This document shows, piece after piece, positions 1-64,000 of a stretch of 64,000 bases of DNA (position 1 is its first letter; each line of letters opens with the position of its first letter). The notes beneath the pieces are model-generated. The model ran no database searches, was not told the origin of the DNA, and saw nothing but the letters and a program-made list of their open reading frames with translations. The stretch comes from Legionella feeleii. Lineage in GTDB: Bacteria > Pseudomonadota > Gammaproteobacteria > Legionellales > Legionellaceae. The translations under genes were made by a program, and so were the position numbers. The DNA lies in contig NZ_LNYB01000028.1 in NCBI RefSeq assembly GCF_001467625.1, forward strand, positions 1 through 64,000, written 5' to 3'.

Positions 1-231
1 TTTGAAGACGGAGTGCAGGTTGTTGAACAATCGGACTGGAAGGCCGCTTGATGATATTTTGCTCATACACCAGAATTGACAATAACTCCCTTTGTGTTCA
101 GGCACTTCATCTTCAATATCTTCGATATAGACAACGTCCGGGTTATCGGGATCTTTATTAACCCAGTAACCGCGTATGCCAAATTGCTCGCCTGAGTGAA
201 CTTCAGTACCTTTCGCTGCGTTGGTATGCAT
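1..231 (-). CDS. Unknown protein, N-terminal part (gene continues past the window start)
   Basis: An uninterrupted reading frame of 77 codons runs leftward from an ATG at 231 and leaves the window at base 1. An AAGGA ribosome site lies about 8 bases upstream of the ATG. The protein starts MHTNAAKGTEVHSGEQ and has an acidic stretch (VYIEDIEDEVPEHKG) around residues 38-52. No family was recognised. It lies next to a decayed receiver-domain gene and an orphan small gene, so it may belong to an accessory segment. The frame and start are seen directly; function is unknown. Confidence 0.55.
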   Translation of the reverse strand, partial: MHTNAAKGTEVHSGEQFGIRGYWVNKDPDNPDVVYIEDIEDEVPEHKGSYCQFWCMSKISSSGLPVRLFNNLHSVFK

Positions 232-300
232 CCTTTATCCTTAAAAGAAATATTACCGTTTAAAGATAGTATAGTTTTCGCATTAATTCCTGGGTTGATT

Positions 301-582
301 GGTTTCTATTGTCTGATTTCATTAGCCCTCGACTGCCTGTCAAAGCAGCCTTTCCATTGCATCCTGCTCGATTTGGGTTTACCGGATAAACCAGGCGAGA
401 GTTGCTTCCTTTGATTCGTAGTAATCCCTTAAATGGCAATACACCGGTGATTGTTATTTCCGCACATGTGGATGAGGCGTTAGGTCAGCAATGTTTGGCT
501 TTAGGGGCGAACCCCATTTATGTAAAAGCAGTACTTCCTGCGATGTTGCGGCGAATGGTGGAGAGTGCCTTGTTGCATTAAT
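301..582 (+). pseudogene. Frameshifted response-regulator receiver domain remnant
   Basis: Two frames together read as the middle and end of a CheY-like receiver domain. The first frame contains QPFHCILLDLGLPDKPGE, where LLDLGLPD matches the phospho-acceptor aspartate strand, and stops at 412-414. The continuation is in another frame from 411: TPVIVISAHVDEA, then ALGANPIYVKAVLP (the conserved Lys region), ending at a stop at 580-582. A single frameshift near 405-411 would join them. No kinase or output domain and no convincing start was found, so this is a decayed fragment of a hybrid kinase or regulator. Confidence 0.7.
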
Positions 583-750
583 GAAGTTGGGCGATACCGG
601 GCGTGACTGCATCTGTTTTTTTGTTAATGAAGAGTGGTGTTCATTATCGTTTTCTATTCATAAAATAAACAATATTTTCAATGAAATTTTATGATGAATA
701 AGGGTTGCTCTGCGTTAAATAACGCCAAAGCCACGGGTCGGGTCTTCAAT

Positions 751-1266
751 TTAAGGTTGGATCGGACTTTGGTATGTATTATCGTTATCTACAGCAAATA
801 TGTCATTAATCCACTCTCTCTTTATACGCAGATCAGTACATTTACGTAATAAATTAACGACCAACGAACAGGCATTATCATATTTAGTAAATAGCGATGC
901 TGCACCTAACATGTCACTCTCAAGTGAATCAGCACATAGATCATCTATCTCAGCCGTTTTTAATAGTTTACCTTTAGCGCTTTGTTTGGCGATATCCTCG
1001 CCGGTAAATATTTCAATGTATAATTGGTAAGGGTTGAGGTTTGGGACGGGTTGGGGTTTTTGAAAATAACTAAAAATGTTAAAAAAGGAATAATAAGACA
1101 ATGGAGGTGCTGGTACTGGTGGCCTTGCCGCTGTTACCTGAATTATTTTATCGGATCTTTCCAATGCTAGCACGGGTTCCAGAGTGCTATCCGATGTTAA
1201 TAAGCGGACGATAGATTTTCCTGGAGCCACACCACTATCACCATGAACTTCAACTACACTTCTCAT
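751..1266 (-). CDS. Unknown protein, 171 aa
   Basis: The frame starts at an ATG at 1264-1266 preceded by a good GAGGT ribosome site, which supports it as a real gene. The protein has no signal peptide. It has a proline-rich segment around residues 48-56 followed by an aromatic stretch (SYYSFFNIFSYF) and a Cys-containing C-terminal half. No known domain was recognised. It is isolated, lies downstream of the 3' end of tRNA-Ser, and faces a receiver-domain remnant. A secreted effector or island cargo protein is possible, but nothing in the sequence proves it. Confidence 0.5.
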   Translation of the reverse strand: MRSVVEVHGDSGVAPGKSIVRLLTSDSTLEPVLALERSDKIIQVTAARPPVPAPPLSYYSFFNIFSYFQKPQPVPNLNPYQLYIEIFTGEDIAKQSAKGKLLKTAEIDDLCADSLESDMLGAASLFTKYDNACSLVVNLLRKCTDLRIKREWINDIFAVDNDNTYQSPIQP

Positions 1267-1485
1267 GAATTTACCTCATTTTAAGTTATCGCTTTTTTCT
1301 TATAGCTTAAGGCTGATATCCCTAAAACACTTATTCACACACAATAAAATATTGATAAACGACCTATCTGAAGTACTGTGTTGGAAGACGGCTGTTTTGA
1401 ATCCTGAATTGCGCCATTGCGCCACGATGCTTTTATAACATTGATTAGAAAAGAAGGGGAGTAGGACACAACAGAAAATCAAATT

Positions 1486-1573
1486 TGGCGGAGAGGCAGG
1501 GATTCGAACCCTGGGAAGGTCGCCCTTCAACGGTTTTCAAGACCGCCGCTTTCAACCGCTCAGCCACCTCTCC
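1486..1573 (-). tRNA. tRNA-Ser (anticodon UGA)
   Basis: The minus strand reads GGAGAGGTGGCTGAGCGG at the 5' end, with a T-arm GGTTCGAATCC and a 3' arm CCTCTCC, then discriminator G and an encoded CCA. The acceptor stem pairs over 7 bases. The anticodon loop CTTGAAA carries TGA, and a long variable arm typical of class II tRNA-Ser is present. Upstream there is a plausible promoter: TTTGCA at 1609-1614, an 18-base spacer and TACTAT at 1585-1590. Confidence 0.97.
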
Positions 1574-1660
1574 GACAGGGCAGAATAGTATCTTAACAGT
1601 CTGCGCTTTGCAAACGATTTTTAACCCATTTTCAATTTGTATGTCTTTTCCTTTTTACAG

Positions 1661-1689
1661 TTCGCAAAATCCTTATAGATGAGTATAAT
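1661..1689 (+). promoter_or_regulatory. Probable sigma-70 promoter of bamD
   Basis: A perfect TATAAT lies at 1684-1689, with a weak -35 (TTCGCA) 17 bases upstream. The start codon is about 118 bases downstream. The -10 is seen directly; assignment to bamD is inferred from position and strand. Confidence 0.5.
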
Positions 1690-1807
1690 GTGCCACATTT
1701 GCAAGGTTGTTGTGATATGGTTTCTTTGATAATAAGTCAGGCGCTTATTAGGTAAGAGAGCTATGTCGTGATGGATTAGAGCACTCATAGTTGACAGGTG
1801 TTTTTTT

Positions 1808-2581
1808 ATGAAACAGATTCGAGCGTTATTCCTGATAGGGCTTTTGCTTTCTTTGACTGCTTGTGCCAAGTGGTGGAATAAAGATGATGACGATAACAGT
1901 CCTTTCCAGGGCATGACTGCCAAACAGTTGTTTACCGAAGCTCAGCAGGCGATGGCTAAAGAACAATACGAGAGTGCGGCTAAGCGTTTGGAAGCCCTCG
2001 AATCCATGTATCCCTTTAGTGATTATGCTGAAAAAGCACAGATGGATTTGATCTATGCCTATTACAAGAAGCAGGATTATCCTTCTGCGGCAGCTACAGC
2101 AGAGCGTTTTATCCATCTTTACCCACGAGCCAAAAATGTGGATTACGCGTATTATATGAAAGCATTGGCGAACTTCCAGCAAACACGAGGTACCTTTGCT
2201 AACTTCCTGCCACTGGATGAATCCTGGCGCGATCCTGGCACACAAAGCCAGGCTTATGCCGATTTTGCCATTTTGATTCAAAAATTCCCGAATAGCCGTT
2301 ATAAGGCAAATGCTTTGCAGCGCATGATTTATTTGCGCAATATGTTTGCCCAGCGTGAATTAAATACTTCACGTTATTATTACGATCGGAAAATGTACGT
2401 CGCTGCTGCGGAGCGTGCTAGCTATTTAGTGAAAAACTATCCACAAGCACCGAGTGTGCAACAAGCCTTGATTCTTATTTATTATTCCAATAAAGCGTTA
2501 GGTTTGAAAAAAGCGGCTGATGATGCGCTGGCTGTTTATCAGTCCACTTATCACAAACAAATGCCGGAAACTGTTGTATAG
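1808..2581 (+). CDS. bamD: Outer membrane protein assembly factor BamD (ComL)
   Basis: This 257-residue lipoprotein is the essential BamD subunit of the outer-membrane beta-barrel assembly machine, anchored in the inner leaflet of the outer membrane. The N-terminus MKQIRALFLIGLLLSLTAC ends in a lipobox with the lipidated Cys at residue 19. The rest is TPR-like helical repeats, including the conserved YPFSDYAEKAQMDLIYAYYKK region near residues 60-80 and the LDESWRDPG loop. Length is close to E. coli BamD (245 aa). The next gene follows after 12 bases, so both may share a transcript from the TATAAT at 1684. Confidence 0.93.
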   Translation: MKQIRALFLIGLLLSLTACAKWWNKDDDDNSPFQGMTAKQLFTEAQQAMAKEQYESAAKRLEALESMYPFSDYAEKAQMDLIYAYYKKQDYPSAAATAERFIHLYPRAKNVDYAYYMKALANFQQTRGTFANFLPLDESWRDPGTQSQAYADFAILIQKFPNSRYKANALQRMIYLRNMFAQRELNTSRYYYDRKMYVAAAERASYLVKNYPQAPSVQQALILIYYSNKALGLKKAADDALAVYQSTYHKQMPETVV

Positions 2582-2593
2582 GTTTTTAACGTC

Positions 2594-3649
2594 GTGAGCA
2601 AATTAGGGTGTCGCTATTGTTTATTTTTTATACTTTATTTGCTCCTTCCTTCCGCCCATGCCTTAACGATAGAAGATGCTCGCTTATTGCAGAAGGAGTA
2701 TCAGCAATATAAAGCTTGGGTATTGGGCCGTAATTATTTTTTTGGTACTACCGTCAAACAAGACCGCATCAAGGCCCTTGCCTGGCAATTGATCTATGTT
2801 GAGCAATTGCCTGCTTCCTATCCTGAAAAAGAAAAGCTGCTCAGTTTCTACAGCCAGGGATTATCCGTTGGGCAAAAAGAAGCAGCCAGCAAACTCTCCG
2901 CTTTGTTGCGGGCGCAACATAATTTACTGCCTCCTTTTAACGAAGACGAATTGTATCGTGTGTATATTCTCCATGAGGAAAAAATTTCCTGGCGTACCCT
3001 ACAGCCTGTGTTGCCGCCTGCGAAGGTATGGAACAATTTTAATGCCTGGTTAGATTGGCTGGCAAAGACCAATAATCCTGCGTTAGCAGCAACGCTTGAG
3101 CAACGTATGCGCGATTTAATCGCTGCCAAACAATTCCCCATTGTCTATGGGCAGGTTATCGCAAAGGGGCCTGAACCCCTGACTCTGGTTGATTCAGAAC
3201 TGGAAATTCTGCCGGGTGGTTTTTTCATTGGCCATCCCGACAATAAGACGATTTCTTTTGCTTTACCCGGTTATAAGTCGGCGAGTTTTGGCATCAATAC
3301 CCGTTATGAAATACAGGCGATTCCACCCATTATTTTAGAACCGGAAGGGGGGACTAAACCAACCGGCGTCGTAGGGCGGGTTTTACCTTGGGGTGGTGTT
3401 GAACTGTCGAATATGTTATTACAAAGGGTAGTTGGAGAGGGTAAAGCGAGCAAGGATCCCTGGTTCAGGCCAGCGATACCTTTAACGGTAACAAATGGTG
3501 GTGAATTTTATACCACTGGTTTAAGCCCGGGACGCTACGAGCTTTTCATCAATACTGCTGGATTAAGTACTTCAAAGCAATTTAGCGTGCGTGATGGGGA
3601 AATCCGGGGCTTGTCCTTGATTGATTTACGCCAGAAAGTGGCCCATTAA
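2594..3649 (+). CDS. Secreted protein of unknown function, 351 aa
   Basis: The gene begins with GTG 12 bases after bamD. A hydrophobic leader (residues 9-24, CLFFILYLLLPSAHA) looks like a Sec signal peptide with cleavage after AHA, placing the protein in the periplasm or envelope. The first half (residues 25-160) is helical and carries a 'RIKALAWQLIY' segment resembling Sel1-type repeats. The second half is beta-rich and Pro/Gly-rich (residues 190-350) and resembles a carboxypeptidase-regulatory-like fold, though I cannot confirm this. Its end overlaps the convergent rdgC stop by 4 bases. The exact family was not recognised. Confidence 0.75.
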   Translation: MSKLGCRYCLFFILYLLLPSAHALTIEDARLLQKEYQQYKAWVLGRNYFFGTTVKQDRIKALAWQLIYVEQLPASYPEKEKLLSFYSQGLSVGQKEAASKLSALLRAQHNLLPPFNEDELYRVYILHEEKISWRTLQPVLPPAKVWNNFNAWLDWLAKTNNPALAATLEQRMRDLIAAKQFPIVYGQVIAKGPEPLTLVDSELEILPGGFFIGHPDNKTISFALPGYKSASFGINTRYEIQAIPPIILEPEGGTKPTGVVGRVLPWGGVELSNMLLQRVVGEGKASKDPWFRPAIPLTVTNGGEFYTTGLSPGRYELFINTAGLSTSKQFSVRDGEIRGLSLIDLRQKVAH

Positions 3650-4590
3650 GCTGGGCTACCTTCTAGTTCTACTGCGGGACTGGGCGTTGTTTTTGTTTGC
3701 TCGCTTGTTGCATTGAGTCCTGCCAGCAAATCATTAGTCAGATGACGTAATTCTCCACTGAGCAAGGTAAGGGCTGCATCACGCTGTAGGTATTCTTCTT
3801 CCAGTTCTTGGATTTCGTTAAACTCATCGATAAGGTAATCAAGGCTTTTGAGGCGTTTGAAGGTTAAATCCTGAGTCAGAGTAAATTGAATGCGCTCATT
3901 CCATACCAGGGAAATTTCAGCAACACCTAATCCTTGTGCCAAAAGTGTCAAAATTTCCTCTGCAGGTAATTCATAGCCTTTACAATTGACTCGTTTCTTT
4001 TCATTATCGAGGGAAAACAAGAGGCAATCAGAGGCTAATTGAAATGAAGGCGGAAGAAGCTCTGGATTACTAAGCCATTGAGCGAAGCGCAAGGCTAAAT
4101 TTTCATTGAGGGGCAGGGGCTCAAGGTGAAGGCCGGGTAGTGATTTCCGTAATAGGGCAGTCAATTGTGAGGCTTGGTTGTTGCTGGAGGAATTAATAAT
4201 CAACCGATTAGACACGGTATCCAACATGGCAAATAATCTTTTTTGGACGCAGAATGATTTCGGCAATAATTCAAACTCCAAATCTTCGGCAAGTTGCGCT
4301 TTCTCAGCTCTTTTTATAGTCCGGCCTTGCTGTGTTTCGATCGTTTGAATGCGCTCATCTAACATGCGCTTAATGACCCCTCGCGGTAAAATCCGCTCTT
4401 CTTTACCAAGGCAAATCAAGGAACAACCAGCCACTTCTTGCACCAGTTCATCAGCGTAAGCTGGTAGCCAGCCATAAATAAAGCGTGCATGGGGAGGACA
4501 GGGTTTAAGGATTTCCTCGGCCATAGAGGTCATTAAATCGGTCTGTTCTTTGAATTCGTAGTGATAAATAAGTGCGTTGTTAAACCACAT
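3646..4590 (-). CDS. rdgC: Recombination-associated protein RdgC
   Basis: This 314-residue protein matches RdgC, a ring-shaped dimeric DNA-binding protein that limits RecA activity and associates with the nucleoid. Diagnostic stretches are the N-terminal MWFNNALIYHYEF, the LPRGVIKRMLDERIQTIE region (residues 89-106), FELLPKSFCVQKRLFAMLD, and the C-terminal LIWNERIQFTL-like sheet. Length matches the family (about 300 aa). It is monocistronic, convergent with the preceding gene, and its last bases overlap it. The C-terminal tail is Thr/Pro-rich and not conserved. Confidence 0.92.
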   Translation of the reverse strand: MWFNNALIYHYEFKEQTDLMTSMAEEILKPCPPHARFIYGWLPAYADELVQEVAGCSLICLGKEERILPRGVIKRMLDERIQTIETQQGRTIKRAEKAQLAEDLEFELLPKSFCVQKRLFAMLDTVSNRLIINSSSNNQASQLTALLRKSLPGLHLEPLPLNENLALRFAQWLSNPELLPPSFQLASDCLLFSLDNEKKRVNCKGYELPAEEILTLLAQGLGVAEISLVWNERIQFTLTQDLTFKRLKSLDYLIDEFNEIQELEEEYLQRDAALTLLSGELRHLTNDLLAGLNATSEQTKTTPSPAVELEGSPA

Positions 4591-4796
4591 GATACATCCT
4601 CGATTAGCAAAAAAGGGATGCTAACATGTTTCCAAATTGTCTGCGATTACTTAAGGCTTATAAAATGAAATTGCTTTGGATTTATGACCTGGGAGAGGGG
4701 GCGGAACTCGCAATCTGGCAGTATCGAAGTTTTTCCATTCCCCCCGCAGGGTGGGAAACCCTATAATGGCTAATAATCAGTTTGACTTGCTATTCA

Positions 4797-5204
4797 CTAG
4801 GGCGAATTCGGGGAAGTTGGGGCAGGAGAGTATTCCTCTGGGGAATGTTGTATAGTTTCCTTCCGCTTTTGCGCCAACACGGCATTGACTTTCCTTAGTT
4901 CATTGGCGAGGGCAGTCACTTCTTGCTGGATCCTTTCTAATTTCTTTTCACTTGCCTTGATGGCGAGAGTGAATGTTGTAATTTGAGCACTTAGTTCTGG
5001 CGGGTTGTGGATTTCCTGGTGTGAACGCAGGGTAGTAATTTCCCGGCGATAGTCAGCAAGGTTTCTTTCTTCTTGTGCTTCCCGCACTCCCAGTTGCACA
5101 AACTCAGGTTCATAACTGCGATTTAATTCTTCAAGTTCTTCAAGAGTCATTTGGTATAAGGTTTTATAGAGTTGGAGAGGGGGTAGTTGTGAAAAAAAGC
5201 GCAT
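4797..5204 (-). CDS. Small coiled-coil protein, paralogue A
   Basis: A 135-residue, highly charged, helical protein without a signal peptide. Residues 10-40 contain LYKTLYQMTLEELEELNRSY and residues 60-115 form a coiled coil ending in ELRKVNAVLAQKRKE. The tail is Pro/Ser-rich (EEYSPAPTSPNSP). The same landmarks, in the same order, occur in the adjacent gene at 5359-5883, so the two are tandem paralogues. No known family was recognised. Ser/Glu-rich tails are common among Dot/Icm substrates of Legionella, so an effector role is a guess only. Confidence 0.6.
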   Translation of the reverse strand: MRFFSQLPPLQLYKTLYQMTLEELEELNRSYEPEFVQLGVREAQEERNLADYRREITTLRSHQEIHNPPELSAQITTFTLAIKASEKKLERIQQEVTALANELRKVNAVLAQKRKETIQHSPEEYSPAPTSPNSP

Positions 5205-5358
5205 GATGTTTTCTCTGTAGTCTTGATTGAGCGATTATATTTCAAACTGATTTTCATATAAAGGATGTGATTTTGGTATTCACAATAGGTATTGTCTTTT
5301 TACAACATGCCTGGCAGCCACTAGAGTAGGCTCACCGGGCAAGGATAGAAATACAGTA

Positions 5359-5883
5359 TTAGTTACGCAAAGTAGGCGAACTGGAGGAGGAGAGTTCCAA
5401 ATGATCTGTCTCGACTCTTTTGCGTTTTAGAGCGAGGACTGAGTTGACGATGATTAATTCATCCATAGACGCTTTTTTTTCTTCTATTAAGTCACTTAGC
5501 TGCGTTTCGTTGTTTTTAATTCGTTCTTTAATCTTTTTAATTTCAATTGATACCTTTCCTTGCTGGCTATCAGCAACAGAAAAAACACCAAAAAAACCCA
5601 GCTGTAAATAACGTTCAGCACCATTGCCGGGAAGACTGGCAAATGCTTCTTTTCTTTTTTCTGCCTCGGCTATACTTTGGCGTTCAAGTGCATCATAGCG
5701 TTCTTGCAAAGCAACCAGTTGCTCCTGATCGCCCCTGATATCTTGTTCTGTTCTCTCTATTTTGTCTTCCAGTGCTTCAAAGTGGGGGCCATAGCTGTGA
5801 TTTAATGCGACAAGTTCGTGGAGGAGCATATCATTTAAGAATTCAAAGAGTTCGTCAGTTTTTTTGTCGGGGTAAAAAGGCAT
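5359..5883 (-). CDS. Small coiled-coil protein, paralogue B
   Basis: A 174-residue helical protein sharing LNDMLLHELVALNHSYGPHF near the N-terminus and ELIIVNSVLALKRKR near the C-terminus with the neighbouring paralogue at 4797-5204. It differs by a central insert of about 35 residues (around 75-110) containing Gly/Phe-rich LQLGFFGVFSVADSQ. The tail is Ser-rich (ELSSSSSPTLRN). It is cytoplasmic as read. It lies 154 bases upstream of its paralogue on the same strand, consistent with tandem duplication. Function is unknown. Confidence 0.6.
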   Translation of the reverse strand: MPFYPDKKTDELFEFLNDMLLHELVALNHSYGPHFEALEDKIERTEQDIRGDQEQLVALQERYDALERQSIAEAEKRKEAFASLPGNGAERYLQLGFFGVFSVADSQQGKVSIEIKKIKERIKNNETQLSDLIEEKKASMDELIIVNSVLALKRKRVETDHLELSSSSSPTLRN

Positions 5884-5953
5884 TAATTTCTCTTATAAAA
5901 GGTCAATGAGGGCGAAAATAATATAATTTGTTAATAACAACAGCAAGAAATTT

Positions 5954-6904
5954 TTACCAGTAAGCGTTAAATGCGAGCACATAGGATGTAAAATCAACAG
6001 TCTCGCGTCCAGCTACGGTAAACCATGGGCCGGCAATGATGCCTACATTGGAAGAAAAATTATATTCTATAGCGGGTGCCAGGGTGATTTTATCAACAGC
6101 CCCATGGCCTATCGTGCCAGGCTTTCCCATCGCATCATTGCCTATAATGCCTCTAAATCGAGTTTTTTGCCGATTGGCAATATAAGTTTCCATCACTGCA
6201 ACCCAGTTTTGGGTTAAGGTTAATTCTGCTGCTGCATCCAAACTCACCAGATCGCCGGGTCGAATGTTGCCATCTGTGTCAGGAGTCCCGCCATAGCTAC
6301 TTAAACCTTGAATGGATACAGGACTGGCATAAACGTAGGCCAGACTTAAACGCGAACGAAAATAATGAACGTCAGTCAGGTGAAAGAGATGTTGAAAATT
6401 AAGGGAAAAAACGGTTTGGTAACTGCCTAAACCGGTTGCATCAACACCATTACTGGTGGGATCCAGCTTTTTATAATTTCCTGTTGGAATAATTTCTTGC
6501 ACCAAAAGGCGCAGATCTGGGCGCCAGAGTTTATCTTTTTGTTCTATTAACTGTAAGCCCAAGCCAGCAGAGGTATCACCGATGCCAGTCGAATTGGCGC
6601 CTAACAAACGGTTATAGACATAAGGCAGACCAAATTGCACATCCATTCGATCGGTTATGCCATGAGTAAATATCGGGTTTAAAACCTGACTTTGGCCGGT
6701 TGGTACATGAATTAATTTCCAATGACGACTAAAAATGCCATCATTGATAGTATCGAAACCGTAGATTTCAAGGTTAGTATGGCCATTAGGCACCGTATGC
6801 CCAGCGGGAGCTAATAAAGGGCCAGTAAACCAAGGTCCTGCAGCAGAAACTTGGGCATGGGAGAATAGAAGGGCAAGCGTGCATATTATGAAAAATCTGC
6901 GCAT
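5954..6904 (-). CDS. Outer-membrane beta-barrel-like protein of unknown function
   Basis: The start is set at the ATG at 6904 because a GAGGA ribosome site lies just upstream and a signal peptide begins there (MRRFFIICTLALLFSHAQVSAA). A longer frame to 7012 would overlap the divergent rlmI gene. The mature protein of about 294 residues is rich in alternating aromatic/polar strands (FGLPYVYNRLL, YRFRSRLSLAYVYA-like, YNFSSNVGIIAGPWF) and ends in YVLAFNAYW, the terminal aromatic expected of outer-membrane barrels. It may be a MetA-pathway-like or transporter-type porin, but the family was not identified with certainty. Confidence 0.7.
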   Translation of the reverse strand: MRRFFIICTLALLFSHAQVSAAGPWFTGPLLAPAGHTVPNGHTNLEIYGFDTINDGIFSRHWKLIHVPTGQSQVLNPIFTHGITDRMDVQFGLPYVYNRLLGANSTGIGDTSAGLGLQLIEQKDKLWRPDLRLLVQEIIPTGNYKKLDPTSNGVDATGLGSYQTVFSLNFQHLFHLTDVHYFRSRLSLAYVYASPVSIQGLSSYGGTPDTDGNIRPGDLVSLDAAAELTLTQNWVAVMETYIANRQKTRFRGIIGNDAMGKPGTIGHGAVDKITLAPAIEYNFSSNVGIIAGPWFTVAGRETVDFTSYVLAFNAYW

Positions 6905-6976
6905 AAAGTCCTCTACCTTGCGATACCACAACACAGTAGTGTAGATTAGCCGACTTTTAGTGTTTCGGAAATAGCC

Positions 6977-8149
6977 ATGAAACCTGCTGTATATCTTCAT
7001 AAAACTAAACAAAATGCGTTGTTACGCGGCCATCCCTGGGTTTTTCCCAAGGCAATCAGTAAAACAACTGGCAGATTGGTGACGGGTGATTTAGTGGATG
7101 TCTTCAGTGAGGAAAAGGAATTCCTGGCAACGGGTGTTTATAATGAACATTCGCTCTATCGTGTACGTGTTCTTGCGCAAGCCAGAGAAATGAGTGATAG
7201 CAATTCATTGGCGGCGATTGTCTTACAGCGCTTAAAGCAAGCTTTAACCATTCGGCAAAGCCTTAATTTACCTAACGAAATGACAACAGCTTACCGCTTG
7301 TTTAATAGCGAGGCCGATGGTTTGTCCGGGTTAACCATCGATCGTTTTAATCAGGTTTGTGTCGTAGCCAGTTCAGCCTATTGGGTTGAGGCAAATAAGG
7401 AGATGATTAAAAAGGCTCTGGGTGAACTTTTACCCAATGATAACATTGTTTGGCTGGCACAAAAAAAACCCCTGGCCCAAGATGGTTGGAAAGAAAACAC
7501 GGAAGAACCAGCCGCAGAGACTGCGCAAGTGCTTGAAGCCGGTGTTATTTATCAGGTTGATTTTTCTCAGGCACAAAAGACAGGCCTTTTTCTTGATCAG
7601 CGTGAAAATCATCAGCGTATTGCAGCGTTGGCGAAAGGCAAGAAAGTATTGGATCTATATTCCTACACAGGCGGGTTTGTCTTACATGCGGCGAAAGCGG
7701 GAGCTAGTAAAGTAACGGCTGTCGATAGTTCTGCACAAGCGATTCTCCAGGCGAAACAAAATGCAGTATTGAATAATCTTGATACGATCGAATTCATTGA
7801 AGCAGATGCGCGTGATTATTTAACCCATGCAGGTGACTATGATTTGGTCATCCTTGATCCACCAAAACTGGTTCCCTCGCAGCAACATTTACAGCGTGCT
7901 AAAAACTATTATCGCTTTTTGCACCGGGAAGTATTCAAAGCCATGCGCTCTGGCGCTTTGCTGATGACCTGTAACTGTTCATCGGCCTTATCTACCCAGG
8001 AATTTTCTGCCTTGGTGAGTAGTCAAGCTGCGGCAGTAGGAAAACAAGCTCGTATCCTTGGCATTTTTGGGCCATCGAGTTGTCATCCTACTTTGGCAGC
8101 TTTTCCAGAGGGAAATTATTTAACGGCTATTTTGCTGGCCGTAGTCTGA
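6977..8149 (+). CDS. rlmI: RlmI-like 23S rRNA m5C methyltransferase
   Basis: This 390-residue protein has the layout of RlmI, which uses S-adenosylmethionine to methylate a cytosine of 23S rRNA (C1962 in E. coli). An N-terminal PUA domain (1-70) carries LLRGHPWVFPKAI. A central domain holds RLFNSEADGLSGLTID at 107-122. The class I methyltransferase domain has motif I LDLYSYTGGF (225-234), DPPK at 294-297 and the catalytic-Cys motif TCNC at 331-334. E. coli RlmI is 396 aa. The gene is divergent from the barrel protein, and its stop lies 6 bases before a palindromic element. Confidence 0.88.
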   Translation: MKPAVYLHKTKQNALLRGHPWVFPKAISKTTGRLVTGDLVDVFSEEKEFLATGVYNEHSLYRVRVLAQAREMSDSNSLAAIVLQRLKQALTIRQSLNLPNEMTTAYRLFNSEADGLSGLTIDRFNQVCVVASSAYWVEANKEMIKKALGELLPNDNIVWLAQKKPLAQDGWKENTEEPAAETAQVLEAGVIYQVDFSQAQKTGLFLDQRENHQRIAALAKGKKVLDLYSYTGGFVLHAAKAGASKVTAVDSSAQAILQAKQNAVLNNLDTIEFIEADARDYLTHAGDYDLVILDPPKLVPSQQHLQRAKNYYRFLHREVFKAMRSGALLMTCNCSSALSTQEFSALVSSQAAAVGKQARILGIFGPSSCHPTLAAFPEGNYLTAILLAVV

Positions 8150-8155
8150 TACCTT

Positions 8156-8280
8156 CAGGACTTACACAAAACGTCGATCTCTTCGTTGAAAAAAGTTTTT
8201 AATTCGGTCATTTAGTCGTGTCTAAACTCCCTCATTAAAAACTTTTTTCGCCTCGACCTCGACGTTTTTCGTAAGTCCTG
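8156..8280. repeat. 125-bp imperfect palindromic element overlapping the hisIE 3' end
   Basis: The two ends are exact inverted copies: CAGGACTTAC at 8156-8165 and GTAAGTCCTG at 8271-8280. Inside, AAAACGTCGA at 8168-8177 pairs with TCGACGTTTT at 8259-8268, and AAAAAAGTTTTTAAT at 8189-8203 pairs exactly with 8234-8248. The whole could form one long hairpin. It looks like a MITE or similar non-autonomous palindrome. It fills the gap between rlmI and hisIE and supplies the last codons of hisIE. No second copy was found in this window. Confidence 0.85.
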
Positions 8281-8887
8281 TATGCCGAGTTTGTAAACAT
8301 TGTAATACGTCATAAAAACTAAGTTCACAGGCTTGCAGCAGGACTAACAAGTGAAACAATAAATCCGCTGTTTCGTTCATCAGTTCGTCCCGATTATTAC
8401 TCACTGCCGCAATCACGGTTTCAACCGCTTCTTCACCTACTTTTTGTGCACAGCGAGAAATGCCTGTTGCCAATAATTGGTAGGTATAACTGCTTGTTGC
8501 TTTCTTGTCTGCGCGGTCTTGAATCAGGTGAATCAAGTTAGCTAAAAAACTCAGCAGCGCTGGTGTGGCTGGTTGAAAACAGGTAACAAAACCTAAATGA
8601 CAGGCAGGGCCTGCAGGGAGTACCTGCACCAATAAGCTGTCGCCATCACAATCCGTAGCAATGGATTGTAGGATCATGGTGTTTCCTGAGGTTTCACCTT
8701 TACGCCACAAGCGTTGTTTGCTGCGGCTATAAAAAGTGACTTGCTTGGTGTCCAGGGTGATTTGTAAGGCTTCCTGATTCATATAACCCAGCATGAGGAC
8801 CTCAGCCGTTTGGCTATTTTGAATAACGGCCGGAATAAGGCCATTCATTTTTTGCCAATTCAGATCCCCGATTTGTAAATCGTTCAT
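8222..8887 (-). CDS. hisIE: Bifunctional phosphoribosyl-AMP cyclohydrolase / phosphoribosyl-ATP pyrophosphatase
   Basis: HisIE performs steps 2 and 3 of histidine synthesis in the cytoplasm. The N-terminal HisI domain (about 1-120) has [19 protein letters not shown], the metal site DCDGDSLL and GPACHLG. The C-terminal HisE domain (about 125-200) has the [13 protein letters not shown] motif. The enterobacterial enzyme ends near the residues equivalent to LQTRH. Here about 19 further residues follow, encoded by the inverted repeat at 8156-8280. This is the last gene of the his operon and overlaps hisF by 4 bases. Confidence 0.95.
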
Positions 8888-9651
8888 AATCTTACCTCAA
8901 TGTGATTGGCAGCGAGTTGTTGCTTGACGTCAGTGATACTTAAAATGTTATCGTGAAAAACACTGGCAGCCAACGCTCCGGCAACCTCTGTGAGCAGAAA
9001 AACCTGCACGAAATCAGCTGCTTTTCCGGCACCACCTGAAGCAATCAATGGCACTTTGCATAACTGGCGAATTTGCGCTAATTGCTTCAGATCATAGCCT
9101 TCACGTACGCCATCGGCTTGCATGCAATTCAAGACAATTTCACCGGCACCACGGTCTTGGACTTCCTGAACCCAGTCGCGTGTTTTGCGTCTTGAATTTT
9201 TACTTTTACTTTCATCGCCAGTGTATTGATAGACATAAAAATCATCTTCTACCCATTGACTATCAATACCAATCACGACGCATTGACTGCCAAATTCACT
9301 GCTTAGCTGATTAATTAAGTCGGGATTTTCCAAGGCTGGACTGTTGATTGACAGTTTATCTGCCCCGGCATGCAAAATAGCTTTTGCTGTTTCCATGTTG
9401 CGGATTCCGCCTGCCACAGTAAAAGGAATATTGATTGTTGCTGCAATTTGGTTAACCCAGTTGGGACAAACACTACGCTGATCACTACTTGCTGTAATAT
9501 CATAAAAAACCAGTTCATCAGCACCTTGTTTGGAGTAGCGGGTAGCCAGAGGTAAAATATCACCAATAACCCGATGATTACGGAATTTAACCCCCTTCAC
9601 AACTTTATTATCATGAACATCGAGACAGGGAATAATACGTTTACTTAACAT
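8884..9651 (-). CDS. hisF: Imidazole glycerol phosphate synthase, cyclase subunit
   Basis: HisF (255 aa) is the (beta/alpha)8 subunit that uses ammonia supplied by HisH to form IGP and AICAR. Landmarks are [19 protein letters not shown] at the N-terminus with the catalytic Asp at residue 11, [21 protein letters not shown], the second catalytic Asp region [15 protein letters not shown], and [14 protein letters not shown]. Length is standard. It overlaps hisA upstream by 11 bases and hisIE downstream by 4, indicating coupled translation. Confidence 0.97.
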
Positions 9652-10378
9652 TTTTTTGCCTCGCTAAATAAGCTGCAAGTTCAAAATCACTTTCATAAAG
9701 CATGCGTCCCAGGATGGCTGCTGTTACGCCCAGGGAAGATAAAAGAGCGAGGTCATCCACGTGGCGAATGCCACCGGATGCTTGCCAGTGGAGGGTTGGA
9801 AAGCGGTTAATCGCCTCGGAATAGAGCATAAAATTCGGGCCATTCATCATTCCATCGCAAGCAATATCGGTACATAAGATTGTTTTAATGCCCAATTTTT
9901 GGTAGTGATTGACCACGTCCCACAAATTATCATCGGTGGTCGTTTGCCAGCCATGAATAGCTGGCTTTGGCATCCCTTTGTCGGTGTGGACATCTAAGGC
10001 CAAAACAATTTTATGCGCACCTAACTGGTTGATAATTTCTGCTGTAAGTTCGGGATTGGTGATCGCGATACTTCCTAAAACCAGCTTATTGATCCCTGCA
10101 TTAATACAAGCGGTTGCACTTTCAAGGCTGCGAATTCCGCCACCAACCTGGACAGTTAAGGTCGGTGTTTGCATGCTTTTTATGAGTTTCAATTGCTGGA
10201 TTTTTCCCGTTTTGGCACCGTCCAGATCAACGATATGCAAATGAGCCGCACCTTGCAGGGCATAGTGTTGTGCCAGCGAGACGGGAGAGTAGTCGTAAAC
10301 CGATACGTCTTCAAATTGTCCTTGGCGTAAGCGTACACAACGACCTTGTTGTAAATCAATCGCAGGAATAATTAGCAT
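9641..10378 (-). CDS. hisA: ProFAR isomerase HisA
   Basis: HisA (245 aa) converts ProFAR to PRFAR by an Amadori rearrangement. It is a TIM barrel homologous to HisF. Visible landmarks are [17 protein letters not shown] with the catalytic Asp at residue 8, [22 protein letters not shown] (second acidic residue), [13 protein letters not shown] and [12 protein letters not shown]. Length is standard for the family. It overlaps hisH by 7 bases and hisF by 11 bases within the operon. Confidence 0.97.
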
Positions 10379-10971
10379 GGTTCCTCCAACTGTAAAAAAT
10401 TGTTGAGTAGTTTCAGTCCGGCGTCTGCTGATTTTTCCGGGTGAAATTGCATCCCGTAAATATTTTTATACTGCACAATGGCTGTAAAATCCCGGCTATA
10501 TTGGCAACGAGCCAAGGCATGCTCATCACTCAGCAACGCATAACTATGGACAAAATAGACATAATCGTCAGCAGCCAAGCCTTTTGCCAGCGGAGTAGTT
10601 TTCATCCAGTGTAATTTGTTCCATCCCATGTGGGGGATAGGATGTTCCTTTGTTGGCGATAAACGTTTGATGGCACCAGGAAGCACGTTTAAACAGGGCA
10701 CATCACCTTCTTCACTGTGGGCAAACAGGAGTTGCATGCCAAGGCAAATCCCTAATAAAGGCTGAGTTAGCTGCTGTAAGACTTCAATTAATTGATAGTC
10801 ACGTAAGGCACGCATAGCACTTGCTGCAGCACCGACTCCAGGCAAAATAACGTGACTTGCCTGGATGAGATCTTCTGCCTGGTGTGTTAATTGATAGTTA
10901 TAGCCCAAGTGTTTAATCGCATTCGTTAATGAGCTCAGGTTATTCCCGGTAATATCAATCACAGCAATCAT
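10372..10971 (-). CDS. hisH: Imidazole glycerol phosphate synthase, glutaminase subunit
   Basis: HisH (199 aa) is a class I glutamine amidotransferase that delivers ammonia to HisF. The catalytic Cys is at residue 76 in [12 protein letters not shown], and the His/Glu pair is in [10 protein letters not shown] near the C-terminus. The oxyanion-side PGVGAA loop is at 44-49. It overlaps hisB and hisA by a few bases, consistent with the stoichiometric HisH/HisF complex. Confidence 0.96.
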
Positions 10972-12026
10972 AAAACCCCCTTGGTGGAAGGCAAGTTATT
11001 ATCACATCGCATACAGGCCTGGCGTAGCGTCCGACCCAGTCCTTTGAAGCAGGCTTCTATCATGTGGTGATGGTTTTGTCCCGCCACTTTGATGTGCAAA
11101 GTAGCGCCCAAGCTGCTGGCCAGGGAGTGAAAAAAATGCGGCACCATTTCAGTGGCCATGCCCCCAACAAATTCACGTGTAAATTCACCTTCAAAAACAC
11201 AATAACTACGGCCGCAAAGATCCAAAGCAACTGTAGCCAGTGCTTCATCCATAGGTAGGGTAAAGCCATAGCGGGCAATGCCCCATTTATCACCTAAAGC
11301 CTGTTTAAGCGCTTCGCCCAAGGCGATAGCGGTATCTTCAATTAAATGATGTTCATCAACTTCAATATCGCCTTCAGCGTGTACTTGCAGACCAAAACCA
11401 CCGTGCTTGGCAATTTGTTCCAGCATATGACTGAAAAAACCAATCGGTGTGTGGATCTTGTTTTCTAGCTCGGCATCCAGATTGACTCGCAATTCAATCG
11501 CTGTTTCTTTGGTTTGGCGTTGAATGGCTGCTGTTCTTTCCTGTTGTAAAATGGTCTGTACAACAGCTTTCCAACCGTGGTTTATCTGAATTGGTAAAAA
11601 GTCAATCCCTAGATTTTGAGCTAACTCTTTATCGGTTTGGCGATCGCCAATGACCCAAGATTGCTTTCGATCGATCGCATTTTGTTGTAAGAAGGTATCC
11701 AGTAAGCCCGTTTTCGGTTTGCGGCAATTGCACTGATCACTGTCTCTGTGAGGGCAGATAAACACGTCGCTAAAATAAATACCTTGTGTAGCGAATAAGG
11801 AGAGAATGAAATCATGACAGCGTTGAAAAGATTGCTGCGGAAAACGGTCAGTTCCCAAGCCATCCTGATTACTAACCATTACCAGACGAAAGCCAGCCTG
11901 TTGTAAAGAGAGGAGGGCGAAGATAACATCAGCACACAAGCGAATCTTCTCTAAGGCATCCACCTGGAAATCGTCAGGCTCTTCAACCAGAGTACCATCT
12001 CGATCAATAAAGAGAATTTTTTGCAT
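10968..12026 (-). CDS. hisB: Bifunctional histidinol-phosphatase / imidazoleglycerol-phosphate dehydratase
   Basis: This 352-residue protein has the enterobacterial-type fusion. The N-terminal HAD-family phosphatase (1-165) has the nucleophile motif [12 protein letters not shown] and a zinc-binding segment [18 protein letters not shown]. The C-terminal IGP dehydratase (about 170-352) has the metal-binding [28 protein letters not shown] and [17 protein letters not shown]. It carries out steps 6 and 8 of the pathway. It lies 2 bases from hisC and overlaps hisH by 4. Confidence 0.97.
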
Positions 12027-12028
12027 TG

Positions 12029-13087
12029 TTATTCTCCCTTAAACGTGTTCAATGCCATTAACAGGCGTTGATTCTGGGATTCATCGCCTACACTAATACG
12101 TAAGTAGTTTTGCAGCAGAGGAGAGCCAGCAAAATGACGGACCGCAATGTCCTGTTCAGCAAACCAGGTAACCAGCCGGGATGCGTAGGTGCTGCGTACC
12201 AATATGAAATTGGTACGGCTTGGGTAGACAATGTCTATCCAGGGTGATTGTTTCAGTTCAGCCATTAATTGGGTACGGGCATTAAGTATTTGCTGTACAT
12301 TCTGAGCGAACCACTGTTGATCAGTTAACGCTTTGTTAGCCAAAGCAAGCACCACACTGGATAAGGTATAGGGGGGCATAATATTTTTCAGGGCCTGGAT
12401 AACCTGGGGTTGGGCAATCACAGTCCCCAGGCGTAATCCTGCCAGGCCATAGGCTTTTGATAGTGTACGCAGCACGATCAAATTATCAAAAGAAGCAAGC
12501 AAACTTGCAGCACTGGGACATTGAGCGAAATCAATATAGGCTTCATCAACCACCACCACCGCTTTATCTTTGAAGTGTTTACAGAGGTGTGAGACAGCGT
12601 CTAAATCCAACAAATTCGCTGTTGGGTTATTGGGCTGGCAGAGCATAATAATTTTGCAATCGGGTTTCCAGTGGGATAATAGTTTTTTGAGATCCAGACT
12701 AAAGCTGTTCTCTGCATACAATGGGCAATTAATTATCTCAGCCTGCTGTAGACGGGCATAAAAAGCGTACATGGGGAAAGTGGGCGGGCATTGTAAAATA
12801 CTGTCTATTCCGGCACGTAGGAATAAACGCATTACCAGCTCAATCCCATCATCGCTGCCACGAGTCAAGACCATTTGCTCACTACGGATTTGATAGTGTT
12901 CAGCGAGTTGTTCCAGCACCAATTGTTGCTGTCGAAAATCCGGGTAATGATTTACAGGAATATCCATAAACGGTATTGGTGATTCGGGTGATTCATTGGC
13001 ATGTAAGCGGCAATTCAACTCATCACCATTGGGGACATAAGCTTTCATAGTGACCAGATCAGGACGAATTAAATTTAAGACTGACAT
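12029..13087 (-). CDS. hisC: Histidinol-phosphate aminotransferase
   Basis: HisC (352 aa) is a fold-type I PLP enzyme that converts imidazole acetol phosphate to histidinol phosphate using glutamate. Motifs seen are [18 protein letters not shown] (cofactor phosphate region), [20 protein letters not shown] and the Schiff-base lysine segment [15 protein letters not shown] around residue 210. C-terminal Arg binding is in [13 protein letters not shown]. Length is as expected. It abuts hisD by a 1-base gap. Confidence 0.96.
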
Positions 13088-13088
13088 A

Positions 13089-14393
13089 TCAAGACTCCAA
13101 GGTGTTTAACCGTAATTCAATGGCTTTGGCATGGGCGTCCAAGCCTTCAATGTGAGCAAGCGTTTGTGCTGCTTCCCCCAAGGTCCTCAGTCCTTCGGCT
13201 GTAATGGACTGTACGCTTAGCGTTTTTAGGAAATCGAGAGTACAAAGGCCGCTGTGATTTCTGGCATAACCATTGGTCGGTAAAACATGGTTAGATCCGC
13301 TTAGGTAATCGCCCATCGTTTCTGCAGCCCACGGACCGAGAAAAATAGTCCCTGCAGCGCTAATCTCTGGTACCCAATTAACAGCATCAATACGATTAAT
13401 AATTAAATGTTCGGGTGCATAGCGATTAATGATATCCAGTTGTTCGCTACGTTCTTCGCACACGAGAATAATGCTATGTTGTAAAGCCTGCTTAATGATG
13501 GCCTGTCTTGATAAGGCAGCGAGTTGCTGGCTAATTGATTGATTGACTTTAGCAGCAAAATCCTCACTTTCACAGAGTAAAATCACCTGTGAATCGATAC
13601 CATGCTCGGCTTGTGCCAATAAATCGGCGGCGACGAAATCAGGATTAGCCTGATCATCGGCCGAGATCATCACCTCGGATGGACCAGCAGGCATATCGAT
13701 TGCGGCCCCGTAGGGGTCGGCAGCCACTTGCGCTTTTGCTTCTGTTACATAGCTATTACCTGGACCAAACAGTTTATCCATTTTGGCAATTGATTCGGTG
13801 CCATAAGCCATGGCTGCAATCGCCTGGGCACCGCCAATTTGATAAATCGTGTCAATATCACAGAGACGCGCCGCCACTAAAAGATGGGGATCAATTTCTC
13901 CGCGTGCGTTGGGTGGAGTACACAAGATTTTGATTGGGCAACCTGCAATTTTGGCTGGAATTGCTTGCATAAGTAAGGAAGAAACCAGGGGTGTACTATT
14001 TCCACCAGGTACATATAAACCTACTTTATTGATGGGTCTGTGAGTACGGGCAATAGAAATCCCTTTTGCGGTTACTACTTGTCTTGCTTGTGGCATCACT
14101 GCCTGGTGGTAAGTGGTAATAGTCTGTATTGCGGCTGTTAGAGCTCGCAATGCCTGTGCGCTAATTTCTGCTTTCTTAATGGTGTCACTTGCAACTTGCA
14201 AGGTACTTAATTCGACTCGATCAAATTCCCGCGTAAAAGCAAATAAAGCGTCATCCCCTCGTTGTTGTACGGTAGCAATAATGTCTTCGACCTGTTTGCG
14301 GCAGTGATTATTGATTCGTGGTCTTGTTAGTTGTTGTTGCTTTTCTTCCAGGGATAAATTTGGCCAATAATTGATAGTTAACATCTGAGTCAC
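13089..14393 (-). CDS. hisD: Histidinol dehydrogenase
   Basis: HisD (434 aa) oxidises L-histidinol to L-histidine in two NAD-dependent steps using a zinc ion. Family landmarks are the GLYVPGGNSTPLVSSLLM loop, MDKLFGPGNSYVTEAK, IDMPAGPSEVMI, LLAQAEHGIDSQVI (zinc ligand region), NRYAPEHLII and GDYLSGSNHVLPTNG. Length matches family members. It overlaps hisG by 4 bases. Confidence 0.97.
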   Translation of the reverse strand: MTQMLTINYWPNLSLEEKQQQLTRPRINNHCRKQVEDIIATVQQRGDDALFAFTREFDRVELSTLQVASDTIKKAEISAQALRALTAAIQTITTYHQAVMPQARQVVTAKGISIARTHRPINKVGLYVPGGNSTPLVSSLLMQAIPAKIAGCPIKILCTPPNARGEIDPHLLVAARLCDIDTIYQIGGAQAIAAMAYGTESIAKMDKLFGPGNSYVTEAKAQVAADPYGAAIDMPAGPSEVMISADDQANPDFVAADLLAQAEHGIDSQVILLCESEDFAAKVNQSISQQLAALSRQAIIKQALQHSIILVCEERSEQLDIINRYAPEHLIINRIDAVNWVPEISAAGTIFLGPWAAETMGDYLSGSNHVLPTNGYARNHSGLCTLDFLKTLSVQSITAEGLRTLGEAAQTLAHIEGLDAHAKAIELRLNTLES

Positions 14394-15271
14394 TCCAGCA
14401 TTTTTTCAATGGGTAGTACCAGGATTGAGCTGGCACCCAGGGATTGAATCGTTTCCAGGGTATTCCAGAAAATACCTTCACTGGAAACAACATGTACGGC
14501 TACTTTGTCAGGACTGGCTGGCAAAGGCATAATGGTCGGTGATTCCGCACCGGGAAGCTGTTCACAGATACGCTCCAGAGCCATTTTGGGTGCATGAAAA
14601 AGAATGTATTTTCGTTCACTGGCTTGTTGGACAGCCTGGATCCGCCTTTGCAACATGGCAAATAAATCGTGGAAAGAAGGATCCATAGAGTGCTCGGCTT
14701 GAATAAAAACAGCCTGGCTATGCAGCACAATTTCAACTTCAACTAATTTATTATCTTCCAGGGTTTGACCAGAGGAGACCAGGTCACAAATGACATCGGC
14801 CATTCCCATACGGGGAGCTACTTCAACTGAACCTGACAAAACAAGACTTTCGGCACAGATTTGTTCTTTCGCTAAATATTGCGCTAACAGCAGGGGATAA
14901 CTGGTAGCAATACGTTTACCATCCAAGCTGCCTGGACCATGATAGTCAAACGTTTCGGGTACCGCAATGGATAATCGGCAACGGCAATTCCCTAAGGTTA
15001 AAATGGTTTGATAGGATTTATTCGTTGCACTTAGAGCGGCTTCCAACAAAACATTCTCGCCAACAATGCCGCCATCACAGAGGCCGTCAAAAACGAGGGT
15101 GGGGATATCATCGTCACGGACAAAAAGCAGATCAATGGGAAAGTTATCAACGTGGGCAAGGAGACCATTCTCTTTAATACGAAATTTTAAACCACACTTC
15201 TGCAACAAACTTAGGGATTCTTGCGCCAAGCGCCCTTTTTTCTGCAAGGCTATACGTAAACGTTTTTTCAC
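14390..15271 (-). CDS. hisG: ATP phosphoribosyltransferase, long form
   Basis: HisG (293 aa) catalyses the committed first step, joining ATP and PRPP. The length, with a C-terminal ACT-like regulatory domain (about 225-293), marks the HisZ-independent long form that histidine feedback-inhibits. Seen are RIALQKKGRLAQES at the N-terminus, DGLCDGGIVGENVL and the PRPP-binding region DVICDLVSSGQTLEDNKL. It overlaps the upstream regulator gene by 4 bases, so that protein is cotranscribed with the operon. Confidence 0.96.
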   Translation of the reverse strand: MKKRLRIALQKKGRLAQESLSLLQKCGLKFRIKENGLLAHVDNFPIDLLFVRDDDIPTLVFDGLCDGGIVGENVLLEAALSATNKSYQTILTLGNCRCRLSIAVPETFDYHGPGSLDGKRIATSYPLLLAQYLAKEQICAESLVLSGSVEVAPRMGMADVICDLVSSGQTLEDNKLVEVEIVLHSQAVFIQAEHSMDPSFHDLFAMLQRRIQAVQQASERKYILFHAPKMALERICEQLPGAESPTIMPLPASPDKVAVHVVSSEGIFWNTLETIQSLGASSILVLPIEKMLE

Positions 15272-15564
15272 GACTGCTCCAAGCGTTCAGCAATTAAGGA
15301 ATAGCCGCCACTGCCAAAACTTAGGCAACGGGCGACACGAGTTATCGTTGTTACACTGACTCCTGTCTGCTCATGAATACTGCGGTAGGGAACTCCTTGC
15401 CGCAACATCGGAACAACTTCCCAGCGATCCACCATGGCCTCAAGTTCAGCGGGTGTGCATAAATCCGTAAAGAAGGCTAAAGCCTCATCCGCATTGTTTA
15501 GCAGACTAATCGCATGCATGAGTTGATGAGTAGCTTGTTGTTTGTTGCTATGATGTGCTTTCAT
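15268..15564 (-). CDS. TrpR-family (YerC/YecD) regulator at the head of the his operon
   Basis: This 98-residue helical protein has the Trp-repressor fold layout: a helical N-terminus, FFTDLCTPAELEAMVDRWEVV, then the helix-turn-helix LRQGVPYRSIHEQTGVSVTTITRVARCL (residues 55-82). In Trp repressor the corepressor site and HTH sit here. As first gene of the his operon, with a candidate operator just upstream, it is probably an autoregulated repressor of histidine synthesis. The ligand (histidine, tryptophan or other) is not visible from sequence. The family call is firm; the regulon is inferred from context. Confidence 0.85.
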   Translation of the reverse strand: MKAHHSNKQQATHQLMHAISLLNNADEALAFFTDLCTPAELEAMVDRWEVVPMLRQGVPYRSIHEQTGVSVTTITRVARCLSFGSGGYSLIAERLEQS

Positions 15565-15570
15565 AATAAT

Positions 15571-15585
15571 GTATTAGCGTAATAT
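15571..15585. promoter_or_regulatory. Candidate operator of the his-operon regulator
   Basis: GTATTA-GCG-TAATAT forms a near-perfect inverted repeat (5 of 6 pairs). It sits between the inferred transcription start and the start codon of the TrpR-family gene, where a repressor would block transcription. Binding is inferred only from symmetry and position. Confidence 0.4.
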
Positions 15586-15596
15586 AACATTGTTAC

Positions 15597-15625
15597 AGTG
15601 TATTGATTTCATTCTCCGCTGTCAA
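15597..15625 (-). promoter_or_regulatory. Probable sigma-70 promoter of the his operon
   Basis: On the minus strand a consensus -35 TTGACA (15620-15625) is followed after 17 bases by TACACT (15597-15602). The -35 forms part of the perfect 22-base palindrome at 15618-15639. Confidence 0.6.
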
Positions 15626-15639
15626 ATAAATTTGACAGC
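15618..15639. promoter_or_regulatory. 22-base perfect palindrome between divergent genes
   Basis: GCTGTCAAAT, a two-base AA centre, and ATTTGACAGC are exact inverted copies. Each arm places a TTGACA hexamer on one strand, one facing the his operon and one facing the hydrolase gene at 15685. It may be a symmetric pair of -35 elements, a regulator site, or both. Confidence 0.6.
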
Positions 15640-15684
15640 ACTGTGGGTTTGCGTTGAGATGTTGTTTTTCTGAGGGAGAAAGGA

Positions 15685-16245
15685 ATGCTGTTAGAGAAAG
15701 AAACGTCCTGTGTTGTATTGATTGATGTGCAAGAAAAATTAACCCCCTTTGTTCAGGAAGCAGATGCATTGGTAGCGAGATGCCAATGGGTTATACACCT
15801 GGCGAAAGAATTGGGAATCCCTTTGTTAGTGAGTGAGCAATACCCTAGTGGCTTGGGTGCCACTGTCGAGCCATTACATTCCCTGCTTGCTCAAGGTGAA
15901 TGTTTTGAAAAAGTACACTTTTCCTGTTTTCGCCAACCCGTTTTTAAGCAAAGCCTAAAAGCGCTTAATAAAAAGCAACTTGTTTTAATCGGTATCGAAG
16001 CCCATGTTTGCGTTTTGCAATCAGCAATGGAAATGAAGGCGGCTGGTTACGAAGTCTATATCGTAGTCGATGCTGTAAGCAGCAGAAGTCAACTTGATTA
16101 TAACTATGGCCTTAGACGTATGGAGCAAGCCGGTATTCATTTGGTGACTTCAGAAATGGTATTTTTTGAATGGGTTGGCCAAGCTGGCACACCGCAATTC
16201 AAAGCCCTAAGCAAAGCCTATTTACAACAAAAGGATAAACAATGA
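15685..16245 (+). CDS. Isochorismatase-family cysteine hydrolase
   Basis: A 186-residue cytoplasmic alpha/beta protein of the isochorismatase/nicotinamidase superfamily. The catalytic Asp is D14 in VVLIDVQEKLTPF. A lysine lies in CFEKVHFSCF (around residue 75), and the nucleophilic Cys is in GIEAHVCVLQSAMEM with the preceding cis-peptide region. This form resembles the YcaC/MJ-type hydrolases of unknown substrate. A GAGGGAGAAAGG ribosome site precedes the start. The following dehydrogenase overlaps it by 4 bases, so the two are cotranscribed. Confidence 0.85.
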   Translation: MLLEKETSCVVLIDVQEKLTPFVQEADALVARCQWVIHLAKELGIPLLVSEQYPSGLGATVEPLHSLLAQGECFEKVHFSCFRQPVFKQSLKALNKKQLVLIGIEAHVCVLQSAMEMKAAGYEVYIVVDAVSSRSQLDYNYGLRRMEQAGIHLVTSEMVFFEWVGQAGTPQFKALSKAYLQQKDKQ

Positions 16246-16997
16246 ATTTAGATAATCAAATCGCTGTTATTACCGGTGGTGCTTCGGGAATGGGTAAAGC
16301 CTGTGCGCAAGCATTAACTGCACGTGGTGTAAGGGTTGTTATCTGGGATAAACAGATAGAGGCTAGTACTGCCAAAGAATTTGCTTTTGCCGTGACTTGT
16401 GATGTGAGTTCCGCCGAGGATATTGAGCAGGCACTGCAAAAAACGATCGCCCAAATTGGTGTGCCAAGAATTTGCATCAATTGTGCTGGGATAGCACCTG
16501 CTAAACGGATGGTAGGTAAGGAAGGTGCAATGCCTTTAGCTGCTTTTAAGCAGGTGATTGATATTAATCTGGTAGGAACTTTCAATGTAATGCGAGTAGC
16601 CGCTACTGCTATGGCTGGTTTGGAACTTGAACCTGGCTCACAGGAACGAGGGGTCATTATTAATACGGCGTCCATTGCTGCTTTTGAAGGGCAAATTGGC
16701 CAGACTGCTTATAGTGCTTCCAAAGGCGGAGTTGTCGCAATGACCTTGCCTGCGGCACGAGAACTGGCGCAACATGCCATTCGCGTAAATACAATAGCGC
16801 CGGGTTTAATTGCGACTCCAATGCTGCTAAACATGCCGCAGGAAGTACAAGACAGCTTGGCAGCTACGGTAACTTTCCCTAAACGGTTAGGCAAGCCAGA
16901 GGAATTTGCGGCACTTGTGCTACATATTATTGAAAATTGTTTTATCAACGGTGAAGTCATTCGCTTCGATGGTGCTCTACGGATGCAAGCGCGTTAA
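16242..16997 (+). CDS. Short-chain dehydrogenase, probable 3-hydroxyacyl-CoA dehydrogenase type
   Basis: This 251-residue NAD(P)-dependent oxidoreductase has the SDR cofactor motif TGGASGMGKACA (residues 11-22), NCAGIAPA in the core, catalytic Ser in NTASIAAFEG and the YSASKGG active-site motif, then APGLIATPML. The sequence most resembles the HSD17B10-like 3-hydroxyacyl-CoA dehydrogenases (hydroxysteroid type), which would place it in fatty-acid or branched-chain amino-acid breakdown. The substrate is inferred, not proven. It overlaps the hydrolase gene by 4 bases. Confidence 0.85.
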   Translation: MNLDNQIAVITGGASGMGKACAQALTARGVRVVIWDKQIEASTAKEFAFAVTCDVSSAEDIEQALQKTIAQIGVPRICINCAGIAPAKRMVGKEGAMPLAAFKQVIDINLVGTFNVMRVAATAMAGLELEPGSQERGVIINTASIAAFEGQIGQTAYSASKGGVVAMTLPAARELAQHAIRVNTIAPGLIATPMLLNMPQEVQDSLAATVTFPKRLGKPEEFAALVLHIIENCFINGEVIRFDGALRMQAR

Positions 16998-17205
16998 GAG
17001 AATAAGTTCGACAAACCCTTTTTGGAAGCTTAGGTTTCTAAAAGAGGCTTCGTAAATTTAGCAAAAGCTGAACTTGCGAAGCTCTGGCGAGATTTCTTCG
17101 GCGTCAGCTGCTATAAAAATTAAATTAAAATTTATTCTTATTTGCTGTTAACACGAAAGTACGCTGGTTCTTATGATGAAGTAATCTGTTTTTGCAAGAG
17201 CAAGC

Positions 17206-17230
17206 CAGTAAGCCTCTAAGAGGCTTACTG
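17206..17230. terminator. Hairpin between two convergent genes
   Basis: CAGTAAGCCTC, a TAA loop and GAGGCTTACTG form an 11-pair perfect hairpin. It lies just after the stop of the minus-strand gene ending at 17239. It lacks a clean run of T on either strand, so it may terminate or simply protect the mRNA end. Confidence 0.55.
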
Positions 17231-17238
17231 AAGTATAA

Positions 17239-19608
17239 TTAGCCGCGTCCTTGCCCTTTGGCATTGCTGGTAAAGGAAGGGTCTCTTTGGGTTAGTCCAT
17301 TTGCTGTATCGGTTTCCCTACCAACGCTTAGAAGCGGTGCAAACATATTATAGATAGTGTTTACGTTGCTAGTCCCTGACAATGTTTCTTCTTGTACTCC
17401 TTGATCGTTTACTTCCCTCTCATCTGTGTCAGGTTCAGAAGTAAAGTTGAAGTCACTCGGAACTAAAGAAGCTAGTTGGCGCAAAGATTTCAAAGATTCC
17501 GTAATTTTATTAAATTGGCTAGAAAGCGCAGTCAAATTTTGAAGATCAACATCCAATTTTTTTATTTCCTCTATGTCTTTTACGGCATATTTATTTTCCA
17601 TTTCTGCTATTTCGTCCAGTAATAGTTTCTGTTCATTTAACATTCGCTTATAGCTGGAGGGAGCCTTGCCTGACTTGAGAGGAAAACCGCGAATCTTTTT
17701 TTGTAATTCAGCTAATTCCGATTGTTTTGCAATCAGTGCTAAAGAATGCTGAAGAAATTCCATTGTCAGTTGTTTCAATTCGTCAAAGTCGTCAAACTTA
17801 ACTCCGAAATACTCCAGGGCTTTATCGACATTGCTTAAGTTTTGTGAACTTGCTTTGGCGAATGCCATGCGTTGTCTATAGTCCAACTTCTTGTGGAAGT
17901 CATTGGCTGCTTTTTGTACTTTTTTCTGTAAAGCGATTACTTCTTTATCTTGACGAATTCTTTCCATAACCTCTGTGTCATGTTTATCCGTAAAAGCATC
18001 CAATTGACTTTTTAACTTTCTCTCGCTGGAGTTAGTAGGAGGTTCTATCCGTTGGAGTCTTTCGATGTTGGTTTGGTAGTATTCGATTGCTTTTACAATA
18101 GAGGTGTCTGTGCTGGAAGAGGGTTGCTCTGCTAAATAGAGTTCAAGGGTTGATATTAATTGCTTATAGAAAGCAATGGAGTCTATCGTTTTGTCGCGAT
18201 TGGCAGTGAGTGCTTTTTTAAGTGGGTGATTATGTGTTGATAAGAGAGTATGGGCAATTGGTAAACCACTCTCATCGCTTCCAAAAAGAGAAGCACCATG
18301 CCTTATCAATACAGATAAACAATCAGCCATTCGGTTTTCTCTGATATCAGAGCCTAGACAGCAATGTACGGCAGAAGGATAAACGCTCCCTTGGAGAGTA
18401 ACTTCCTGGTTATTAATATTAATGTCGCCATGTTTCAAAATAAAATCTAATAACTGATGATTTCCGGTCTCTAAAGCCATATCCAGGTAATTATCTAAAA
18501 GATAATAAAAAGATGGCATTTGCTCTGCTACTTTAAATTCACCTTTTATCACGAGTCGCGTAAATAATTTTTCCCCTTCGTTCTGTACTTGTTGCTGTAA
18601 ATTTTTTAATTTGGTTAATGAATCCAGAGAGACGAGGGTTTTGCTGTCCTCTAATGTTAAAGAGAGTTCATTGATTCTTGCCAATAAATCAGCAAGTTTG
18701 GTGGCGTAGATCTCATCACTCTCTTTAGCCAACTTGTTAAATTCTGCAGCTATCCGCTGAACTTTTTTATCAAATGGGGAGGGGGTAACGCTTATTTGTT
18801 CCTTTTTGGAGGGTCTTTTTTTCCTCGGAGCTAATGGTTTCACCTCGCCAGAATGGCTCACTGTTTCTTTGCTGGTTTTTTCACCCTCTACAAGAGGTGA
18901 AGAGGGCTTTTCTGTGGCGGTCTCTAAGGGTTTATATCGTTCTGTAACCACCGTAATCATGCGCTGTGTAAATCGATAGATACTTTGATAATGATCATGC
19001 CTGACTAAAAGTGCCAGGCGTTTTGCTATTTCAGCACATTCCCTTAGTGTAGCAAGATAATTTTCATGATTATGAGCTATCGATGTGGATAATAGAGATG
19101 CCTCTCTATCCCATTCACTATATTGTGTTTCTAACGCTTTAACCGTATCAGTCAGTTGCTTCCTAATATTTTTAATCAGTGGTTTAGCATAAACACGGGC
19201 CAAATTAACAAAGTCTTCATTTAACTGCTCGCTTTCTAAGGGAATGAAACTGTTGTCAGTTTCATTCTGGATAGAAAACACAGGTTTTACTGTCATTTCA
19301 TTTTGATCATTATAATAGACATGTAATTGATATCTTGTTCCATCTGGCCCTTTGAAATAGGCAGTGTAGTGATATTGACTGAGGAAAGGGTTTGCCTGGT
19401 TTTCGGTTTGGTAAACACTAACATGGTGATCGAGTAAAATATACTCGTCATCTTGAAGTACAACCGGGTGAGTATGTTCTAACTCAAAGCGGTAGTACAG
19501 GCGCCCCTCCTTAGTGGAGTCCAACTTGACAGACTGGCAATTAGGGAGAGAGGCTTCTGAGGTAGCAAGATAAAGATCAACGAAGTTAAAAAGAACATTT
19601 TTTGCCAT
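17239..19608 (-). CDS. Large ankyrin/coiled-coil protein, candidate Dot/Icm effector
   Basis: A 789-residue protein without signal peptide or membrane segments. Residues 1-130 form a beta-rich domain of unknown type. Residues 160-230 are helical. Residues 240-270 are a basic, Ser/Pro-rich linker (APRKKRPSKKEQ). About 365-470 looks like degenerate ankyrin repeats (ETGNHQLLDFILKHGDI, LSVLIRHGASLFGSDESG). Residues 500-740 are heptad-rich coiled coil. The tail (740-789) is polar. This architecture is frequent among Legionella type IV substrates, but export was not shown. A hairpin follows the stop. No operon partner. Confidence 0.65.
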   Translation of the reverse strand: MAKNVLFNFVDLYLATSEASLPNCQSVKLDSTKEGRLYYRFELEHTHPVVLQDDEYILLDHHVSVYQTENQANPFLSQYHYTAYFKGPDGTRYQLHVYYNDQNEMTVKPVFSIQNETDNSFIPLESEQLNEDFVNLARVYAKPLIKNIRKQLTDTVKALETQYSEWDREASLLSTSIAHNHENYLATLRECAEIAKRLALLVRHDHYQSIYRFTQRMITVVTERYKPLETATEKPSSPLVEGEKTSKETVSHSGEVKPLAPRKKRPSKKEQISVTPSPFDKKVQRIAAEFNKLAKESDEIYATKLADLLARINELSLTLEDSKTLVSLDSLTKLKNLQQQVQNEGEKLFTRLVIKGEFKVAEQMPSFYYLLDNYLDMALETGNHQLLDFILKHGDININNQEVTLQGSVYPSAVHCCLGSDIRENRMADCLSVLIRHGASLFGSDESGLPIAHTLLSTHNHPLKKALTANRDKTIDSIAFYKQLISTLELYLAEQPSSSTDTSIVKAIEYYQTNIERLQRIEPPTNSSERKLKSQLDAFTDKHDTEVMERIRQDKEVIALQKKVQKAANDFHKKLDYRQRMAFAKASSQNLSNVDKALEYFGVKFDDFDELKQLTMEFLQHSLALIAKQSELAELQKKIRGFPLKSGKAPSSYKRMLNEQKLLLDEIAEMENKYAVKDIEEIKKLDVDLQNLTALSSQFNKITESLKSLRQLASLVPSDFNFTSEPDTDEREVNDQGVQEETLSGTSNVNTIYNMFAPLLSVGRETDTANGLTQRDPSFTSNAKGQGRG

Positions 19609-19712
19609 AATCAGTCTTTTCCATGATAAAAAAAGAACAAATTATATGTTTTAAGTTAAAAGTGATCAATTAAAGATGATTTTTAATAAATTATTGTTGC
19701 TGTGAATGAAAT

Positions 19713-20207
19713 TTAGGCCTCTTGATGTCTGCTTGTCGCTGTAGTGATTTGTACATCTCCATTGGCTGTGTAAAGGTTGGTTGCATTGACCTGACTTTTT
19801 CCTGTTAAGGCACCAATGATTTCTTGCCTCGTGTTGAGATTACTTGTAATCACTTGCCCATTAACGGCATTCAATTCGCGGCAGGAAAGCAATTTTTCAG
19901 CAAGTTGATTATTTAATTGTTGAATTTGATTGGCTTCTTCGACTGTGCATGATCGCAAAAGTGCTTGTAAAGCTAATTTAGGTTGATTGTCATGCAGATT
20001 CATTGCGAGCAATTCAATACGTTGCTTGGCGCTTTGTTCAAGCTGCTCGGAAAGCGCTTGTTTTTGTTCCGATAATGACTCTAAGGCATCGAATTGACGC
20101 TGGATGAGGACGTTTTTTTCTTCAGATAACAGAGCAATCAGTGAATCAAGCCATGTCAGTTCTTGCTGGAGTAAATCAACTAATTGGGCGGCTTTGGATT
20201 GAGTCAT
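19713..20207 (-). CDS. flgN: Flagellar export chaperone FlgN
   Basis: FlgN holds the hook-junction proteins FlgK and FlgL before export. The protein is helical, with LVDLLQQELTWLDSLIALLSEEKNVLIQRQ and a later LLSCRELNAVNGQVI C-terminal segment characteristic of the family. The start is set at ATG 20207 (164 aa), which has an AAGGACG ribosome site 8 bases upstream; an earlier ATG at 20237 has none. It lies 79 bases after flgM on the same strand and is probably cotranscribed from the sigma-28 promoter. Confidence 0.85.
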   Translation of the reverse strand: MTQSKAAQLVDLLQQELTWLDSLIALLSEEKNVLIQRQFDALESLSEQKQALSEQLEQSAKQRIELLAMNLHDNQPKLALQALLRSCTVEEANQIQQLNNQLAEKLLSCRELNAVNGQVITSNLNTRQEIIGALTGKSQVNATNLYTANGDVQITTATSRHQEA

Positions 20208-20286
20208 TTTTACGTCCTTATAATTCATATTAGGCAAGATTTACATAGAAGGTTGTTGCCCACTATTCAATCAGGCGCAGTGTTGA

Positions 20287-20577
20287 TCAATTTACTTCAA
20301 GATCAGCCATCATTTTTTGAGCAATATTGTCGCTGCGGATGTGGTATTGTCCTGCTGCAAGTTCTTCTTTAAAAAAGGCTACTCGCTCTTGATCGATCTC
20401 TTGGGCATCGCGAATAAATTCTTTGAGCGCATCTATTTGTTTTAAGGTATCACTTCGACTAACAAGATTAGTTTCTTCGGCATGACTTTCTTTAGCAGCA
20501 GGCTGTGTACGCTGCTGCGGACGAGAGTCTGCCTCTAATCGTTTGAAATTGCCTGACTCATTAATTGGGTTGACCAT
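20287..20577 (-). CDS. flgM: Anti-sigma-28 factor FlgM
   Basis: FlgM binds and holds FliA (sigma-28) until the hook is complete and is then exported. The C-terminal half (about 45-96) has the sigma-binding helices: LKQIDALKEFIRDAQEID and FFKEELAAGQYHIRSDNIAQKMMAD. The start is placed at the ATG at 20577 (96 aa), not 20601, because the sigma-28 promoter at 20607-20633 would start transcription about at 20600, leaving no leader for the first ATG; a GAGAG site lies just before 20577. The N-terminal region is disordered and polar, as usual. Confidence 0.85.
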   Translation of the reverse strand: MVNPINESGNFKRLEADSRPQQRTQPAAKESHAEETNLVSRSDTLKQIDALKEFIRDAQEIDQERVAFFKEELAAGQYHIRSDNIAQKMMADLEVN

Positions 20578-20606
20578 AACATTACTCTCAATTGCACTCA
20601 TGATTG

Positions 20607-20633
20607 TTATCGGCTCCTGTAGTGAAATCTTTA
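20607..20633 (-). promoter_or_regulatory. Sigma-28 (FliA) promoter of flgM-flgN
   Basis: On the minus strand TAAAGATT, an 11-base spacer and GCCGATAA match the FliA consensus (TAAAGTTT-N11-GCCGATAA) at all but one position. It lies immediately before flgM, as in other motile gammaproteobacteria, and gives feedback control: FliA drives its own anti-sigma factor. Confidence 0.85.
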
Positions 20634-20703
20634 GTAATTTTCGTTTAATTTTTAACCTATATCATATTTTTAAACAGAAGTCACTATGATTTTAATAACA
20701 TTT

Positions 20704-21408
20704 TTAAATGGCAACCCTAACCTGTTTTTTAGCCTGGATCTGCGCCTCAATAATTCGTTTGGAAGACAGATTTTTCACTTTAATAATGTCCCCTAAACTA
20801 CCATCATTCAGGGCTATTCCTTCCATACTTACACTAAGCATTTCACCCACTGCCTGGATACTCACTTGCTCGCCTTTATGAATGATTACCGCTGTTTGTA
20901 AAATTGCAGGATTAAAAGCACTGCCCTGAATTAGATTTTGTTTACAAACAAGACCAATAATATCTTCCATTTTAGTAAAATAGCCTTGTTTTAGCTGACT
21001 GACATCCACAGTAGCGATTTCAATGTCATCTTTACCAATTTGGGCTCCTTTAAGTAAAGGACGTTTAGCGACGAGGATGGTTTTTTGTACACTTATTTTT
21101 ATTGGTACATAGAGTGTCCAGTGTTTGTCAGGTTCTTGACACCTAATTCCCATGGTGGTGGCATTTAATATTGACGTTTGATAGGGGTTAAAGACTTCAA
21201 GTTTATCGGTATCACAAGCACGCAATTTTAATCTTGCGTCGATTTTACCAGTTGAGATATGGACATCTTTATGATCGGAAGCGCTTAAGGCATTAAGTAT
21301 ATGCTGGGTGATGCGTTCTTCAATGATGGTTAATGATTGGATGGCTTCTGCTTGTAATAAAGGGCTTGCAAAAATTAGTAAAAAAACTAGGATACTGCGT
21401 TTTAGCAT
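20704..21408 (-). CDS. flgA: Flagellar P-ring assembly chaperone FlgA
   Basis: FlgA (234 aa) is a periplasmic chaperone for FlgI polymerisation. It starts with a Sec signal peptide (MLKRSILVFLLIFASPLLQAEA). The SAF-domain-like C-terminal part includes PLLKGAQIGKDDIEIATVD, DIIGLVCKQNLIQGSAF, GEQVSIQAVGEMLSVSMEGIALNDG and IIKVKNLSSKRIIEAQIQAKKQV, typical of FlgA. It lies upstream of flgM on the same strand but has its own sigma-54 promoter. Two of the four cysteines fall in the N-terminal half. Confidence 0.92.
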   Translation of the reverse strand: MLKRSILVFLLIFASPLLQAEAIQSLTIIEERITQHILNALSASDHKDVHISTGKIDARLKLRACDTDKLEVFNPYQTSILNATTMGIRCQEPDKHWTLYVPIKISVQKTILVAKRPLLKGAQIGKDDIEIATVDVSQLKQGYFTKMEDIIGLVCKQNLIQGSAFNPAILQTAVIIHKGEQVSIQAVGEMLSVSMEGIALNDGSLGDIIKVKNLSSKRIIEAQIQAKKQVRVAI

Positions 21409-21440
21409 GAATTGTTCTCATTTAGACGAATTCTGCTTTT

Positions 21441-21458
21441 AAGCAAATTACGGGCCAA
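21441..21458 (-). promoter_or_regulatory. Sigma-54 (RpoN) promoter of flgA
   Basis: The minus strand reads TTGGCCCGTAATTTGCTT. The GG (-24) and GC (-12) pairs are 10 bases apart, as required for RpoN. It lies 33-50 bases from the flgA start codon. In Legionella, RpoN and FleQ control early flagellar genes, so this placement fits class II flagellar control. Confidence 0.75.
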
Positions 21459-21470
21459 CTTTCAGGGGGA

Positions 21471-21884
21471 ATGGTGAGTTTGCATTATAAACTGATAATG
21501 ATTGTATTGTGTGGATGGTTTACAACGACGTTTTCCTGTGCGGAAAGCCATCATCCGCAAGCCTTTCTAAACTCCATCAAAGGCAGTAAGAATGAAGGTG
21601 AGCAAATCGTGGAGCATTTTTGTAGCAATTGTCATGCAGTAAAGCCTTTGATCCCTCTTGGTGCTCCTGGAATGAAACAGAAAGCGGATTGGGAGGCTCG
21701 TATTAAAGGTGGGCTAAAGCAACTAGTAGAACATACCGAAAACGGATTTAATGCCATGCCTCCTCGGGGCGGCTGTTTTGAATGTACTGATAAACAACTT
21801 ACTTTAGCTATCTTGGCAATGCTTCCAGATGAGTTTGCAAAAGAGCTTTTAATTGATCGGAAAGTTTATAAAAAAAACAAATAG
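21471..21884 (+). CDS. Class I c-type cytochrome, cytochrome c5 family
   Basis: A 137-residue exported electron carrier. After a signal peptide (residues 5-24) comes a single heme site CSNCH (C51, C54, H55). A distal Met is likely at M96 in NGFNAMPPRGG, followed by the extra CFEC pair (C102, C105) that forms the disulfide of cytochrome c5. The ribosome site AGGGGGA touches the first ATG at 21471; an in-frame TTG at 21480 has better spacing and may be the true start. Divergent from flgA. Confidence 0.87.
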   Translation: MVSLHYKLIMIVLCGWFTTTFSCAESHHPQAFLNSIKGSKNEGEQIVEHFCSNCHAVKPLIPLGAPGMKQKADWEARIKGGLKQLVEHTENGFNAMPPRGGCFECTDKQLTLAILAMLPDEFAKELLIDRKVYKKNK

Positions 21885-21961
21885 TTAAATTTTTTTATAA
21901 AAAAGACTAAATTTATTCAAAATTCTCCCGATAACATAAAAAAAAGAGGGAGGGTTCACCA

Positions 21962-22519
21962 ATGAAAAAACAACTAATCATTGGACCGTTGTGTGTGTTG
22001 ACGGCCGCCTGTTCCACGATGGGGGGGCGTGATTCAATTGTGGATGATGCGGGTTATACGCATTACACCATAAGTTACCTGTCTGATTCAAAAGGATCAA
22101 ACTATTTCCCGGAAAAACGACCAGCGACGGGTAGAAAAGTCTTTATTTTTGACCCGAAAGCCACCGCTTGGGCTGCCTATGACGCGCAAGGAAATCGCGT
22201 TAAAACAGGAAGTGCCTCTGGTGGTAAAGACTATTGTGAAGACGTTGGTCGAGGATGCCGTACAGTCACAGGTACTTTCAGGGTATATTCCAAGAAAGGA
22301 GAGGAGTGTACTTCGAGCATTTACCCAATTGAAACGGGCGGTGGTGCGAGAATGCCTTATTGTATGCATTTCAATGGCGGTTATTCTATTCATGCTGCTT
22401 ATGAAGTGCCTAACTATAATGCCAGCCATGGTTGTATAAGGGTTTTACCAGGCGCTGCAAAATGGTTGAATCAGGAGTTTATGGATGTTGGTTCAACAGT
22501 GATTGTGAAGCCCTATTGA
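21962..22519 (+). CDS. L,D-transpeptidase (YkuD) lipoprotein, EnhA-like
   Basis: This 185-residue protein has a lipobox ending at Cys17 (CVLTAAC), so it is probably anchored in the envelope. The YkuD domain has the catalytic motif ASHGCIRV with H156 and C158, plus an upstream His at 144 (GGYSIHAAY). Such enzymes form 3-3 peptidoglycan crosslinks or attach lipoproteins. In Legionella the EnhA-type proteins have this form, but orthology is inferred only from motif and size. A strong GAGGGAGGG site precedes the ATG. A bidirectional terminator follows. Confidence 0.87.
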   Translation: MKKQLIIGPLCVLTAACSTMGGRDSIVDDAGYTHYTISYLSDSKGSNYFPEKRPATGRKVFIFDPKATAWAAYDAQGNRVKTGSASGGKDYCEDVGRGCRTVTGTFRVYSKKGEECTSSIYPIETGGGARMPYCMHFNGGYSIHAAYEVPNYNASHGCIRVLPGAAKWLNQEFMDVGSTVIVKPY

Positions 22520-22528
22520 TAAAAGAGG

Positions 22529-22556
22529 GACAACCCGCTCTTAAAAGCGGGTTGTC
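22529..22556. terminator. Bidirectional terminator between the L,D-transpeptidase gene and gatB
   Basis: GACAACCCGCT and AGCGGGTTGTC form an 11-pair stem with a 6-base CTTAAA loop, followed by GTTT on the plus strand. It lies between two convergent stop codons, 2 bases from the gatB stop. Confidence 0.8.
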
Positions 22557-22558
22557 GT

Positions 22559-23998
22559 TTAGTTATCTTGCGACAGGTATGTTTTTAGCAAATGATTGAT
22601 TTGCTCAGGACTAGCCTGGCCTTTGGTTTGTTTCATCACTTGACCAACAAAAAACGCCAGTAATTTTTCTTTGCCAGCACGGTAATCTGCTGCTTGTTGA
22701 GGATATTCCTGGACGATTGTCTGAACAAGTGCTTCAAGCTGGTTGTTACCAACTTGCTCGTAACCTTCTTTCTTGATGATGTCTTCAACACTGTCTTCCC
22801 CCGTCCATAATTTGGCAAAAATTTCCTTGGCTATTTTGCCTGATATTTTTTGCCCATGAAGATGATTGAGCAAAGAGGACAGGGCTTCTGCAGAAACTGG
22901 TGGATTATCGAAATCAAGATTTGCTTCATTAAGAGCAGCTGCATAATTACCTTTAAGCCAATTAATAATGGTTTTTTCATCTGCATGACAGAGTTGTTTT
23001 ACTGTGTGGAAAAAATGGTAGGTGGCTGGCGTGGAGAGTAAAAAATAAATATCATCAGGATGCAGTGATTTATTTTGTCTTAGCGTTTGTTTAATTTGTT
23101 CAGGCAAAGGGGGCATGCTTTGCTTCATTTCCGCCAGATTTTTAGCTGTTATGTGAATTGGTAATAAATCTGGATCAGGGAAATAACGGTAATCATTTTC
23201 ATTTTCTTTTGATCTTAAAACTTGTGTAGTCTCTGTAGTTGGACAATAGAGTCGTGTTTCTTGTTGAACTGCTTGCCCACTCTCGAGTAAATCCTGATGT
23301 CTGGCTTGCTCGTAGGCGATTGCTTTCTCGATGAAGCGGAAAGAATTAAGATTTTTTAGTTCTGTGCGGATACCAAGCTTGTTTGAACCAGCAGGCTTGA
23401 GAGAAATATTCACATCGCAGCGAAAAGAGCCTTCCTGCATATTGCCGTCACAAATTCCCAGAAAGCGAACTAATTGATGCAGGGTCTTAAGGTAATTCAC
23501 TGCTTCTTCCGCAGAGAAAAGACAGGGAGTAGTTACAATCTCCAGCAGCGGGATCCCAGCGCGATTCAGATCTATCCCGGTATACTGCAGGTGAGCGTCG
23601 TGCAGTGATTTACCTGCATCTTCCTCCAGATGAGCTCTGACGATAGTCACTTTTTTCGTACTCCCGTCATTCATTTCGACCAGGAGAGAACCATTACTAA
23701 CAATAGGTCGTTGGAATTGGCTTATTTGATAACCTTTGGGTAAATCCGGGTAAAAGTAATTTTTTCGCTCAAAATAGGAGTGATCATTGATTTCAGCATT
23801 AATAGCCAAGCCGAACTGAATGGCCATTTCCACTGCTTTCTGGTTCAGCACAGGTAAAATGCCAGGTAAACCAGCATCTATAAAACAGGTTTGTGAATTA
23901 GGTTGCGCGCCAAAACGGGTTGCTGCACCTGAAAAAAGTTTTGACTGCGTTTTTAATTGCGCATGAACCTCAAGGCCAATAACAGTATCCCATGTCAT
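22559..23998 (-). CDS. gatB: Aspartyl/glutamyl-tRNA(Asn/Gln) amidotransferase subunit B
   Basis: GatB (479 aa from ATG 23998) is the kinase-like, tRNA-binding subunit that activates the Glu or Asp carried by mischarged tRNA. It starts MTWDTVIGLEVHAQLKTQSKLFSG, with the Zn/ATP-binding and phosphorylation motifs ERKNYFYPDLPKGYQISQ, EMNDG, LEEDAGKSLH, IDLNRAGIPLLEIV and NVSLKP-like NISLKPAG. The C-terminal YqeY-type helical domain is present (about 400-479). A GTG at 24007 is an alternative start. It overlaps the end of gatA slightly in leader only. Confidence 0.96.
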   Translation of the reverse strand: MTWDTVIGLEVHAQLKTQSKLFSGAATRFGAQPNSQTCFIDAGLPGILPVLNQKAVEMAIQFGLAINAEINDHSYFERKNYFYPDLPKGYQISQFQRPIVSNGSLLVEMNDGSTKKVTIVRAHLEEDAGKSLHDAHLQYTGIDLNRAGIPLLEIVTTPCLFSAEEAVNYLKTLHQLVRFLGICDGNMQEGSFRCDVNISLKPAGSNKLGIRTELKNLNSFRFIEKAIAYEQARHQDLLESGQAVQQETRLYCPTTETTQVLRSKENENDYRYFPDPDLLPIHITAKNLAEMKQSMPPLPEQIKQTLRQNKSLHPDDIYFLLSTPATYHFFHTVKQLCHADEKTIINWLKGNYAAALNEANLDFDNPPVSAEALSSLLNHLHGQKISGKIAKEIFAKLWTGEDSVEDIIKKEGYEQVGNNQLEALVQTIVQEYPQQAADYRAGKEKLLAFFVGQVMKQTKGQASPEQINHLLKTYLSQDN

Positions 23999-24003
23999 AA
24001 ATA

Positions 24004-25452
24004 TCACCCTTTATAGGTTGGTCTGGCTTGGTGCCAGTTGGTGTCTTGTTGATAAAAATAAGCAAGATTAAGTAATTGTGCCTCGCTAAAATGGTTGCCG
24101 ATTAATTGCATACCAATAGGTAAACCTTGACTGAACCCTGCAGGAATAGAAAGGGCAGGGAGACCAGCCAAATTCACTGCGACCGTAAATACATCGGCCA
24201 GATAGTTTTGTATAGGATCTGTTTGTTCACCCAGCTTAAATGCGCAAGTGGGTGTAGTAGGACCAAGTATGACATCAACCTGGCGTAAAACGTCTTGTAA
24301 TTCATTTTGAATTAGACGCCTGATTTTTAGAGCCTGCAGGTAATAATCGTCAAAATAGCCTGAGGATAAGACATGGGTACCAGTAAGGATACGACGTTTA
24401 ACTTCCATACCAAATCCTTCGCTTCGAGAGTTCGTAATTAACTCTTTTAAGGTATTCCCTTTACTGCTACGGTAGCCAAAGCGTATGCCATCATAGCGTG
24501 ACAGATTAGAGGATGCTTCTGCGCAGGCAATGACATAATAGCAAGGCACCCATAAAGGTTGTAGGGTTAAATCAATTTGCACAATTTCTGCGCCTGCATA
24601 TTGCAAGAGTTTTATTGCATCATGTATGGCTTGTTGAATATCAGATGCAACTTCTTTCTGGAAAAAACAGGAGGGTAAACCTATACGTAAGCCTTTGATG
24701 GGTTGGTTTAAGGCTGCGGAAAAATCAGGAATGTTGCAGGAGACCGACGTGGAATCGTTAGCATCGAAACCTGCCATGGCTTGTAAAACCAAGGCTAATT
24801 CTTCCGCACTGCTAGCCATTGGCCCGGCCTGATCCAGGCTTGAGGCATAAGCTACCATACCGAATCGGGAGACTAGGCCGTAGGTCGGTTTAATACCTGA
24901 AATACCACAAAAAGCAGCAGGTTGCCTGATAGAGCCACCCGTATCAGAGCCGGTTGCAAAGGGGATAAGTCGTGCCGCAACCGCCGCTGCGGAACCACCC
25001 GAAGAGCCGCCAGGTACTCGTTCAAGATCCCAGGGATTTCTTACTGCACCAAAATAACTGTTTTCATTGGTAGACCCCATGGCAAACTCATCCATATTGG
25101 TTTTACCTAAAACAACAACACCTTCGGCTTCCAGTTTTGAAACAATGGTGGCCTGATAGGGGGCATGAAAATTGGCCAGCATCTTTGAACCGCAGGTGGT
25201 GGGCAATGATTGCGTACAGAAGATATCTTTATGCGCCATTGGAATGCCAGTCAGTAACTTGGCTTTCCCGGCTTGTAATTGTTTATCCGCTTTAGCTGCA
25301 CTGACCAGAGCAGATTCTTCATTAATACTAATAAAGCTATTGAGTTCTTTGTGTTGTCGAATCCGATTCAAATAATGTTGGGTTAACTCAGTGCTGGAGA
25401 ATTCACGTCGTTGTAAACCAAGAATTAATTCACGTAAAGAATGCTTGTGCAT
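24004..25452 (-). CDS. gatA: Aspartyl/glutamyl-tRNA(Asn/Gln) amidotransferase subunit A
   Basis: GatA (482 aa) is the amidase that releases ammonia from glutamine for the GatCAB transamidation. The Ser-cis-Ser-Lys catalytic triad can be read: Lys in [11 protein letters not shown] (near residue 75), the Gly/Ser-rich [15 protein letters not shown] and [17 protein letters not shown]. Other landmarks are [17 protein letters not shown] and the C-terminal [10 protein letters not shown]. Full family length. 4 bases separate it from gatC upstream. Confidence 0.97.
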
Positions 25453-25456
25453 AAAC

Positions 25457-25753
25457 TTATTGTCCTGAGTCGATTACTTTGGGAACGAGATACAAATCAT
25501 CCTCAAACAGTGGTGCAATTTCTGCTAATTGCTTACGGCAATCTTCCTCACTGATTGCATCCTCTCTCAGCCACTGGTGTAAATCAAAAGGATGAAAAAG
25601 GGGGGCTATGCCTGTTGTTTCGACTTGGCGTAACTGTTCGACAAAATCCATAATCGCACCAACTTCTTCAGCGAGTTGTGCGTGATTATCAGCCTCTGGA
25701 TCGAGGTAAGCAAGGTGTGCAACATTTTCTAAATCAGTTTCTTTAAACATCAT
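25457..25753 (-). CDS. gatC: Aspartyl/glutamyl-tRNA(Asn/Gln) amidotransferase subunit C
   Basis: GatC stabilises the GatA-GatB complex. The protein is about 98 aa with the family pattern: [31 protein letters not shown], then [15 protein letters not shown] and [15 protein letters not shown]. The start is placed at an ATG at 25753, preceded by GGGAA; a GTG at 25762 and ATG at 25750 are alternatives. First gene of gatCAB. Confidence 0.94.
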
Positions 25754-25943
25754 TTTTCCCACAAGAGTGAAAAAAAATTATACCCTGCTGCTCGCAAGAT
25801 ACAATCCCCTTCCTACTGAGTTTTCCTATAAAAAAAACCTGGTACCCGCTTTCAGTGATAACAGCCAGTTTACTTGGTTAGATGTGTCCACTTTTATCCT
25901 TAACTATATGATGCCTTTTCTTTTGCAGCAGTGAAGTTGCCTG

Positions 25944-26021
25944 ATGATTTGGATTCCTCGTTATTTCTTGCAGAGGCTGGGTTTTAAAGTAGAATGGATG
26001 GAACCTATTATTGTTTTTTAA
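25944..26021 (+). other. Possible 25-codon leader ORF before trpE(G)
   Basis: The frame MIWIPRYFLQRLGFKVEWMEP... has two Trp codons (residues 3 and 18) and ends with TAA exactly one base before the TTG start of trpE(G). It is in frame with it. Trp leader peptides usually have adjacent Trp codons, so its role is doubtful. No clear ribosome site and no attenuator hairpin were found. Confidence 0.2.
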
Positions 26022-28181
26022 TTGAGTGTATTAGCGATGTTACAGCAGGTAAAAACCACGGGTGGAATTCATATCGAGTATGAAGAGCATACTTTAGCCT
26101 ATGAAAATGCTATTGAGCCTCTTCTCGAGCGGCTTGATACGCATCGAGGGGCATTATTTGCCTCGAGTTTTGAATACCCCGGTCGTTATACCTGTTGGGA
26201 TATCGGTTTTTATAATCCGCCCCTGGCAGTCACTTGTAAAGTAGATGAAATTTGTTTGGACGCTTTGAACAAGCGCGGTGAAATTTTATTAGCGATGATT
26301 TTGCCTTTATTACAAGCAAGCAAGGAATTAATAATTTCTGAACAGTCCCTGCAATGTTGCAAACTCAAAGTGCAAGGAACGCAACAAATTTTTAGTGAGG
26401 AAGAGCGTAGTCATCAGCCTTCCATATTCACAGTATTACGTCAGTTAATCGCTTTTTTTAAATCGGATGAACCTTATTTAGGTTTGTATGGTGCTTTTGG
26501 TTATGATTTGATTTTTCAATTTGAAAAATTGCAGCAGCATAAAGAACGTTCCCCCGAACAGCGGGAAATGGTTTTGTATCTTCCTGATGAAATTTATGTA
26601 GTTAATCATCGCAAGGAAATTGCTTTTATTCGACGTTATGATTTTCAATACCAGGGAAAGTCTACTCAGTCTCTGCCGCGAGAAGGCGAATTTAAGTCTT
26701 ATGAGCCCAGGTTTAAGCCGGAAAAAGAGTGTGATCATGCCCCTGGTGAATACGCTAAACTGGTTGAGATCGCCAAGGAACGTTTTGCTCGTGGTGATCT
26801 TTTTGAAGTGGTTCCCAGTCAAACTTTTTATGCCCATTGCTCGGAACAACCTTCGGCGATTTTTACCCGTATGCGTCGCATCAATCCATCGCCTTATGGT
26901 TTTTTCCTTAATCTGGGTAAAGATGAATATTTAGTTGGTGCTTCCCCTGAAATGTATGTTCGAGTACAAGGCAGACGTGTCGAAACCTGTCCGATTTCAG
27001 GCACTATCAAGCGCGGGGCTGACGCGATAGAGGATGCTCAGAATATCCAGCTTTTGTTGGATTCAGAGAAAGAAGCATCCGAACTGACAATGTGCACTGA
27101 TGTTGATAGAAATGATAAGTCAAGAATTTGCGAAGCAGGGAGCGTTCGTGTAGTAGGACGTCGTCAAATCGAAATGTATTCCCGTTTGATTCATACGGTT
27201 GACCATGTGGAAGGAATTTTGCGGCCGGATTTTGATGCTGTGGATGCTTTTTTAACGCATATGTGGGTGGTTACTGTGACTGGGGCTCCCAAGTTATGGG
27301 CAATGAATTTCATTGAGCAATATGAAAAGTCACCACGTAGATGGTATGCCGGTGCCGTAGGTTGGTTGGGTTTTAATGGGAATTTAAATACAGGACTTGT
27401 ATTAAGAACGATGCGTATTCAACAGGGAATAGCTGAAATTCGGGTAGGAGCAACTTTACTTTATGATTCAGAACCAAAGGCTGAAGAACAGGAAACAAGA
27501 TTAAAAGCCTCTGCGTTTTTGGATATTTTGCAAAAGCCGCATGCTAAAGCCGGGCTGACTAGTTCAATACCGCAAAATGGGGTTGGCAAACGCGTATTGC
27601 TGGTTGATCATCAAGATTCTTTTGTTCATACCTTGGCGAATTATGTTCGTCAGACTGGGGCAGAAGTTTTGACTGTTCGCAGCGAATATGCTCAGGATTA
27701 TTTGCAACAACAAGATTTTGATCTGGTCCTTCTTTCACCTGGTCCTGGAAAGCCGGTAGATTTTAAATTAGAGCAGACTATTACAACAGTACTTGAACGA
27801 CAGATTCCTTTGTTTGGCGTCTGTTTGGGTTTGCAAGGCATAGTCGAATATTTTGGTGGTAAACTGGGGGTTTTGACTTACCCGATGCATGGCAAGGCCT
27901 CTGAAATTGATGTTAAGGATGAAACCGGATTATTTGCAGGTTTAGGTACTTCTTTTACTGCAGGAAGATATCATTCACTTTACGCAATACTGGAGCAGGT
28001 ACCGGAACAATTACGGGTAACAGCCTTGAGCCGTGATGGTATCGTTATGGCTGTTTCTCATAAAACACTACCAGTGCATGCTGTGCAATTTCATCCGGAA
28101 ACCATTCTGTCTATGCCTAATCAAGCTGGATTACGCATTATAGGGAATTTAATGAACATGGTGGAGAGCAATGCGCGATAA
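26022..28181 (+). CDS. trpEG: Fused anthranilate synthase TrpE(G)
   Basis: This 719-residue protein joins both subunits of anthranilate synthase, which makes anthranilate from chorismate and glutamine. The TrpE part (1-about 510) has YDLIFQFEKL, the CPISGTIKRG catalytic loop, LTMCTDVDRNDKSRIC and VTVTGAPKLWAMNFIE. The TrpG part (about 525-719) has LSPGPGKP, the nucleophile region FGVCLGLQGIVEYFGG and VQFHPETI. Fusion and size resemble the rhizobial TrpE(G). The start is TTG 26022, with ATG 26037 (residue 6) as an alternative. A weak promoter (TTGCAG-N16-TAGAAT) lies at 25969-25996. Confidence 0.93.
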   Translation: MSVLAMLQQVKTTGGIHIEYEEHTLAYENAIEPLLERLDTHRGALFASSFEYPGRYTCWDIGFYNPPLAVTCKVDEICLDALNKRGEILLAMILPLLQASKELIISEQSLQCCKLKVQGTQQIFSEEERSHQPSIFTVLRQLIAFFKSDEPYLGLYGAFGYDLIFQFEKLQQHKERSPEQREMVLYLPDEIYVVNHRKEIAFIRRYDFQYQGKSTQSLPREGEFKSYEPRFKPEKECDHAPGEYAKLVEIAKERFARGDLFEVVPSQTFYAHCSEQPSAIFTRMRRINPSPYGFFLNLGKDEYLVGASPEMYVRVQGRRVETCPISGTIKRGADAIEDAQNIQLLLDSEKEASELTMCTDVDRNDKSRICEAGSVRVVGRRQIEMYSRLIHTVDHVEGILRPDFDAVDAFLTHMWVVTVTGAPKLWAMNFIEQYEKSPRRWYAGAVGWLGFNGNLNTGLVLRTMRIQQGIAEIRVGATLLYDSEPKAEEQETRLKASAFLDILQKPHAKAGLTSSIPQNGVGKRVLLVDHQDSFVHTLANYVRQTGAEVLTVRSEYAQDYLQQQDFDLVLLSPGPGKPVDFKLEQTITTVLERQIPLFGVCLGLQGIVEYFGGKLGVLTYPMHGKASEIDVKDETGLFAGLGTSFTAGRYHSLYAILEQVPEQLRVTALSRDGIVMAVSHKTLPVHAVQFHPETILSMPNQAGLRIIGNLMNMVESNAR

Positions 28182-29460
28182 AGTTTTAGTCATTTATGCA
28201 ACCGCTATCTTATTAGGAATTCTAACAGGTCTGGTTGGTTCTTTCTTTCAAATAGTGATTTCTTATGGCAATCAGTTAATTGAGGCGTTCTTCCGTGTCA
28301 CTGCGGCTCAAGGCGTGCCGGTTTGGTTAATTTCGGCACTGGTTTCCATGATGTTGGTCTTTGTTGCCTGGTTTTTAGTAAGAGGTTTTGCACCAGAAGC
28401 ATCCGGCAGTGGTGTGCAGGAAATCGAAGGAACTTTATTGCATGAGCGTGAAATTTTTTGGCGCCGATTATTGCCGGTGAAATTCATTGGTGGAGTGATG
28501 GCCATTTGTGCAAAAATGGTTGTGGGTCGCGAAGGGCCAACTATCCAAATGGGAGGGAATCTTGGCGCTATGTTGGGAGATTACTTGCGCCTTTCACGTG
28601 AGCGTTGTGATACATTGATTGCAGCTGGTGCTGCAGCGGGTTTGGCAACAGCTTTTAATGCGCCCTTGGCTGGTGTGCTTTTTGTCCTGGAAGAAATGCG
28701 CAGTCAATTTAATTTTTCGTTTACCAATTTTAAAACAGTAGCGATTTGTTGTGTAATAGCCACTATAACCTTGCATTGTATTATTGGTTCGCAACCAGCA
28801 ATCGCGATGGATATTTTTACCTTACCCAGCCTGCAATCATTATGGTTCTTTTTCATTTTTGGTATCGTTGTGGGCTTCGTCGGCTTACTATTTAATATAG
28901 TCTTGATGAAGACGTTGTCTTTAACAGATGGATTAACATTTCGCACACGGATTGTTTACGTGCTGTTCATAGGGCTGTTTGTCGGTTATCTTGCTTATTC
29001 TTACCCGCAAACAGTAGGTGGCGGCTACGATATTATCGAACGCTCTCTAACCTTATCACCACCGTTCTCAGCATTATTAATATTATTTGTGATTAGGTTT
29101 TTTACCACCATGCTTTGCTATTCATCGAGTGTGCCGGGAGGTATTTTTGCTCCTATGCTTGCATTGGGGACCTTACTTGGTGTTGCTGCATCGTACCTGT
29201 TTGAAGCATTCAGCCATGATGCAACTATCCATCCAGGGATGTTTGCTGTAGCTGGAATGGGTGCGTTATTTTCTGCAGCCGTCCGTGCACCGATTACCGG
29301 TATTATTCTCGTGGTAGAAATGACGCAAAATTATTTATTGATATTACCATTAATGGTTTGTTGTCTGACTTCAACAACGGTAGTGCAATTGGCTGGTAAT
29401 GAACCTATTTATACGCAGTTGTTACACCGCACCTTAAAGATGCAACGTAAGGACGGTTAA
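28171..29460 (+). CDS. ClC-family chloride/proton antiporter
   Basis: This 429-residue inner-membrane protein has about ten or more hydrophobic segments. Anion-selectivity motifs are visible: GSGVQEIEG (in place of GSGIP) near residue 80, GREGPTIQMG around 120 with the gating Glu, and GGIFAPMLALG near 325. A GluEx at the second E supports exchange rather than channel activity. It shares 11 bases with the end of trpE(G), with a GGAGA site inside that gene, so both are cotranscribed; a functional link is not obvious. Confidence 0.9.
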   Translation: MRDKVLVIYATAILLGILTGLVGSFFQIVISYGNQLIEAFFRVTAAQGVPVWLISALVSMMLVFVAWFLVRGFAPEASGSGVQEIEGTLLHEREIFWRRLLPVKFIGGVMAICAKMVVGREGPTIQMGGNLGAMLGDYLRLSRERCDTLIAAGAAAGLATAFNAPLAGVLFVLEEMRSQFNFSFTNFKTVAICCVIATITLHCIIGSQPAIAMDIFTLPSLQSLWFFFIFGIVVGFVGLLFNIVLMKTLSLTDGLTFRTRIVYVLFIGLFVGYLAYSYPQTVGGGYDIIERSLTLSPPFSALLILFVIRFFTTMLCYSSSVPGGIFAPMLALGTLLGVAASYLFEAFSHDATIHPGMFAVAGMGALFSAAVRAPITGIILVVEMTQNYLLILPLMVCCLTSTTVVQLAGNEPIYTQLLHRTLKMQRKDG

Positions 29461-29526
29461 TATTTCTACTATCTTGGCACTTATGGCTCGATTTTCTGCG
29501 CTTCGCTGCTCGAAAATCAAGCTATA
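29461..29526. repeat. MITE-like palindrome, copy A (truncated)
   Basis: TTTCTACTATCTTGGCACTTATG followed by CGATTTTC-TGCGCTTCGCTGC-TCGAAAATC repeats the internal hairpin seen at 30598-30708 and 52823-52914. The terminal CTAGCGAAATG end is missing, so this copy is truncated on the right. Confidence 0.75.
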
Positions 29527-29535
29527 AACTGGTAG

Positions 29536-29555
29536 CCCGTTTGCTTGCAAACGGG
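29536..29555. terminator. Terminator hairpin after the ClC gene
   Basis: CCCGTTTG, a CTTG loop and CAAACGGG form a perfect 8-pair stem, 80 bases past the stop, followed by ATTGATTT. It could serve both convergent genes. Confidence 0.65.
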
Positions 29556-29562
29556 ATTGATT

Positions 29563-30531
29563 TCAATCAATACGCACAATGATCTTGCCAAAGTGGGCGC
29601 TATTTAACATACGGGCATGGGCCGCTTCAATGTCTTCAAACTTGAATTCAGAATCGATTACGGGAACGATATGCTTATTAAGTAGTGCTGTAGGCCATTG
29701 TTGCTGAACTGCTCTCCATAACATGGCCTTTTCATAAATGGATTGGGAACGTAAAACAAAACCATGAATCTCTAGCCTTTTTCTCATGAGAAGTGCCAGA
29801 TCACATTCGGCCTTATGGCCATCCATGCAAGAAATCTGGATTAATTTTCCTTGTGGCTTCAAGAGCCTTAAGTGTTTGGGAAAATAGCTTCCGCCTATAA
29901 AATCAACAATAACATCCACTGACTCAGGGCCAAGGACTGCCTCGAAATCTTCTTGATTATAATTAATAAGGGTTGATGCTCCCAAGTGCAAGGCTTTGTC
30001 CATTTTTTCTTGGCTACTGATGGTACTAATGACCTTGGCACCCAAATGTCTGGCCATTTGAATAGCAGTTGAAGAAATACCGCTACCGGCTGCATGAATT
30101 AATAGGGTTTGTCCTTGCTTTAATTGTCCAATTAGAAAGATAGTGGCATGTGCTGTCATTAACGATTCGGGGAGGGCTGCTGCATAACTAAAATCCCAGG
30201 GCTGTGGAATAATTGCAGCAAGATTTTGATGCACACAACAATATTCAGCATAACCTCCACCTGCTACTAGACCATAAACGCGATCACCTGTTTTAAATTT
30301 TTTTACAGCAGAACCTACTTCAACCACTTCCCCCGCAACTTCCAGCCCGGGAATAGTTGATTCACCCGGTGGTGGAGGATATTTGCCACGACGTTGTAGT
30401 AAATCAGCACGATTTAAAGCAGTTGCTTTTACCTGTATTAAAATCTGTTCTTTGTCGCAGATTGGCTTTGCTTCTTCTTTGATAAGCAAGCGGCTTTCAG
30501 GGCCTGGATTCTCTATGGTTACGCAGCGCAT
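29563..30531 (-). CDS. Zinc-free quinone oxidoreductase (PIG3/QOR type)
   Basis: This 322-residue medium-chain dehydrogenase reduces quinones with NADPH. It has the GroES-like N-terminal domain (GEVVEVGSAVKKFKTGDRVYGL) and a Rossmann domain (GQTLLIHAAGSGISSTAIQMARHLGAKV near 140-170), and it lacks the Cys ligands of structural zinc. The N-terminal RADLLQRRGKYPPPPGES is typical of the TP53I3-like group. It is monocistronic, convergent with the ClC gene. Confidence 0.9.
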   Translation of the reverse strand: MRCVTIENPGPESRLLIKEEAKPICDKEQILIQVKATALNRADLLQRRGKYPPPPGESTIPGLEVAGEVVEVGSAVKKFKTGDRVYGLVAGGGYAEYCCVHQNLAAIIPQPWDFSYAAALPESLMTAHATIFLIGQLKQGQTLLIHAAGSGISSTAIQMARHLGAKVISTISSQEKMDKALHLGASTLINYNQEDFEAVLGPESVDVIVDFIGGSYFPKHLRLLKPQGKLIQISCMDGHKAECDLALLMRKRLEIHGFVLRSQSIYEKAMLWRAVQQQWPTALLNKHIVPVIDSEFKFEDIEAAHARMLNSAHFGKIIVRID

Positions 30532-30597
30532 AAGTGACTTTCTTATTCTTATTGGCTAGTAGAAACAGTACTATAAAGCTTCTCAAAAACAGATTCT

Positions 30598-30708
30598 AGG
30601 GTCTGTTGGCATTTCTACTCTCCAGGCCCAAAAGCATTGATTTACGAGCAGCGAAGCGCAGGAAATCAATGCTTTTCGACTCAAGCTAGCGAAATGTCAA
30701 CAAACCCT
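30598..30708. repeat. MITE-like palindrome, copy B (complete, 111 bp)
   Basis: It is bounded by 18-base terminal inverted repeats with two mismatches: AGGGTCTGTTGGCATTTC at 30598-30615 and the complement of GAAATGTCAACAAACCCT at 30691-30708. The central hairpin (GAGCAGCGAAGCGCAGGAAATCAA) is the complement of the copy A centre. It lies 67 bases upstream of the quinone oxidoreductase start, between it and the ABC operon. No coding capacity. Confidence 0.85.
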
Positions 30709-30797
30709 GGTTACTTACAATTTCTTAACTTATTAAGACTCGCAAAATGAAAAGTCTTCGTTATATACTTGCGGATTAGCTAGAAATTTGGTGGTTG

Positions 30798-31676
30798 ATG
30801 GCAAAATATACGCAGCATAAGAAAGTAGCGTTGATGTTTATACTACCTCAACTGCTTATTACTCTGTTATTTTTTATCTGGCCTGCCTGCAGCGCGCTGA
30901 TTCAATCAGTTTTTTTTAGTGATGCTTTCGGCTTGCATAACCGTTTTGCTGGCCTCGCTAATTTTTTTGATTTATTCAAAGATCCTGGCTACGGCAAAGC
31001 AGTTCTGGTAACCATAGTCATCGCTTTCTTTGTAACGCTACTGACAATGAGTTCGGGTTTGTTATTAGCAGTCCTTGTACAGAGCCGAAAAAAGAGTCAA
31101 CGTATCTATAAAACCTTATTTCTTTGGCCTTATGCTGTTGCTCCTGCGGTAGCGGCCATATTATGGCGTTTTTTGTGTCAGCCTACGATTGGCTGGTTGG
31201 CGCATGGTTTACAAGCGTTAGGGATTAATTTTAATTATTTGATTAACGCCAAACAGGCTTTACTCGTTGTGGTATTGACAGCAAGCTGGCAACAATTGAG
31301 TTATAATTTTCTTTTCTTCTTTGCAGCGCTTAAGGCAATTCCCCCTACTTTGATTGAAGCGGCTATCATTGATGGTGCTTCAACCTGGCGGCGATTTTGG
31401 CAAATTGTTTTTCCTTTATTATCGCCAACCACTTTTTTCCTGCTAGTCATGAATTTGATCTATGCCTTCTTTGACACCTTTGGCATTATTGATGTGATGA
31501 CTAATGGCGGGCCGGGCAGCAGTACCACAACCTTAATTTATAAAGTCTACAAAGATGGTTTTGTCGGTATGGATCCAGGTAGTTCATCAGCTCAATCGGT
31601 GATGCTCATGTTAATGGTTGTCGCTCTCACTCTGATCCAATTCCGTTACCTTGAAAAAAAGGTGCATTACGAATGA
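30798..31676 (+). CDS. ABC transporter permease, UgpA/MalF-like (CUT1)
   Basis: This 292-residue membrane protein has six predicted transmembrane segments and the permease EAA loop EAAIIDGASTWRRFWQIVFPLL near 190-210. It pairs with the next gene to make the channel of a CUT1-type importer. Closest assignable relatives are UgpA (sn-glycerol-3-phosphate) and MalF-like sugar permeases. TTG 30795 is an alternative start. First gene of a five-gene operon with overlapping genes; no substrate-binding protein gene is present beside it. Confidence 0.85.
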   Translation: MAKYTQHKKVALMFILPQLLITLLFFIWPACSALIQSVFFSDAFGLHNRFAGLANFFDLFKDPGYGKAVLVTIVIAFFVTLLTMSSGLLLAVLVQSRKKSQRIYKTLFLWPYAVAPAVAAILWRFLCQPTIGWLAHGLQALGINFNYLINAKQALLVVVLTASWQQLSYNFLFFFAALKAIPPTLIEAAIIDGASTWRRFWQIVFPLLSPTTFFLLVMNLIYAFFDTFGIIDVMTNGGPGSSTTTLIYKVYKDGFVGMDPGSSSAQSVMLMLMVVALTLIQFRYLEKKVHYE

Positions 31677-32503
31677 AAACATTAAATCGCCTGCTTATTC
31701 ATGGGTTATTGTGTTTAGCAATCGCTGTTTTATTCATACCTTTATATCTGGCTTTGGTAGCAGCTAGTCACGAAGGGACTGCTATGATGCAGGCGCCTTT
31801 GCCTATTTGGCCTGGTACTGCTTTTTTTCACAACCTCAAAGCGGTGCTTACTGAGGGATTGGTAGTGACAGGCGGTCAACCAGTTTGGCAAATGTTGCTT
31901 AATAGTTTGTTAATGGCAATTTTAATTGCTGGAGGAAAAATTATTTTGGCTCTCGGCTCAGCCTTCGCACTGGTTTATTTCGAATTCCCTTTAAAGAAGC
32001 TATGCTTCGCATTAATTTTCTCCACTATGATGCTGCCTGTCGAAGTAAGGATAGTGCCAACTTTTCAAGTCATTGCTTCTTTTGCCTGGTTGAATACCTT
32101 TACCGGCCTAACTTTACCGCTAATGGCTTCTGCTACAGCTACTTTTTTGTTTAGACAGTTTTTTAAAACGATTCCTAAAGAGCTTATTGATGCAGCTAAA
32201 CTTGACGGCGCGGGGCCCTTGAGATTTTTTTTAGATATTCTTTTGCCTTTATCCAAGACACAGATTGCTGCTTTGTTTATTATTCTTTTTGTATATGGCT
32301 GGAACCAATATCTTTGGCCGTTGGTAATTACCACAGATACGAATATGGCAACGATAGTGATGGGTATCCGTTATTTAGCCGGAGTGGCAGATCAGATCCC
32401 TCAATGGCATTACATTATGATGGTTGCCTTGATTGCTTTGTTACCACCTTGCCTGGTAGTACTTACCATGCAACGTTGGTTTGAAAAGGGGTTAACGCAT
32501 TAA
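31673..32503 (+). CDS. ABC transporter permease, UgpE/MalG-like (CUT1)
   Basis: A 276-residue six-helix membrane subunit with the EAA motif DAAKLDGAGPLRFFLDILLPL near residues 170-190, forming the second half of the transport pore. It overlaps the upstream permease by 4 bases and its stop shares a base with the ATPase gene. The family fits sugar or glycerol-phosphate uptake; the actual substrate is not visible in the sequence. Confidence 0.85.
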   Translation: MKTLNRLLIHGLLCLAIAVLFIPLYLALVAASHEGTAMMQAPLPIWPGTAFFHNLKAVLTEGLVVTGGQPVWQMLLNSLLMAILIAGGKIILALGSAFALVYFEFPLKKLCFALIFSTMMLPVEVRIVPTFQVIASFAWLNTFTGLTLPLMASATATFLFRQFFKTIPKELIDAAKLDGAGPLRFFLDILLPLSKTQIAALFIILFVYGWNQYLWPLVITTDTNMATIVMGIRYLAGVADQIPQWHYIMMVALIALLPPCLVVLTMQRWFEKGLTH

Positions 32504-33594
32504 TGGCAACAGTAAATTTAGTGGATGTCAGCAAATTCTATGGTCAACAGCCTATTCTCAATAAGGTGAGTTTAAGTATCGAGAAAGGAGAGTTTGTCGC
32601 TGTTGTTGGGCCTTCTGGTTGCGGCAAATCAACCTTGCTGCGTCTTGTTGCAGGTTTGGATACCGTCAGTACTGGCAGTATTCTTATTAATAATCAATGT
32701 GTTAATAAAATTCCTGCTTCCAAGCGTGATATGGCAATGGTTTTTCAAAACTACGCGCTTTATCCGCATATGACTGTTTACGATAATATGGCCTATGGCT
32801 TGAAAATGCGTGGGATGAAGAAGAATCAGATCCAGCAAAGAGTACACGAGGTTGCTGCAATGCTGCAGCTCTCGGATTATTTACTGCGTAAACCCCAGGC
32901 ACTTTCCGGAGGGCAACGCCAACGCGTAGCAATGGGACGTGCTATTGTTCGTTCACCAGCTGTGTTTTTATTTGATGAACCTCTTTCTAACCTGGATGCA
33001 AAATTGCGGGCAGAAATGCGCTATGAAATTAAAAAACTGCATCATCAACTGCGCACTACCTGTTTATACGTAACGCATGATCAGACTGAAGCAATGACAA
33101 TGGCGTCAAGGGTATTGGTTTTAAATAAAGGGCAGGTTGAGCAGATCGGTTCTCCGCAGATGCTGTACCAACAGCCGGCTTCACTTTTTGTGGCTAGCTT
33201 CACTGGGCATTACCCAATTAATTTTTTACCTGCAAAAATCGATCTCACGAGACAGAAAGTAGTCACGGAAATGGGTATTGAGCTATGCTTACCTGTATTG
33301 AAGGAATCTCTGACCTGTGGGACGGAGGTGGTAGTAGGAATAAGGCCTGAGCACTTAAATCTTACTGTCAGGAATAAACCTGGGGTAATTCCAGTAAAAA
33401 TAGAATTTATTGATGATATGGGTGCCGACAAACTGATGCAAGTGATGAGTTACTGTGGAAAAGCCCGCTTTTCAGTAAAAATTTCTGCTGATACTGAGAT
33501 AGTTGAGGAGCAACTTGCCTTGGAAGTTCTTGTAAATAAAGCTAATCTATTTCATCAAAAAACCGGATTGCGATTGGGAGGCTGGCATGACTGA
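32503..33594 (+). CDS. ABC transporter ATP-binding protein, UgpC/MsmK-like
   Basis: A 363-residue ATPase with Walker A GPSGCGKST (about 36-44), Q-loop MVFQNYALYPHM, signature LSGGQRQRVAMGRAI, Walker B VFLFDEPLSNLD and the H-loop THDQTEA. The C-terminal part (about 240-363) is the OB-fold regulatory domain (VVGIRPEHLNL) of the MalK/UgpC class. It powers the two permeases upstream. Its end overlaps the DUF1189 gene by 8 bases. Confidence 0.9.
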   Translation: MATVNLVDVSKFYGQQPILNKVSLSIEKGEFVAVVGPSGCGKSTLLRLVAGLDTVSTGSILINNQCVNKIPASKRDMAMVFQNYALYPHMTVYDNMAYGLKMRGMKKNQIQQRVHEVAAMLQLSDYLLRKPQALSGGQRQRVAMGRAIVRSPAVFLFDEPLSNLDAKLRAEMRYEIKKLHHQLRTTCLYVTHDQTEAMTMASRVLVLNKGQVEQIGSPQMLYQQPASLFVASFTGHYPINFLPAKIDLTRQKVVTEMGIELCLPVLKESLTCGTEVVVGIRPEHLNLTVRNKPGVIPVKIEFIDDMGADKLMQVMSYCGKARFSVKISADTEIVEEQLALEVLVNKANLFHQKTGLRLGGWHD

Positions 33595-34462
33595 GCAAAA
33601 GAAGACATTACGCGAAATTGATACCCCTTTCTATAATTATTGGCAAGCGCTCTATCTTTCTTTTTTTAGTAGCCGTCTTTATGTCGACGTGGGGAAACGA
33701 TGGAAGGGGTTTGGCCTTCTTTACCTTTTGCTGCTGATGTTTATTGTTTCTATTCCCTTTGCCATGCGGGTTACATCTGATTTTAATCGTTTTATTAACG
33801 AAGAGATGATTCAACCACTTGAGCAGTTGCCCTCAATTTACATTCAAAATGGCAAAGTGTCATTCGATAAGCCGATGCCTTATATGGTAAAAAATAAATC
33901 CGGCCAGGTTGTTTTGATTGTTGATACGACAGGTAAGGTACAAACTATTGATAAGACTTATCCCCATTTGACGACCCTCATTACAAAAAATAAATTTATG
34001 TACCGCTTTCCTTCCCCACAATTCTTTTTTTCCAAAGAGCCTGTTGATTCAGAGAGCAGCCTTTTTGTACAAACAATCAGTGAACAAGTTAATGAGGTTT
34101 TCGATGGTAAGCGTTGGGTGAAATCTTCCGGGATTGAACGAGTTAAATATCTTTCTGCTGCGATTATCTATCCTATGGTGGCATTGATTTTCTTTGCCAT
34201 GTACCTTGTTTTTTTTCTGGCCTTTGCTCTCATGGGACAATTTGTAGCAAAACTCTTTCTTAAATTATCACTTGGCTATAAGCAAGCCAGTCGATTATTG
34301 ATAGTCAGCTCAACACCTCAAATTGTATTGTTGTTGTTTATGTTAACAATGGGTTGGTTATTTAATTGGTTTGGTATAGTCTTGCTTATCGTTTTATCTA
34401 TTTATTTTACTTATGCGATTATTTCATTGAAACGAGAAAGCCATAAACTGGTGGTTTCGTGA
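33587..34462 (+). CDS. DUF1189 membrane protein (MalA-like)
   Basis: This 291-residue protein has a first transmembrane helix near residues 45-60 (FGLLYLLLLMFIVSIPFA), a large extracytoplasmic segment (about 65-185), and three C-terminal helices. It matches the DUF1189 layout (MalA in Gram-positive maltodextrin operons). Being cotranscribed with a CUT1 ABC transporter supports that connection. Function is unknown; it could be an accessory or regulatory membrane subunit. Confidence 0.75.
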   Translation: MTEQKKTLREIDTPFYNYWQALYLSFFSSRLYVDVGKRWKGFGLLYLLLLMFIVSIPFAMRVTSDFNRFINEEMIQPLEQLPSIYIQNGKVSFDKPMPYMVKNKSGQVVLIVDTTGKVQTIDKTYPHLTTLITKNKFMYRFPSPQFFFSKEPVDSESSLFVQTISEQVNEVFDGKRWVKSSGIERVKYLSAAIIYPMVALIFFAMYLVFFLAFALMGQFVAKLFLKLSLGYKQASRLLIVSSTPQIVLLLFMLTMGWLFNWFGIVLLIVLSIYFTYAIISLKRESHKLVVS

Positions 34463-35247
34463 AGGAATTGATTCATTTTGCTCATGGTAACGGATTTCCT
34501 GCGCTTTGTTATAAGCAATTATTGGACAAGTTAAAAGAGCAATATGATTGTTGTTACATCGATAGGATTGGCCATAACCCTCAATTTCCTGTCACCGAAA
34601 ATTGGCATTATCTGGTTGAAGAAGTGATTGCCAGCATCAAGAACCAGGCCAGTCAACCTGTGATTGGCCTTGGACATTCTCTTGGCGGTGTATTGAGTCT
34701 CTTGGCAGCGATTGAGCAGCCGCAGTTATTCAAAGCGGTTATTATGGTGGATTCACCGCTTCTGGGGCCTTTTAAATCAAGCATGGTACGTCTTGCTAAA
34801 GCACTCGGGGTAATTGACAGGATAACCCCGGCTGGTCGTACGCGTGGCAGAAGGGAATATTGGCAAAATAGAGAGCAATTGTTGGCTTATTTGAAGGGCC
34901 GGGAATTGTTTCAAACTTTTACTGACGCTTGTTTGCAAGACTATATTGATTATGGCTTACAACAAACAGACCGAGGATATGTACTACGTTTTGATCGCCA
35001 CATTGAATATTTGATTTATCGTACGATCCCGCATATCTTGCCTGCTTACGCTGGAAAAGCGAAAGTTCCTGTCGCTTTGATTTATGGAAATAAAAGTACT
35101 GTGGTGGACAGACTCGATGTACGCTATATGAAAAAACATTACCATATTTTATGTTGTAAGGTAGAGGGGACACATATGTTACCCATGGAGTATCCAACGC
35201 AACTGGCAACGCAAATTTCCACCTTACTTGATGCTATACTGAAATGA
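34459..35247 (+). CDS. Alpha/beta-fold hydrolase
   Basis: This 262-residue protein has the HGNG oxyanion loop near the N-terminus (LIHFAHGNGFPAL), nucleophile elbow GLGHSLGGV with Ser near residue 76, an acidic residue in VPVALIYGNKS region, and a His in GTHMLPMEYP near the C-terminus, a complete triad layout. The substrate is unknown. It overlaps the DUF1189 gene by 4 bases, so it is the last gene of the transporter operon. The 116 bases to fadE show no clear terminator. Confidence 0.82.
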   Translation: MKELIHFAHGNGFPALCYKQLLDKLKEQYDCCYIDRIGHNPQFPVTENWHYLVEEVIASIKNQASQPVIGLGHSLGGVLSLLAAIEQPQLFKAVIMVDSPLLGPFKSSMVRLAKALGVIDRITPAGRTRGRREYWQNREQLLAYLKGRELFQTFTDACLQDYIDYGLQQTDRGYVLRFDRHIEYLIYRTIPHILPAYAGKAKVPVALIYGNKSTVVDRLDVRYMKKHYHILCCKVEGTHMLPMEYPTQLATQISTLLDAILK

Positions 35248-35363
35248 CAGCATTTATTACATAAATAGGGTATTGGCAAATATTGCCTTACTCTGTTTTT
35301 TGCTGCACATTAGCTTGTTGTTGAAATTTTAATTGAAGGATTGTTTACTGAAAGGAGAAAACA

Positions 35364-37850
35364 GTGTTGCATAGTCTGATTGTTCTGGCGGTGGTTAGTG
35401 GGGCTCTTTTATTACTAGCCAGGCAAGCTTCCCTTGCTGTATGGGCTATAAGTTATGCTTTGTTTGCGTTATTGCTTGCACGCTATGGTTCCCCCGGTCT
35501 TGTAGCACAGTTCTTTTTATGGGCTGTTTTGGCAATATTTGTTCTTTGCGCAATCAAACCATTACGGAGAACATTGTTATCTCGCCGCATATTTGCTGTC
35601 GTCAGTAAAGCAATGCCAGCTATGTCTTCCACTGAACGCGAGGCCTTGGAAGCTGGTACAGTAAGTTGGGAGGGAGATTTATTTAGCGGTTCACCTGATT
35701 TTGATGCCTTGCTTCGGGCACCCGTTGTTAAATTAACAGCGGAAGAACAGTCTTTTATTGATGGTCCGGTCAATGAATTGTGCCGTATGATTGATGATTG
35801 GGATATTACCCATGTAAGAACGGATATGCCTCCTGAGATGTGGCAATTCATTAAAGAAAAAGGCTTCCTGGGGATGATTATACCCAAAAACTTTGGTGGC
35901 CTTGATTTCTCTGCAACGGCACAGATGACCATTTTAGCCAGAATCTATGGCCGCTCAGTGACTGTTGGCAGTACTATTTCCGTACCAAACTCATTAGGTC
36001 CTGCAGAATTATTATTGAAATATGGTACTCAGGAGCAAAAAGAATTTTATTTGCCGCGGTTAGCAGACGGCCGGGAAATTCCCTGTTTTGCGTTAACAGG
36101 TCCTAATGCAGGTTCTGATGCTGCATCTATCCCCGACAAGGGTATTGTTTGCCTTCACGAAGTTAATGGCCAAGAGGTTTTAGGAGTACGTTTAACCTGG
36201 AGTAAACGGTACATAACGCTTTGTCCGGTAGCAACCGTGATTGGTTTGGCATTCCGTCTCTTTGACCCTGATAATTTACTGGGTAAAGGAACTGATGTTG
36301 GTATTACTTGTGCCTTAATTCCTGCCAGTACACCCGGCGTTATAAAAGGACGTCGTCATTTCCCATTAAACACCGGATTTTTGAATGGACCGACCCAGGG
36401 AAAAGATGTTTTTGTACCGATTGATTGCCTCATTGGCGGTGCCGAAATGGCTGGTGCTGGCTGGCGCATGTTAATGGAGTGTTTAAGTGCTGGCAGAGCG
36501 ATTTCTTTGCCTTCAAGCGCTGCGGGCGGATCACAAGCAGGGGCCCTGGTAAGTGGTGCCTACGCTAGAGTGCGTAAGCAATTTAACCAGGCAATTGCTA
36601 ATTTTGAGGGCATAGAAGAGCCGTTAGCCCGTATTGCTGCTAATACTTATCTTATTGATGCCGGGTTAACCATGACTGCAGCAGCGATAGATAATGGCGC
36701 CAAACCTTCCGTTGCTGGTGCTATCTTGAAATACAATACGACAGAGAGAGCGCGTCAATTAGTGATGGATGCCATGGATATTCATGGCGGAAAGGGGATC
36801 TGTCTTGGACCTAATAATTACCTCGGTCGTGGTTACCAAAATGCACCTATCAGTATTACCGTTGAAGGTGCCAATATTTTAACTCGTAGTCTCATTATCT
36901 TTGGACAGGGGGCTATTCGCTGTCATCCTTATGTATTTCGCGAATTGGAAAGTGTACGGGAACATAATCTTGCTGCTTTTGATAGTGCTTTTTGGGGGCA
37001 TGCAGGATTTGTACTGGCTAATTTAACCAAATCGCTAATTTTTGCATTCACTGATGCGCGTTTTACTGCTACACCAAGAAGCTCAGTAGGGCGGTATTAT
37101 CAACTAGTACATCGCTATAGTACTAATTTAGCTTTCCTTGCTGATTTTTCGATGGTAGTAATGGGCGGGGAATTAAAGCGTAAAGAAAAAATTTCAGCGC
37201 GATTAGGTGATGTGCTTAGCAATTTATATTTAATTTCTGCGGTATTAAAGCGCTTTCATGATGATGGGGAACCTGAGGCTGATATCCCTTTGGTGGAGTG
37301 GAGTTGTCAACAGTTATTTCATGAATGTGAATTGGCAATTCATGGGGTAATAGCGAATTTCCCTGCGCGATGGGCACGAATTGTGTTGAAATTGTTGCTG
37401 CAACCTTTGGGTAGTCAGCGACACAGGCCTTCTGACAAATTGGGGAAAAAGTTGGCACATTTACTCACTGAACCCAATGAAGCGCGAACACGGTTAACCC
37501 GATTTGTATTTGTTGAGCCGCTGGATAATTGTCCTTTAGGGCGTTTGGAAGAAACTTTCCATAAAATATGCGCTGTTGAGGAGCTTGAGAGAAAAGTTGG
37601 TAAGGCAGTGAAAGAAGGAACACTGACTTCATTAACATTACTTGAACAAATTGATGAAGCTGAGCATGTCGGTATTTTGGATGCCAAGCAGGCAGCGCAA
37701 CTTAGAGAAGCTGAGCAGGCAAGACAGCAAATTATTGCTGTTGACGATTTCAGCGACGACGAATTGCGTCGACAGCCAATAGATAATCTGTTTAATCAAT
37801 CCAAGAAAAAAATCCCCACTCAGGATGGTCTAGCGACTGAAGTAGTTTGA
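35364..37850 (+). CDS. fadE: Acyl-CoA dehydrogenase FadE
   Basis: This 828-residue enzyme catalyses the first step of fatty-acid beta-oxidation, forming trans-2-enoyl-CoA with FAD. It begins at a GTG preceded by AAAGGAG. An N-terminal hydrophobic stretch (1-60) suggests membrane association as in E. coli FadE (814 aa). Landmarks are EKGFLGMIIPKNFGGLDFSA, FALTGPNAGSDAAS, GGSQAGALV, and DIHGGKGICLGPNNYLGRGYQ near 470. The C-terminal FadE-specific domain is present. Monocistronic as read; a hairpin follows. Confidence 0.95.
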   Translation: MLHSLIVLAVVSGALLLLARQASLAVWAISYALFALLLARYGSPGLVAQFFLWAVLAIFVLCAIKPLRRTLLSRRIFAVVSKAMPAMSSTEREALEAGTVSWEGDLFSGSPDFDALLRAPVVKLTAEEQSFIDGPVNELCRMIDDWDITHVRTDMPPEMWQFIKEKGFLGMIIPKNFGGLDFSATAQMTILARIYGRSVTVGSTISVPNSLGPAELLLKYGTQEQKEFYLPRLADGREIPCFALTGPNAGSDAASIPDKGIVCLHEVNGQEVLGVRLTWSKRYITLCPVATVIGLAFRLFDPDNLLGKGTDVGITCALIPASTPGVIKGRRHFPLNTGFLNGPTQGKDVFVPIDCLIGGAEMAGAGWRMLMECLSAGRAISLPSSAAGGSQAGALVSGAYARVRKQFNQAIANFEGIEEPLARIAANTYLIDAGLTMTAAAIDNGAKPSVAGAILKYNTTERARQLVMDAMDIHGGKGICLGPNNYLGRGYQNAPISITVEGANILTRSLIIFGQGAIRCHPYVFRELESVREHNLAAFDSAFWGHAGFVLANLTKSLIFAFTDARFTATPRSSVGRYYQLVHRYSTNLAFLADFSMVVMGGELKRKEKISARLGDVLSNLYLISAVLKRFHDDGEPEADIPLVEWSCQQLFHECELAIHGVIANFPARWARIVLKLLLQPLGSQRHRPSDKLGKKLAHLLTEPNEARTRLTRFVFVEPLDNCPLGRLEETFHKICAVEELERKVGKAVKEGTLTSLTLLEQIDEAEHVGILDAKQAAQLREAEQARQQIIAVDDFSDDELRRQPIDNLFNQSKKKIPTQDGLATEVV

Positions 37851-37868
37851 TGATGTAGTCATTGACGT

Positions 37869-37892
37869 GCATCCCACCCGTTTTTGGGATGC
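37869..37892 (+). terminator. Candidate terminator after fadE
   Basis: GCATCCC, a 10-base loop and GGGATGC form a 7-pair stem 18 bases after the stop. The T run is inside the loop, not after the stem, so terminator activity is uncertain. Confidence 0.4.
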
Positions 37893-37955
37893 CGCCTCCA
37901 GAATACTAGCGTATTTTATTTCAGGTCTTCCTCCTGCGAGGGGAAGCAACAAAGC

Positions 37956-38927
37956 CTAAAGAGTTACAATCTGTTCTCTAACGGCAAGTATTATACCGGT
38001 TAAAATTATAATACCTCCAATAAGTTGCGCGATTCCGGGGACTATCCCTAAGATCAAATAAGAAAAGAAAATTGATGAGACTGGGACGAAGGATCCGGCT
38101 ATAACATCATCCACTACTTTAATTCTTTGCATTCCTAAATCATTAAAGAGCATTCCCAGTGCCACAATGACATTGCCATAAAGTAGCATCCACTTCCAGA
38201 GAAAGGGAGAGAAAAGATCAGCGAAATGGGACCACCCAAACATCATCACAGCAATAAAAAAGAAAAAAACAGCCCCTAGTCCCATCCTTAGCGTATTAAA
38301 AATTCCCCCTGGAAGTACTTTAATTGCATGAAAACTGATTAACGTGGAGAGGCTGCTTGAGACAACGCCGAGTATCACGTAAATTTCCCCAAGGTGAGGC
38401 GTGGATGAGAGGTATACTGGTTTTTTGATAGACAGCCATTGTTGAAGTAAAACAATAGCAGCACACCCGCTCATTGTAATTGCTGAAGCGATAACCAATC
38501 GAATGGTTGGTTTTTCGCGAAAACAAAGCCATCCAGCAAACAAGGTCAAGGGGGGTTGAAGGGTCGAAAGAAGGATAACATTAATTACGTTTGTATACAT
38601 AATGCCAAAGAAGAAAAAGGTTGGCGTAAAAAAACCCATCAGAAGGGCGCTCACAAGAATCCATAGCCATTCTATGGTGGTTAATTTTCTGAAATTAAAC
38701 GCTTTAAAATTTTTATACTGCAGGATGAAGAGCGTTATTGCACCAATTAAACTTCCTGCAAATAATAAATTACAAAATGAGATCGGGTTATGGCCATGTA
38801 TTGTATGATTTTGGCCAAGCTGGATAAGTTTGGCAATTACTGCTTCATCCGCACTGAAGATTATATAGCTGATGGCTATATAAATTATTCCCTTAGTCCT
38901 GGCAGTAACAGCCATCCTTTTACTCAA
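37956..38927 (-). CDS. EamA/DMT-family transporter
   Basis: A 323-residue inner-membrane protein with about ten hydrophobic helices in two five-helix halves, the RhaT/EamA pattern. Seen are IYIAISYIIFSADEAVIAK at the start and IIGGIIILTGIILAVREQ at the end. Such carriers export amino acids, metabolites or drugs; the substrate cannot be inferred. The start is TTG 38927 or the ATG at 38915; the former lacks a good ribosome site. Monocistronic. Bases 38928-39199 beyond it hold no recognised feature. Confidence 0.75.
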   Translation of the reverse strand: MSKRMAVTARTKGIIYIAISYIIFSADEAVIAKLIQLGQNHTIHGHNPISFCNLLFAGSLIGAITLFILQYKNFKAFNFRKLTTIEWLWILVSALLMGFFTPTFFFFGIMYTNVINVILLSTLQPPLTLFAGWLCFREKPTIRLVIASAITMSGCAAIVLLQQWLSIKKPVYLSSTPHLGEIYVILGVVSSSLSTLISFHAIKVLPGGIFNTLRMGLGAVFFFFIAVMMFGWSHFADLFSPFLWKWMLLYGNVIVALGMLFNDLGMQRIKVVDDVIAGSFVPVSSIFFSYLILGIVPGIAQLIGGIIILTGIILAVREQIVTL

Positions 38928-39199
38928 CTAAATATAATTTAAATAAATTAGAGAGTATCTGAAACTGCATGAATCTAGCAAGAATCCGTTGAAAGTAGAA
39001 AATTTTTCTGCTTTTGTAATGAATGGAAAGAAAAACCAACGCTCACCTTGGTCAAACAGTTGGCGCAATTTAATTATTCAGGGTTAGGAAGAGAGTTGGG
39101 AACTTTACGTGCCCCTTATTGATCAAAGGAGCAGGCCATGAACTTTGTCCCGGGAAAGGAGTAGAATAAGCAAGCAGTAAAGACTAGTCGAAGCGTTTT

Positions 39200-39451
39200 C
39201 TACGCCTCATCAGGCATAGTAACGTTTAATTCCAGCACGGAATTATCACCCATACGTTCTAAATTCACACTGACTTGATCCCTGTTGATACGAATATATT
39301 TGGCAATGACTGCCAGAATTTCTTCTTGCAGTTTAGGCAAATAATCGGGTGTACTTCGCTGAGAGCGCTCATGTGAAATGATAATTTGCAGGCGCTCTTT
39401 AGCGACTGAAGCAGTACTGTTACGTTTTCTCAGATAGTTAAATAGGCTCAT
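39200..39451 (-). CDS. minE: Cell division topological specificity factor MinE
   Basis: MinE (83 aa) stimulates MinD ATPase and drives pole-to-pole oscillation that places the division septum at midcell. It shows the N-terminal MinD-binding and membrane region ([26 protein letters not shown]) and the C-terminal dimerisation part ([27 protein letters not shown]). It overlaps the end of minD by 4 bases, the usual coupling. Confidence 0.96.
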
Positions 39452-40278
39452 GCTGGTACGTCCTCCTTGTTTTTACCGAACAAGCGTCGCAATAGGCCTT
39501 TGCGCTCACTTTGAACAAAACGCATAGGTCTGTTTTCCCCCAGAAAGCGTGCTATTGCATCCTGGTAGGCAAGGCCAGCGTCACTGGCTTCATCAAGAAT
39601 AACCGGTGTGCCCGTATTAGAGGCTTTAAGGACAGCTTTTGATTCAGGAATAACACCCATGAGAGGAATCGCGAGAATCTCTTTAACGTCTTCAACAGAT
39701 AACATATCACCTTTTTCGACACGCTCGGGATCATAGCGAGTCAACAACAAATGTTCCTGAATCGGCGTGCTATTTTCAACGGCACGCTTGGTTTTACTGG
39801 CTAGAATACCCAAAATCCGATCGGAGTCACGTACCGATGATACTTCAGGATTTGTCACAACGATGGCATGATCAGCAAAATACATTGCCATATGGGCGCC
39901 TGTTTCGATACCAGCTGGTGAATCACAAATGATATAATCAAATTCATTGGCCAAATCGTTTAAAACTTTTTCAACACCTTCCAGTGTTAATGCGTCTTTA
40001 TCGCGAGTTTGTGATGCTGGCAGAATAGATAAATGAGGTAGGCGCTTATCTTTTATCAATGCCTGGTTCAGACTTGCTTCTCCATTAATAACATTAATAA
40101 AATCATAGACAACTCGGCGTTCGCAGCCCATGATAATATCGAGATTTCTCAAGCCTATATCAAAATCGATAACAACTGTTTTATGGCCTCGCATGGCAAG
40201 ACCGGAAGACAAAGCTGCGGAAGTAGTCGTTTTACCTACACCACCTTTACCTGATGTGACAACAATAATTTTAGCCAA
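39448..40278 (-). CDS. minD: Septum site-determining ATPase MinD
   Basis: MinD (276 aa) is a membrane-associated deviant Walker ATPase that recruits MinC. The nucleotide motif is [17 protein letters not shown], with [44 protein letters not shown] and the C-terminal amphipathic helix [13 protein letters not shown] for membrane binding. Length is standard. minC, normally just upstream, is absent in the 600 bases between this gene and guaB. Confidence 0.96.
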
Positions 40279-40469
40279 CGCTGAACCCTTCCTGTTAGTC
40301 GACCAGTTAAATAATTTAGCCCAGTTTACACGTTATTGATTGTTCAGTTCAAGCTCAATCATGGCTTAGAGAAAATTAATTTATACAAACAGTCGGGACA
40401 GGTTTTATAGTGCATTGTTCAAGACAAGAGAACTTCGATTTCATCCTTGTTTATAAAGGAAATTTAGTT

Positions 40470-40526
40470 ATGGGTAAGAGATTTGTATCAATCATGTACA
40501 AGAGAATGATGGCTGCTTTTCATTAA
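40470..40526 (+). CDS. Possible 18-residue micro-ORF in the minD-guaB gap
   Basis: AAAGGA, 9 bases, then an ATG starting MGKRFVSIMYKRMMAAFH and stop. The final codons lie within a stem (ATGGCTGC at 40509-40516 pairs with GCAGCCAT at 40536-40543, then TCTTAATCTTTT). This may be a tiny peptide, or a transcript end whose ORF is accidental. Upstream, 40279-40469 holds no other recognised feature. Confidence 0.25.
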   Translation: MGKRFVSIMYKRMMAAFH

Positions 40527-40588
40527 TCAGACAAGGCAGCCATTCTTAATCTTTTAAGCCGTTCAAACAGATACGCTGGAATCAGCTA

Positions 40589-40729
40589 TTAATACCAACC
40601 ATTAGAGCCACAACAAGTTGATGTATATTCACAAGGGCAACTGGTTGTACAGCTGAAAGTCCCGCATCCACAGCCAGATAGTAAAGCAAATGAGCCGACC
40701 ACCGCTACTATGATTAACATTTTTTTCAT
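40589..40729 (-). CDS. Small cysteine-rich lipoprotein, 46 aa
   Basis: Not long enough for most ORF filters. From ATG 40729, with AAGGA 9 bases upstream, the frame reads a Lys-start hydrophobic leader (MKKMLIIVAVVGSFALLSGC) with a lipobox ending at Cys20. The mature peptide is only 27 residues but has six further Cys (22, 27, 31, 33, 39, 40), with TSCPC and TSTCC groups. It may be a small envelope lipoprotein or metal/redox peptide; no family was recognised. It lies alone upstream of guaB, on the opposite strand. Confidence 0.7.
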   Translation of the reverse strand: MKKMLIIVAVVGSFALLSGCGCGTFSCTTSCPCEYTSTCCGSNGWY

Positions 40730-40867
40730 GATGCATCCTTGCTAGTTTGGATATAAGTAAGTATAAGCACTGTTTTTATATTTAACAAATTGGTCTTTTT
40801 GTTGATATGTGGAGTGGTTTGGCCCATTATTTTATGGGCAGTTATTTATCATTTTCCAGAATGCTTG

Positions 40868-40873
40868 TATAAT
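40868..40873 (+). promoter_or_regulatory. Probable -10 element of the guaB promoter
   Basis: TATAAT is 31 bases before the guaB start codon. A weak -35 (TTTATC, 40845-40850) lies 17 bases upstream. Assignment rests on position. Confidence 0.5.
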
Positions 40874-40888
40874 ATCCGGTTAATTTAA

Positions 40889-42376
<1,488 letters not shown>

Positions 42377-42378
42377 TT

Positions 42379-43959
42379 ATGATGAAAAATATAAAAAAGC
42401 GTCCGCTTATTATTCTTGATTTTGGTTCTCAGTATACGCAGTTGATAGCACGACGTGTGCGCGAAATAGGGGTGTATTGTGAAATTCATCCTTTTGATGT
42501 TGAAAAGAATGCGCTGGAGGCTTTGGAGCCTTGCGGTATTATTCTTTCTGGCGGTCCCTCTACAGTGACTCTTCATACGAACCCGCGTGCATCTGACTGG
42601 TTATTTACATCCGGGGTACCCTTGTTAGGTATTTGTTACGGCATGCAAACAATGGCAGTGCAACTGGGTGGCGAAGTGCAATCTTCGACTATTCGTGAAT
42701 TTGGTTATGCTGAATTGCGCCTGCATGGGCATAGCCAATTATTGGATAATATTGAAGATCGAGCGACATCAGAAGGTGATGCTTTGTTGGATGTGTGGAT
42801 GAGTCATGGGGACAAGGTGACGGCTCTTCCTCCTGGTTTTAAAGTTATTTGTGAAACACGGAATGCACCAATTGCTGGTATGGCGAATGAAGAAAAGCAT
42901 TGGTATGGTTTGCAATTTCATCCTGAAGTGACTCACACTTTACAGGGCTTGCGTATTTTGCAGCGTTTTGTAGTCGATATTTGTAAGGCTGAAACCAATT
43001 GGACCGCTGATAATATTATTGAGCAAGCCATAACGACTGTTCGGCAGCAAGTTGGTGATCAGCACGTTTTATTAGGGCTTTCCGGCGGAGTGGATTCATC
43101 GGTAGTTGCTGCTTTATTGCATCGCGCTATCGGTAAGCAATTAGTCTGTGTTTTTGTTGATACCGGCTTGCTACGATTAAATGAAGCAGAGCAAGTTATG
43201 GCTATGTTTGGCCAACATATGGGAATACGGGTTATTGCTGTCAATGCAGAAAAAAGATTTTTAAAAGCCTTAGAGGGAGTTGATTGTCCTGAGAAAAAGC
43301 GAAAAATTATTGGACATACTTTTATTGAGGTTTTTGATGAAGAGGCACAACGCATACCTGAAGTGAAGTGGTTAGCTCAAGGCACTATTTATCCTGATGT
43401 TATCGAATCAGCTGCCACAAAAACGAATGGTGCAGCTGTCGTGATTAAGTCTCATCATAATGTGGGTGGGTTACCAGAAACGTTAAATTTACAGCTATTG
43501 GAACCGATCCGCGAATTGTTTAAAGACGAAGTACGCAAAATTGGGTTGGAATTGGGTTTACCCTACGAAATGGTTTACCGCCACCCGTTTCCTGGACCAG
43601 GGCTTGGCGTTCGGATTTTAGGTCAAGTTAAAAAAGAGTATGCGGATATTTTACGCCAGGCGGATGCTATTTACCTTGAAGAGTTGCATGCTGCTGATTT
43701 ATACCACAAAGTTAGCCAAGCTTTCGCCGTTTTTTTACCAGTGAAAAGCGTTGGTGTAATGGGTGATGGTCGTCGCTATGATTATGTGATTTGTTTGCGC
43801 GCTGTTGAAACCATTGATTTCATGACTGCGCACTGGGCCCAATTGCCTTGGGATTTTCTAGCGCAGGTATCCAACCGTATTATCAATGAAGTTGTTGGTG
43901 TGTCACGTGTTACTTATGACATTTCTGGTAAACCACCCGCGACGATTGAATGGGAATAA
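42379..43959 (+). CDS. guaA: GMP synthase (glutamine-hydrolysing)
   Basis: GuaA (526 aa from ATG 42379) converts XMP to GMP. The glutaminase domain has the catalytic Cys in [17 protein letters not shown] and His/Glu in [11 protein letters not shown]. The ATP-pyrophosphatase domain has the P-loop [11 protein letters not shown] and HHNVGGLPE. The dimerisation domain ends [17 protein letters not shown], the canonical C-terminus. The start ATG 42379 is directly after the guaB stop region; TTG 42373 and ATG 42382 are alternatives. It overlaps tadA by 10 bases. Confidence 0.97.
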
Positions 43960-44408
43960 ATGATGCATTTTGGATGGCGCAGGCTTATGAGTTTGCGCTT
44001 AAAGCCAAAGAGCAGGGTGAGGTCCCTGTCGGAGCAGTTTTAGTTGCTGACGATAATGTTACTTTGTTAGGACAAGGATGGAATCAGGTCATTCAAACGA
44101 ATGATCCTTGCGCCCATGCCGAGTTAATCGCTATCCGGGCCGCAGCAACTCGTCTTCATAACTACAGACTCTTAAACACGACGCTCTATGTTACCCTGGA
44201 ACCTTGTTCGATGTGTGCTGGTGCTTTGATTCATGCCCGTATTGCGCGTCTGGTCTTTGCCACGCGTGATTTTAAGGCCGGCGCAGCAGGTTCCGTTTAT
44301 AATTTATTACAAGGGTACCCACTGAATCATCAGGTGCAAATTGATGAAGGGATAATGCAACAGCCTTGTGCTACGCTATTGGCTGATTTTTTCAAAAACC
44401 GTCGTTAG
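43950..44408 (+). CDS. tadA: tRNA-specific adenosine deaminase TadA
   Basis: TadA (152 aa) makes inosine at the wobble position of tRNA-Arg(ACG). The zinc site is [12 protein letters not shown] (His and the catalytic Glu) and PCSMCAGAL with two Cys. [10 protein letters not shown] and [16 protein letters not shown] are typical. It overlaps guaA by 10 bases and its end overlaps glnD by 17 bases in the convergent direction. Confidence 0.94.
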
Positions 44409-46977
44409 TTAGAGCCGTAATCAGTATTTGTTTAAGTAAGTCCTTTTCTTCCTTATTCAAGGGATGGCCTCTCTCAGTGGATATAAAGAACATATCTTCT
44501 GCTCGTTCACCCGCAGTAGCAATTTTTGCATTGTGCAAATAAATACGTAGTTTTAGGAATACGCGACTGATATTGGCTAATAAACCAGGCCGATCAGCGG
44601 TGACTAAGAATAAACGGGTGTGTTGATGTTGATTATCTTCACTAAAGGTAATTTGTGGTTTTAGGTTAAAATGGGCTTGTGTGCGTGAAATCCTGCGGTG
44701 CGAGATAGTAGGTAGTTGGGTTTTATCAGCTAATTGACTCATTAATGCTTGTTGAATATCGGCAGTTCTGCGTTCATCGAAAAAAGCTTGATGATGTTCA
44801 TCAAGAATAATGTAAGTATCGAGATCGTAATTATTTTCGCAGGTTAAAATAGCCGCTTCCTGAATCGTTGCATAATGATTGCTTAGTACGGTTGTCGTGA
44901 TAGTAAATCGTTCATCCCGGTGTGGCATATAGATGAATACTTCCGTTCCACCTTCGCTATGATGCGGCATAATAAGTACAAGAGGAAATTGCTGGCAGTT
45001 AAGAATAGCGGCAGTGTGTCTGGCGATAACCTCAGGTGGTTCATGGAGAAAATACCTGCCTTTAAAATGTGACCATAATTCTTCAATTGCAGCCGATGAG
45101 ACAGCTTCGCTTAGCAAAATAGCAAGCGCTTCTTGTTTGCGTTGGTTGATAAGAACAGTTTCATCCAGCTGGGTTTGCTCCTGTTGCATGGCTTGATGGG
45201 CTGCCCAGTATAATTCCCGTAATAAGGAGTCTTTCCAGGCATTCCACAGTGTCTGGTTAGTGGCGCAGATATCGGCTACAGTGAGTAGATAGAGGTAGTC
45301 AAGATAATCTGCCTTGGGGAGGCAACTACAAAACTGACGAATGGTTTTGGGATCATAAATATCCTGCCGTTGCGCTGTTTGCGACATTAATAAATGATTG
45401 CGTACCAACCAAACCAGTAAGTCTCTATCTTCCTCACATAATTTATGGCGTAGAGCAAATTGCTGCGCTTCTTCGGCTCCTAGTTCGGAGTGATCACCGC
45501 CACGTCCTTTAGCAATATCATGAAAGAGGGCAGATAAATATAAAATACCACGTTTCTTAATCGTAGCCATTAATTGTGCGGCTAAAGGAAATTGTTTGTT
45601 ATAGTCGATTTTCAGAAAACGAGCTAAATTTCGAATTACGAAAAGTGTATGTTGATCAACAGTATAGATGTGGAATAAATCATATTGCATCTGTCCAGTT
45701 ACTGCAGCAAAACAATCCAGATAATGGCCCAGGATCCCATATCGGTTCATGTGATGTAAGGCTTCATAAGGATTTTGTGCCGTATTGAAAATGGCAAGAA
45801 AACATTGCGTCGCCGCTTTGGAAGAGCGAAATTGTTTATTCATTAAATAAAGATGTTGGCGAATTAGTCGAATAGTGCTTGCTCGAACACCCTCAATGTC
45901 AGGGCGTTTGGCCATCCATAAGAATAATTCAAGTAAGGCTTGGGGTTTTTGGGCAAAGACTTTGGGGTGCCTTACTTCAATATAATTGTTTGAGAGCTGA
46001 AAAGCGCTGTCTAAACGAGTAATTAGTTGTTTTTGATGATGGACAATTGCTTCAGAAAACCATTGTACCAACATTTCATTAAGCTCACGGTTACGCTTTA
46101 TAATTTTGAAATAGGCTTTCATAAATTGTTCAATGGCTAATGAGCTTGTATTGTCCTTGAAGCCAAAAAGTGTTGCTAATTTAACTTGATAATCAAATAG
46201 TAAGCGCTCTTCTCGCTTCTCAGCCAACATATGCAAAGCGAAGCGGACCCGCCATAAAAAATGTTGGCAGTAGATTAGTTCTTCATATTCTTTATCGGTA
46301 ATAAAACCACTACTAATCCCATCTGCCAATTTCTTAATGCCAAAATGGCGTTTGCCAATACTTAATAAAGTATGTAAATCACGTAAGCCACCAGAACCAT
46401 ATTTGACATTGGGCTCCAGGTTATAGGCAGTTTCACCGTATTTCGCATAACGCTGTTGCTGCTCTTGTTGTTTGGCAAAAAAGTAATCGTGGCTCGACCA
46501 CATATGCAGAGGATGGGTTTGATAGAGCAATTCTTCCATCAATGCACCACGGCCGCAAATTAAATACATATCAAGAATACTGGATATTACACTTAAATCT
46601 TTACTGGCTAGCTCAGCACAAGCTGCGACAGTAGTTATTTGATGGCTAATATCCAAACCAACATCCCAGCAATCCTGAATGAACGCCTGGGCACGTTGTG
46701 AATGTGTTTTGGTAATTTTTTCAGTGTGAAGCAACAGGAAATCAACATCAGAATACAGTTGTAACTCTCGACGTCCATAACTGCCTAAAGCCAAAAGACA
46801 AAATTTATTACCCAGGTGCAGGTGATTTTTTTGGAAAAGTGTACAAAGAACTTTATCAATAAAGGTGACTAATTTACGGGTGATGGTACTAATACTTCCT
46901 TTTTGGCAAAATTCCTCACACAGTTCATCCTTGAGCTGTTTGATGGATTGTTTTAAAACGCGATTATCGTTCTTCAT
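44392..46977 (-). CDS. glnD: Bifunctional [PII] uridylyltransferase / uridylyl-removing enzyme
   Basis: GlnD senses glutamine and modifies PII (GlnB/GlnK). From ATG 46977 it is 861 aa. The nucleotidyltransferase domain has LGSYGRRELQLYSDVDFLLL (near 80-110), the HD hydrolase domain has LFHDIAKGRGGDHSELG (near 480), and two ACT domains at the C-terminus include VTADRPGLLANISRVFL (glutamine-binding). The longer frame to 46998 has no ribosome site; the ATG lies inside the 3' end of map, implying coupled translation of map-glnD. Confidence 0.93.
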   Translation of the reverse strand: MKNDNRVLKQSIKQLKDELCEEFCQKGSISTITRKLVTFIDKVLCTLFQKNHLHLGNKFCLLALGSYGRRELQLYSDVDFLLLHTEKITKTHSQRAQAFIQDCWDVGLDISHQITTVAACAELASKDLSVISSILDMYLICGRGALMEELLYQTHPLHMWSSHDYFFAKQQEQQQRYAKYGETAYNLEPNVKYGSGGLRDLHTLLSIGKRHFGIKKLADGISSGFITDKEYEELIYCQHFLWRVRFALHMLAEKREERLLFDYQVKLATLFGFKDNTSSLAIEQFMKAYFKIIKRNRELNEMLVQWFSEAIVHHQKQLITRLDSAFQLSNNYIEVRHPKVFAQKPQALLELFLWMAKRPDIEGVRASTIRLIRQHLYLMNKQFRSSKAATQCFLAIFNTAQNPYEALHHMNRYGILGHYLDCFAAVTGQMQYDLFHIYTVDQHTLFVIRNLARFLKIDYNKQFPLAAQLMATIKKRGILYLSALFHDIAKGRGGDHSELGAEEAQQFALRHKLCEEDRDLLVWLVRNHLLMSQTAQRQDIYDPKTIRQFCSCLPKADYLDYLYLLTVADICATNQTLWNAWKDSLLRELYWAAHQAMQQEQTQLDETVLINQRKQEALAILLSEAVSSAAIEELWSHFKGRYFLHEPPEVIARHTAAILNCQQFPLVLIMPHHSEGGTEVFIYMPHRDERFTITTTVLSNHYATIQEAAILTCENNYDLDTYIILDEHHQAFFDERRTADIQQALMSQLADKTQLPTISHRRISRTQAHFNLKPQITFSEDNQHQHTRLFLVTADRPGLLANISRVFLKLRIYLHNAKIATAGERAEDMFFISTERGHPLNKEEKDLLKQILITALTNDGF

Positions 46978-47728
46978 TACGTAAAGTGAGAATTTCAACC
47001 CCGTCGTCAGTAACTAGCAAGGTATGCTCCCATTGGGCAGATAAGCTGTGATCTTTGGTAACCACAGTCCAGTTATCAGGTAGCAATCGAGTATGATGTT
47101 TTCCAATATTGACCATCGGTTCAATAGTAAATGTCATTCCAGGGCGTAACATTTCGCCAGTTCCTGGCGTACCATAGTGGAGAACTTGTGGATCTTCATG
47201 AAAAATACGCCCAATACCATGCCCACAGTATTCACGAACGACTGAGCAGCGATTTTTTTCAGCGTGTTGTTGAATCGCATGGCCAATGTCACCTAAACGC
47301 ACGCCGGGTTTTACCATGTTAATTCCAATAAACAGGCATTCATGAGCAACAGCAACGACATGCTTGGCTTTGACAGAGGGATTACCAATAAAAAACATTT
47401 TACTGGTGTCACCGTGATAACCATCTTTAATCACTGTGATATCGATATTGATAATATCACCGTCTTTTAGAGCCTTTTTGCCTGGGATGCCATGACAGAC
47501 CACATGGTTAATTGAAGTGCAAATTGATTTTGGAAAACCATTATAATTCAATGGTGCAGGAATGGCTTTCTGCTCATTGACAATATAATCATGACAGATT
47601 GAGTTGAGTTCATCTGTAGTAATTCCTTCTTGCACGTGGGGCCCTATCATTTCCAATACTTCACCTGCCAGTTTGCCAGCTACGCGCATTTTCTCAATTT
47701 CTTCAGGGGTCTTAATTGTTACTGCCAT
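46964..47728 (-). CDS. map: Methionine aminopeptidase, type I
   Basis: Map (254 aa) removes the initiator Met from nascent proteins. The dinuclear metal ligands are visible: DGDIINIDITVIKDGYHGDTSKMF (two Asp), YCGHGIGRIFHEDPQV (His), FTIEPMVN (Glu) and SAQWEHTLLV (Glu). Length is typical. It is not next to rpsB here, as it is in E. coli, but both lie in the same region. It overlaps glnD. Confidence 0.96.
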   Translation of the reverse strand: MAVTIKTPEEIEKMRVAGKLAGEVLEMIGPHVQEGITTDELNSICHDYIVNEQKAIPAPLNYNGFPKSICTSINHVVCHGIPGKKALKDGDIINIDITVIKDGYHGDTSKMFFIGNPSVKAKHVVAVAHECLFIGINMVKPGVRLGDIGHAIQQHAEKNRCSVVREYCGHGIGRIFHEDPQVLHYGTPGTGEMLRPGMTFTIEPMVNIGKHHTRLLPDNWTVVTKDHSLSAQWEHTLLVTDDGVEILTLRNEER

Positions 47729-47828
47729 TGTTTAATCCACAAAAAATTTAATAGTAGCATAAGCTTATCTTTATCAACACTCACTGCAGCGAATTTCGAA
47801 AGAGGCCTATTTAATTATAAAGGGAAAA

Positions 47829-49049
47829 TTAAGATTGGCGATCCCTTTTTCTGGGAATGAATGGATTAACCATTTTGAACAGAAACGGATTCACAACAAT
47901 AGAAATAAAGGCACCGACAAGAATCAGGTCTTTAGCCTGCTGTGAAAGGATTCCCAGTTTGTAACCCAGTTCAGCAAGAATAAATGAAAATTCACCAATT
48001 TGGGCGAGACTTACCGAAATGGTAAGAGCCGTATAAAAAGGATAACGAAACAAAATAACAATGAGAAATGCTGCAATCGATTTCCCTAAAATGATTATCA
48101 AGGCAGTTATAAGCACCAGAAAAGGGTGTTCAACTAAAATGTCAGGGCGCAATAACATACCTACTGACACAAAGAACAAGACAGCAAAAGCATCGCGTAG
48201 AGGGAGTGTTTCCTGGGCTGCGCGATGACTTAAGGTGGATTCACCGAGAAACATACCGGCAAAAAAAGCACCTAGGGCAAAAGAAACGCCGAATAATTTA
48301 GCTGCCGCAAAGGCAACAACCAAGGCTACAGAAAGCACCGCCAGGCGAAATAGTTCGTTTGACCCTTTACTGGCAACGCTATAGAGCAAACGAGGGATAT
48401 AGCGCTGACCAAAAATTAACATAAGAACAATAAAGCTGGCTGCTTTGAGTAGCGTTATCAAAAAGGCCATTGCTATTTCGTGGTTAAAGTAAGATGACGG
48501 GCTTGCACCTGTCTCATAACTGGATAGCGCAGCCATCGGCGGGATAAACACAAGGATAATTACAACTGCCAGGTCTTCAACAATTAACCAACCGACGGCT
48601 ATGCGGCCATAAATTGTTTTCAGCAAATCCCATTCTTCTAAAGCACGCAATAACACCACAGTACTTGCAACTGATAAGGCAAGACCAAACACGAATCCTG
48701 CTACGAGCGGCCATCCCAGGAGGCAAGAAAATGCAGTTCCTAATAACGTTGCAATGACCATTTGTACAATGGCGCCAGGAATAGCGATTTTTTTGACAGA
48801 TTGGAGATCCTTGACAGAAAAATGAAGTCCAACTCCAAACATCAGGAGGATAACGCCAATTTCAGCGAGCTCCGAAGCAAGCGCATAATTTGCAGTATAG
48901 CCGGGAGTTGATGGACCAATAGCAACACCAGCCAGAAGATAACCAACAATAGGAGAGATGCGTAAACGATAAGCCACATAACCAAATAAAAAAGCTAAAC
49001 CAAAACCAGAGACTAAGATCGTAATGAGAGGGATATGAGAATCAAGCAT
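47829..49049 (-). CDS. CPA2-family cation/proton antiporter without RCK domain
   Basis: From ATG 49049 (406 aa) the protein has about 12 hydrophobic segments and the KefB/YbaL-like motifs GYLLAGVAIGPST, GVGLHFSVKDL, VASTVVLLRALEEW and GAFFAGMFLGES. It ends soon after the transport domain (FLFKMVNPFIPRKRD) with no TrkA-N/RCK domain, unlike KefB/KefC. The longer frame to 49115 runs back through a terminator hairpin, so the internal start is preferred; its ribosome site is GGTGGAAA. Confidence 0.82.
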   Translation of the reverse strand: MLDSHIPLITILVSGFGLAFLFGYVAYRLRISPIVGYLLAGVAIGPSTPGYTANYALASELAEIGVILLMFGVGLHFSVKDLQSVKKIAIPGAIVQMVIATLLGTAFSCLLGWPLVAGFVFGLALSVASTVVLLRALEEWDLLKTIYGRIAVGWLIVEDLAVVIILVFIPPMAALSSYETGASPSSYFNHEIAMAFLITLLKAASFIVLMLIFGQRYIPRLLYSVASKGSNELFRLAVLSVALVVAFAAAKLFGVSFALGAFFAGMFLGESTLSHRAAQETLPLRDAFAVLFFVSVGMLLRPDILVEHPFLVLITALIIILGKSIAAFLIVILFRYPFYTALTISVSLAQIGEFSFILAELGYKLGILSQQAKDLILVGAFISIVVNPFLFKMVNPFIPRKRDRQS

Positions 49050-49090
49050 AGTTTTTCCACCATACAACTGAATAAGCAATATAAAATAAA

Positions 49091-49107
49091 CCCCCGCTAT
49101 GCGGGGG
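49091..49107 (-). terminator. Terminator of the Spy-like gene
   Basis: CCCCCGC, TAT and GCGGGGG form a perfect 7-pair G/C stem, followed on the minus strand by TTTATTTTAT. It directly follows the stop of the gene at 49117 and precedes the antiporter. Confidence 0.88.
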
Positions 49108-49116
49108 TATATCAAC

Positions 49117-49575
49117 TTAGTGACAAGCTTTAAAAAGTTGTTTGCGTTTTTCCATTTGTTGTTTCAATAATGATTGAAATTGGTTTTTTTGTTCAACAGT
49201 AAGGACATTATACATTTGGTTTCTGGCTTTAATTTTAGTTTTTATTCCCTTACCGAGAAGCTCCATTTTTTTATCAACCAAACTATCCAGTTGGGCTTCA
49301 TCGACCTGGCCAGACTGAATGAGTGCATTGATTTGTCCACGAACATCGTCTAGTTGAGCCCAGGTATCTTTCGTATCTGATTTGAGTTGAGCTTTGATTG
49401 CTTTTATTTTCGCTTGTTGATCCGCATTAAGATTCAAAGCCTTAAGAATTTGCCCCATGCCGCCAACACAGCAATTACATCCTTGTGTTACTTGTGTTGA
49501 AGTGGAGGCCACTAAGGTTTGAGCCGCAAATAATGAAAAGGCGAGCGTTATTGCAGTGAATATTCTTTTAGTCAT
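49117..49575 (-). CDS. Spy/CpxP-like periplasmic LTxxQ protein
   Basis: Start at ATG 49575 (152 aa) with an AAGGATA site upstream; the frame to 49632 lacks one. A signal peptide (MTKRIFTAITLAFSLFAAQTLVA) is followed by a helical mature protein with the repeat motifs NLNADQQAKIKAI and VLTVEQKNQFQSLL, which mark the Spy/CpxP family of envelope-stress chaperones or metal sensors. A CNCC cluster near the mature N-terminus (about residues 33-36) is unusual and may bind metal. Monocistronic. Confidence 0.82.
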   Translation of the reverse strand: MTKRIFTAITLAFSLFAAQTLVASTSTQVTQGCNCCVGGMGQILKALNLNADQQAKIKAIKAQLKSDTKDTWAQLDDVRGQINALIQSGQVDEAQLDSLVDKKMELLGKGIKTKIKARNQMYNVLTVEQKNQFQSLLKQQMEKRKQLFKACH

Positions 49576-49685
49576 GATACTATCCTTAGTTAATTTTTTT
49601 TGAGTTACAGCAAGCAGTATAGACGTAGCCAATTATTTTTGCGTGTTTCTCGCTAAAATTAATTATTAAATAAAGTCAATTACAT

Positions 49686-49714
49686 TTGCTGATAACCCCT
49701 GCTTGTGGTATAAA
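49686..49714 (+). promoter_or_regulatory. Promoter of the rpsB operon
   Basis: TTGCTG at 49686-49691, a 17-base spacer and TATAAA at 49709-49714. The predicted start is about 95 bases before the rpsB ATG, giving the leader with a long stem. Confidence 0.65.
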
Positions 49715-49747
49715 TATGGCGCTTTTAACGACACACACGTTTCGTCA

Positions 49748-49781
49748 CATACGGTTGGGTCCCACAAAAGGGTACCGTATG
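49748..49781 (+). ncRNA. Structured rpsB leader, possible S2 autoregulatory site
   Basis: CATACGGT at 49748-49755 pairs perfectly with ACCGTATG at 49774-49781, with an 18-base loop containing TTGGGTCCC. In E. coli, S2 represses its own mRNA through the leader. This stem is in a suitable place, but binding has not been shown. Confidence 0.5.
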
Positions 49782-49815
49782 GGGGGCGTGGAGGCATAAC
49801 CCTGGAGATTTATTA

Positions 49816-50577
49816 ATGAATGTTAGTATGCGTGAATTACTCGAAGCGGGCGCTCACTTTGGGCATAGAACCCGTTTTTGGAACCCTAAAATGGCGGAGT
49901 TCATTTTTGGTTCGCGAAACAAGATCCATATCATCAACCTGGAAAAAACGCTGCCAATGCTGAATGATGTTACCAACTATGTTGGTCGTTTAGCTTCTAA
50001 TAAAGCGAAAATTCTGTTTGTGGGCACTAAAAGAGCAGCTCAAGACAGTATTCGTGAGCATGCAAAGCGCTGTGGCATGCCCTATGTTGATCACCGTTGG
50101 TTAGGTGGTATGTTGACTAACTACAAAACAGTTCGTCAATCTATTTTCCGCTTGAAAGAGTTGAAAGAAATGCGTGATAAAGGCATCTTTGAATCAATGA
50201 TCAAGAAAGAAGCCTTGATGCTAACTAGAGAGCTTGAAAAATTAGAGCGTGGTTTAGGCGGTATCGAAGATATGGGTGGATTGCCTGACGCATTGTTTGT
50301 TGTTGACGTTGGTTTTGAGCACATTGCTGTTGAAGAAGCTCGACGTTTAAAAATTCCTGTTATCGGTATTGTTGATACTAATAACTCCCCTGATAACATC
50401 GATTACGTTATTCCTGGTAATGATGATTCTATGCGAGCAGTTGATATCTATGTTCGTTGTATTGCAGATGCCATCCTCGATGCTAAGCGTGGTAACACAG
50501 TTGGTGGTGTGCCATCCGATGCTGAGTTTGTGGAGATTGCTGTTGCTGATAAAGAATCAGACAAAGCGGATGAGTAA
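49816..50577 (+). CDS. rpsB: 30S ribosomal protein S2
   Basis: RpsB (253 aa) is a full-length S2: [26 protein letters not shown] at the start, [52 protein letters not shown] and [21 protein letters not shown]. The C-terminus is acidic. A GGAG site precedes the ATG by 9 bases. It is followed by a terminator-like hairpin before tsf, which would lower downstream expression relative to rpsB. Confidence 0.98.
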
Positions 50578-50591
50578 TTAATTTTGAATAT

Positions 50592-50627
50592 AAAGGGGGG
50601 CGTTGCGTCGTTAACGTGCCCCCTTTT
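50592..50627 (+). terminator. Terminator/attenuator between rpsB and tsf
   Basis: AAAGGGGGGCG is followed by an interrupted stem closing at CGTGCCCCCTTTTT, a G/C-rich hairpin ending in five T. Read-through would feed tsf, as in E. coli. Confidence 0.85.
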
Positions 50628-50648
50628 TGCTATGTGGAGGATTGAAAT

Positions 50649-51527
50649 ATGTCGATTAGTGCTGCATTAGTTATGCAATTACGTGAGCGTACTGGCGCTG
50701 GAATGATGGAATGCAAGAAATTCTTGATTGCTACTAACGGTGATATTGAGCTGGCAATTTCTGAAATGCGTAAAGCTGGACAGGCTAAAGCTGATAAGAA
50801 AGCAGATAGAGTTGCTGCAGAAGGGGTTATCGTTGTTGCTCGGGCAGCTGACGGCCGCTCTGCTGTTATGTTAGAAATTAATAGCGAAACTGACTTCGTA
50901 GCCCGTGATGAGAATTTCACTGGGTTTGCTGGTAAAGTTGCGGAAACAGCATTAAGCAGCGCAGCCAACGACATGACTGCTTTAGCAAATGAAACCTTAA
51001 TCGGTGCTAGTAATACAGTTGAACAAGCACGACAAGAACTCGTAGCTAAAATCGGTGAGAATATCAAGTTGCGTCGCATGGAGAGAATGCAGTGTGATGG
51101 CGTTATTGGTTTCTACCTCCATGGTACTCGCATTGGTGTTATGGTCGCTCTTAAAAATGGTGATGAAGCGCTTGCAAAAGATATTGCCATGCATATTGCT
51201 GCCAGCCGTCCACTGGTAGTTAATCGTGATCAGGTTCCTGCAGAAGCGATCGAAAATGAGCGTGATATTTTCACAGCACAAGCACGCGAGAGTGGTAAGC
51301 CGCAAGACATCATTGACAAAATGATCGAAGGACGTATCAACAAGTTTATTGATGAAGTCAGTCTCTTAGGTCAGCCTTTTGTGAAAGATCCCAACAAGAA
51401 AGTGGGGCAATTGCTAAAAGAAAAAAATGCTGAAGTAATCTCTTTCATCCGCTTCGAAGTAGGTGAGGGTATAGAGAAGAAAGAAGATAATTTCGTAGAA
51501 GAAGTAATGGCTCAGGTTCGTGATTAA
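50649..51527 (+). CDS. tsf: Elongation factor Ts
   Basis: Ts (292 aa) exchanges GDP for GTP on EF-Tu. Landmarks are [23 protein letters not shown] (N-terminal UBA-like domain), [12 protein letters not shown] (EF-Tu contact), [12 protein letters not shown]-like [14 protein letters not shown] and the coiled-coil and C-terminal part ending VMAQVRD. Length is typical. 2 bases separate it from pyrH. Confidence 0.97.
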
Positions 51528-51529
51528 TT

Positions 51530-52273
51530 ATGAATGGTAATCAGCATCCGCAATTAAAATATAAACGCATTTTACTTAAGTACAGTGGTGAAGCGTTAAT
51601 GGGACAAGCCCAATTTGGTATTGACCCGTCTGTTCTGGATCGTATCGCCAATGAAGTGGCTGAACTTATTCACATGGGTGTTGAAGTCGGCTTGGTAATT
51701 GGCGGTGGCAATTTATTTCGTGGTAAAGCCTTGTCTGAGGCTGGATTAGGCCGAGTTACCGGCGATCATATGGGTATGCTTGCCACTGTCATGAACGCCT
51801 TGGCCTTGAGGGATGCGTTGGAGCGTATTGATTTACCAGCGCGGATAATGTCGGCAATTCCTATGATGGGAATGGTTGACCCTTACCACCGCCGTAAAGC
51901 AATTACCCACTTACGCAATGGGCATGTCGTTATTTTTGCTGCGGGTACTGGAAATCCGTTTTTTACGACTGATTCTGCTGCCTGTTTACGTGCCATTGAA
52001 GTTGGAGCGGATGTCGTGTTAAAAGCGACAAAGGTAGACGGTATTTATTCGGATGATCCGATTAAAAATCCTCTGGCGACCCGTTATGATTACTTAACCT
52101 ACAAAAAAGTATTGAGTGACGGATTACAGGTAATGGATTCCACTGCCATTTGCTTATGCCAGGATCACGGTATGCCTTTACAAGTATTTAACCTGACGGC
52201 TCCAAATGCGCTAAAGAAAATCGTCCTTGGTGAACGTGTTGGTACTATAGTAGGAGCAAACCATGATCAATGA
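51530..52273 (+). CDS. pyrH: UMP kinase
   Basis: PyrH (247 aa) phosphorylates UMP to UDP and is a hexamer controlled by GTP and UTP. Seen are [17 protein letters not shown] (nucleotide/UMP loop), [44 protein letters not shown] and VDGIYSDDP. Its end overlaps frr by 11 bases. Confidence 0.97.
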
Positions 52274-52820
52274 TATTAAACAAGACGCTGAAAAGCGGAT
52301 GAAAAAAACCGTTGAGACTTTGCAACATGATTTGACTAAGATTCGGACTGGTCGTGCTAACGCCGGCTTATTGGATCATGTACAAGTCGATTACTACGGT
52401 ACACTAACTCCTTTGAATCAAGTAGCGAATATTACGAGTAGTGATTCCCGGACTTTATTGGTAACACCTTGGGAAAAAGCGATGGTCGCAGCCATTGAAA
52501 AAGCGATTTTGACCTCTGATTTAGGCTTAAACCCAGCAACAGCAGGTAGTGCGATCCGCGTACCGATGCCTCCTTTGACTGAGGAGCGTCGTAAAGAATT
52601 GATTCGTGTTGTCAGAGCTGAGGGTGAGCAAGGTCGGGTAGCGATTCGTAATATACGCCGTGATGCAAATACCCACCTTAAAGAGCTTGTCAAAGAGAAA
52701 GAAATTTCTGAAGATGATGAGCGTCGAGCCGGAGAAATTATTCAGAAGCTCACTGATAAATACATCGCTGATGTTGACGCAGCACTTGTTGAAAAAGAAA
52801 AAGATTTAATGGAAATTTAA
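52263..52820 (+). CDS. frr: Ribosome recycling factor
   Basis: Frr (185 aa) splits post-termination ribosomes with EF-G. It has the two-domain RRF layout: [26 protein letters not shown] in helix 1, [34 protein letters not shown] and KDEISEDDE-like [15 protein letters not shown]. Last gene of the rpsB-tsf-pyrH-frr cluster. A palindromic repeat follows the stop. Confidence 0.97.
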
Positions 52821-52822
52821 TA

Positions 52823-52914
52823 CATTTCTACTATCTTGGCGCTTATGCCTTGATTTTCTGCGCTTCGCTGCGATGCTCGAAAATCAAGGCATAAGCACTC
52901 AATCTAGCGAAATG
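52823..52914. repeat. MITE-like palindrome, copy C
   Basis: Ends CATTTC (52823-52828) and GAAATG (52909-52914) pair, and inside CCTTGATTTTC pairs with GAAAATCAAGG around TGCGCTTCGCTGCGATGCTC. It matches copies A and B. A second, partial start (TATCTTGGCACTTATG) follows at about 52924-52940. It lies downstream of frr and before the minus-strand gene; 52941-53008 holds nothing recognised. Confidence 0.85.
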
Positions 52915-53008
52915 TCGGTACTCTTATCTTGGCACTTATGCTTTCGGTAGATATTGAACCTACGTTCCGCAGCTTGTCCGCAGAATCCAGCTTCGACCTT
53001 CTTGCTAC

Positions 53009-53740
53009 CTAGTTTTTCATCTCCGCTATACAACCCCATTTGCTATCCCAAGTCAAATGTTTAATTTTTTTACTCTGCTTAAGAAGATCTAGTAAAGAAG
53101 CCACTGTCTCGCTTTTGCAAGCTAATATGATCATGTTGGGGCAATTTTTAACTGGTAAAGCGACTGTAGCAGATAAAAATTGTTGTCGGATAAGTTGAAA
53201 AATTGGCCATTGTTCATGTCTGTTCGCTAAATTTACCGCAAGAATACCGCCAGGTAACAGGGAATGCTTACAATTAGCAAAAAACTGTTCCGTATTACAT
53301 TGGGGTGGGAAGACTTCAGCACTGAATAAGTCAACAAGTAGATGTTGAAATTGCGGGGTAGCTTGTTGCAAAAAAATACTGGCATCCTGATGTACGATAT
53401 GAACGTTTTTAAGGTTATTAATCATAAAAAATCGTTTCGCAATATCAATCACTTCACTATTGTTTTCTACCACTGTCAGTTGAGAGTCTACCAAGGAAGC
53501 TAACGCATGAGCCGCTCCGCCGCCCCCAAGACCTAGCATACAACAATCAGTTGGTTGTAATTGCACTGTTAAAATAAGCGATTTGATATACCTTAACGCT
53601 GGTCGCTGGGGAAAATATCTGTTTAAAACAGTTTGTAACGCAGTGCCATCAAATTTTAACCAACGAAAGAAAAGATTTTGAAAAACTCTGACGCCTGCTG
53701 ATGAGCGATAAATACATCGTCCTGCGAAAGTTTTCCACAT
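53009..53740 (-). CDS. Spermidine-synthase-like SAM-binding protein
   Basis: A 243-residue protein with the spermidine synthase/methyltransferase fold: MLGLGGGGAAHALASL (nucleotide loop), LTVVENNSEVIDIAKRFF, VHIVHQDASIFL and HLLVDLFSAEVFPPQCNTEQFF. It lacks the full SpeE GGGD motif, so it may be a methyltransferase relative rather than a polyamine enzyme. It starts 3 bases after astB and is cotranscribed with the ast genes; the role is unknown. Confidence 0.72.
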   Translation of the reverse strand: MWKTFAGRCIYRSSAGVRVFQNLFFRWLKFDGTALQTVLNRYFPQRPALRYIKSLILTVQLQPTDCCMLGLGGGGAAHALASLVDSQLTVVENNSEVIDIAKRFFMINNLKNVHIVHQDASIFLQQATPQFQHLLVDLFSAEVFPPQCNTEQFFANCKHSLLPGGILAVNLANRHEQWPIFQLIRQQFLSATVALPVKNCPNMIILACKSETVASLLDLLKQSKKIKHLTWDSKWGCIAEMKN

Positions 53741-53743
53741 ACC

Positions 53744-55114
53744 TTACTCAATTTTTTCGCGTTGAAAAGGATAAACTGCCCCCAGGTTTAAGAGACTGCT
53801 TAATTCATCCAGGGCTGATAAACACTCATCAATAAGCAAGGGATCACGCAAGTCGTTAGCTTGTAATTGAGTACGGTAATGGCGTTTAACCCAAACCTCA
53901 AGGCGGTCTAGTAGCGTATCATTTACTAAGACACCCTGGTGCATCGCTTGTAGCTCTAATTCGGTTAAAGGAACACGTAATCGCAGGCAAGCGGGGCCGC
54001 CTCCATTACGCATACTTTGCCTAAGATCAAGATAGTGCACAGCAGCGATAGGATTTGTATTATCCGCTAGTAACTCATCAATCAGTGCCTTAACCACAGT
54101 ATTTTCCTGGCATTCACCAGGAGCAATCAAAATCATCCTGCTATTTTCTGGGGCATTAGGTAGGGTAATAAGTTGTGAGTTAAAGAGATAAGAGTCCACC
54201 GCTTCAGCGACACTGAGGCGATTACGGCTAACTTTCAGGATCTGAATTTCAAAGTCAGCTTTAGTTTGTAACTCATTCAGAAGCTCTGTTTGACCCCAAA
54301 AAGCATCTTCATGAATGAATAGCACCGATTCATTGGCGACAGCGATTACGTCATTATGAAAAACACCCTGATCAATTGCCAGTGGATTTTGGCAGGCAAA
54401 AATAACTTGATTGGGATTTAACAAATGCGATCGGGCAATTGCCTGTGAGGCTTCAAGTGTTTGCCGTGCCGGGTATTTTAAGGGACTGTTCGGTGAGCCA
54501 GAGTTTTTTGCTAATGCCTGTTTACCGTAAACAAATAGATTTATAGCGGCTTTATTATGCTTCGTGCATAGACGATTATGATTGGCTGCACCTTCATCAC
54601 CTGTGATAGCACTTTTCGGTAGTACAGGGTGATGGTTAAAGTAAGTTTTATCATGAAAGAGCGTTTGCAACAAATAACTTGAAAAATCGGCTTCCTGATA
54701 GCGATGTAAATTACTAATTAAATTGGCTGCCGTAAAATGAACTCGCTTATCAGCAGTATCAATGCTTGCTGAAACAGTTGCGGCGTTAGCAGTCCACATA
54801 CTGGAAGCAGAATAGCAAGCATTCAACAACTCAGGAGCGCTGCGATAAGCTTTTTCAATCTGTTGTGCAGCCGTACCGCTAAACCCCAATTGATACAATA
54901 ATTGTAGATTAGGGCGTTGGTGCGGTGGCAATAGAGCCTGCTTGATGCCGGATTGATGCAATAAGCGCATTTTAGCAAGCCCCTGGAGTGCTGCTGCCTG
55001 AGGATTTGAGATACTCATTGCATTTGATGCCGAAGCAAGGTTACCTGCAGCAAGGCCTGCATAATTGTGGGTTGGACCAACCAAGCCATCCAAATTTAAT
55101 TCATAGGTTTGCAT
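53744..55114 (-). CDS. astB: N-succinylarginine dihydrolase
   Basis: AstB (456 aa) hydrolyses N-succinylarginine to succinylornithine, CO2 and ammonia, step 2 of the AST pathway. Seen are [34 protein letters not shown] (nucleophile region), [13 protein letters not shown]-like [31 protein letters not shown] and [17 protein letters not shown] with the catalytic Cys. Near the family length (about 445). Confidence 0.96.
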
Positions 55115-55118
55115 AAAC

Positions 55119-56609
55119 TTAGCTCAAATCGATGCCGGGCAATAGTTGCGCTGGCGTAGTTAAATGAGGTTGCTCCATACTGGCAATAGGATAAGCGCAA
55201 TAATCTGTAGCAAAATAAGCGCTGGGACGATGGTTACCACTACGACCTATACCACCAAATGGAAGGCTGCTTGCAGCGCCAGTGGTTGGTCTATTCCAAT
55301 TGATTAAGCCTGCACGTACCGTATGATAGAACTGCTCATAGTGTTCTGGATTGTCGCTTAACAAGCCTGCAACCAAGCCATAACGTGTTTGATTGGCAAG
55401 TGCCAAAGCGTCTTCAAAATTCTGATAACGATAAACCTGAACCAAGGGAGCAAAAATTTCTTCATCAACAACTGTATGAGCTTTTGTCATATCAATGATG
55501 CCGGGAGAAAGTAAACCTGTCTTTTCGGTAATTAAGGACATGTTTAACAAGGCAACACCGCCATTTGCAAGCAGTTTTTCCTGTGCCTGCAGATGCAGTA
55601 GGGCATGCTCGTGACTAATAACGGGCCCTAGGAAAGGCTCTGGCTTATCGGTAAATGCGCCAATACGAATTTTTTCACAAGCGTTTATAAAACGTGCAAG
55701 GATTTGATCACCCAATTGGTTATCTGCAATGAGTATTCGCCTCGCACAACTACACCGTTGGCCGGCAGTGATCATTGTGGAAACCAGCGTATGATAAATA
55801 GCAGCATTCACATCATTAACCTCATCGATGATGAGTGGATTATTGCCCCCCATCTCCAGTGCTAAGATAACCTCAGGTTTGTCACTAAAATGTTGGTGAA
55901 TCTGTTGGCCTGTACGATAGCTGCCTGTAAAGTAAACGCCCTGGATGTCGGCTGAGAGGAGTTCTTTGCCGCAATCAGCATTGCCTTGCACACAATTAAT
56001 GACACCTTGCGGCAAACCGCTTTCGTGCCAGCAGTGAATAATGAATTGTGCAACTGCTGGAGCCAACTCACTTGGTTTATAGATCACTGTATTTCCTGCT
56101 AATAGGGCGGGTACAATATGACCATTACTTAAATGGGCAGGAAAATTAAAGGCACCCAGAACAGCAACAACGCCATGTGGCTTATAACGCAGGCAGGCGT
56201 TTGCATCGGGCAGTGTGGTTTGTTTTTCTGCATTACGCTCTTGATAGGCTTGAATCGATAAATTAATTTTAGCGATAACAGCATTAACTTCGGTTAACGC
56301 TTCCCATAAAGGTTTCCCTGTTTCCAAGGAAATCAGGTAGGTAAGCTCATTACGTTTTTTTTCCACTTCCTTGGCAAAAAGCTGCAAATAGTTGGCTCTC
56401 GTAGAAACATCCATAGAGGACCAATAAGGCAAAGCGAGATGGGCTGCCTCACAGGCTTTTGCTATTTCTATAGGCGTTGCGCTAGTACCTTGCCAAATTA
56501 CTGAATTATCTGCAGGATTCCTTGAGACAAAAGGTTTTCCTTCTCCTTGTACCCAATGGCCTCCAAAATAATGATTTGCCGTGCTGTCATTTTGTTGGCC
56601 TAAATTCAT
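55119..56609 (-). CDS. astD: Succinylglutamate-semialdehyde dehydrogenase
   Basis: AstD (496 aa) oxidises succinylglutamate semialdehyde to succinylglutamate with NAD. Aldehyde dehydrogenase motifs: [51 protein letters not shown] and the catalytic Cys in [11 protein letters not shown]. Length is typical. It overlaps astA by 4 bases and lies 5 bases from astB. Confidence 0.96.
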
Positions 56610-57661
56610 TTTTTCTGCTCACTATAAATAGTTGGTTCTTCAAGCTGTAAAGGGGCGATACGTATACAATCACCTCGCTTCACTTCCAAGAGTCGAGCGG
56701 TTTCCTTGCTGATAATACAGGATGCTTGCTCAGTATTGAAAATAGCTTGACTAACGGTGGCGCGAAAATCAAGTTTCGTATTTGCAAGTAAAAAACGTTT
56801 GCTACCAACTTCATCACTAATACTTTTAATAGTCATAATGCGACTGGCTGCAAGCGTGCGTATCTGGTTGCGTGGAGCCTCAATTGTGGGGCCTGCATCG
56901 AAAATGTCGACATAGCAGTGGTAGCGAAAGCCTTCATGTAACAAGATATTCATTGCTGGGACAGTAGATTGATGTGGTTTGCCAATAACTGCTTGTGCTT
57001 CTGGTGCAAGTAATTTGACATACAGTGGGTTTCTTGGCATTAAATCCGCAATAAATTGCTTGTTTGTCGAGATTGTTAAGCGATCAGCATCAGCAAAAGG
57101 CATATGAAAAAAATGCCTTCCTACATTATCCCAGAAAGGGGAGTGCCCCCATTCATCGGAGATGCCGCGCATTTCGGCAATGATGGTAGAGGCAAAGCGA
57201 TTGGGATAGTGGGCAATAAAGAGAAAACGGGCTCGTGAAAGAAGCAAACCATTACTACTCTGTCTGTAAGCAGGCTCTAGAAACAAAGTACATATTTCAC
57301 TGCGTCCCTGATTGTCATTAACCAGGCTCAGTACTTCATAATCACTGCGAATATTAAGAGAATGGCAGATTCGGGTGCGTTTAGATAACTTGTAGGAGTA
57401 GAAAGGGAGTTCATGTCCGGTTGCTGCTTCAATCGCCGAGGTTCCAATAACTTGCCCTTTTTCTGGTTCTTCCAATACAAATAAATAGTACTCACTTCTT
57501 GGCTTGTGGACCGTCTTCTCAAAGGAAGCACAAGACCAGGCAAGGCGTTTATGGAGAAGTTCTTTATCTTTTGGCAGTGTGGTCATGCCAATACCGCAAT
57601 GTTCAGCAAGATGAAAAATAGCATCCAGATCAGTTTCTCGCGCACGGCGAAATAGCATCAT
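56606..57661 (-). CDS. astA: Arginine N-succinyltransferase
   Basis: AstA (351 aa) transfers succinyl from succinyl-CoA to arginine, the committing AST step. Family stretches: [23 protein letters not shown] at the N-terminus, [50 protein letters not shown]-like region and [20 protein letters not shown]. One-subunit form. It overlaps the upstream M20 gene by 4 bases and astD by 4. Confidence 0.95.
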
Positions 57662-58890
57662 CTTATTAATTCCTCAAGTCCACCACTTGCTAAATCAAGA
57701 AGTAACAGGGTACTAAGTGAAGCACGTTCAACAAGACTATCCAGTAAGACAAATTCATTGGGACTATGAATATTGCCTCCACGAACACCTAAGGTATCAA
57801 TAACCGCTAAACCATGTTGCGCAAGATTGTTGCCATCACAACAGCCGCCACTATCTTGCCAGTCTATGGATAAACCAAGTTCTCGCCCAACCTGTTTGAT
57901 GCGGTTAAATAGCCGTTCAGTCCCCTCACTAATTCGTTTAACTGGCCGGCCGAATTCGCCATGAAGGGTTAATGAATAATCGTCACGTTTCATTTTATTG
58001 ATAAGCGTAGTGAGTTGCTGTCTTACCCATGCTTCATCGTCTGGTTGATTGATACGAACATCCAATTTGGTAACTGCCTTATCAGGTACGACATTCAATG
58101 CTTCGCCACCAGCAATTTTACCCACATTGATAGTAATACCATCCCGTTGTCCATTTAGTGCATGGATACCGGTAATTGCCTCAGCAAGATAACAAATAGC
58201 GTTTCGCCCCTCAAAGAAAGCACGACCAACATGCGCTGATCTACCGGTAGCAACGAGGGTCAATTTGCCGCTGCCGCGACGATTTTTAGCCAATGTACCC
58301 TTGGTATTCATGGCCGGTTCGTAAATCAATGCAGCCTGATAGTTAGCAGCAATTTCTGCCAAAAAAGGGCTTGAAGTAGGGGAGCCAATTTCTTCATCGG
58401 CATTAATCATTACATCCCACCCGAGTTCGGACGCTGTAGAACTTTCTTCAAAAGCAGCCAACGCATGTAACATTACGATAAGGCCCCCTTTCATATCAGC
58501 AACACCAGGGCCGTTTATTTCATTATCATTCAAGTAGGTTAGGTTTTGAAAAGGGTGATTTGCCGCATAGACTGTATCCATATGCCCACACAGTAGAACA
58601 CGACGTTTTAATTCAGGTCGTTTACGAATGAAAAGGATATCTCCGCAATGTTGGACTATCGTGTCGCCCGTCATGTTGATGGTGGTTGTAGCAGGTGGTT
58701 TAGGCGTTTGTATTTTATCCCCGATAGGCATGAATGCAGTGCTTAACAACTGATGCATCTGTGCCAATCCTTGTAAATTTTCTGTACCAGAGTTGATGGC
58801 GCAGAATTGATGTAATTGCTCTATCATGACCTGCTTACGGCCACTCAAAGCGTGAACCAATTCCTTTGTTACTCGATCCATTACATTCAC
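57658..58890 (-). CDS. M20-family zinc metallohydrolase in the ast operon
   Basis: This 410-residue protein has M20/glutamate-carboxypeptidase (CPG2) motifs: LLCGHMDTVY (His/Asp zinc ligands, near 112), GPGVADMKGGL, NADEEIGSPTS (catalytic Glu and ligand, near 165) and a dimerisation domain at about 210-310. As first gene of the ast operon it may remove the succinyl group from succinylglutamate or act on ornithine derivatives. No astE or astC homologue is present beside it. Specificity is inferred from context. Confidence 0.85.
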   Translation of the reverse strand: MNVMDRVTKELVHALSGRKQVMIEQLHQFCAINSGTENLQGLAQMHQLLSTAFMPIGDKIQTPKPPATTTINMTGDTIVQHCGDILFIRKRPELKRRVLLCGHMDTVYAANHPFQNLTYLNDNEINGPGVADMKGGLIVMLHALAAFEESSTASELGWDVMINADEEIGSPTSSPFLAEIAANYQAALIYEPAMNTKGTLAKNRRGSGKLTLVATGRSAHVGRAFFEGRNAICYLAEAITGIHALNGQRDGITINVGKIAGGEALNVVPDKAVTKLDVRINQPDDEAWVRQQLTTLINKMKRDDYSLTLHGEFGRPVKRISEGTERLFNRIKQVGRELGLSIDWQDSGGCCDGNNLAQHGLAVIDTLGVRGGNIHSPNEFVLLDSLVERASLSTLLLLDLASGGLEELIR

Positions 58891-59039
58891 TCATACGCAA
58901 AGCTTATGACATTAGCTGAAATTCTCATGCTCCGCAATATAGTAGGCCTCTTCAAGGGGTGTATAGCAATGGATTAATGGATTTTTATTAACCTAAGTGG
59001 AACAAGAAGACTCTAAGAATAGGAAGAGGTGATTGAACT

Positions 59040-59783
59040 TTGTATAATGCTGATTTTGTTGGAGAAATCGTGTACTTTTTATTGGAAAAAATCCATCCGC
59101 AATGGCAAAGGATAGTTGCTCAGGCCCTTGAGCAGGTTGATAAAGATTATCTTTTGCAATTACAAAATAGTAGTCATTGGTTGCCGGGTATCAATACTTT
59201 GTTTGCTGCTTTTAGTCTCCCTCTTTGTGATACGAAGTATATTTTATTGGGTGAATCGCCTTATCCTCGTCCCGAATCAGCGAATGGTTATGCGTTTTGG
59301 GATAACTCGGTTCATAATTTGTGGAGCCAAACAGGACTTAGCAAAGAAGTGAACCGTGCAACTTCTCTGCGTAACTGGATAAAAATGTTATTGGTTGCCC
59401 GAGGTGATTTGCAACAGGATCGCTCACAAGCAGCTATTGCGAGGCTTGATAAATCGGATTATTGGCAAACAGCAGAACAGTTTTTTATCTCAATGATTAA
59501 TAAAGGATTTTTACTTTTAAATGCTTCTTTGGTCTATAGTGAAGATAAGGTAAGGTTTCATGCAAAGCACTGGCGTCCTTTCATGCACAGTTTATTAACG
59601 CAACTTGCTCAATACAATCAATCTTTGCAGTTAATTTTATTCGGTCGTATTGCTGAAGAAATACCAGAGGCTAGTTTTTTTTCTTGCTTAATCGCAGAGC
59701 ATCCTTACAATTTGAGTTTCATTTCCAATCCTATGGTATTGGATTTTTTTAAACCTTTGGACTTACTGAGTTGCCATGAATAG
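59040..59783 (+). CDS. UDG-fold protein with altered active site
   Basis: This 247-residue protein follows the uracil-DNA glycosylase pattern: ILLGESPYPRPESANGYAFWDN (68-89) matches the water-activating loop GQDPYHGPGQAHGLAFSV, FLLLNASLV (157-165) matches LLLNTVLTV, and AEHPYNLS (219-226) matches the HPSPLS loop with His221. The catalytic Asp position is Ser73, so normal glycosylase chemistry is unlikely. The start is TTG 59040 with AGGAAGAGGT about 10 bases upstream. It overlaps ubiG by 8 bases. Confidence 0.7.
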   Translation: MYNADFVGEIVYFLLEKIHPQWQRIVAQALEQVDKDYLLQLQNSSHWLPGINTLFAAFSLPLCDTKYILLGESPYPRPESANGYAFWDNSVHNLWSQTGLSKEVNRATSLRNWIKMLLVARGDLQQDRSQAAIARLDKSDYWQTAEQFFISMINKGFLLLNASLVYSEDKVRFHAKHWRPFMHSLLTQLAQYNQSLQLILFGRIAEEIPEASFFSCLIAEHPYNLSFISNPMVLDFFKPLDLLSCHE

Positions 59784-60471
59784 TAAATCGACGATAGATT
59801 CGCAAGAAATTGCCAAATTTGCTCAGCATGCTGCACGCTGGTGGGATAAAGATGGGCCGTTAAAAACGTTACATGATATAAATCCTGCACGCCTTGAATT
59901 CATAAATAACTATTGTGAGCTCAAACAAAGTACAATCCTTGATGTTGGTTGTGGTGGCGGTATTTTATGTGAAGGGATGGCTGTACAGGGTGCTAAAGTA
60001 ACGGGCCTGGATGTTGAAGTAGAGGCAATCGAAGCTGCTAAAGCGCATGCCAAAGAAAGCAAATTGGTCATTGATTATATTTGTTGTCCTATCGAAGACT
60101 ATGAGAGCCCAATGTTTGATGTGGTGACCTGCATGGAAATGCTGGAGCATGTGCAGGAGCCACAGTTAGTGATTGAGCATTGTGCTCGCTTGCTAAAGCC
60201 AGGGGGCTATCTTTTTTTATCTACCATCAACAGAACATTTAAAGCGTATACCACAGTGATTTTGGCAGCAGAATATTTATTAGGGTTATTGCCTAAGCAG
60301 ACACATGATTTTGATAAATTTATTAAACCTAGCGAAATCGTTGCCATGATAAGAACAGCCGGTCTTGAATTTATTGGTATGAGTGGCTTGTCGTATAATC
60401 CATTAAGCCGCATAGCAGGATTAAAAGATTCAGTTGATGTTAACTATTTAGTATCTTGCTTCAAGCCTTGA
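59776..60471 (+). CDS. ubiG: Ubiquinone biosynthesis O-methyltransferase UbiG
   Basis: UbiG (231 aa) performs both O-methylations of ubiquinone synthesis. Motif I ILDVGCGGGILCEGMA (near 53-68) binds S-adenosylmethionine. Further marks are FAQHAARWWDKDGPLKTLHDINPARLEFI at the N-terminus, MEMLEHVQEP and PKQTHDFDKFIKPSEI. It follows the UDG-fold gene with overlap. Its end overlaps the proQ-like gene (60444) by 28 bases in the convergent direction. Confidence 0.96.
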   Translation: MNSKSTIDSQEIAKFAQHAARWWDKDGPLKTLHDINPARLEFINNYCELKQSTILDVGCGGGILCEGMAVQGAKVTGLDVEVEAIEAAKAHAKESKLVIDYICCPIEDYESPMFDVVTCMEMLEHVQEPQLVIEHCARLLKPGGYLFLSTINRTFKAYTTVILAAEYLLGLLPKQTHDFDKFIKPSEIVAMIRTAGLEFIGMSGLSYNPLSRIAGLKDSVDVNYLVSCFKP

Positions 60472-60827
60472 GCTTTTTTATCCACGTAACGCTGTTGGTA
60501 ACGTTGGTGGGCATATTTAGCTTGTTCCTCTGTAACGACATCTACTTCATTACCAAATAAGTCGACACGGGCTGTGTTGGCTTTTTGGCAGTTTAAGTAA
60601 GCAGGGGATGAACTGTAATAGCTAAGCGCTTCGCGTAAGGCTTTCTTACTGAAAGTGGGTGTATCCAAACGTTCGTAAAAATCGATAATGTCATCGAAGA
60701 TACCAATTTGCAGTGGTTTGACTTGATTTCCCTTTTTAAAAAAAGCATTGGGGAAATGTTCTATTAACCAATCAATGATTTGCAATTTATCTTTTTTAAC
60801 GCTTTCGTTTTGCCTATTCATTCTCAC
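60444..60827 (-). CDS. Minimal ProQ/FinO-family RNA chaperone
   Basis: A 127-residue protein that consists almost only of a ProQ/FinO domain: IIDWLIEHFPNAFFKKGNQVKPLQIGIFDDII (20-50), then SKKALREALSYYSSSPAYLNCQKANTARVDLFG (60-90). The C-terminal helical EEQAKYAHQRYQQRYVDKK may extend RNA contacts. ProQ-like proteins bind structured RNA and 3' ends; Legionella RocC acts in competence. Whether this is its paralogue is uncertain. It lies next to a probable small RNA gene. Confidence 0.87.
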   Translation of the reverse strand: MRMNRQNESVKKDKLQIIDWLIEHFPNAFFKKGNQVKPLQIGIFDDIIDFYERLDTPTFSKKALREALSYYSSSPAYLNCQKANTARVDLFGNEVDVVTEEQAKYAHQRYQQRYVDKKAQGLKQDTK

Positions 60828-61152
60828 ATACTCTGAAGCAACTAAATCCCGATTAAACTACCATAAATAGTAGCTTTAGCAAGGCAGTTTCGCGATTTAA
60901 TCAGTAAAAATTCAATTTTTTGCTACTAAAGAGTAAAATAATTAGGCATAAAGAGGATTCAATTTGAGACACTTTAAGTTATCTTTTATCACTAGTCTGT
61001 CTTGCATTACTCCAAGATATTTCTCAATCTACAGCAAGAAAACGGTACATCACCAGGTGAAATTATCTCCATTTAAATGTAACTTTATGAATAGTAAAGA
61101 TTTAATTTTATTTAGGAAAGAAAATGCTTCTTTTGAATGATAATTGGTTGTC
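60828..61152. other. Intergenic stretch between the proQ-like gene and the Rsm-like RNA
   Basis: No gene was seen. It is AT-rich. AAAGAA, 5 bases and TTCTTT form an inverted repeat at 61117-61133, 20-36 bases upstream of the RNA promoter, which weakly resembles the LetA-type palindrome upstream of rsmY/rsmZ. Confidence 0.4.
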
Positions 61153-61181
61153 TTGCACAACAGTAAGCTAATTGCTAAATT
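61153..61181 (+). promoter_or_regulatory. Promoter of the Rsm-like RNA
   Basis: TTGCAC at 61153-61158, a 17-base spacer and TAAATT at 61176-61181. The predicted start is near 61188, upstream of the first GGA motif. Confidence 0.6.
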
Positions 61182-61187
61182 TTAAGC

Positions 61188-61328
61188 ATGACTTCAACGG
61201 ATTTGGGGTCGTCCAAAAGGAATTGTAATCATAGGGAAATGATGATCAGGGATGATTTTTTTTAGGACAGGATGTCCTGAAAGGATGATTGCAAAAAGCC
61301 AGGGCCTAAAAACCCTGGCTTTGTTATT
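61188..61328 (+). ncRNA. Probable RsmY/RsmZ-type small RNA sequestering CsrA
   Basis: About 140 bases between a promoter and a Rho-independent terminator carry seven GGA motifs. Four sit in hairpin loops: CAA-CGGAT-TTG (61195-61205), ATCAT-AGGGAA-ATGAT (61228-61243), ATCA-GGGA-TGAT (61245-61256) and AGGACA-GGA-TGTCCT (61264-61278). This is the signature of RNAs that titrate CsrA/RsmA. In Legionella such RNAs, driven by LetA, release the transmissive-phase program, including motility. No ORF overlaps in a coding sense. Which of rsmY, rsmZ or a further copy it is cannot be told. Confidence 0.78.
61295..61322. terminator. Bidirectional terminator after the Rsm-like RNA
   Basis: AAAGCCAGGG and CCCTGGCTTT form a 10-pair stem with an 8-base loop, then GTTATTTA. 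It also follows the stop of the minus-strand transpeptidase gene at 61328. Confidence 0.85.
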
Positions 61329-62008
61329 TATACTGATGCGTAACCTGAATGAGAGAGGTAGTAGCTATCAGGATAGTAAGCAAACACTACTGAACCACCT
61401 TTAATTGTGTTAATCACTGGTTTCGCCAGGGTTTTAGCAATAGAAGGGCATCCCCAGCTTCGTCCTGCTCGTCCGGCCTTCTTAATGAAATCCGGTTCTA
61501 CATACCAGGCACCATGGATTACCACACGTCTGTTAAATGCATTGTCATTGAAACCTCTTTCCAGTCCCTGGAGGTTTAATGAATAACCCTTGGAGCCCAT
61601 GTAAGTATTACGGGTAACATAGGTACCTAGGCTGGTTTCTTTACTGGAAACTTTGTTAGAAAAATGGTGTGGGGTATCCATTCCTGAATTCTTACCATGT
61701 GCTACGTAAGTATTGTATAAAAGTCGTTCTTTGTTGAGATCAAAAATCCACATCCGTTGTTTGTTAGAAGGTAAAGAATAATCAATAACAGTTAAAACTG
61801 GCTTTTTAACTGCGCCTTTGTCGGCGGCTTTTTTATAAGCAGTCAGAGCAAGCTTAAGAACTCTTCTGTTAAGTTTAGGGGCTTTTTGACTTAGATGTTG
61901 AACGTGTTTGTTGACATCAAAGCCAGTTTTTATTCCATGGGGTGTAGTCCCCGTAGTAGCGGTAGTGGAAAAGAAAGCCGCAGAAAGTATGCTTAATATA
62001 GTACTCAT
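61328..62008 (-). CDS. YkuD_2-family murein L,D-transpeptidase
   Basis: This 226-residue exported protein begins with a hydrophobic leader (MSTILSILSAAFFSTTATTG) that resembles a signal peptide. The catalytic region is VVIHGAWYVEP (His) and RAGRSWGCPSIA (Ser-Trp-Gly-Cys-Pro), the Cys being the nucleophile of the pfam YkuD_2 group. It differs from the SHGCIRV form at 21962. It may remodel peptidoglycan in the envelope. Monocistronic; the terminator at 61295 follows it. Confidence 0.85.
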   Translation of the reverse strand: MSTILSILSAAFFSTTATTGTTPHGIKTGFDVNKHVQHLSQKAPKLNRRVLKLALTAYKKAADKGAVKKPVLTVIDYSLPSNKQRMWIFDLNKERLLYNTYVAHGKNSGMDTPHHFSNKVSSKETSLGTYVTRNTYMGSKGYSLNLQGLERGFNDNAFNRRVVIHGAWYVEPDFIKKAGRAGRSWGCPSIAKTLAKPVINTIKGGSVVFAYYPDSYYLSHSGYASV

Positions 62009-62422
62009 ATTACTCCTTTTTTCTTGTTAACTCGCCTTGAAACAAGGTCTACAGAAAGATGGTGATTATATTTACAACTAATGCAAATGTAAAATCACAA
62101 GGGGTATCCTTGCTCATTAGGGGTAAATATTAATCAATTCAGAGGGTTAACAAATGTTTAGACTAAATTAATTGGCTAATAGTACATTAAATAGTTCAAA
62201 ATGTAAACTAACTACGCGAATTTACGCCTGGCTTGCGGTTCTAAATTAGACCAATTAGTGCGTAATTAGATCTGTTTTTGCTTGTCGAGTAAGCCTTTTT
62301 TGCCCCATTTGGGCTGTGATTTAGCCTGTTTTATTGTTGTGATTGCAACAGATGGATTTCAATTAGAAATATTCTGCATTATTATCCCTTGATATTTTTT
62401 GACCCGTTGGATTGGAGGCAAT
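62009..62422. other. Intergenic region upstream of putA
   Basis: A 414-base gap between divergent genes. It is AT-rich and holds the putA ribosome site GGAGG just before the start. GCCC-CATTT-GGGC near 62310-62330 is a small hairpin. No gene was found; regulatory sites for both genes are expected but not resolved. Confidence 0.45.
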
Positions 62423-64000
62423 ATGCTTGAACGCTACTCAGCACAATTTCCACAAGGTACTCGTGCGCAGATTAATAAAGCTTATCGGATTGACGAATTA
62501 ACATTAATGACCGAGCTTATCGAGAAAGCAGCATTAGGTAGTGAGCAAGTTGTTGCTATTCGCAATACGGCAACCCACTTAGTTGAACAGGTTCGTTCCG
62601 AGCGTAAGAAAAGTACAGGGATTGATTCCTTTTTGACACAGTATTCTCTTAGTAGTGATGAAGGGATTGCACTGATGTGTTTGGCGGAAGCGTTATTGCG
62701 TGTACCCGACAACGCTACTATCGACAGTTTAATAAAAGACAAACTCACAACAGCTGACTGGAAGGCACACCGAGGCCAAAGTGATTCTTTTTTTGTTAAT
62801 GCAACGACCTGGGCTTTGATGCTTACTGGTAAGGTTTTAACCCCGGAGCGTGCAGACTCAGTGTTAAGTAAGGCTTTATTCAAGTTAATTAACCGCAGCG
62901 GTGAAGGGGTTGTGCGTAAGGCTGTTGATAAAGCAATGCGTATTATGAGTAAACAATTTGTTACCGGTCGAACGATCAAGGAAGCATTATCTCGAGCGAA
63001 GAAAAAAGAAGCGATAGGGTATCGCTATTCCTATGATATGTTAGGCGAAGCCGCACTCACTGCTGTCGATGCGGAGCGCTATTTCACTGCTTATAAAGAA
63101 GCGATTGAAGCAATAGGGAATAGCGTGGATGAGCGTACGAATGTTTATCAGCGCGCAGGAATTTCAATAAAACTTTCTGCGTTACATCCGCGTTATCAAG
63201 AAGCAAAGCGTGCGCGGGTTATGGAGGAGTTATCTCCGAAGCTCTTGGCGCTTGCTCAATTGGCCAAACAATATGATATTGCGCTGACGATTGACGCGGA
63301 AGAGTCAGAACGACTTGATTTATCCCTTGATGTTATTGAACGTGTTTTTAGTGATGATAGCTTATATGGCTGGCATGGGTTTGGAATGGCGGTGCAATCC
63401 TATCAGAAACGGGCATTTTATTTGTTGGATTGGGTGGCTGCTCTGGCAAGAAGCAAACAACGACGAATGATGGTTCGTTTGATTAAGGGTGCTTATTGGG
63501 ACAGTGAAATTAAGAAAACACAAATGCAAGGGTTTTCCGAGTACCCCGTATTTACCCGCAAAGTATTTACCGATGTTTCGTTTCAAGCCTGCGCTAAAAA
63601 ATTATTGACAATGACAGATGCCATTTACCCGCAGTTTGCTACCCATAACGCCTATTCTGTTGCCATGATTTTAAATCTAGTGGGTGATTACCGTGATTTT
63701 GAATTTCAATGTCTGCACGGTATGGGTAACGAACTTTATGAGCAGGTTGTTCCAGCAAATCGTCTTGGTATACCATGCCGAATCTATGCGCCGGTTGGTA
63801 GTCACGAAGATTTATTACCCTATCTGGTTCGTCGTTTATTGGAAAATGGAGCAAATTCTTCTTTTGTAAATCGTATTGTTGATGAAAAAGCGCCAATCAG
63901 CACTTTGGTTGAAGATCCAGTAAGTAAGGCTAATCACTTGCTAAGTAAGCTAAACCAAAATATTCCTTTACCAGCGTCCATTTTCTTACCGGAAAGAAAA
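62423..64000 (+). CDS. putA: Proline dehydrogenase / P5C dehydrogenase PutA (N-terminal part)
   Basis: 526 codons run out of the window from ATG 62423, preceded by GGAGG. The protein reads as the proline dehydrogenase half of PutA: LSSDEGIALMCLAEALLRVPD, FVTGRTIKEAL, YRYSYDMLGEAALTA, ISIKLSALHPRY, the flavin-barrel IDAEESERLDL, VRLIKGAYWDSEIK and FATHNAYSVA, then FQCLHGMG. E. coli PutA has an extra N-terminal ribbon-helix-helix of about 50 residues that is absent here, so this form should not autorepress. The aldehyde dehydrogenase half lies beyond the window. Confidence 0.95.
   Translation, partial: MLERYSAQFPQGTRAQINKAYRIDELTLMTELIEKAALGSEQVVAIRNTATHLVEQVRSERKKSTGIDSFLTQYSLSSDEGIALMCLAEALLRVPDNATIDSLIKDKLTTADWKAHRGQSDSFFVNATTWALMLTGKVLTPERADSVLSKALFKLINRSGEGVVRKAVDKAMRIMSKQFVTGRTIKEALSRAKKKEAIGYRYSYDMLGEAALTAVDAERYFTAYKEAIEAIGNSVDERTNVYQRAGISIKLSALHPRYQEAKRARVMEELSPKLLALAQLAKQYDIALTIDAEESERLDLSLDVIERVFSDDSLYGWHGFGMAVQSYQKRAFYLLDWVAALARSKQRRMMVRLIKGAYWDSEIKKTQMQGFSEYPVFTRKVFTDVSFQACAKKLLTMTDAIYPQFATHNAYSVAMILNLVGDYRDFEFQCLHGMGNELYEQVVPANRLGIPCRIYAPVGSHEDLLPYLVRRLLENGANSSFVNRIVDEKAPISTLVEDPVSKANHLLSKLNQNIPLPASIFLPERK

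What the first reader, a model, noticed from the sequence alone, without database searches (positions are those of the whole stretch)
61188..61328. New Rsm-type RNA with four GGA-in-loop hairpins
Seven GGA motifs in about 100 bases, four in hairpin loops, between a sigma-70 promoter and a Rho-independent terminator in a gap with no ORF. This matches CsrA-titrating RNAs (RsmY/RsmZ/CsrB class). It lies beside a ProQ-like gene, so two RNA-control elements are adjacent. A weak LetA-like inverted repeat lies upstream.
Basis: partly seen in the sequence, partly recalled or inferred. Interest (0 to 1): 0.85.

Follow-up and report, generated by a model that had tools for sequence, protein, structure and literature searches.

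The report
Legionella RsmZ, a known CsrA-sponge RNA
This is most likely the Legionella small RNA RsmZ, already studied in L. pneumophila, which helps switch the cell's growth programme by soaking up the protein CsrA; the same genome also seems to carry six copies of another RNA of this kind that could not be matched to a described one.

Summary
In detail: 61188-61328 has seven GGA motifs, four hairpins supported by comparison, a strong terminator and no ORF of 60 aa or more. The RNA is not new; it is almost certainly the ortholog of L. pneumophila RsmZ. It lies tail-to-tail with a 226-aa YkuD_2 gene, and a paper places rsmZ directly beside the 225-aa YkuD_2 gene lpg1697. Model R1 finds it in 107 of 143 Legionellaceae genomes, five of them weakly. 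The hairpins show compensatory changes. A LetA-type box lies upstream in 59 of 63 relatives, mostly at about 175 or 185 bases. CsrA, a UvrY/GacA-family regulator and an RsmY candidate are in the genome. Likely function: a LetA/RpoS-activated CsrA sponge, by homology; nothing here measures expression or binding. Rfam has no match over threshold. In passing: this genome has six full copies, plus a diverged one, of an Rsm-like RNA with a GacA-type box and an outer stem, four of the six beside a LuxR-type gene. That expansion is more interesting than the RNA itself.

The parts
61013..61026 (.). LetA-type box CAAGATATTTCTCA, about 170 bases upstream of the RNA
   Evidence: 2 mismatches to TNAGAAATTTCTNA (consensus recalled, not from a call); a box with at most 3 mismatches at -190..-150 in 59 of 63 relatives, against 4 of 63 in a control stretch at -350..-310
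61153..61156 (+). -35-type element TTGC
   Evidence: TTGC-N16/17-GCTA in 57 of 63 relatives, spacer 17 in 55; alignment
61174..61177 (+). -10-type element GCTA (in TTGCTAAATTT)
61188..61330 (+). RsmZ RNA; start inferred from the promoter, end from the terminator
   Evidence: model R1 137.2 bits (this sequence is in the model); DNA match in 23 of 56 genomes, own included; 107 of 143 family genomes
61190..61210 (+). hairpin 1, GGA in loop (61199-61201)
   Evidence: 3 of 4 pairs with a change on both sides, 92.5% of cells paired; GGA in 63 of 63
61219..61221 (+). GGA between hairpins 1 and 2 (AAAAGGAA)
   Evidence: GGA in this stretch in 63 of 63
61228..61243 (+). hairpin 2, GGA in loop (61235-61237)
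   Evidence: 4 of 5 pairs with a change on both sides; GGA in 63 of 63; not formed in the single-sequence minimum-energy fold
61245..61256 (+). hairpin 3, GGGA loop (GGA 61250-61252)
   Evidence: weakest helix: 1 of 4 pairs with a change on both sides, 87.3% of cells paired; GGA in 61 of 63
61264..61278 (+). hairpin 4, GGA loop (61270-61272)
   Evidence: 5 of 5 pairs with a change on both sides; GGA in only 41 of 63
61283..61285 (+). GGA between hairpin 4 and the terminator
   Evidence: GGA in this stretch in 54 of 63
61295..61322 (.). intrinsic terminator; read on the other strand it also has a short T run, so it may end the YkuD_2 mRNA as well (inference)
   Evidence: helix 98.9% paired; sequence
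61328..62008 (-). YkuD_2 (L,D-transpeptidase) gene, tail-to-tail with the RNA; counterpart of lpg1697
   Evidence: PF13645, 234.5 bits; PMC10117105 passages
60444..60827 (-). minimal ProQ gene, divergent from the RNA
   Evidence: PF04352, 105.4 bits; PDB 6s10_A E 9.9e-64

Best explanation
The feature is the Legionella small RNA RsmZ. When nutrients run out, the LetA response regulator (binding the box near 61020) and probably RpoS switch on its promoter. The RNA, about 140 nt, ends at the terminator at 61295-61322. Its GGA motifs, in hairpin loops and between them, bind CsrA. This takes CsrA off its mRNA targets and lets the transmissive programme start. Shown here: the RNA element, its conservation and pairing, its box and promoter, its place beside a counterpart of lpg1697, and the presence of CsrA, a UvrY/GacA-family regulator and an RsmY candidate in the same genome. 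Inferred from work on L. pneumophila: transcription, activation by LetA and RpoS, CsrA binding, effect on the life cycle.
For: Place: the RNA abuts the stop codon of a 226-aa YkuD_2 gene. [quoted passage not shown] pneumophila'. In the genome whose ProQ is 97% identical to PDB 6s10 (unnamed, G128) the R1 match lies 299 bases from that gene, divergent. Conservation: nhmmer match within about 300 bases of the YkuD_2 gene in 56 of 80 named loci, among them L. norrlandica and L. longbeachae; R1 in 107 of 143 family genomes and in 22 of 22 of the window's genus, one of them (G010) weakly. Structure: 95.2% of cells paired, covariation score 0.255 against 0.147 in shuffles and at most 0.076 when slid. 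Box and promoter. Partners: four CsrA-family matches over the cut-off, one strong; UvrY/SirA/GacA-family regulator, 280.8 bits at a cut-off of 280; RsmY candidate with a DNA match in 22 of 22 genus genomes. Literature, passages: LetA activates RsmX/Y/Z (PMC5928044), loss of RpoS lowers RsmY/Z (PMC5928044), excess RsmZ competes with mRNAs for CsrA in gel shifts (PMC5338858).
Against: No expression or binding data for this species. The published L. pneumophila RsmZ letters were not at hand (Sahr 2009 is not held), so orthology rests on place, homology across the family and class features. No named L. pneumophila locus was among the 80 kept of 94. Rfam gives no match over a gathering score; the best is rsmX RF02144 at 24.2 bits against 56. 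Hairpin 4's GGA is kept in only 41 of 63, and four of 63 lack the box. 24 of the 80 named loci have no match; I did not examine them one by one, but they include contig ends and one record of another phylum (Rudanella). 36 of 143 family genomes have no match and five of the 107 score below 40 bits. R1 was built from sequences of many of these genomes.
Confidence: 0.95

Rival explanations
1. A new Rsm RNA, separate from RsmX, RsmY and RsmZ.
For: No Rfam match above threshold.
Against: It sits where rsmZ is reported to sit in L. pneumophila, the same RNA is found across the family, and a separate locus in this genome fits RsmY.
Confidence: 0.03
2. RsmZ by descent, but with a further main role here, for example as a partner of the neighbouring ProQ or as a convergent-transcription brake on the YkuD_2 gene.
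For: ProQ lies within the 1.5-kb flanks in 20 of 23 loci; a review passage says Lpp1663 prefers 3' poly(U) tails (PMC9977716); the RNA's terminator abuts the YkuD_2 stop codon in the window.
Against: The parts kept are the GGA motifs, the box and the promoter. In 3 of 23 loci ProQ is not within 1.5 kb. In L. pneumophila rsmZ levels were similar with and without lpg1697 (PMC10117105 passage), which speaks only to one direction of influence.
Confidence: 0.04
3. Not an RNA regulator: a chance GGA cluster beside the terminator of the YkuD_2 gene.
For: GGA counts this high occur in about 1% of shuffles of the same bases (108 of 10,000).
Against: At least one pair with a change on both sides in each of the five helices, conserved promoter and box.
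Confidence: 0.01

Closest known systems
RsmZ of Legionella pneumophila (beside lpg1697)
   Same: Same neighbour gene, same class features, LetA-type box, partner proteins present
   Different: Nothing found that sets it apart; the published sequence itself was not available to compare
RsmY of Legionella pneumophila
   Same: As reported: LetA/RpoS-dependent RNA that antagonises CsrA (PMC5928044 passages)
   Different: A separate locus; the RsmY candidate of this genome lies at contig C80:330009-330159
Rfam rsmX (RF02144)
   Same: A full-length weak alignment, with GGA hairpins and terminator in the same order
   Different: 24.2 bits against a gathering score of 56; not a member by Rfam's rule
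CsrB/CsrC and RsmY/RsmZ of other gammaproteobacteria
   Same: What it works like: an RNA with many GGA sites that sequesters CsrA/RsmA (general knowledge)
   Different: No match at any gathering score

Membership tests
Legionella RsmZ | Location directly beside the YkuD_2 gene lpg1697 (counterpart) | tested here: met
   PMC10117105 passages. The counterpart is judged by family, length and place, not by alignment with Lpg1697 itself
Legionella RsmZ | Homologous RNA in the same place across the genus | tested here: met
   R1 in 22 of 22 genus genomes (one weak) and 107 of 143 family genomes
Legionella RsmZ | Alignment with the published L. pneumophila RsmZ sequence | not tested
   Sequence not at hand (paper not held)
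Legionella RsmZ | LetA box upstream | tested here: met
   61013-61026, 2 mismatches; box in 59 of 63 relatives. Consensus recalled; not found in print
Legionella RsmZ | Transcript induced through LetA and RpoS | not testable with these tools
   Reported for L. pneumophila (PMC5928044 passages)
Csr/Rsm sponge RNAs (as a class) | Several GGA motifs in conserved hairpin loops | tested here: met
Csr/Rsm sponge RNAs (as a class) | CsrA protein and a UvrY/GacA-type regulator in the genome | tested here: met
   (the regulator only just over its cut-off)
Csr/Rsm sponge RNAs (as a class) | Binds CsrA | not testable with these tools
   RsmZ competes in CsrA gel shifts in L. pneumophila (PMC5338858 passages)
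Rfam RF02144 rsmX | Score at or above the gathering score | tested here: not met
   24.2 bits against 56
Rfam RsmY, RsmZ, CsrB, CsrC models | Score at or above the gathering score | tested here: not met
   No such match. None is listed to E 10, but there only the best of overlapping matches of one clan is kept, so weaker clan relatives of rsmX would be hidden

The most novel reading that the evidence does not exclude
The window's RsmZ belongs to an unusually large set of CsrA sponges in one cell: RsmZ, RsmY and six full copies of a further Rsm-like RNA (GacA-type box; about six GGA motifs, two of them in hairpin loops, inside a 10-11-bp stem), spread partly together with LuxR-type genes. This clade would then have raised the dose of CsrA sponges by gene copying, as a paper reports for rsmX in a Pseudomonas (PMC7911923, start of abstract in the listing).
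Probability: 0.55. Interest if true: 0.5.

Novelty: already known. Interest (0 to 1): 0.22.

Why it matters
RsmZ itself is known and central to the switch between growth and spread in Legionella. This work adds an alignment of 63 relatives with compensatory changes and a conserved box and promoter, and shows that Rfam 15 does not recognise the RNA over threshold. The six-copy Rsm-like RNA makes a testable question of how and why a lineage multiplies its CsrA sponges.

Tried and rejected
Rfam at gathering scores gave only t44 and a tRNA in the window; at loose scores a weak rsmX match and what look like chance matches.

A LetA box inside the promoter region (61164-61178) was considered on reading; it is not kept in the alignment, while the box at 61013-61026 is. 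Searching the whole genome for the box pattern with one mismatch allowed gives no enrichment over the reversed control (28 against 30 per strand), so the box counts only with its position.

A second copy of RsmZ in this genome was sought with model R1: apart from the RNA itself, only its own terminator on the other strand and three weak matches. One weak match (C85) turned out to be a copy of the Rsm-like repeat; the two others (L128, L130) looked like a gene end and coding sequence on sight and were dropped.

The first fold of the Rsm-like copies cut off the 5' half of the outer stem and was replaced. The L180 item was the wrong strand for the RsmY candidate; on the right strand it folds no better than shuffles (z -1.09), which counts against a stable structure there or means that its ends were badly chosen.

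No solved structure matched the YkuD_2 profile. The 20-copy ncRNA family of PMC3048289 (passages) was considered as the same thing as the Rsm-like repeat; I could not compare letters.

For the alignment of 63 I dropped 16 of the 79 sequences: 14 second copies of the same genomes (L003, L004, L006, L008, L009, L011, L013, L016, L017, L018, L020-L023), L067 (same RNA as L069) and L040. L016 and L040 are the same genome, which carries an insert, so that genome is left out. Counts of 77 include those second copies and are not used.

Print on several rsmX copies in Legionella: one narrow phrase search found nothing, and the listings show no title on it; that is weak evidence of absence.

I lowered the novel case from 0.6 to 0.55 for that.

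Full report
What is there. The window comes from a genome of the Legionella family (named relatives; best named match by identity L. tunisiensis, 96% in the YkuD_2 protein; records of the window's own genome may be left out there). Between a ProQ gene (60444-60827, minus strand) and a YkuD_2 L,D-transpeptidase gene (61328-62008, minus strand) lies a plus-strand RNA element. It has seven GGA motifs, folds with z -4.84 and ends in a ten-pair terminator that abuts the stop codon of the YkuD_2 gene.

Conservation. A DNA search found it in 23 of 56 genomes, own genome included. Within the 1.5-kb flanks of the 23 best loci YkuD_2 is found in 22, the start of putA in 22 and ProQ in 20; a 24th locus, a weak second match in one genome, has none of these genes. 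A profile found the RNA within about 300 bases of the YkuD_2 gene in 56 of 80 named loci (80 were kept of 94); in the other 24 the covariance model gave nothing better than E 0.44. Model R1 finds it in 107 of 143 family genomes at E 0.001, five of these below 40 bits, and in 22 of 22 of the window's genus, one of them weakly (G010, 31.5 bits). The model was trained on sequences of many of these genomes, so this is partly circular; one search was not.

Structure. On 63 sequences (16 of 79 dropped, see Tried and rejected) five helices hold: 95.2% of cells pair, 16 of 27 pairs have a change on both sides, and the covariation score is 0.255 against 0.147 (sd 0.005) in shuffles and at most 0.076 when the partners are slid. 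The structure was partly derived from this alignment, so the slid control leans in its favour. Helix 3 is the weakest. GGA is present in or at the loop of hairpin 1 in 63 of 63, in the linker in 63, in hairpin 2 in 63, in hairpin 3 in 61, in hairpin 4 in 41 and near the 3' end in 54.

Control region. A box with at most three mismatches to TNAGAAATTTCTNA (consensus recalled) lies at -190..-150 in 59 of 63 relatives, mostly about 175 or 185 bases upstream; a control stretch gives 4 of 63. Four relatives lack it (L058, L059, L063, L078). In the window it is CAAGATATTTCTCA at 61013-61026. TTGC-N16/17-GCTA is present in 57 of 63. The C before TA of the -10 element recalls RpoS promoters (recalled), which fits the reported RpoS dependence of RsmY/Z (PMC5928044 passage).

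Identity. PMC10117105 (passages seen) describes lpg1697 as encoding a 225-aa YkuD_2 protein, its gene directly adjacent to rsmZ. The window's 226-aa YkuD_2 protein stands in the same relation to this RNA. The neighbouring ProQ matches PDB 6s10_A at E 9.9e-64, which I recall to be Lpp1663 of L. pneumophila; a review passage cites that protein's solution structure without the entry code (PMC9977716). In the genome whose ProQ is 97% identical to it, the RNA lies 299 bases away in divergent orientation. RsmY and RsmZ are reported as conserved in L. longbeachae (PMC2824747 passage), and L. longbeachae has the RNA here (L095). I conclude that this is RsmZ.

Mechanism. The genome holds four CsrA-family matches, one strong at 91.6 bits and three at 27.5 to 36.1 with a cut-off of 27, and a UvrY/SirA/GacA-family response regulator just over its cut-off. 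Papers on L. pneumophila (passages) report that LetA switches on RsmX/Y/Z and that they sequester CsrA. The step from anatomy to function is by homology.

What came up beside it. First, an RsmY candidate at C80:330009-330159 (minus strand), with a LetA-type box just upstream and a GGA in its terminator loop. DNA matches exist in 22 of 22 genus genomes at E 0.01. In 6 of the 7 genomes where the match lies on a contig of 2.9 Mb or more it is within 17 kb of a contig end, which fits RsmY being numbered lppnc0001 (PMC8828724 passage). Its predicted fold is not better than chance (z -1.09).

Second, a repeat of about 190 bases with a GacA-type palindrome TGTAAG-N6-CTTACA (consensus recalled; exact in five of the six own copies, one letter off in L168) and, about 74 bases on, an RNA-like unit: three hairpins, two with GGA in the loop, inside a 10-11-bp stem, with five to seven GGA motifs in all. 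Six full copies occur here, 82-100% identical to the query (model R2 97-117 bits, the copies being in the model) and a seventh, diverged one (44.7 bits, C86). In all 17 copies folded the outer stem forms; the inner hairpins differ in at least L167, L172, L174, L177 and L178. The six own copies have z from -4.35 to -5.16. Covariation is thin: 3 of 25 pairs have a change on both sides, as the copies are much alike. Four of the six own copies (L164, L166, L167, L168; in L166 only part of the gene) stand tail-to-tail with a LuxR-type gene; of six convergent ORFs scanned, three from this genome and two from others have a GerE domain and that at L165 has no family. R2 matches occur in 13 of 143 family genomes at E 0.0001 under stricter filters, ten in this genus and three in one other, and in 11 of 22 genus genomes at E 0.001; several of these are weak (about 34-53 bits). 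Rfam has no match at E 1 for the one copy tested (L166). Against a sponge role: no intrinsic terminator is seen after the unit on reading, and nothing shows that it is transcribed. It may or may not be L. pneumophila RsmX, which a paper says is absent from strain Philadelphia 1 and L. longbeachae (PMC5928044 passage).

Noticed in passing
L163:2483-2574, L164:2566-2657, L165:2543-2634, L166:2407-2499, L167:2460-2553, L168:2917-3007 (own genome); diverged copy G000:C86:9214-9312: Six full copies and one diverged copy of an Rsm-like RNA with a GacA-type box about 74 bases upstream and three hairpins (two with GGA in the loop) inside a 10-11-bp stem; four of six lie tail-to-tail with a LuxR-type gene, one of them partial. 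Found in 13 of 143 family genomes.
   Followed up: partly
L118 980-1240, minus strand (G000:C80:330009-330159): RsmY candidate: LetA-type box, several GGA motifs, terminator with GGA in its loop; DNA match in 22 of 22 genus genomes, no Rfam match to E 1, fold not better than chance.
   Followed up: partly
window 61328-62008: YkuD_2 gene, counterpart of lpg1697, which is reported to be needed for survival in water (PMC10117105 passages); its stop codon abuts the RsmZ terminator, which has T runs on both strands.
   Followed up: partly
window 60444-60827: Minimal ProQ, divergent from rsmZ, within 1.5 kb in 20 of 23 loci; whether it binds RsmZ is unknown.
   Followed up: partly
G000:C86:760-773 and 961-974: Two LetA-like boxes, one the reverse complement of the other, 201 bases apart; not explained.
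   Followed up: no
L003 (1431-2107): In the L. tunisiensis-like contig the YkuD_2 match falls into two pieces in different frames.
   Followed up: no
window 49714-49800: t44 RNA (RF00127, 64.9 bits), ending shortly before an ATG; looks like an ordinary leader element.
   Followed up: no
own genome, L122-L125: Four CsrA-family matches, one strong and three weak.
   Followed up: no
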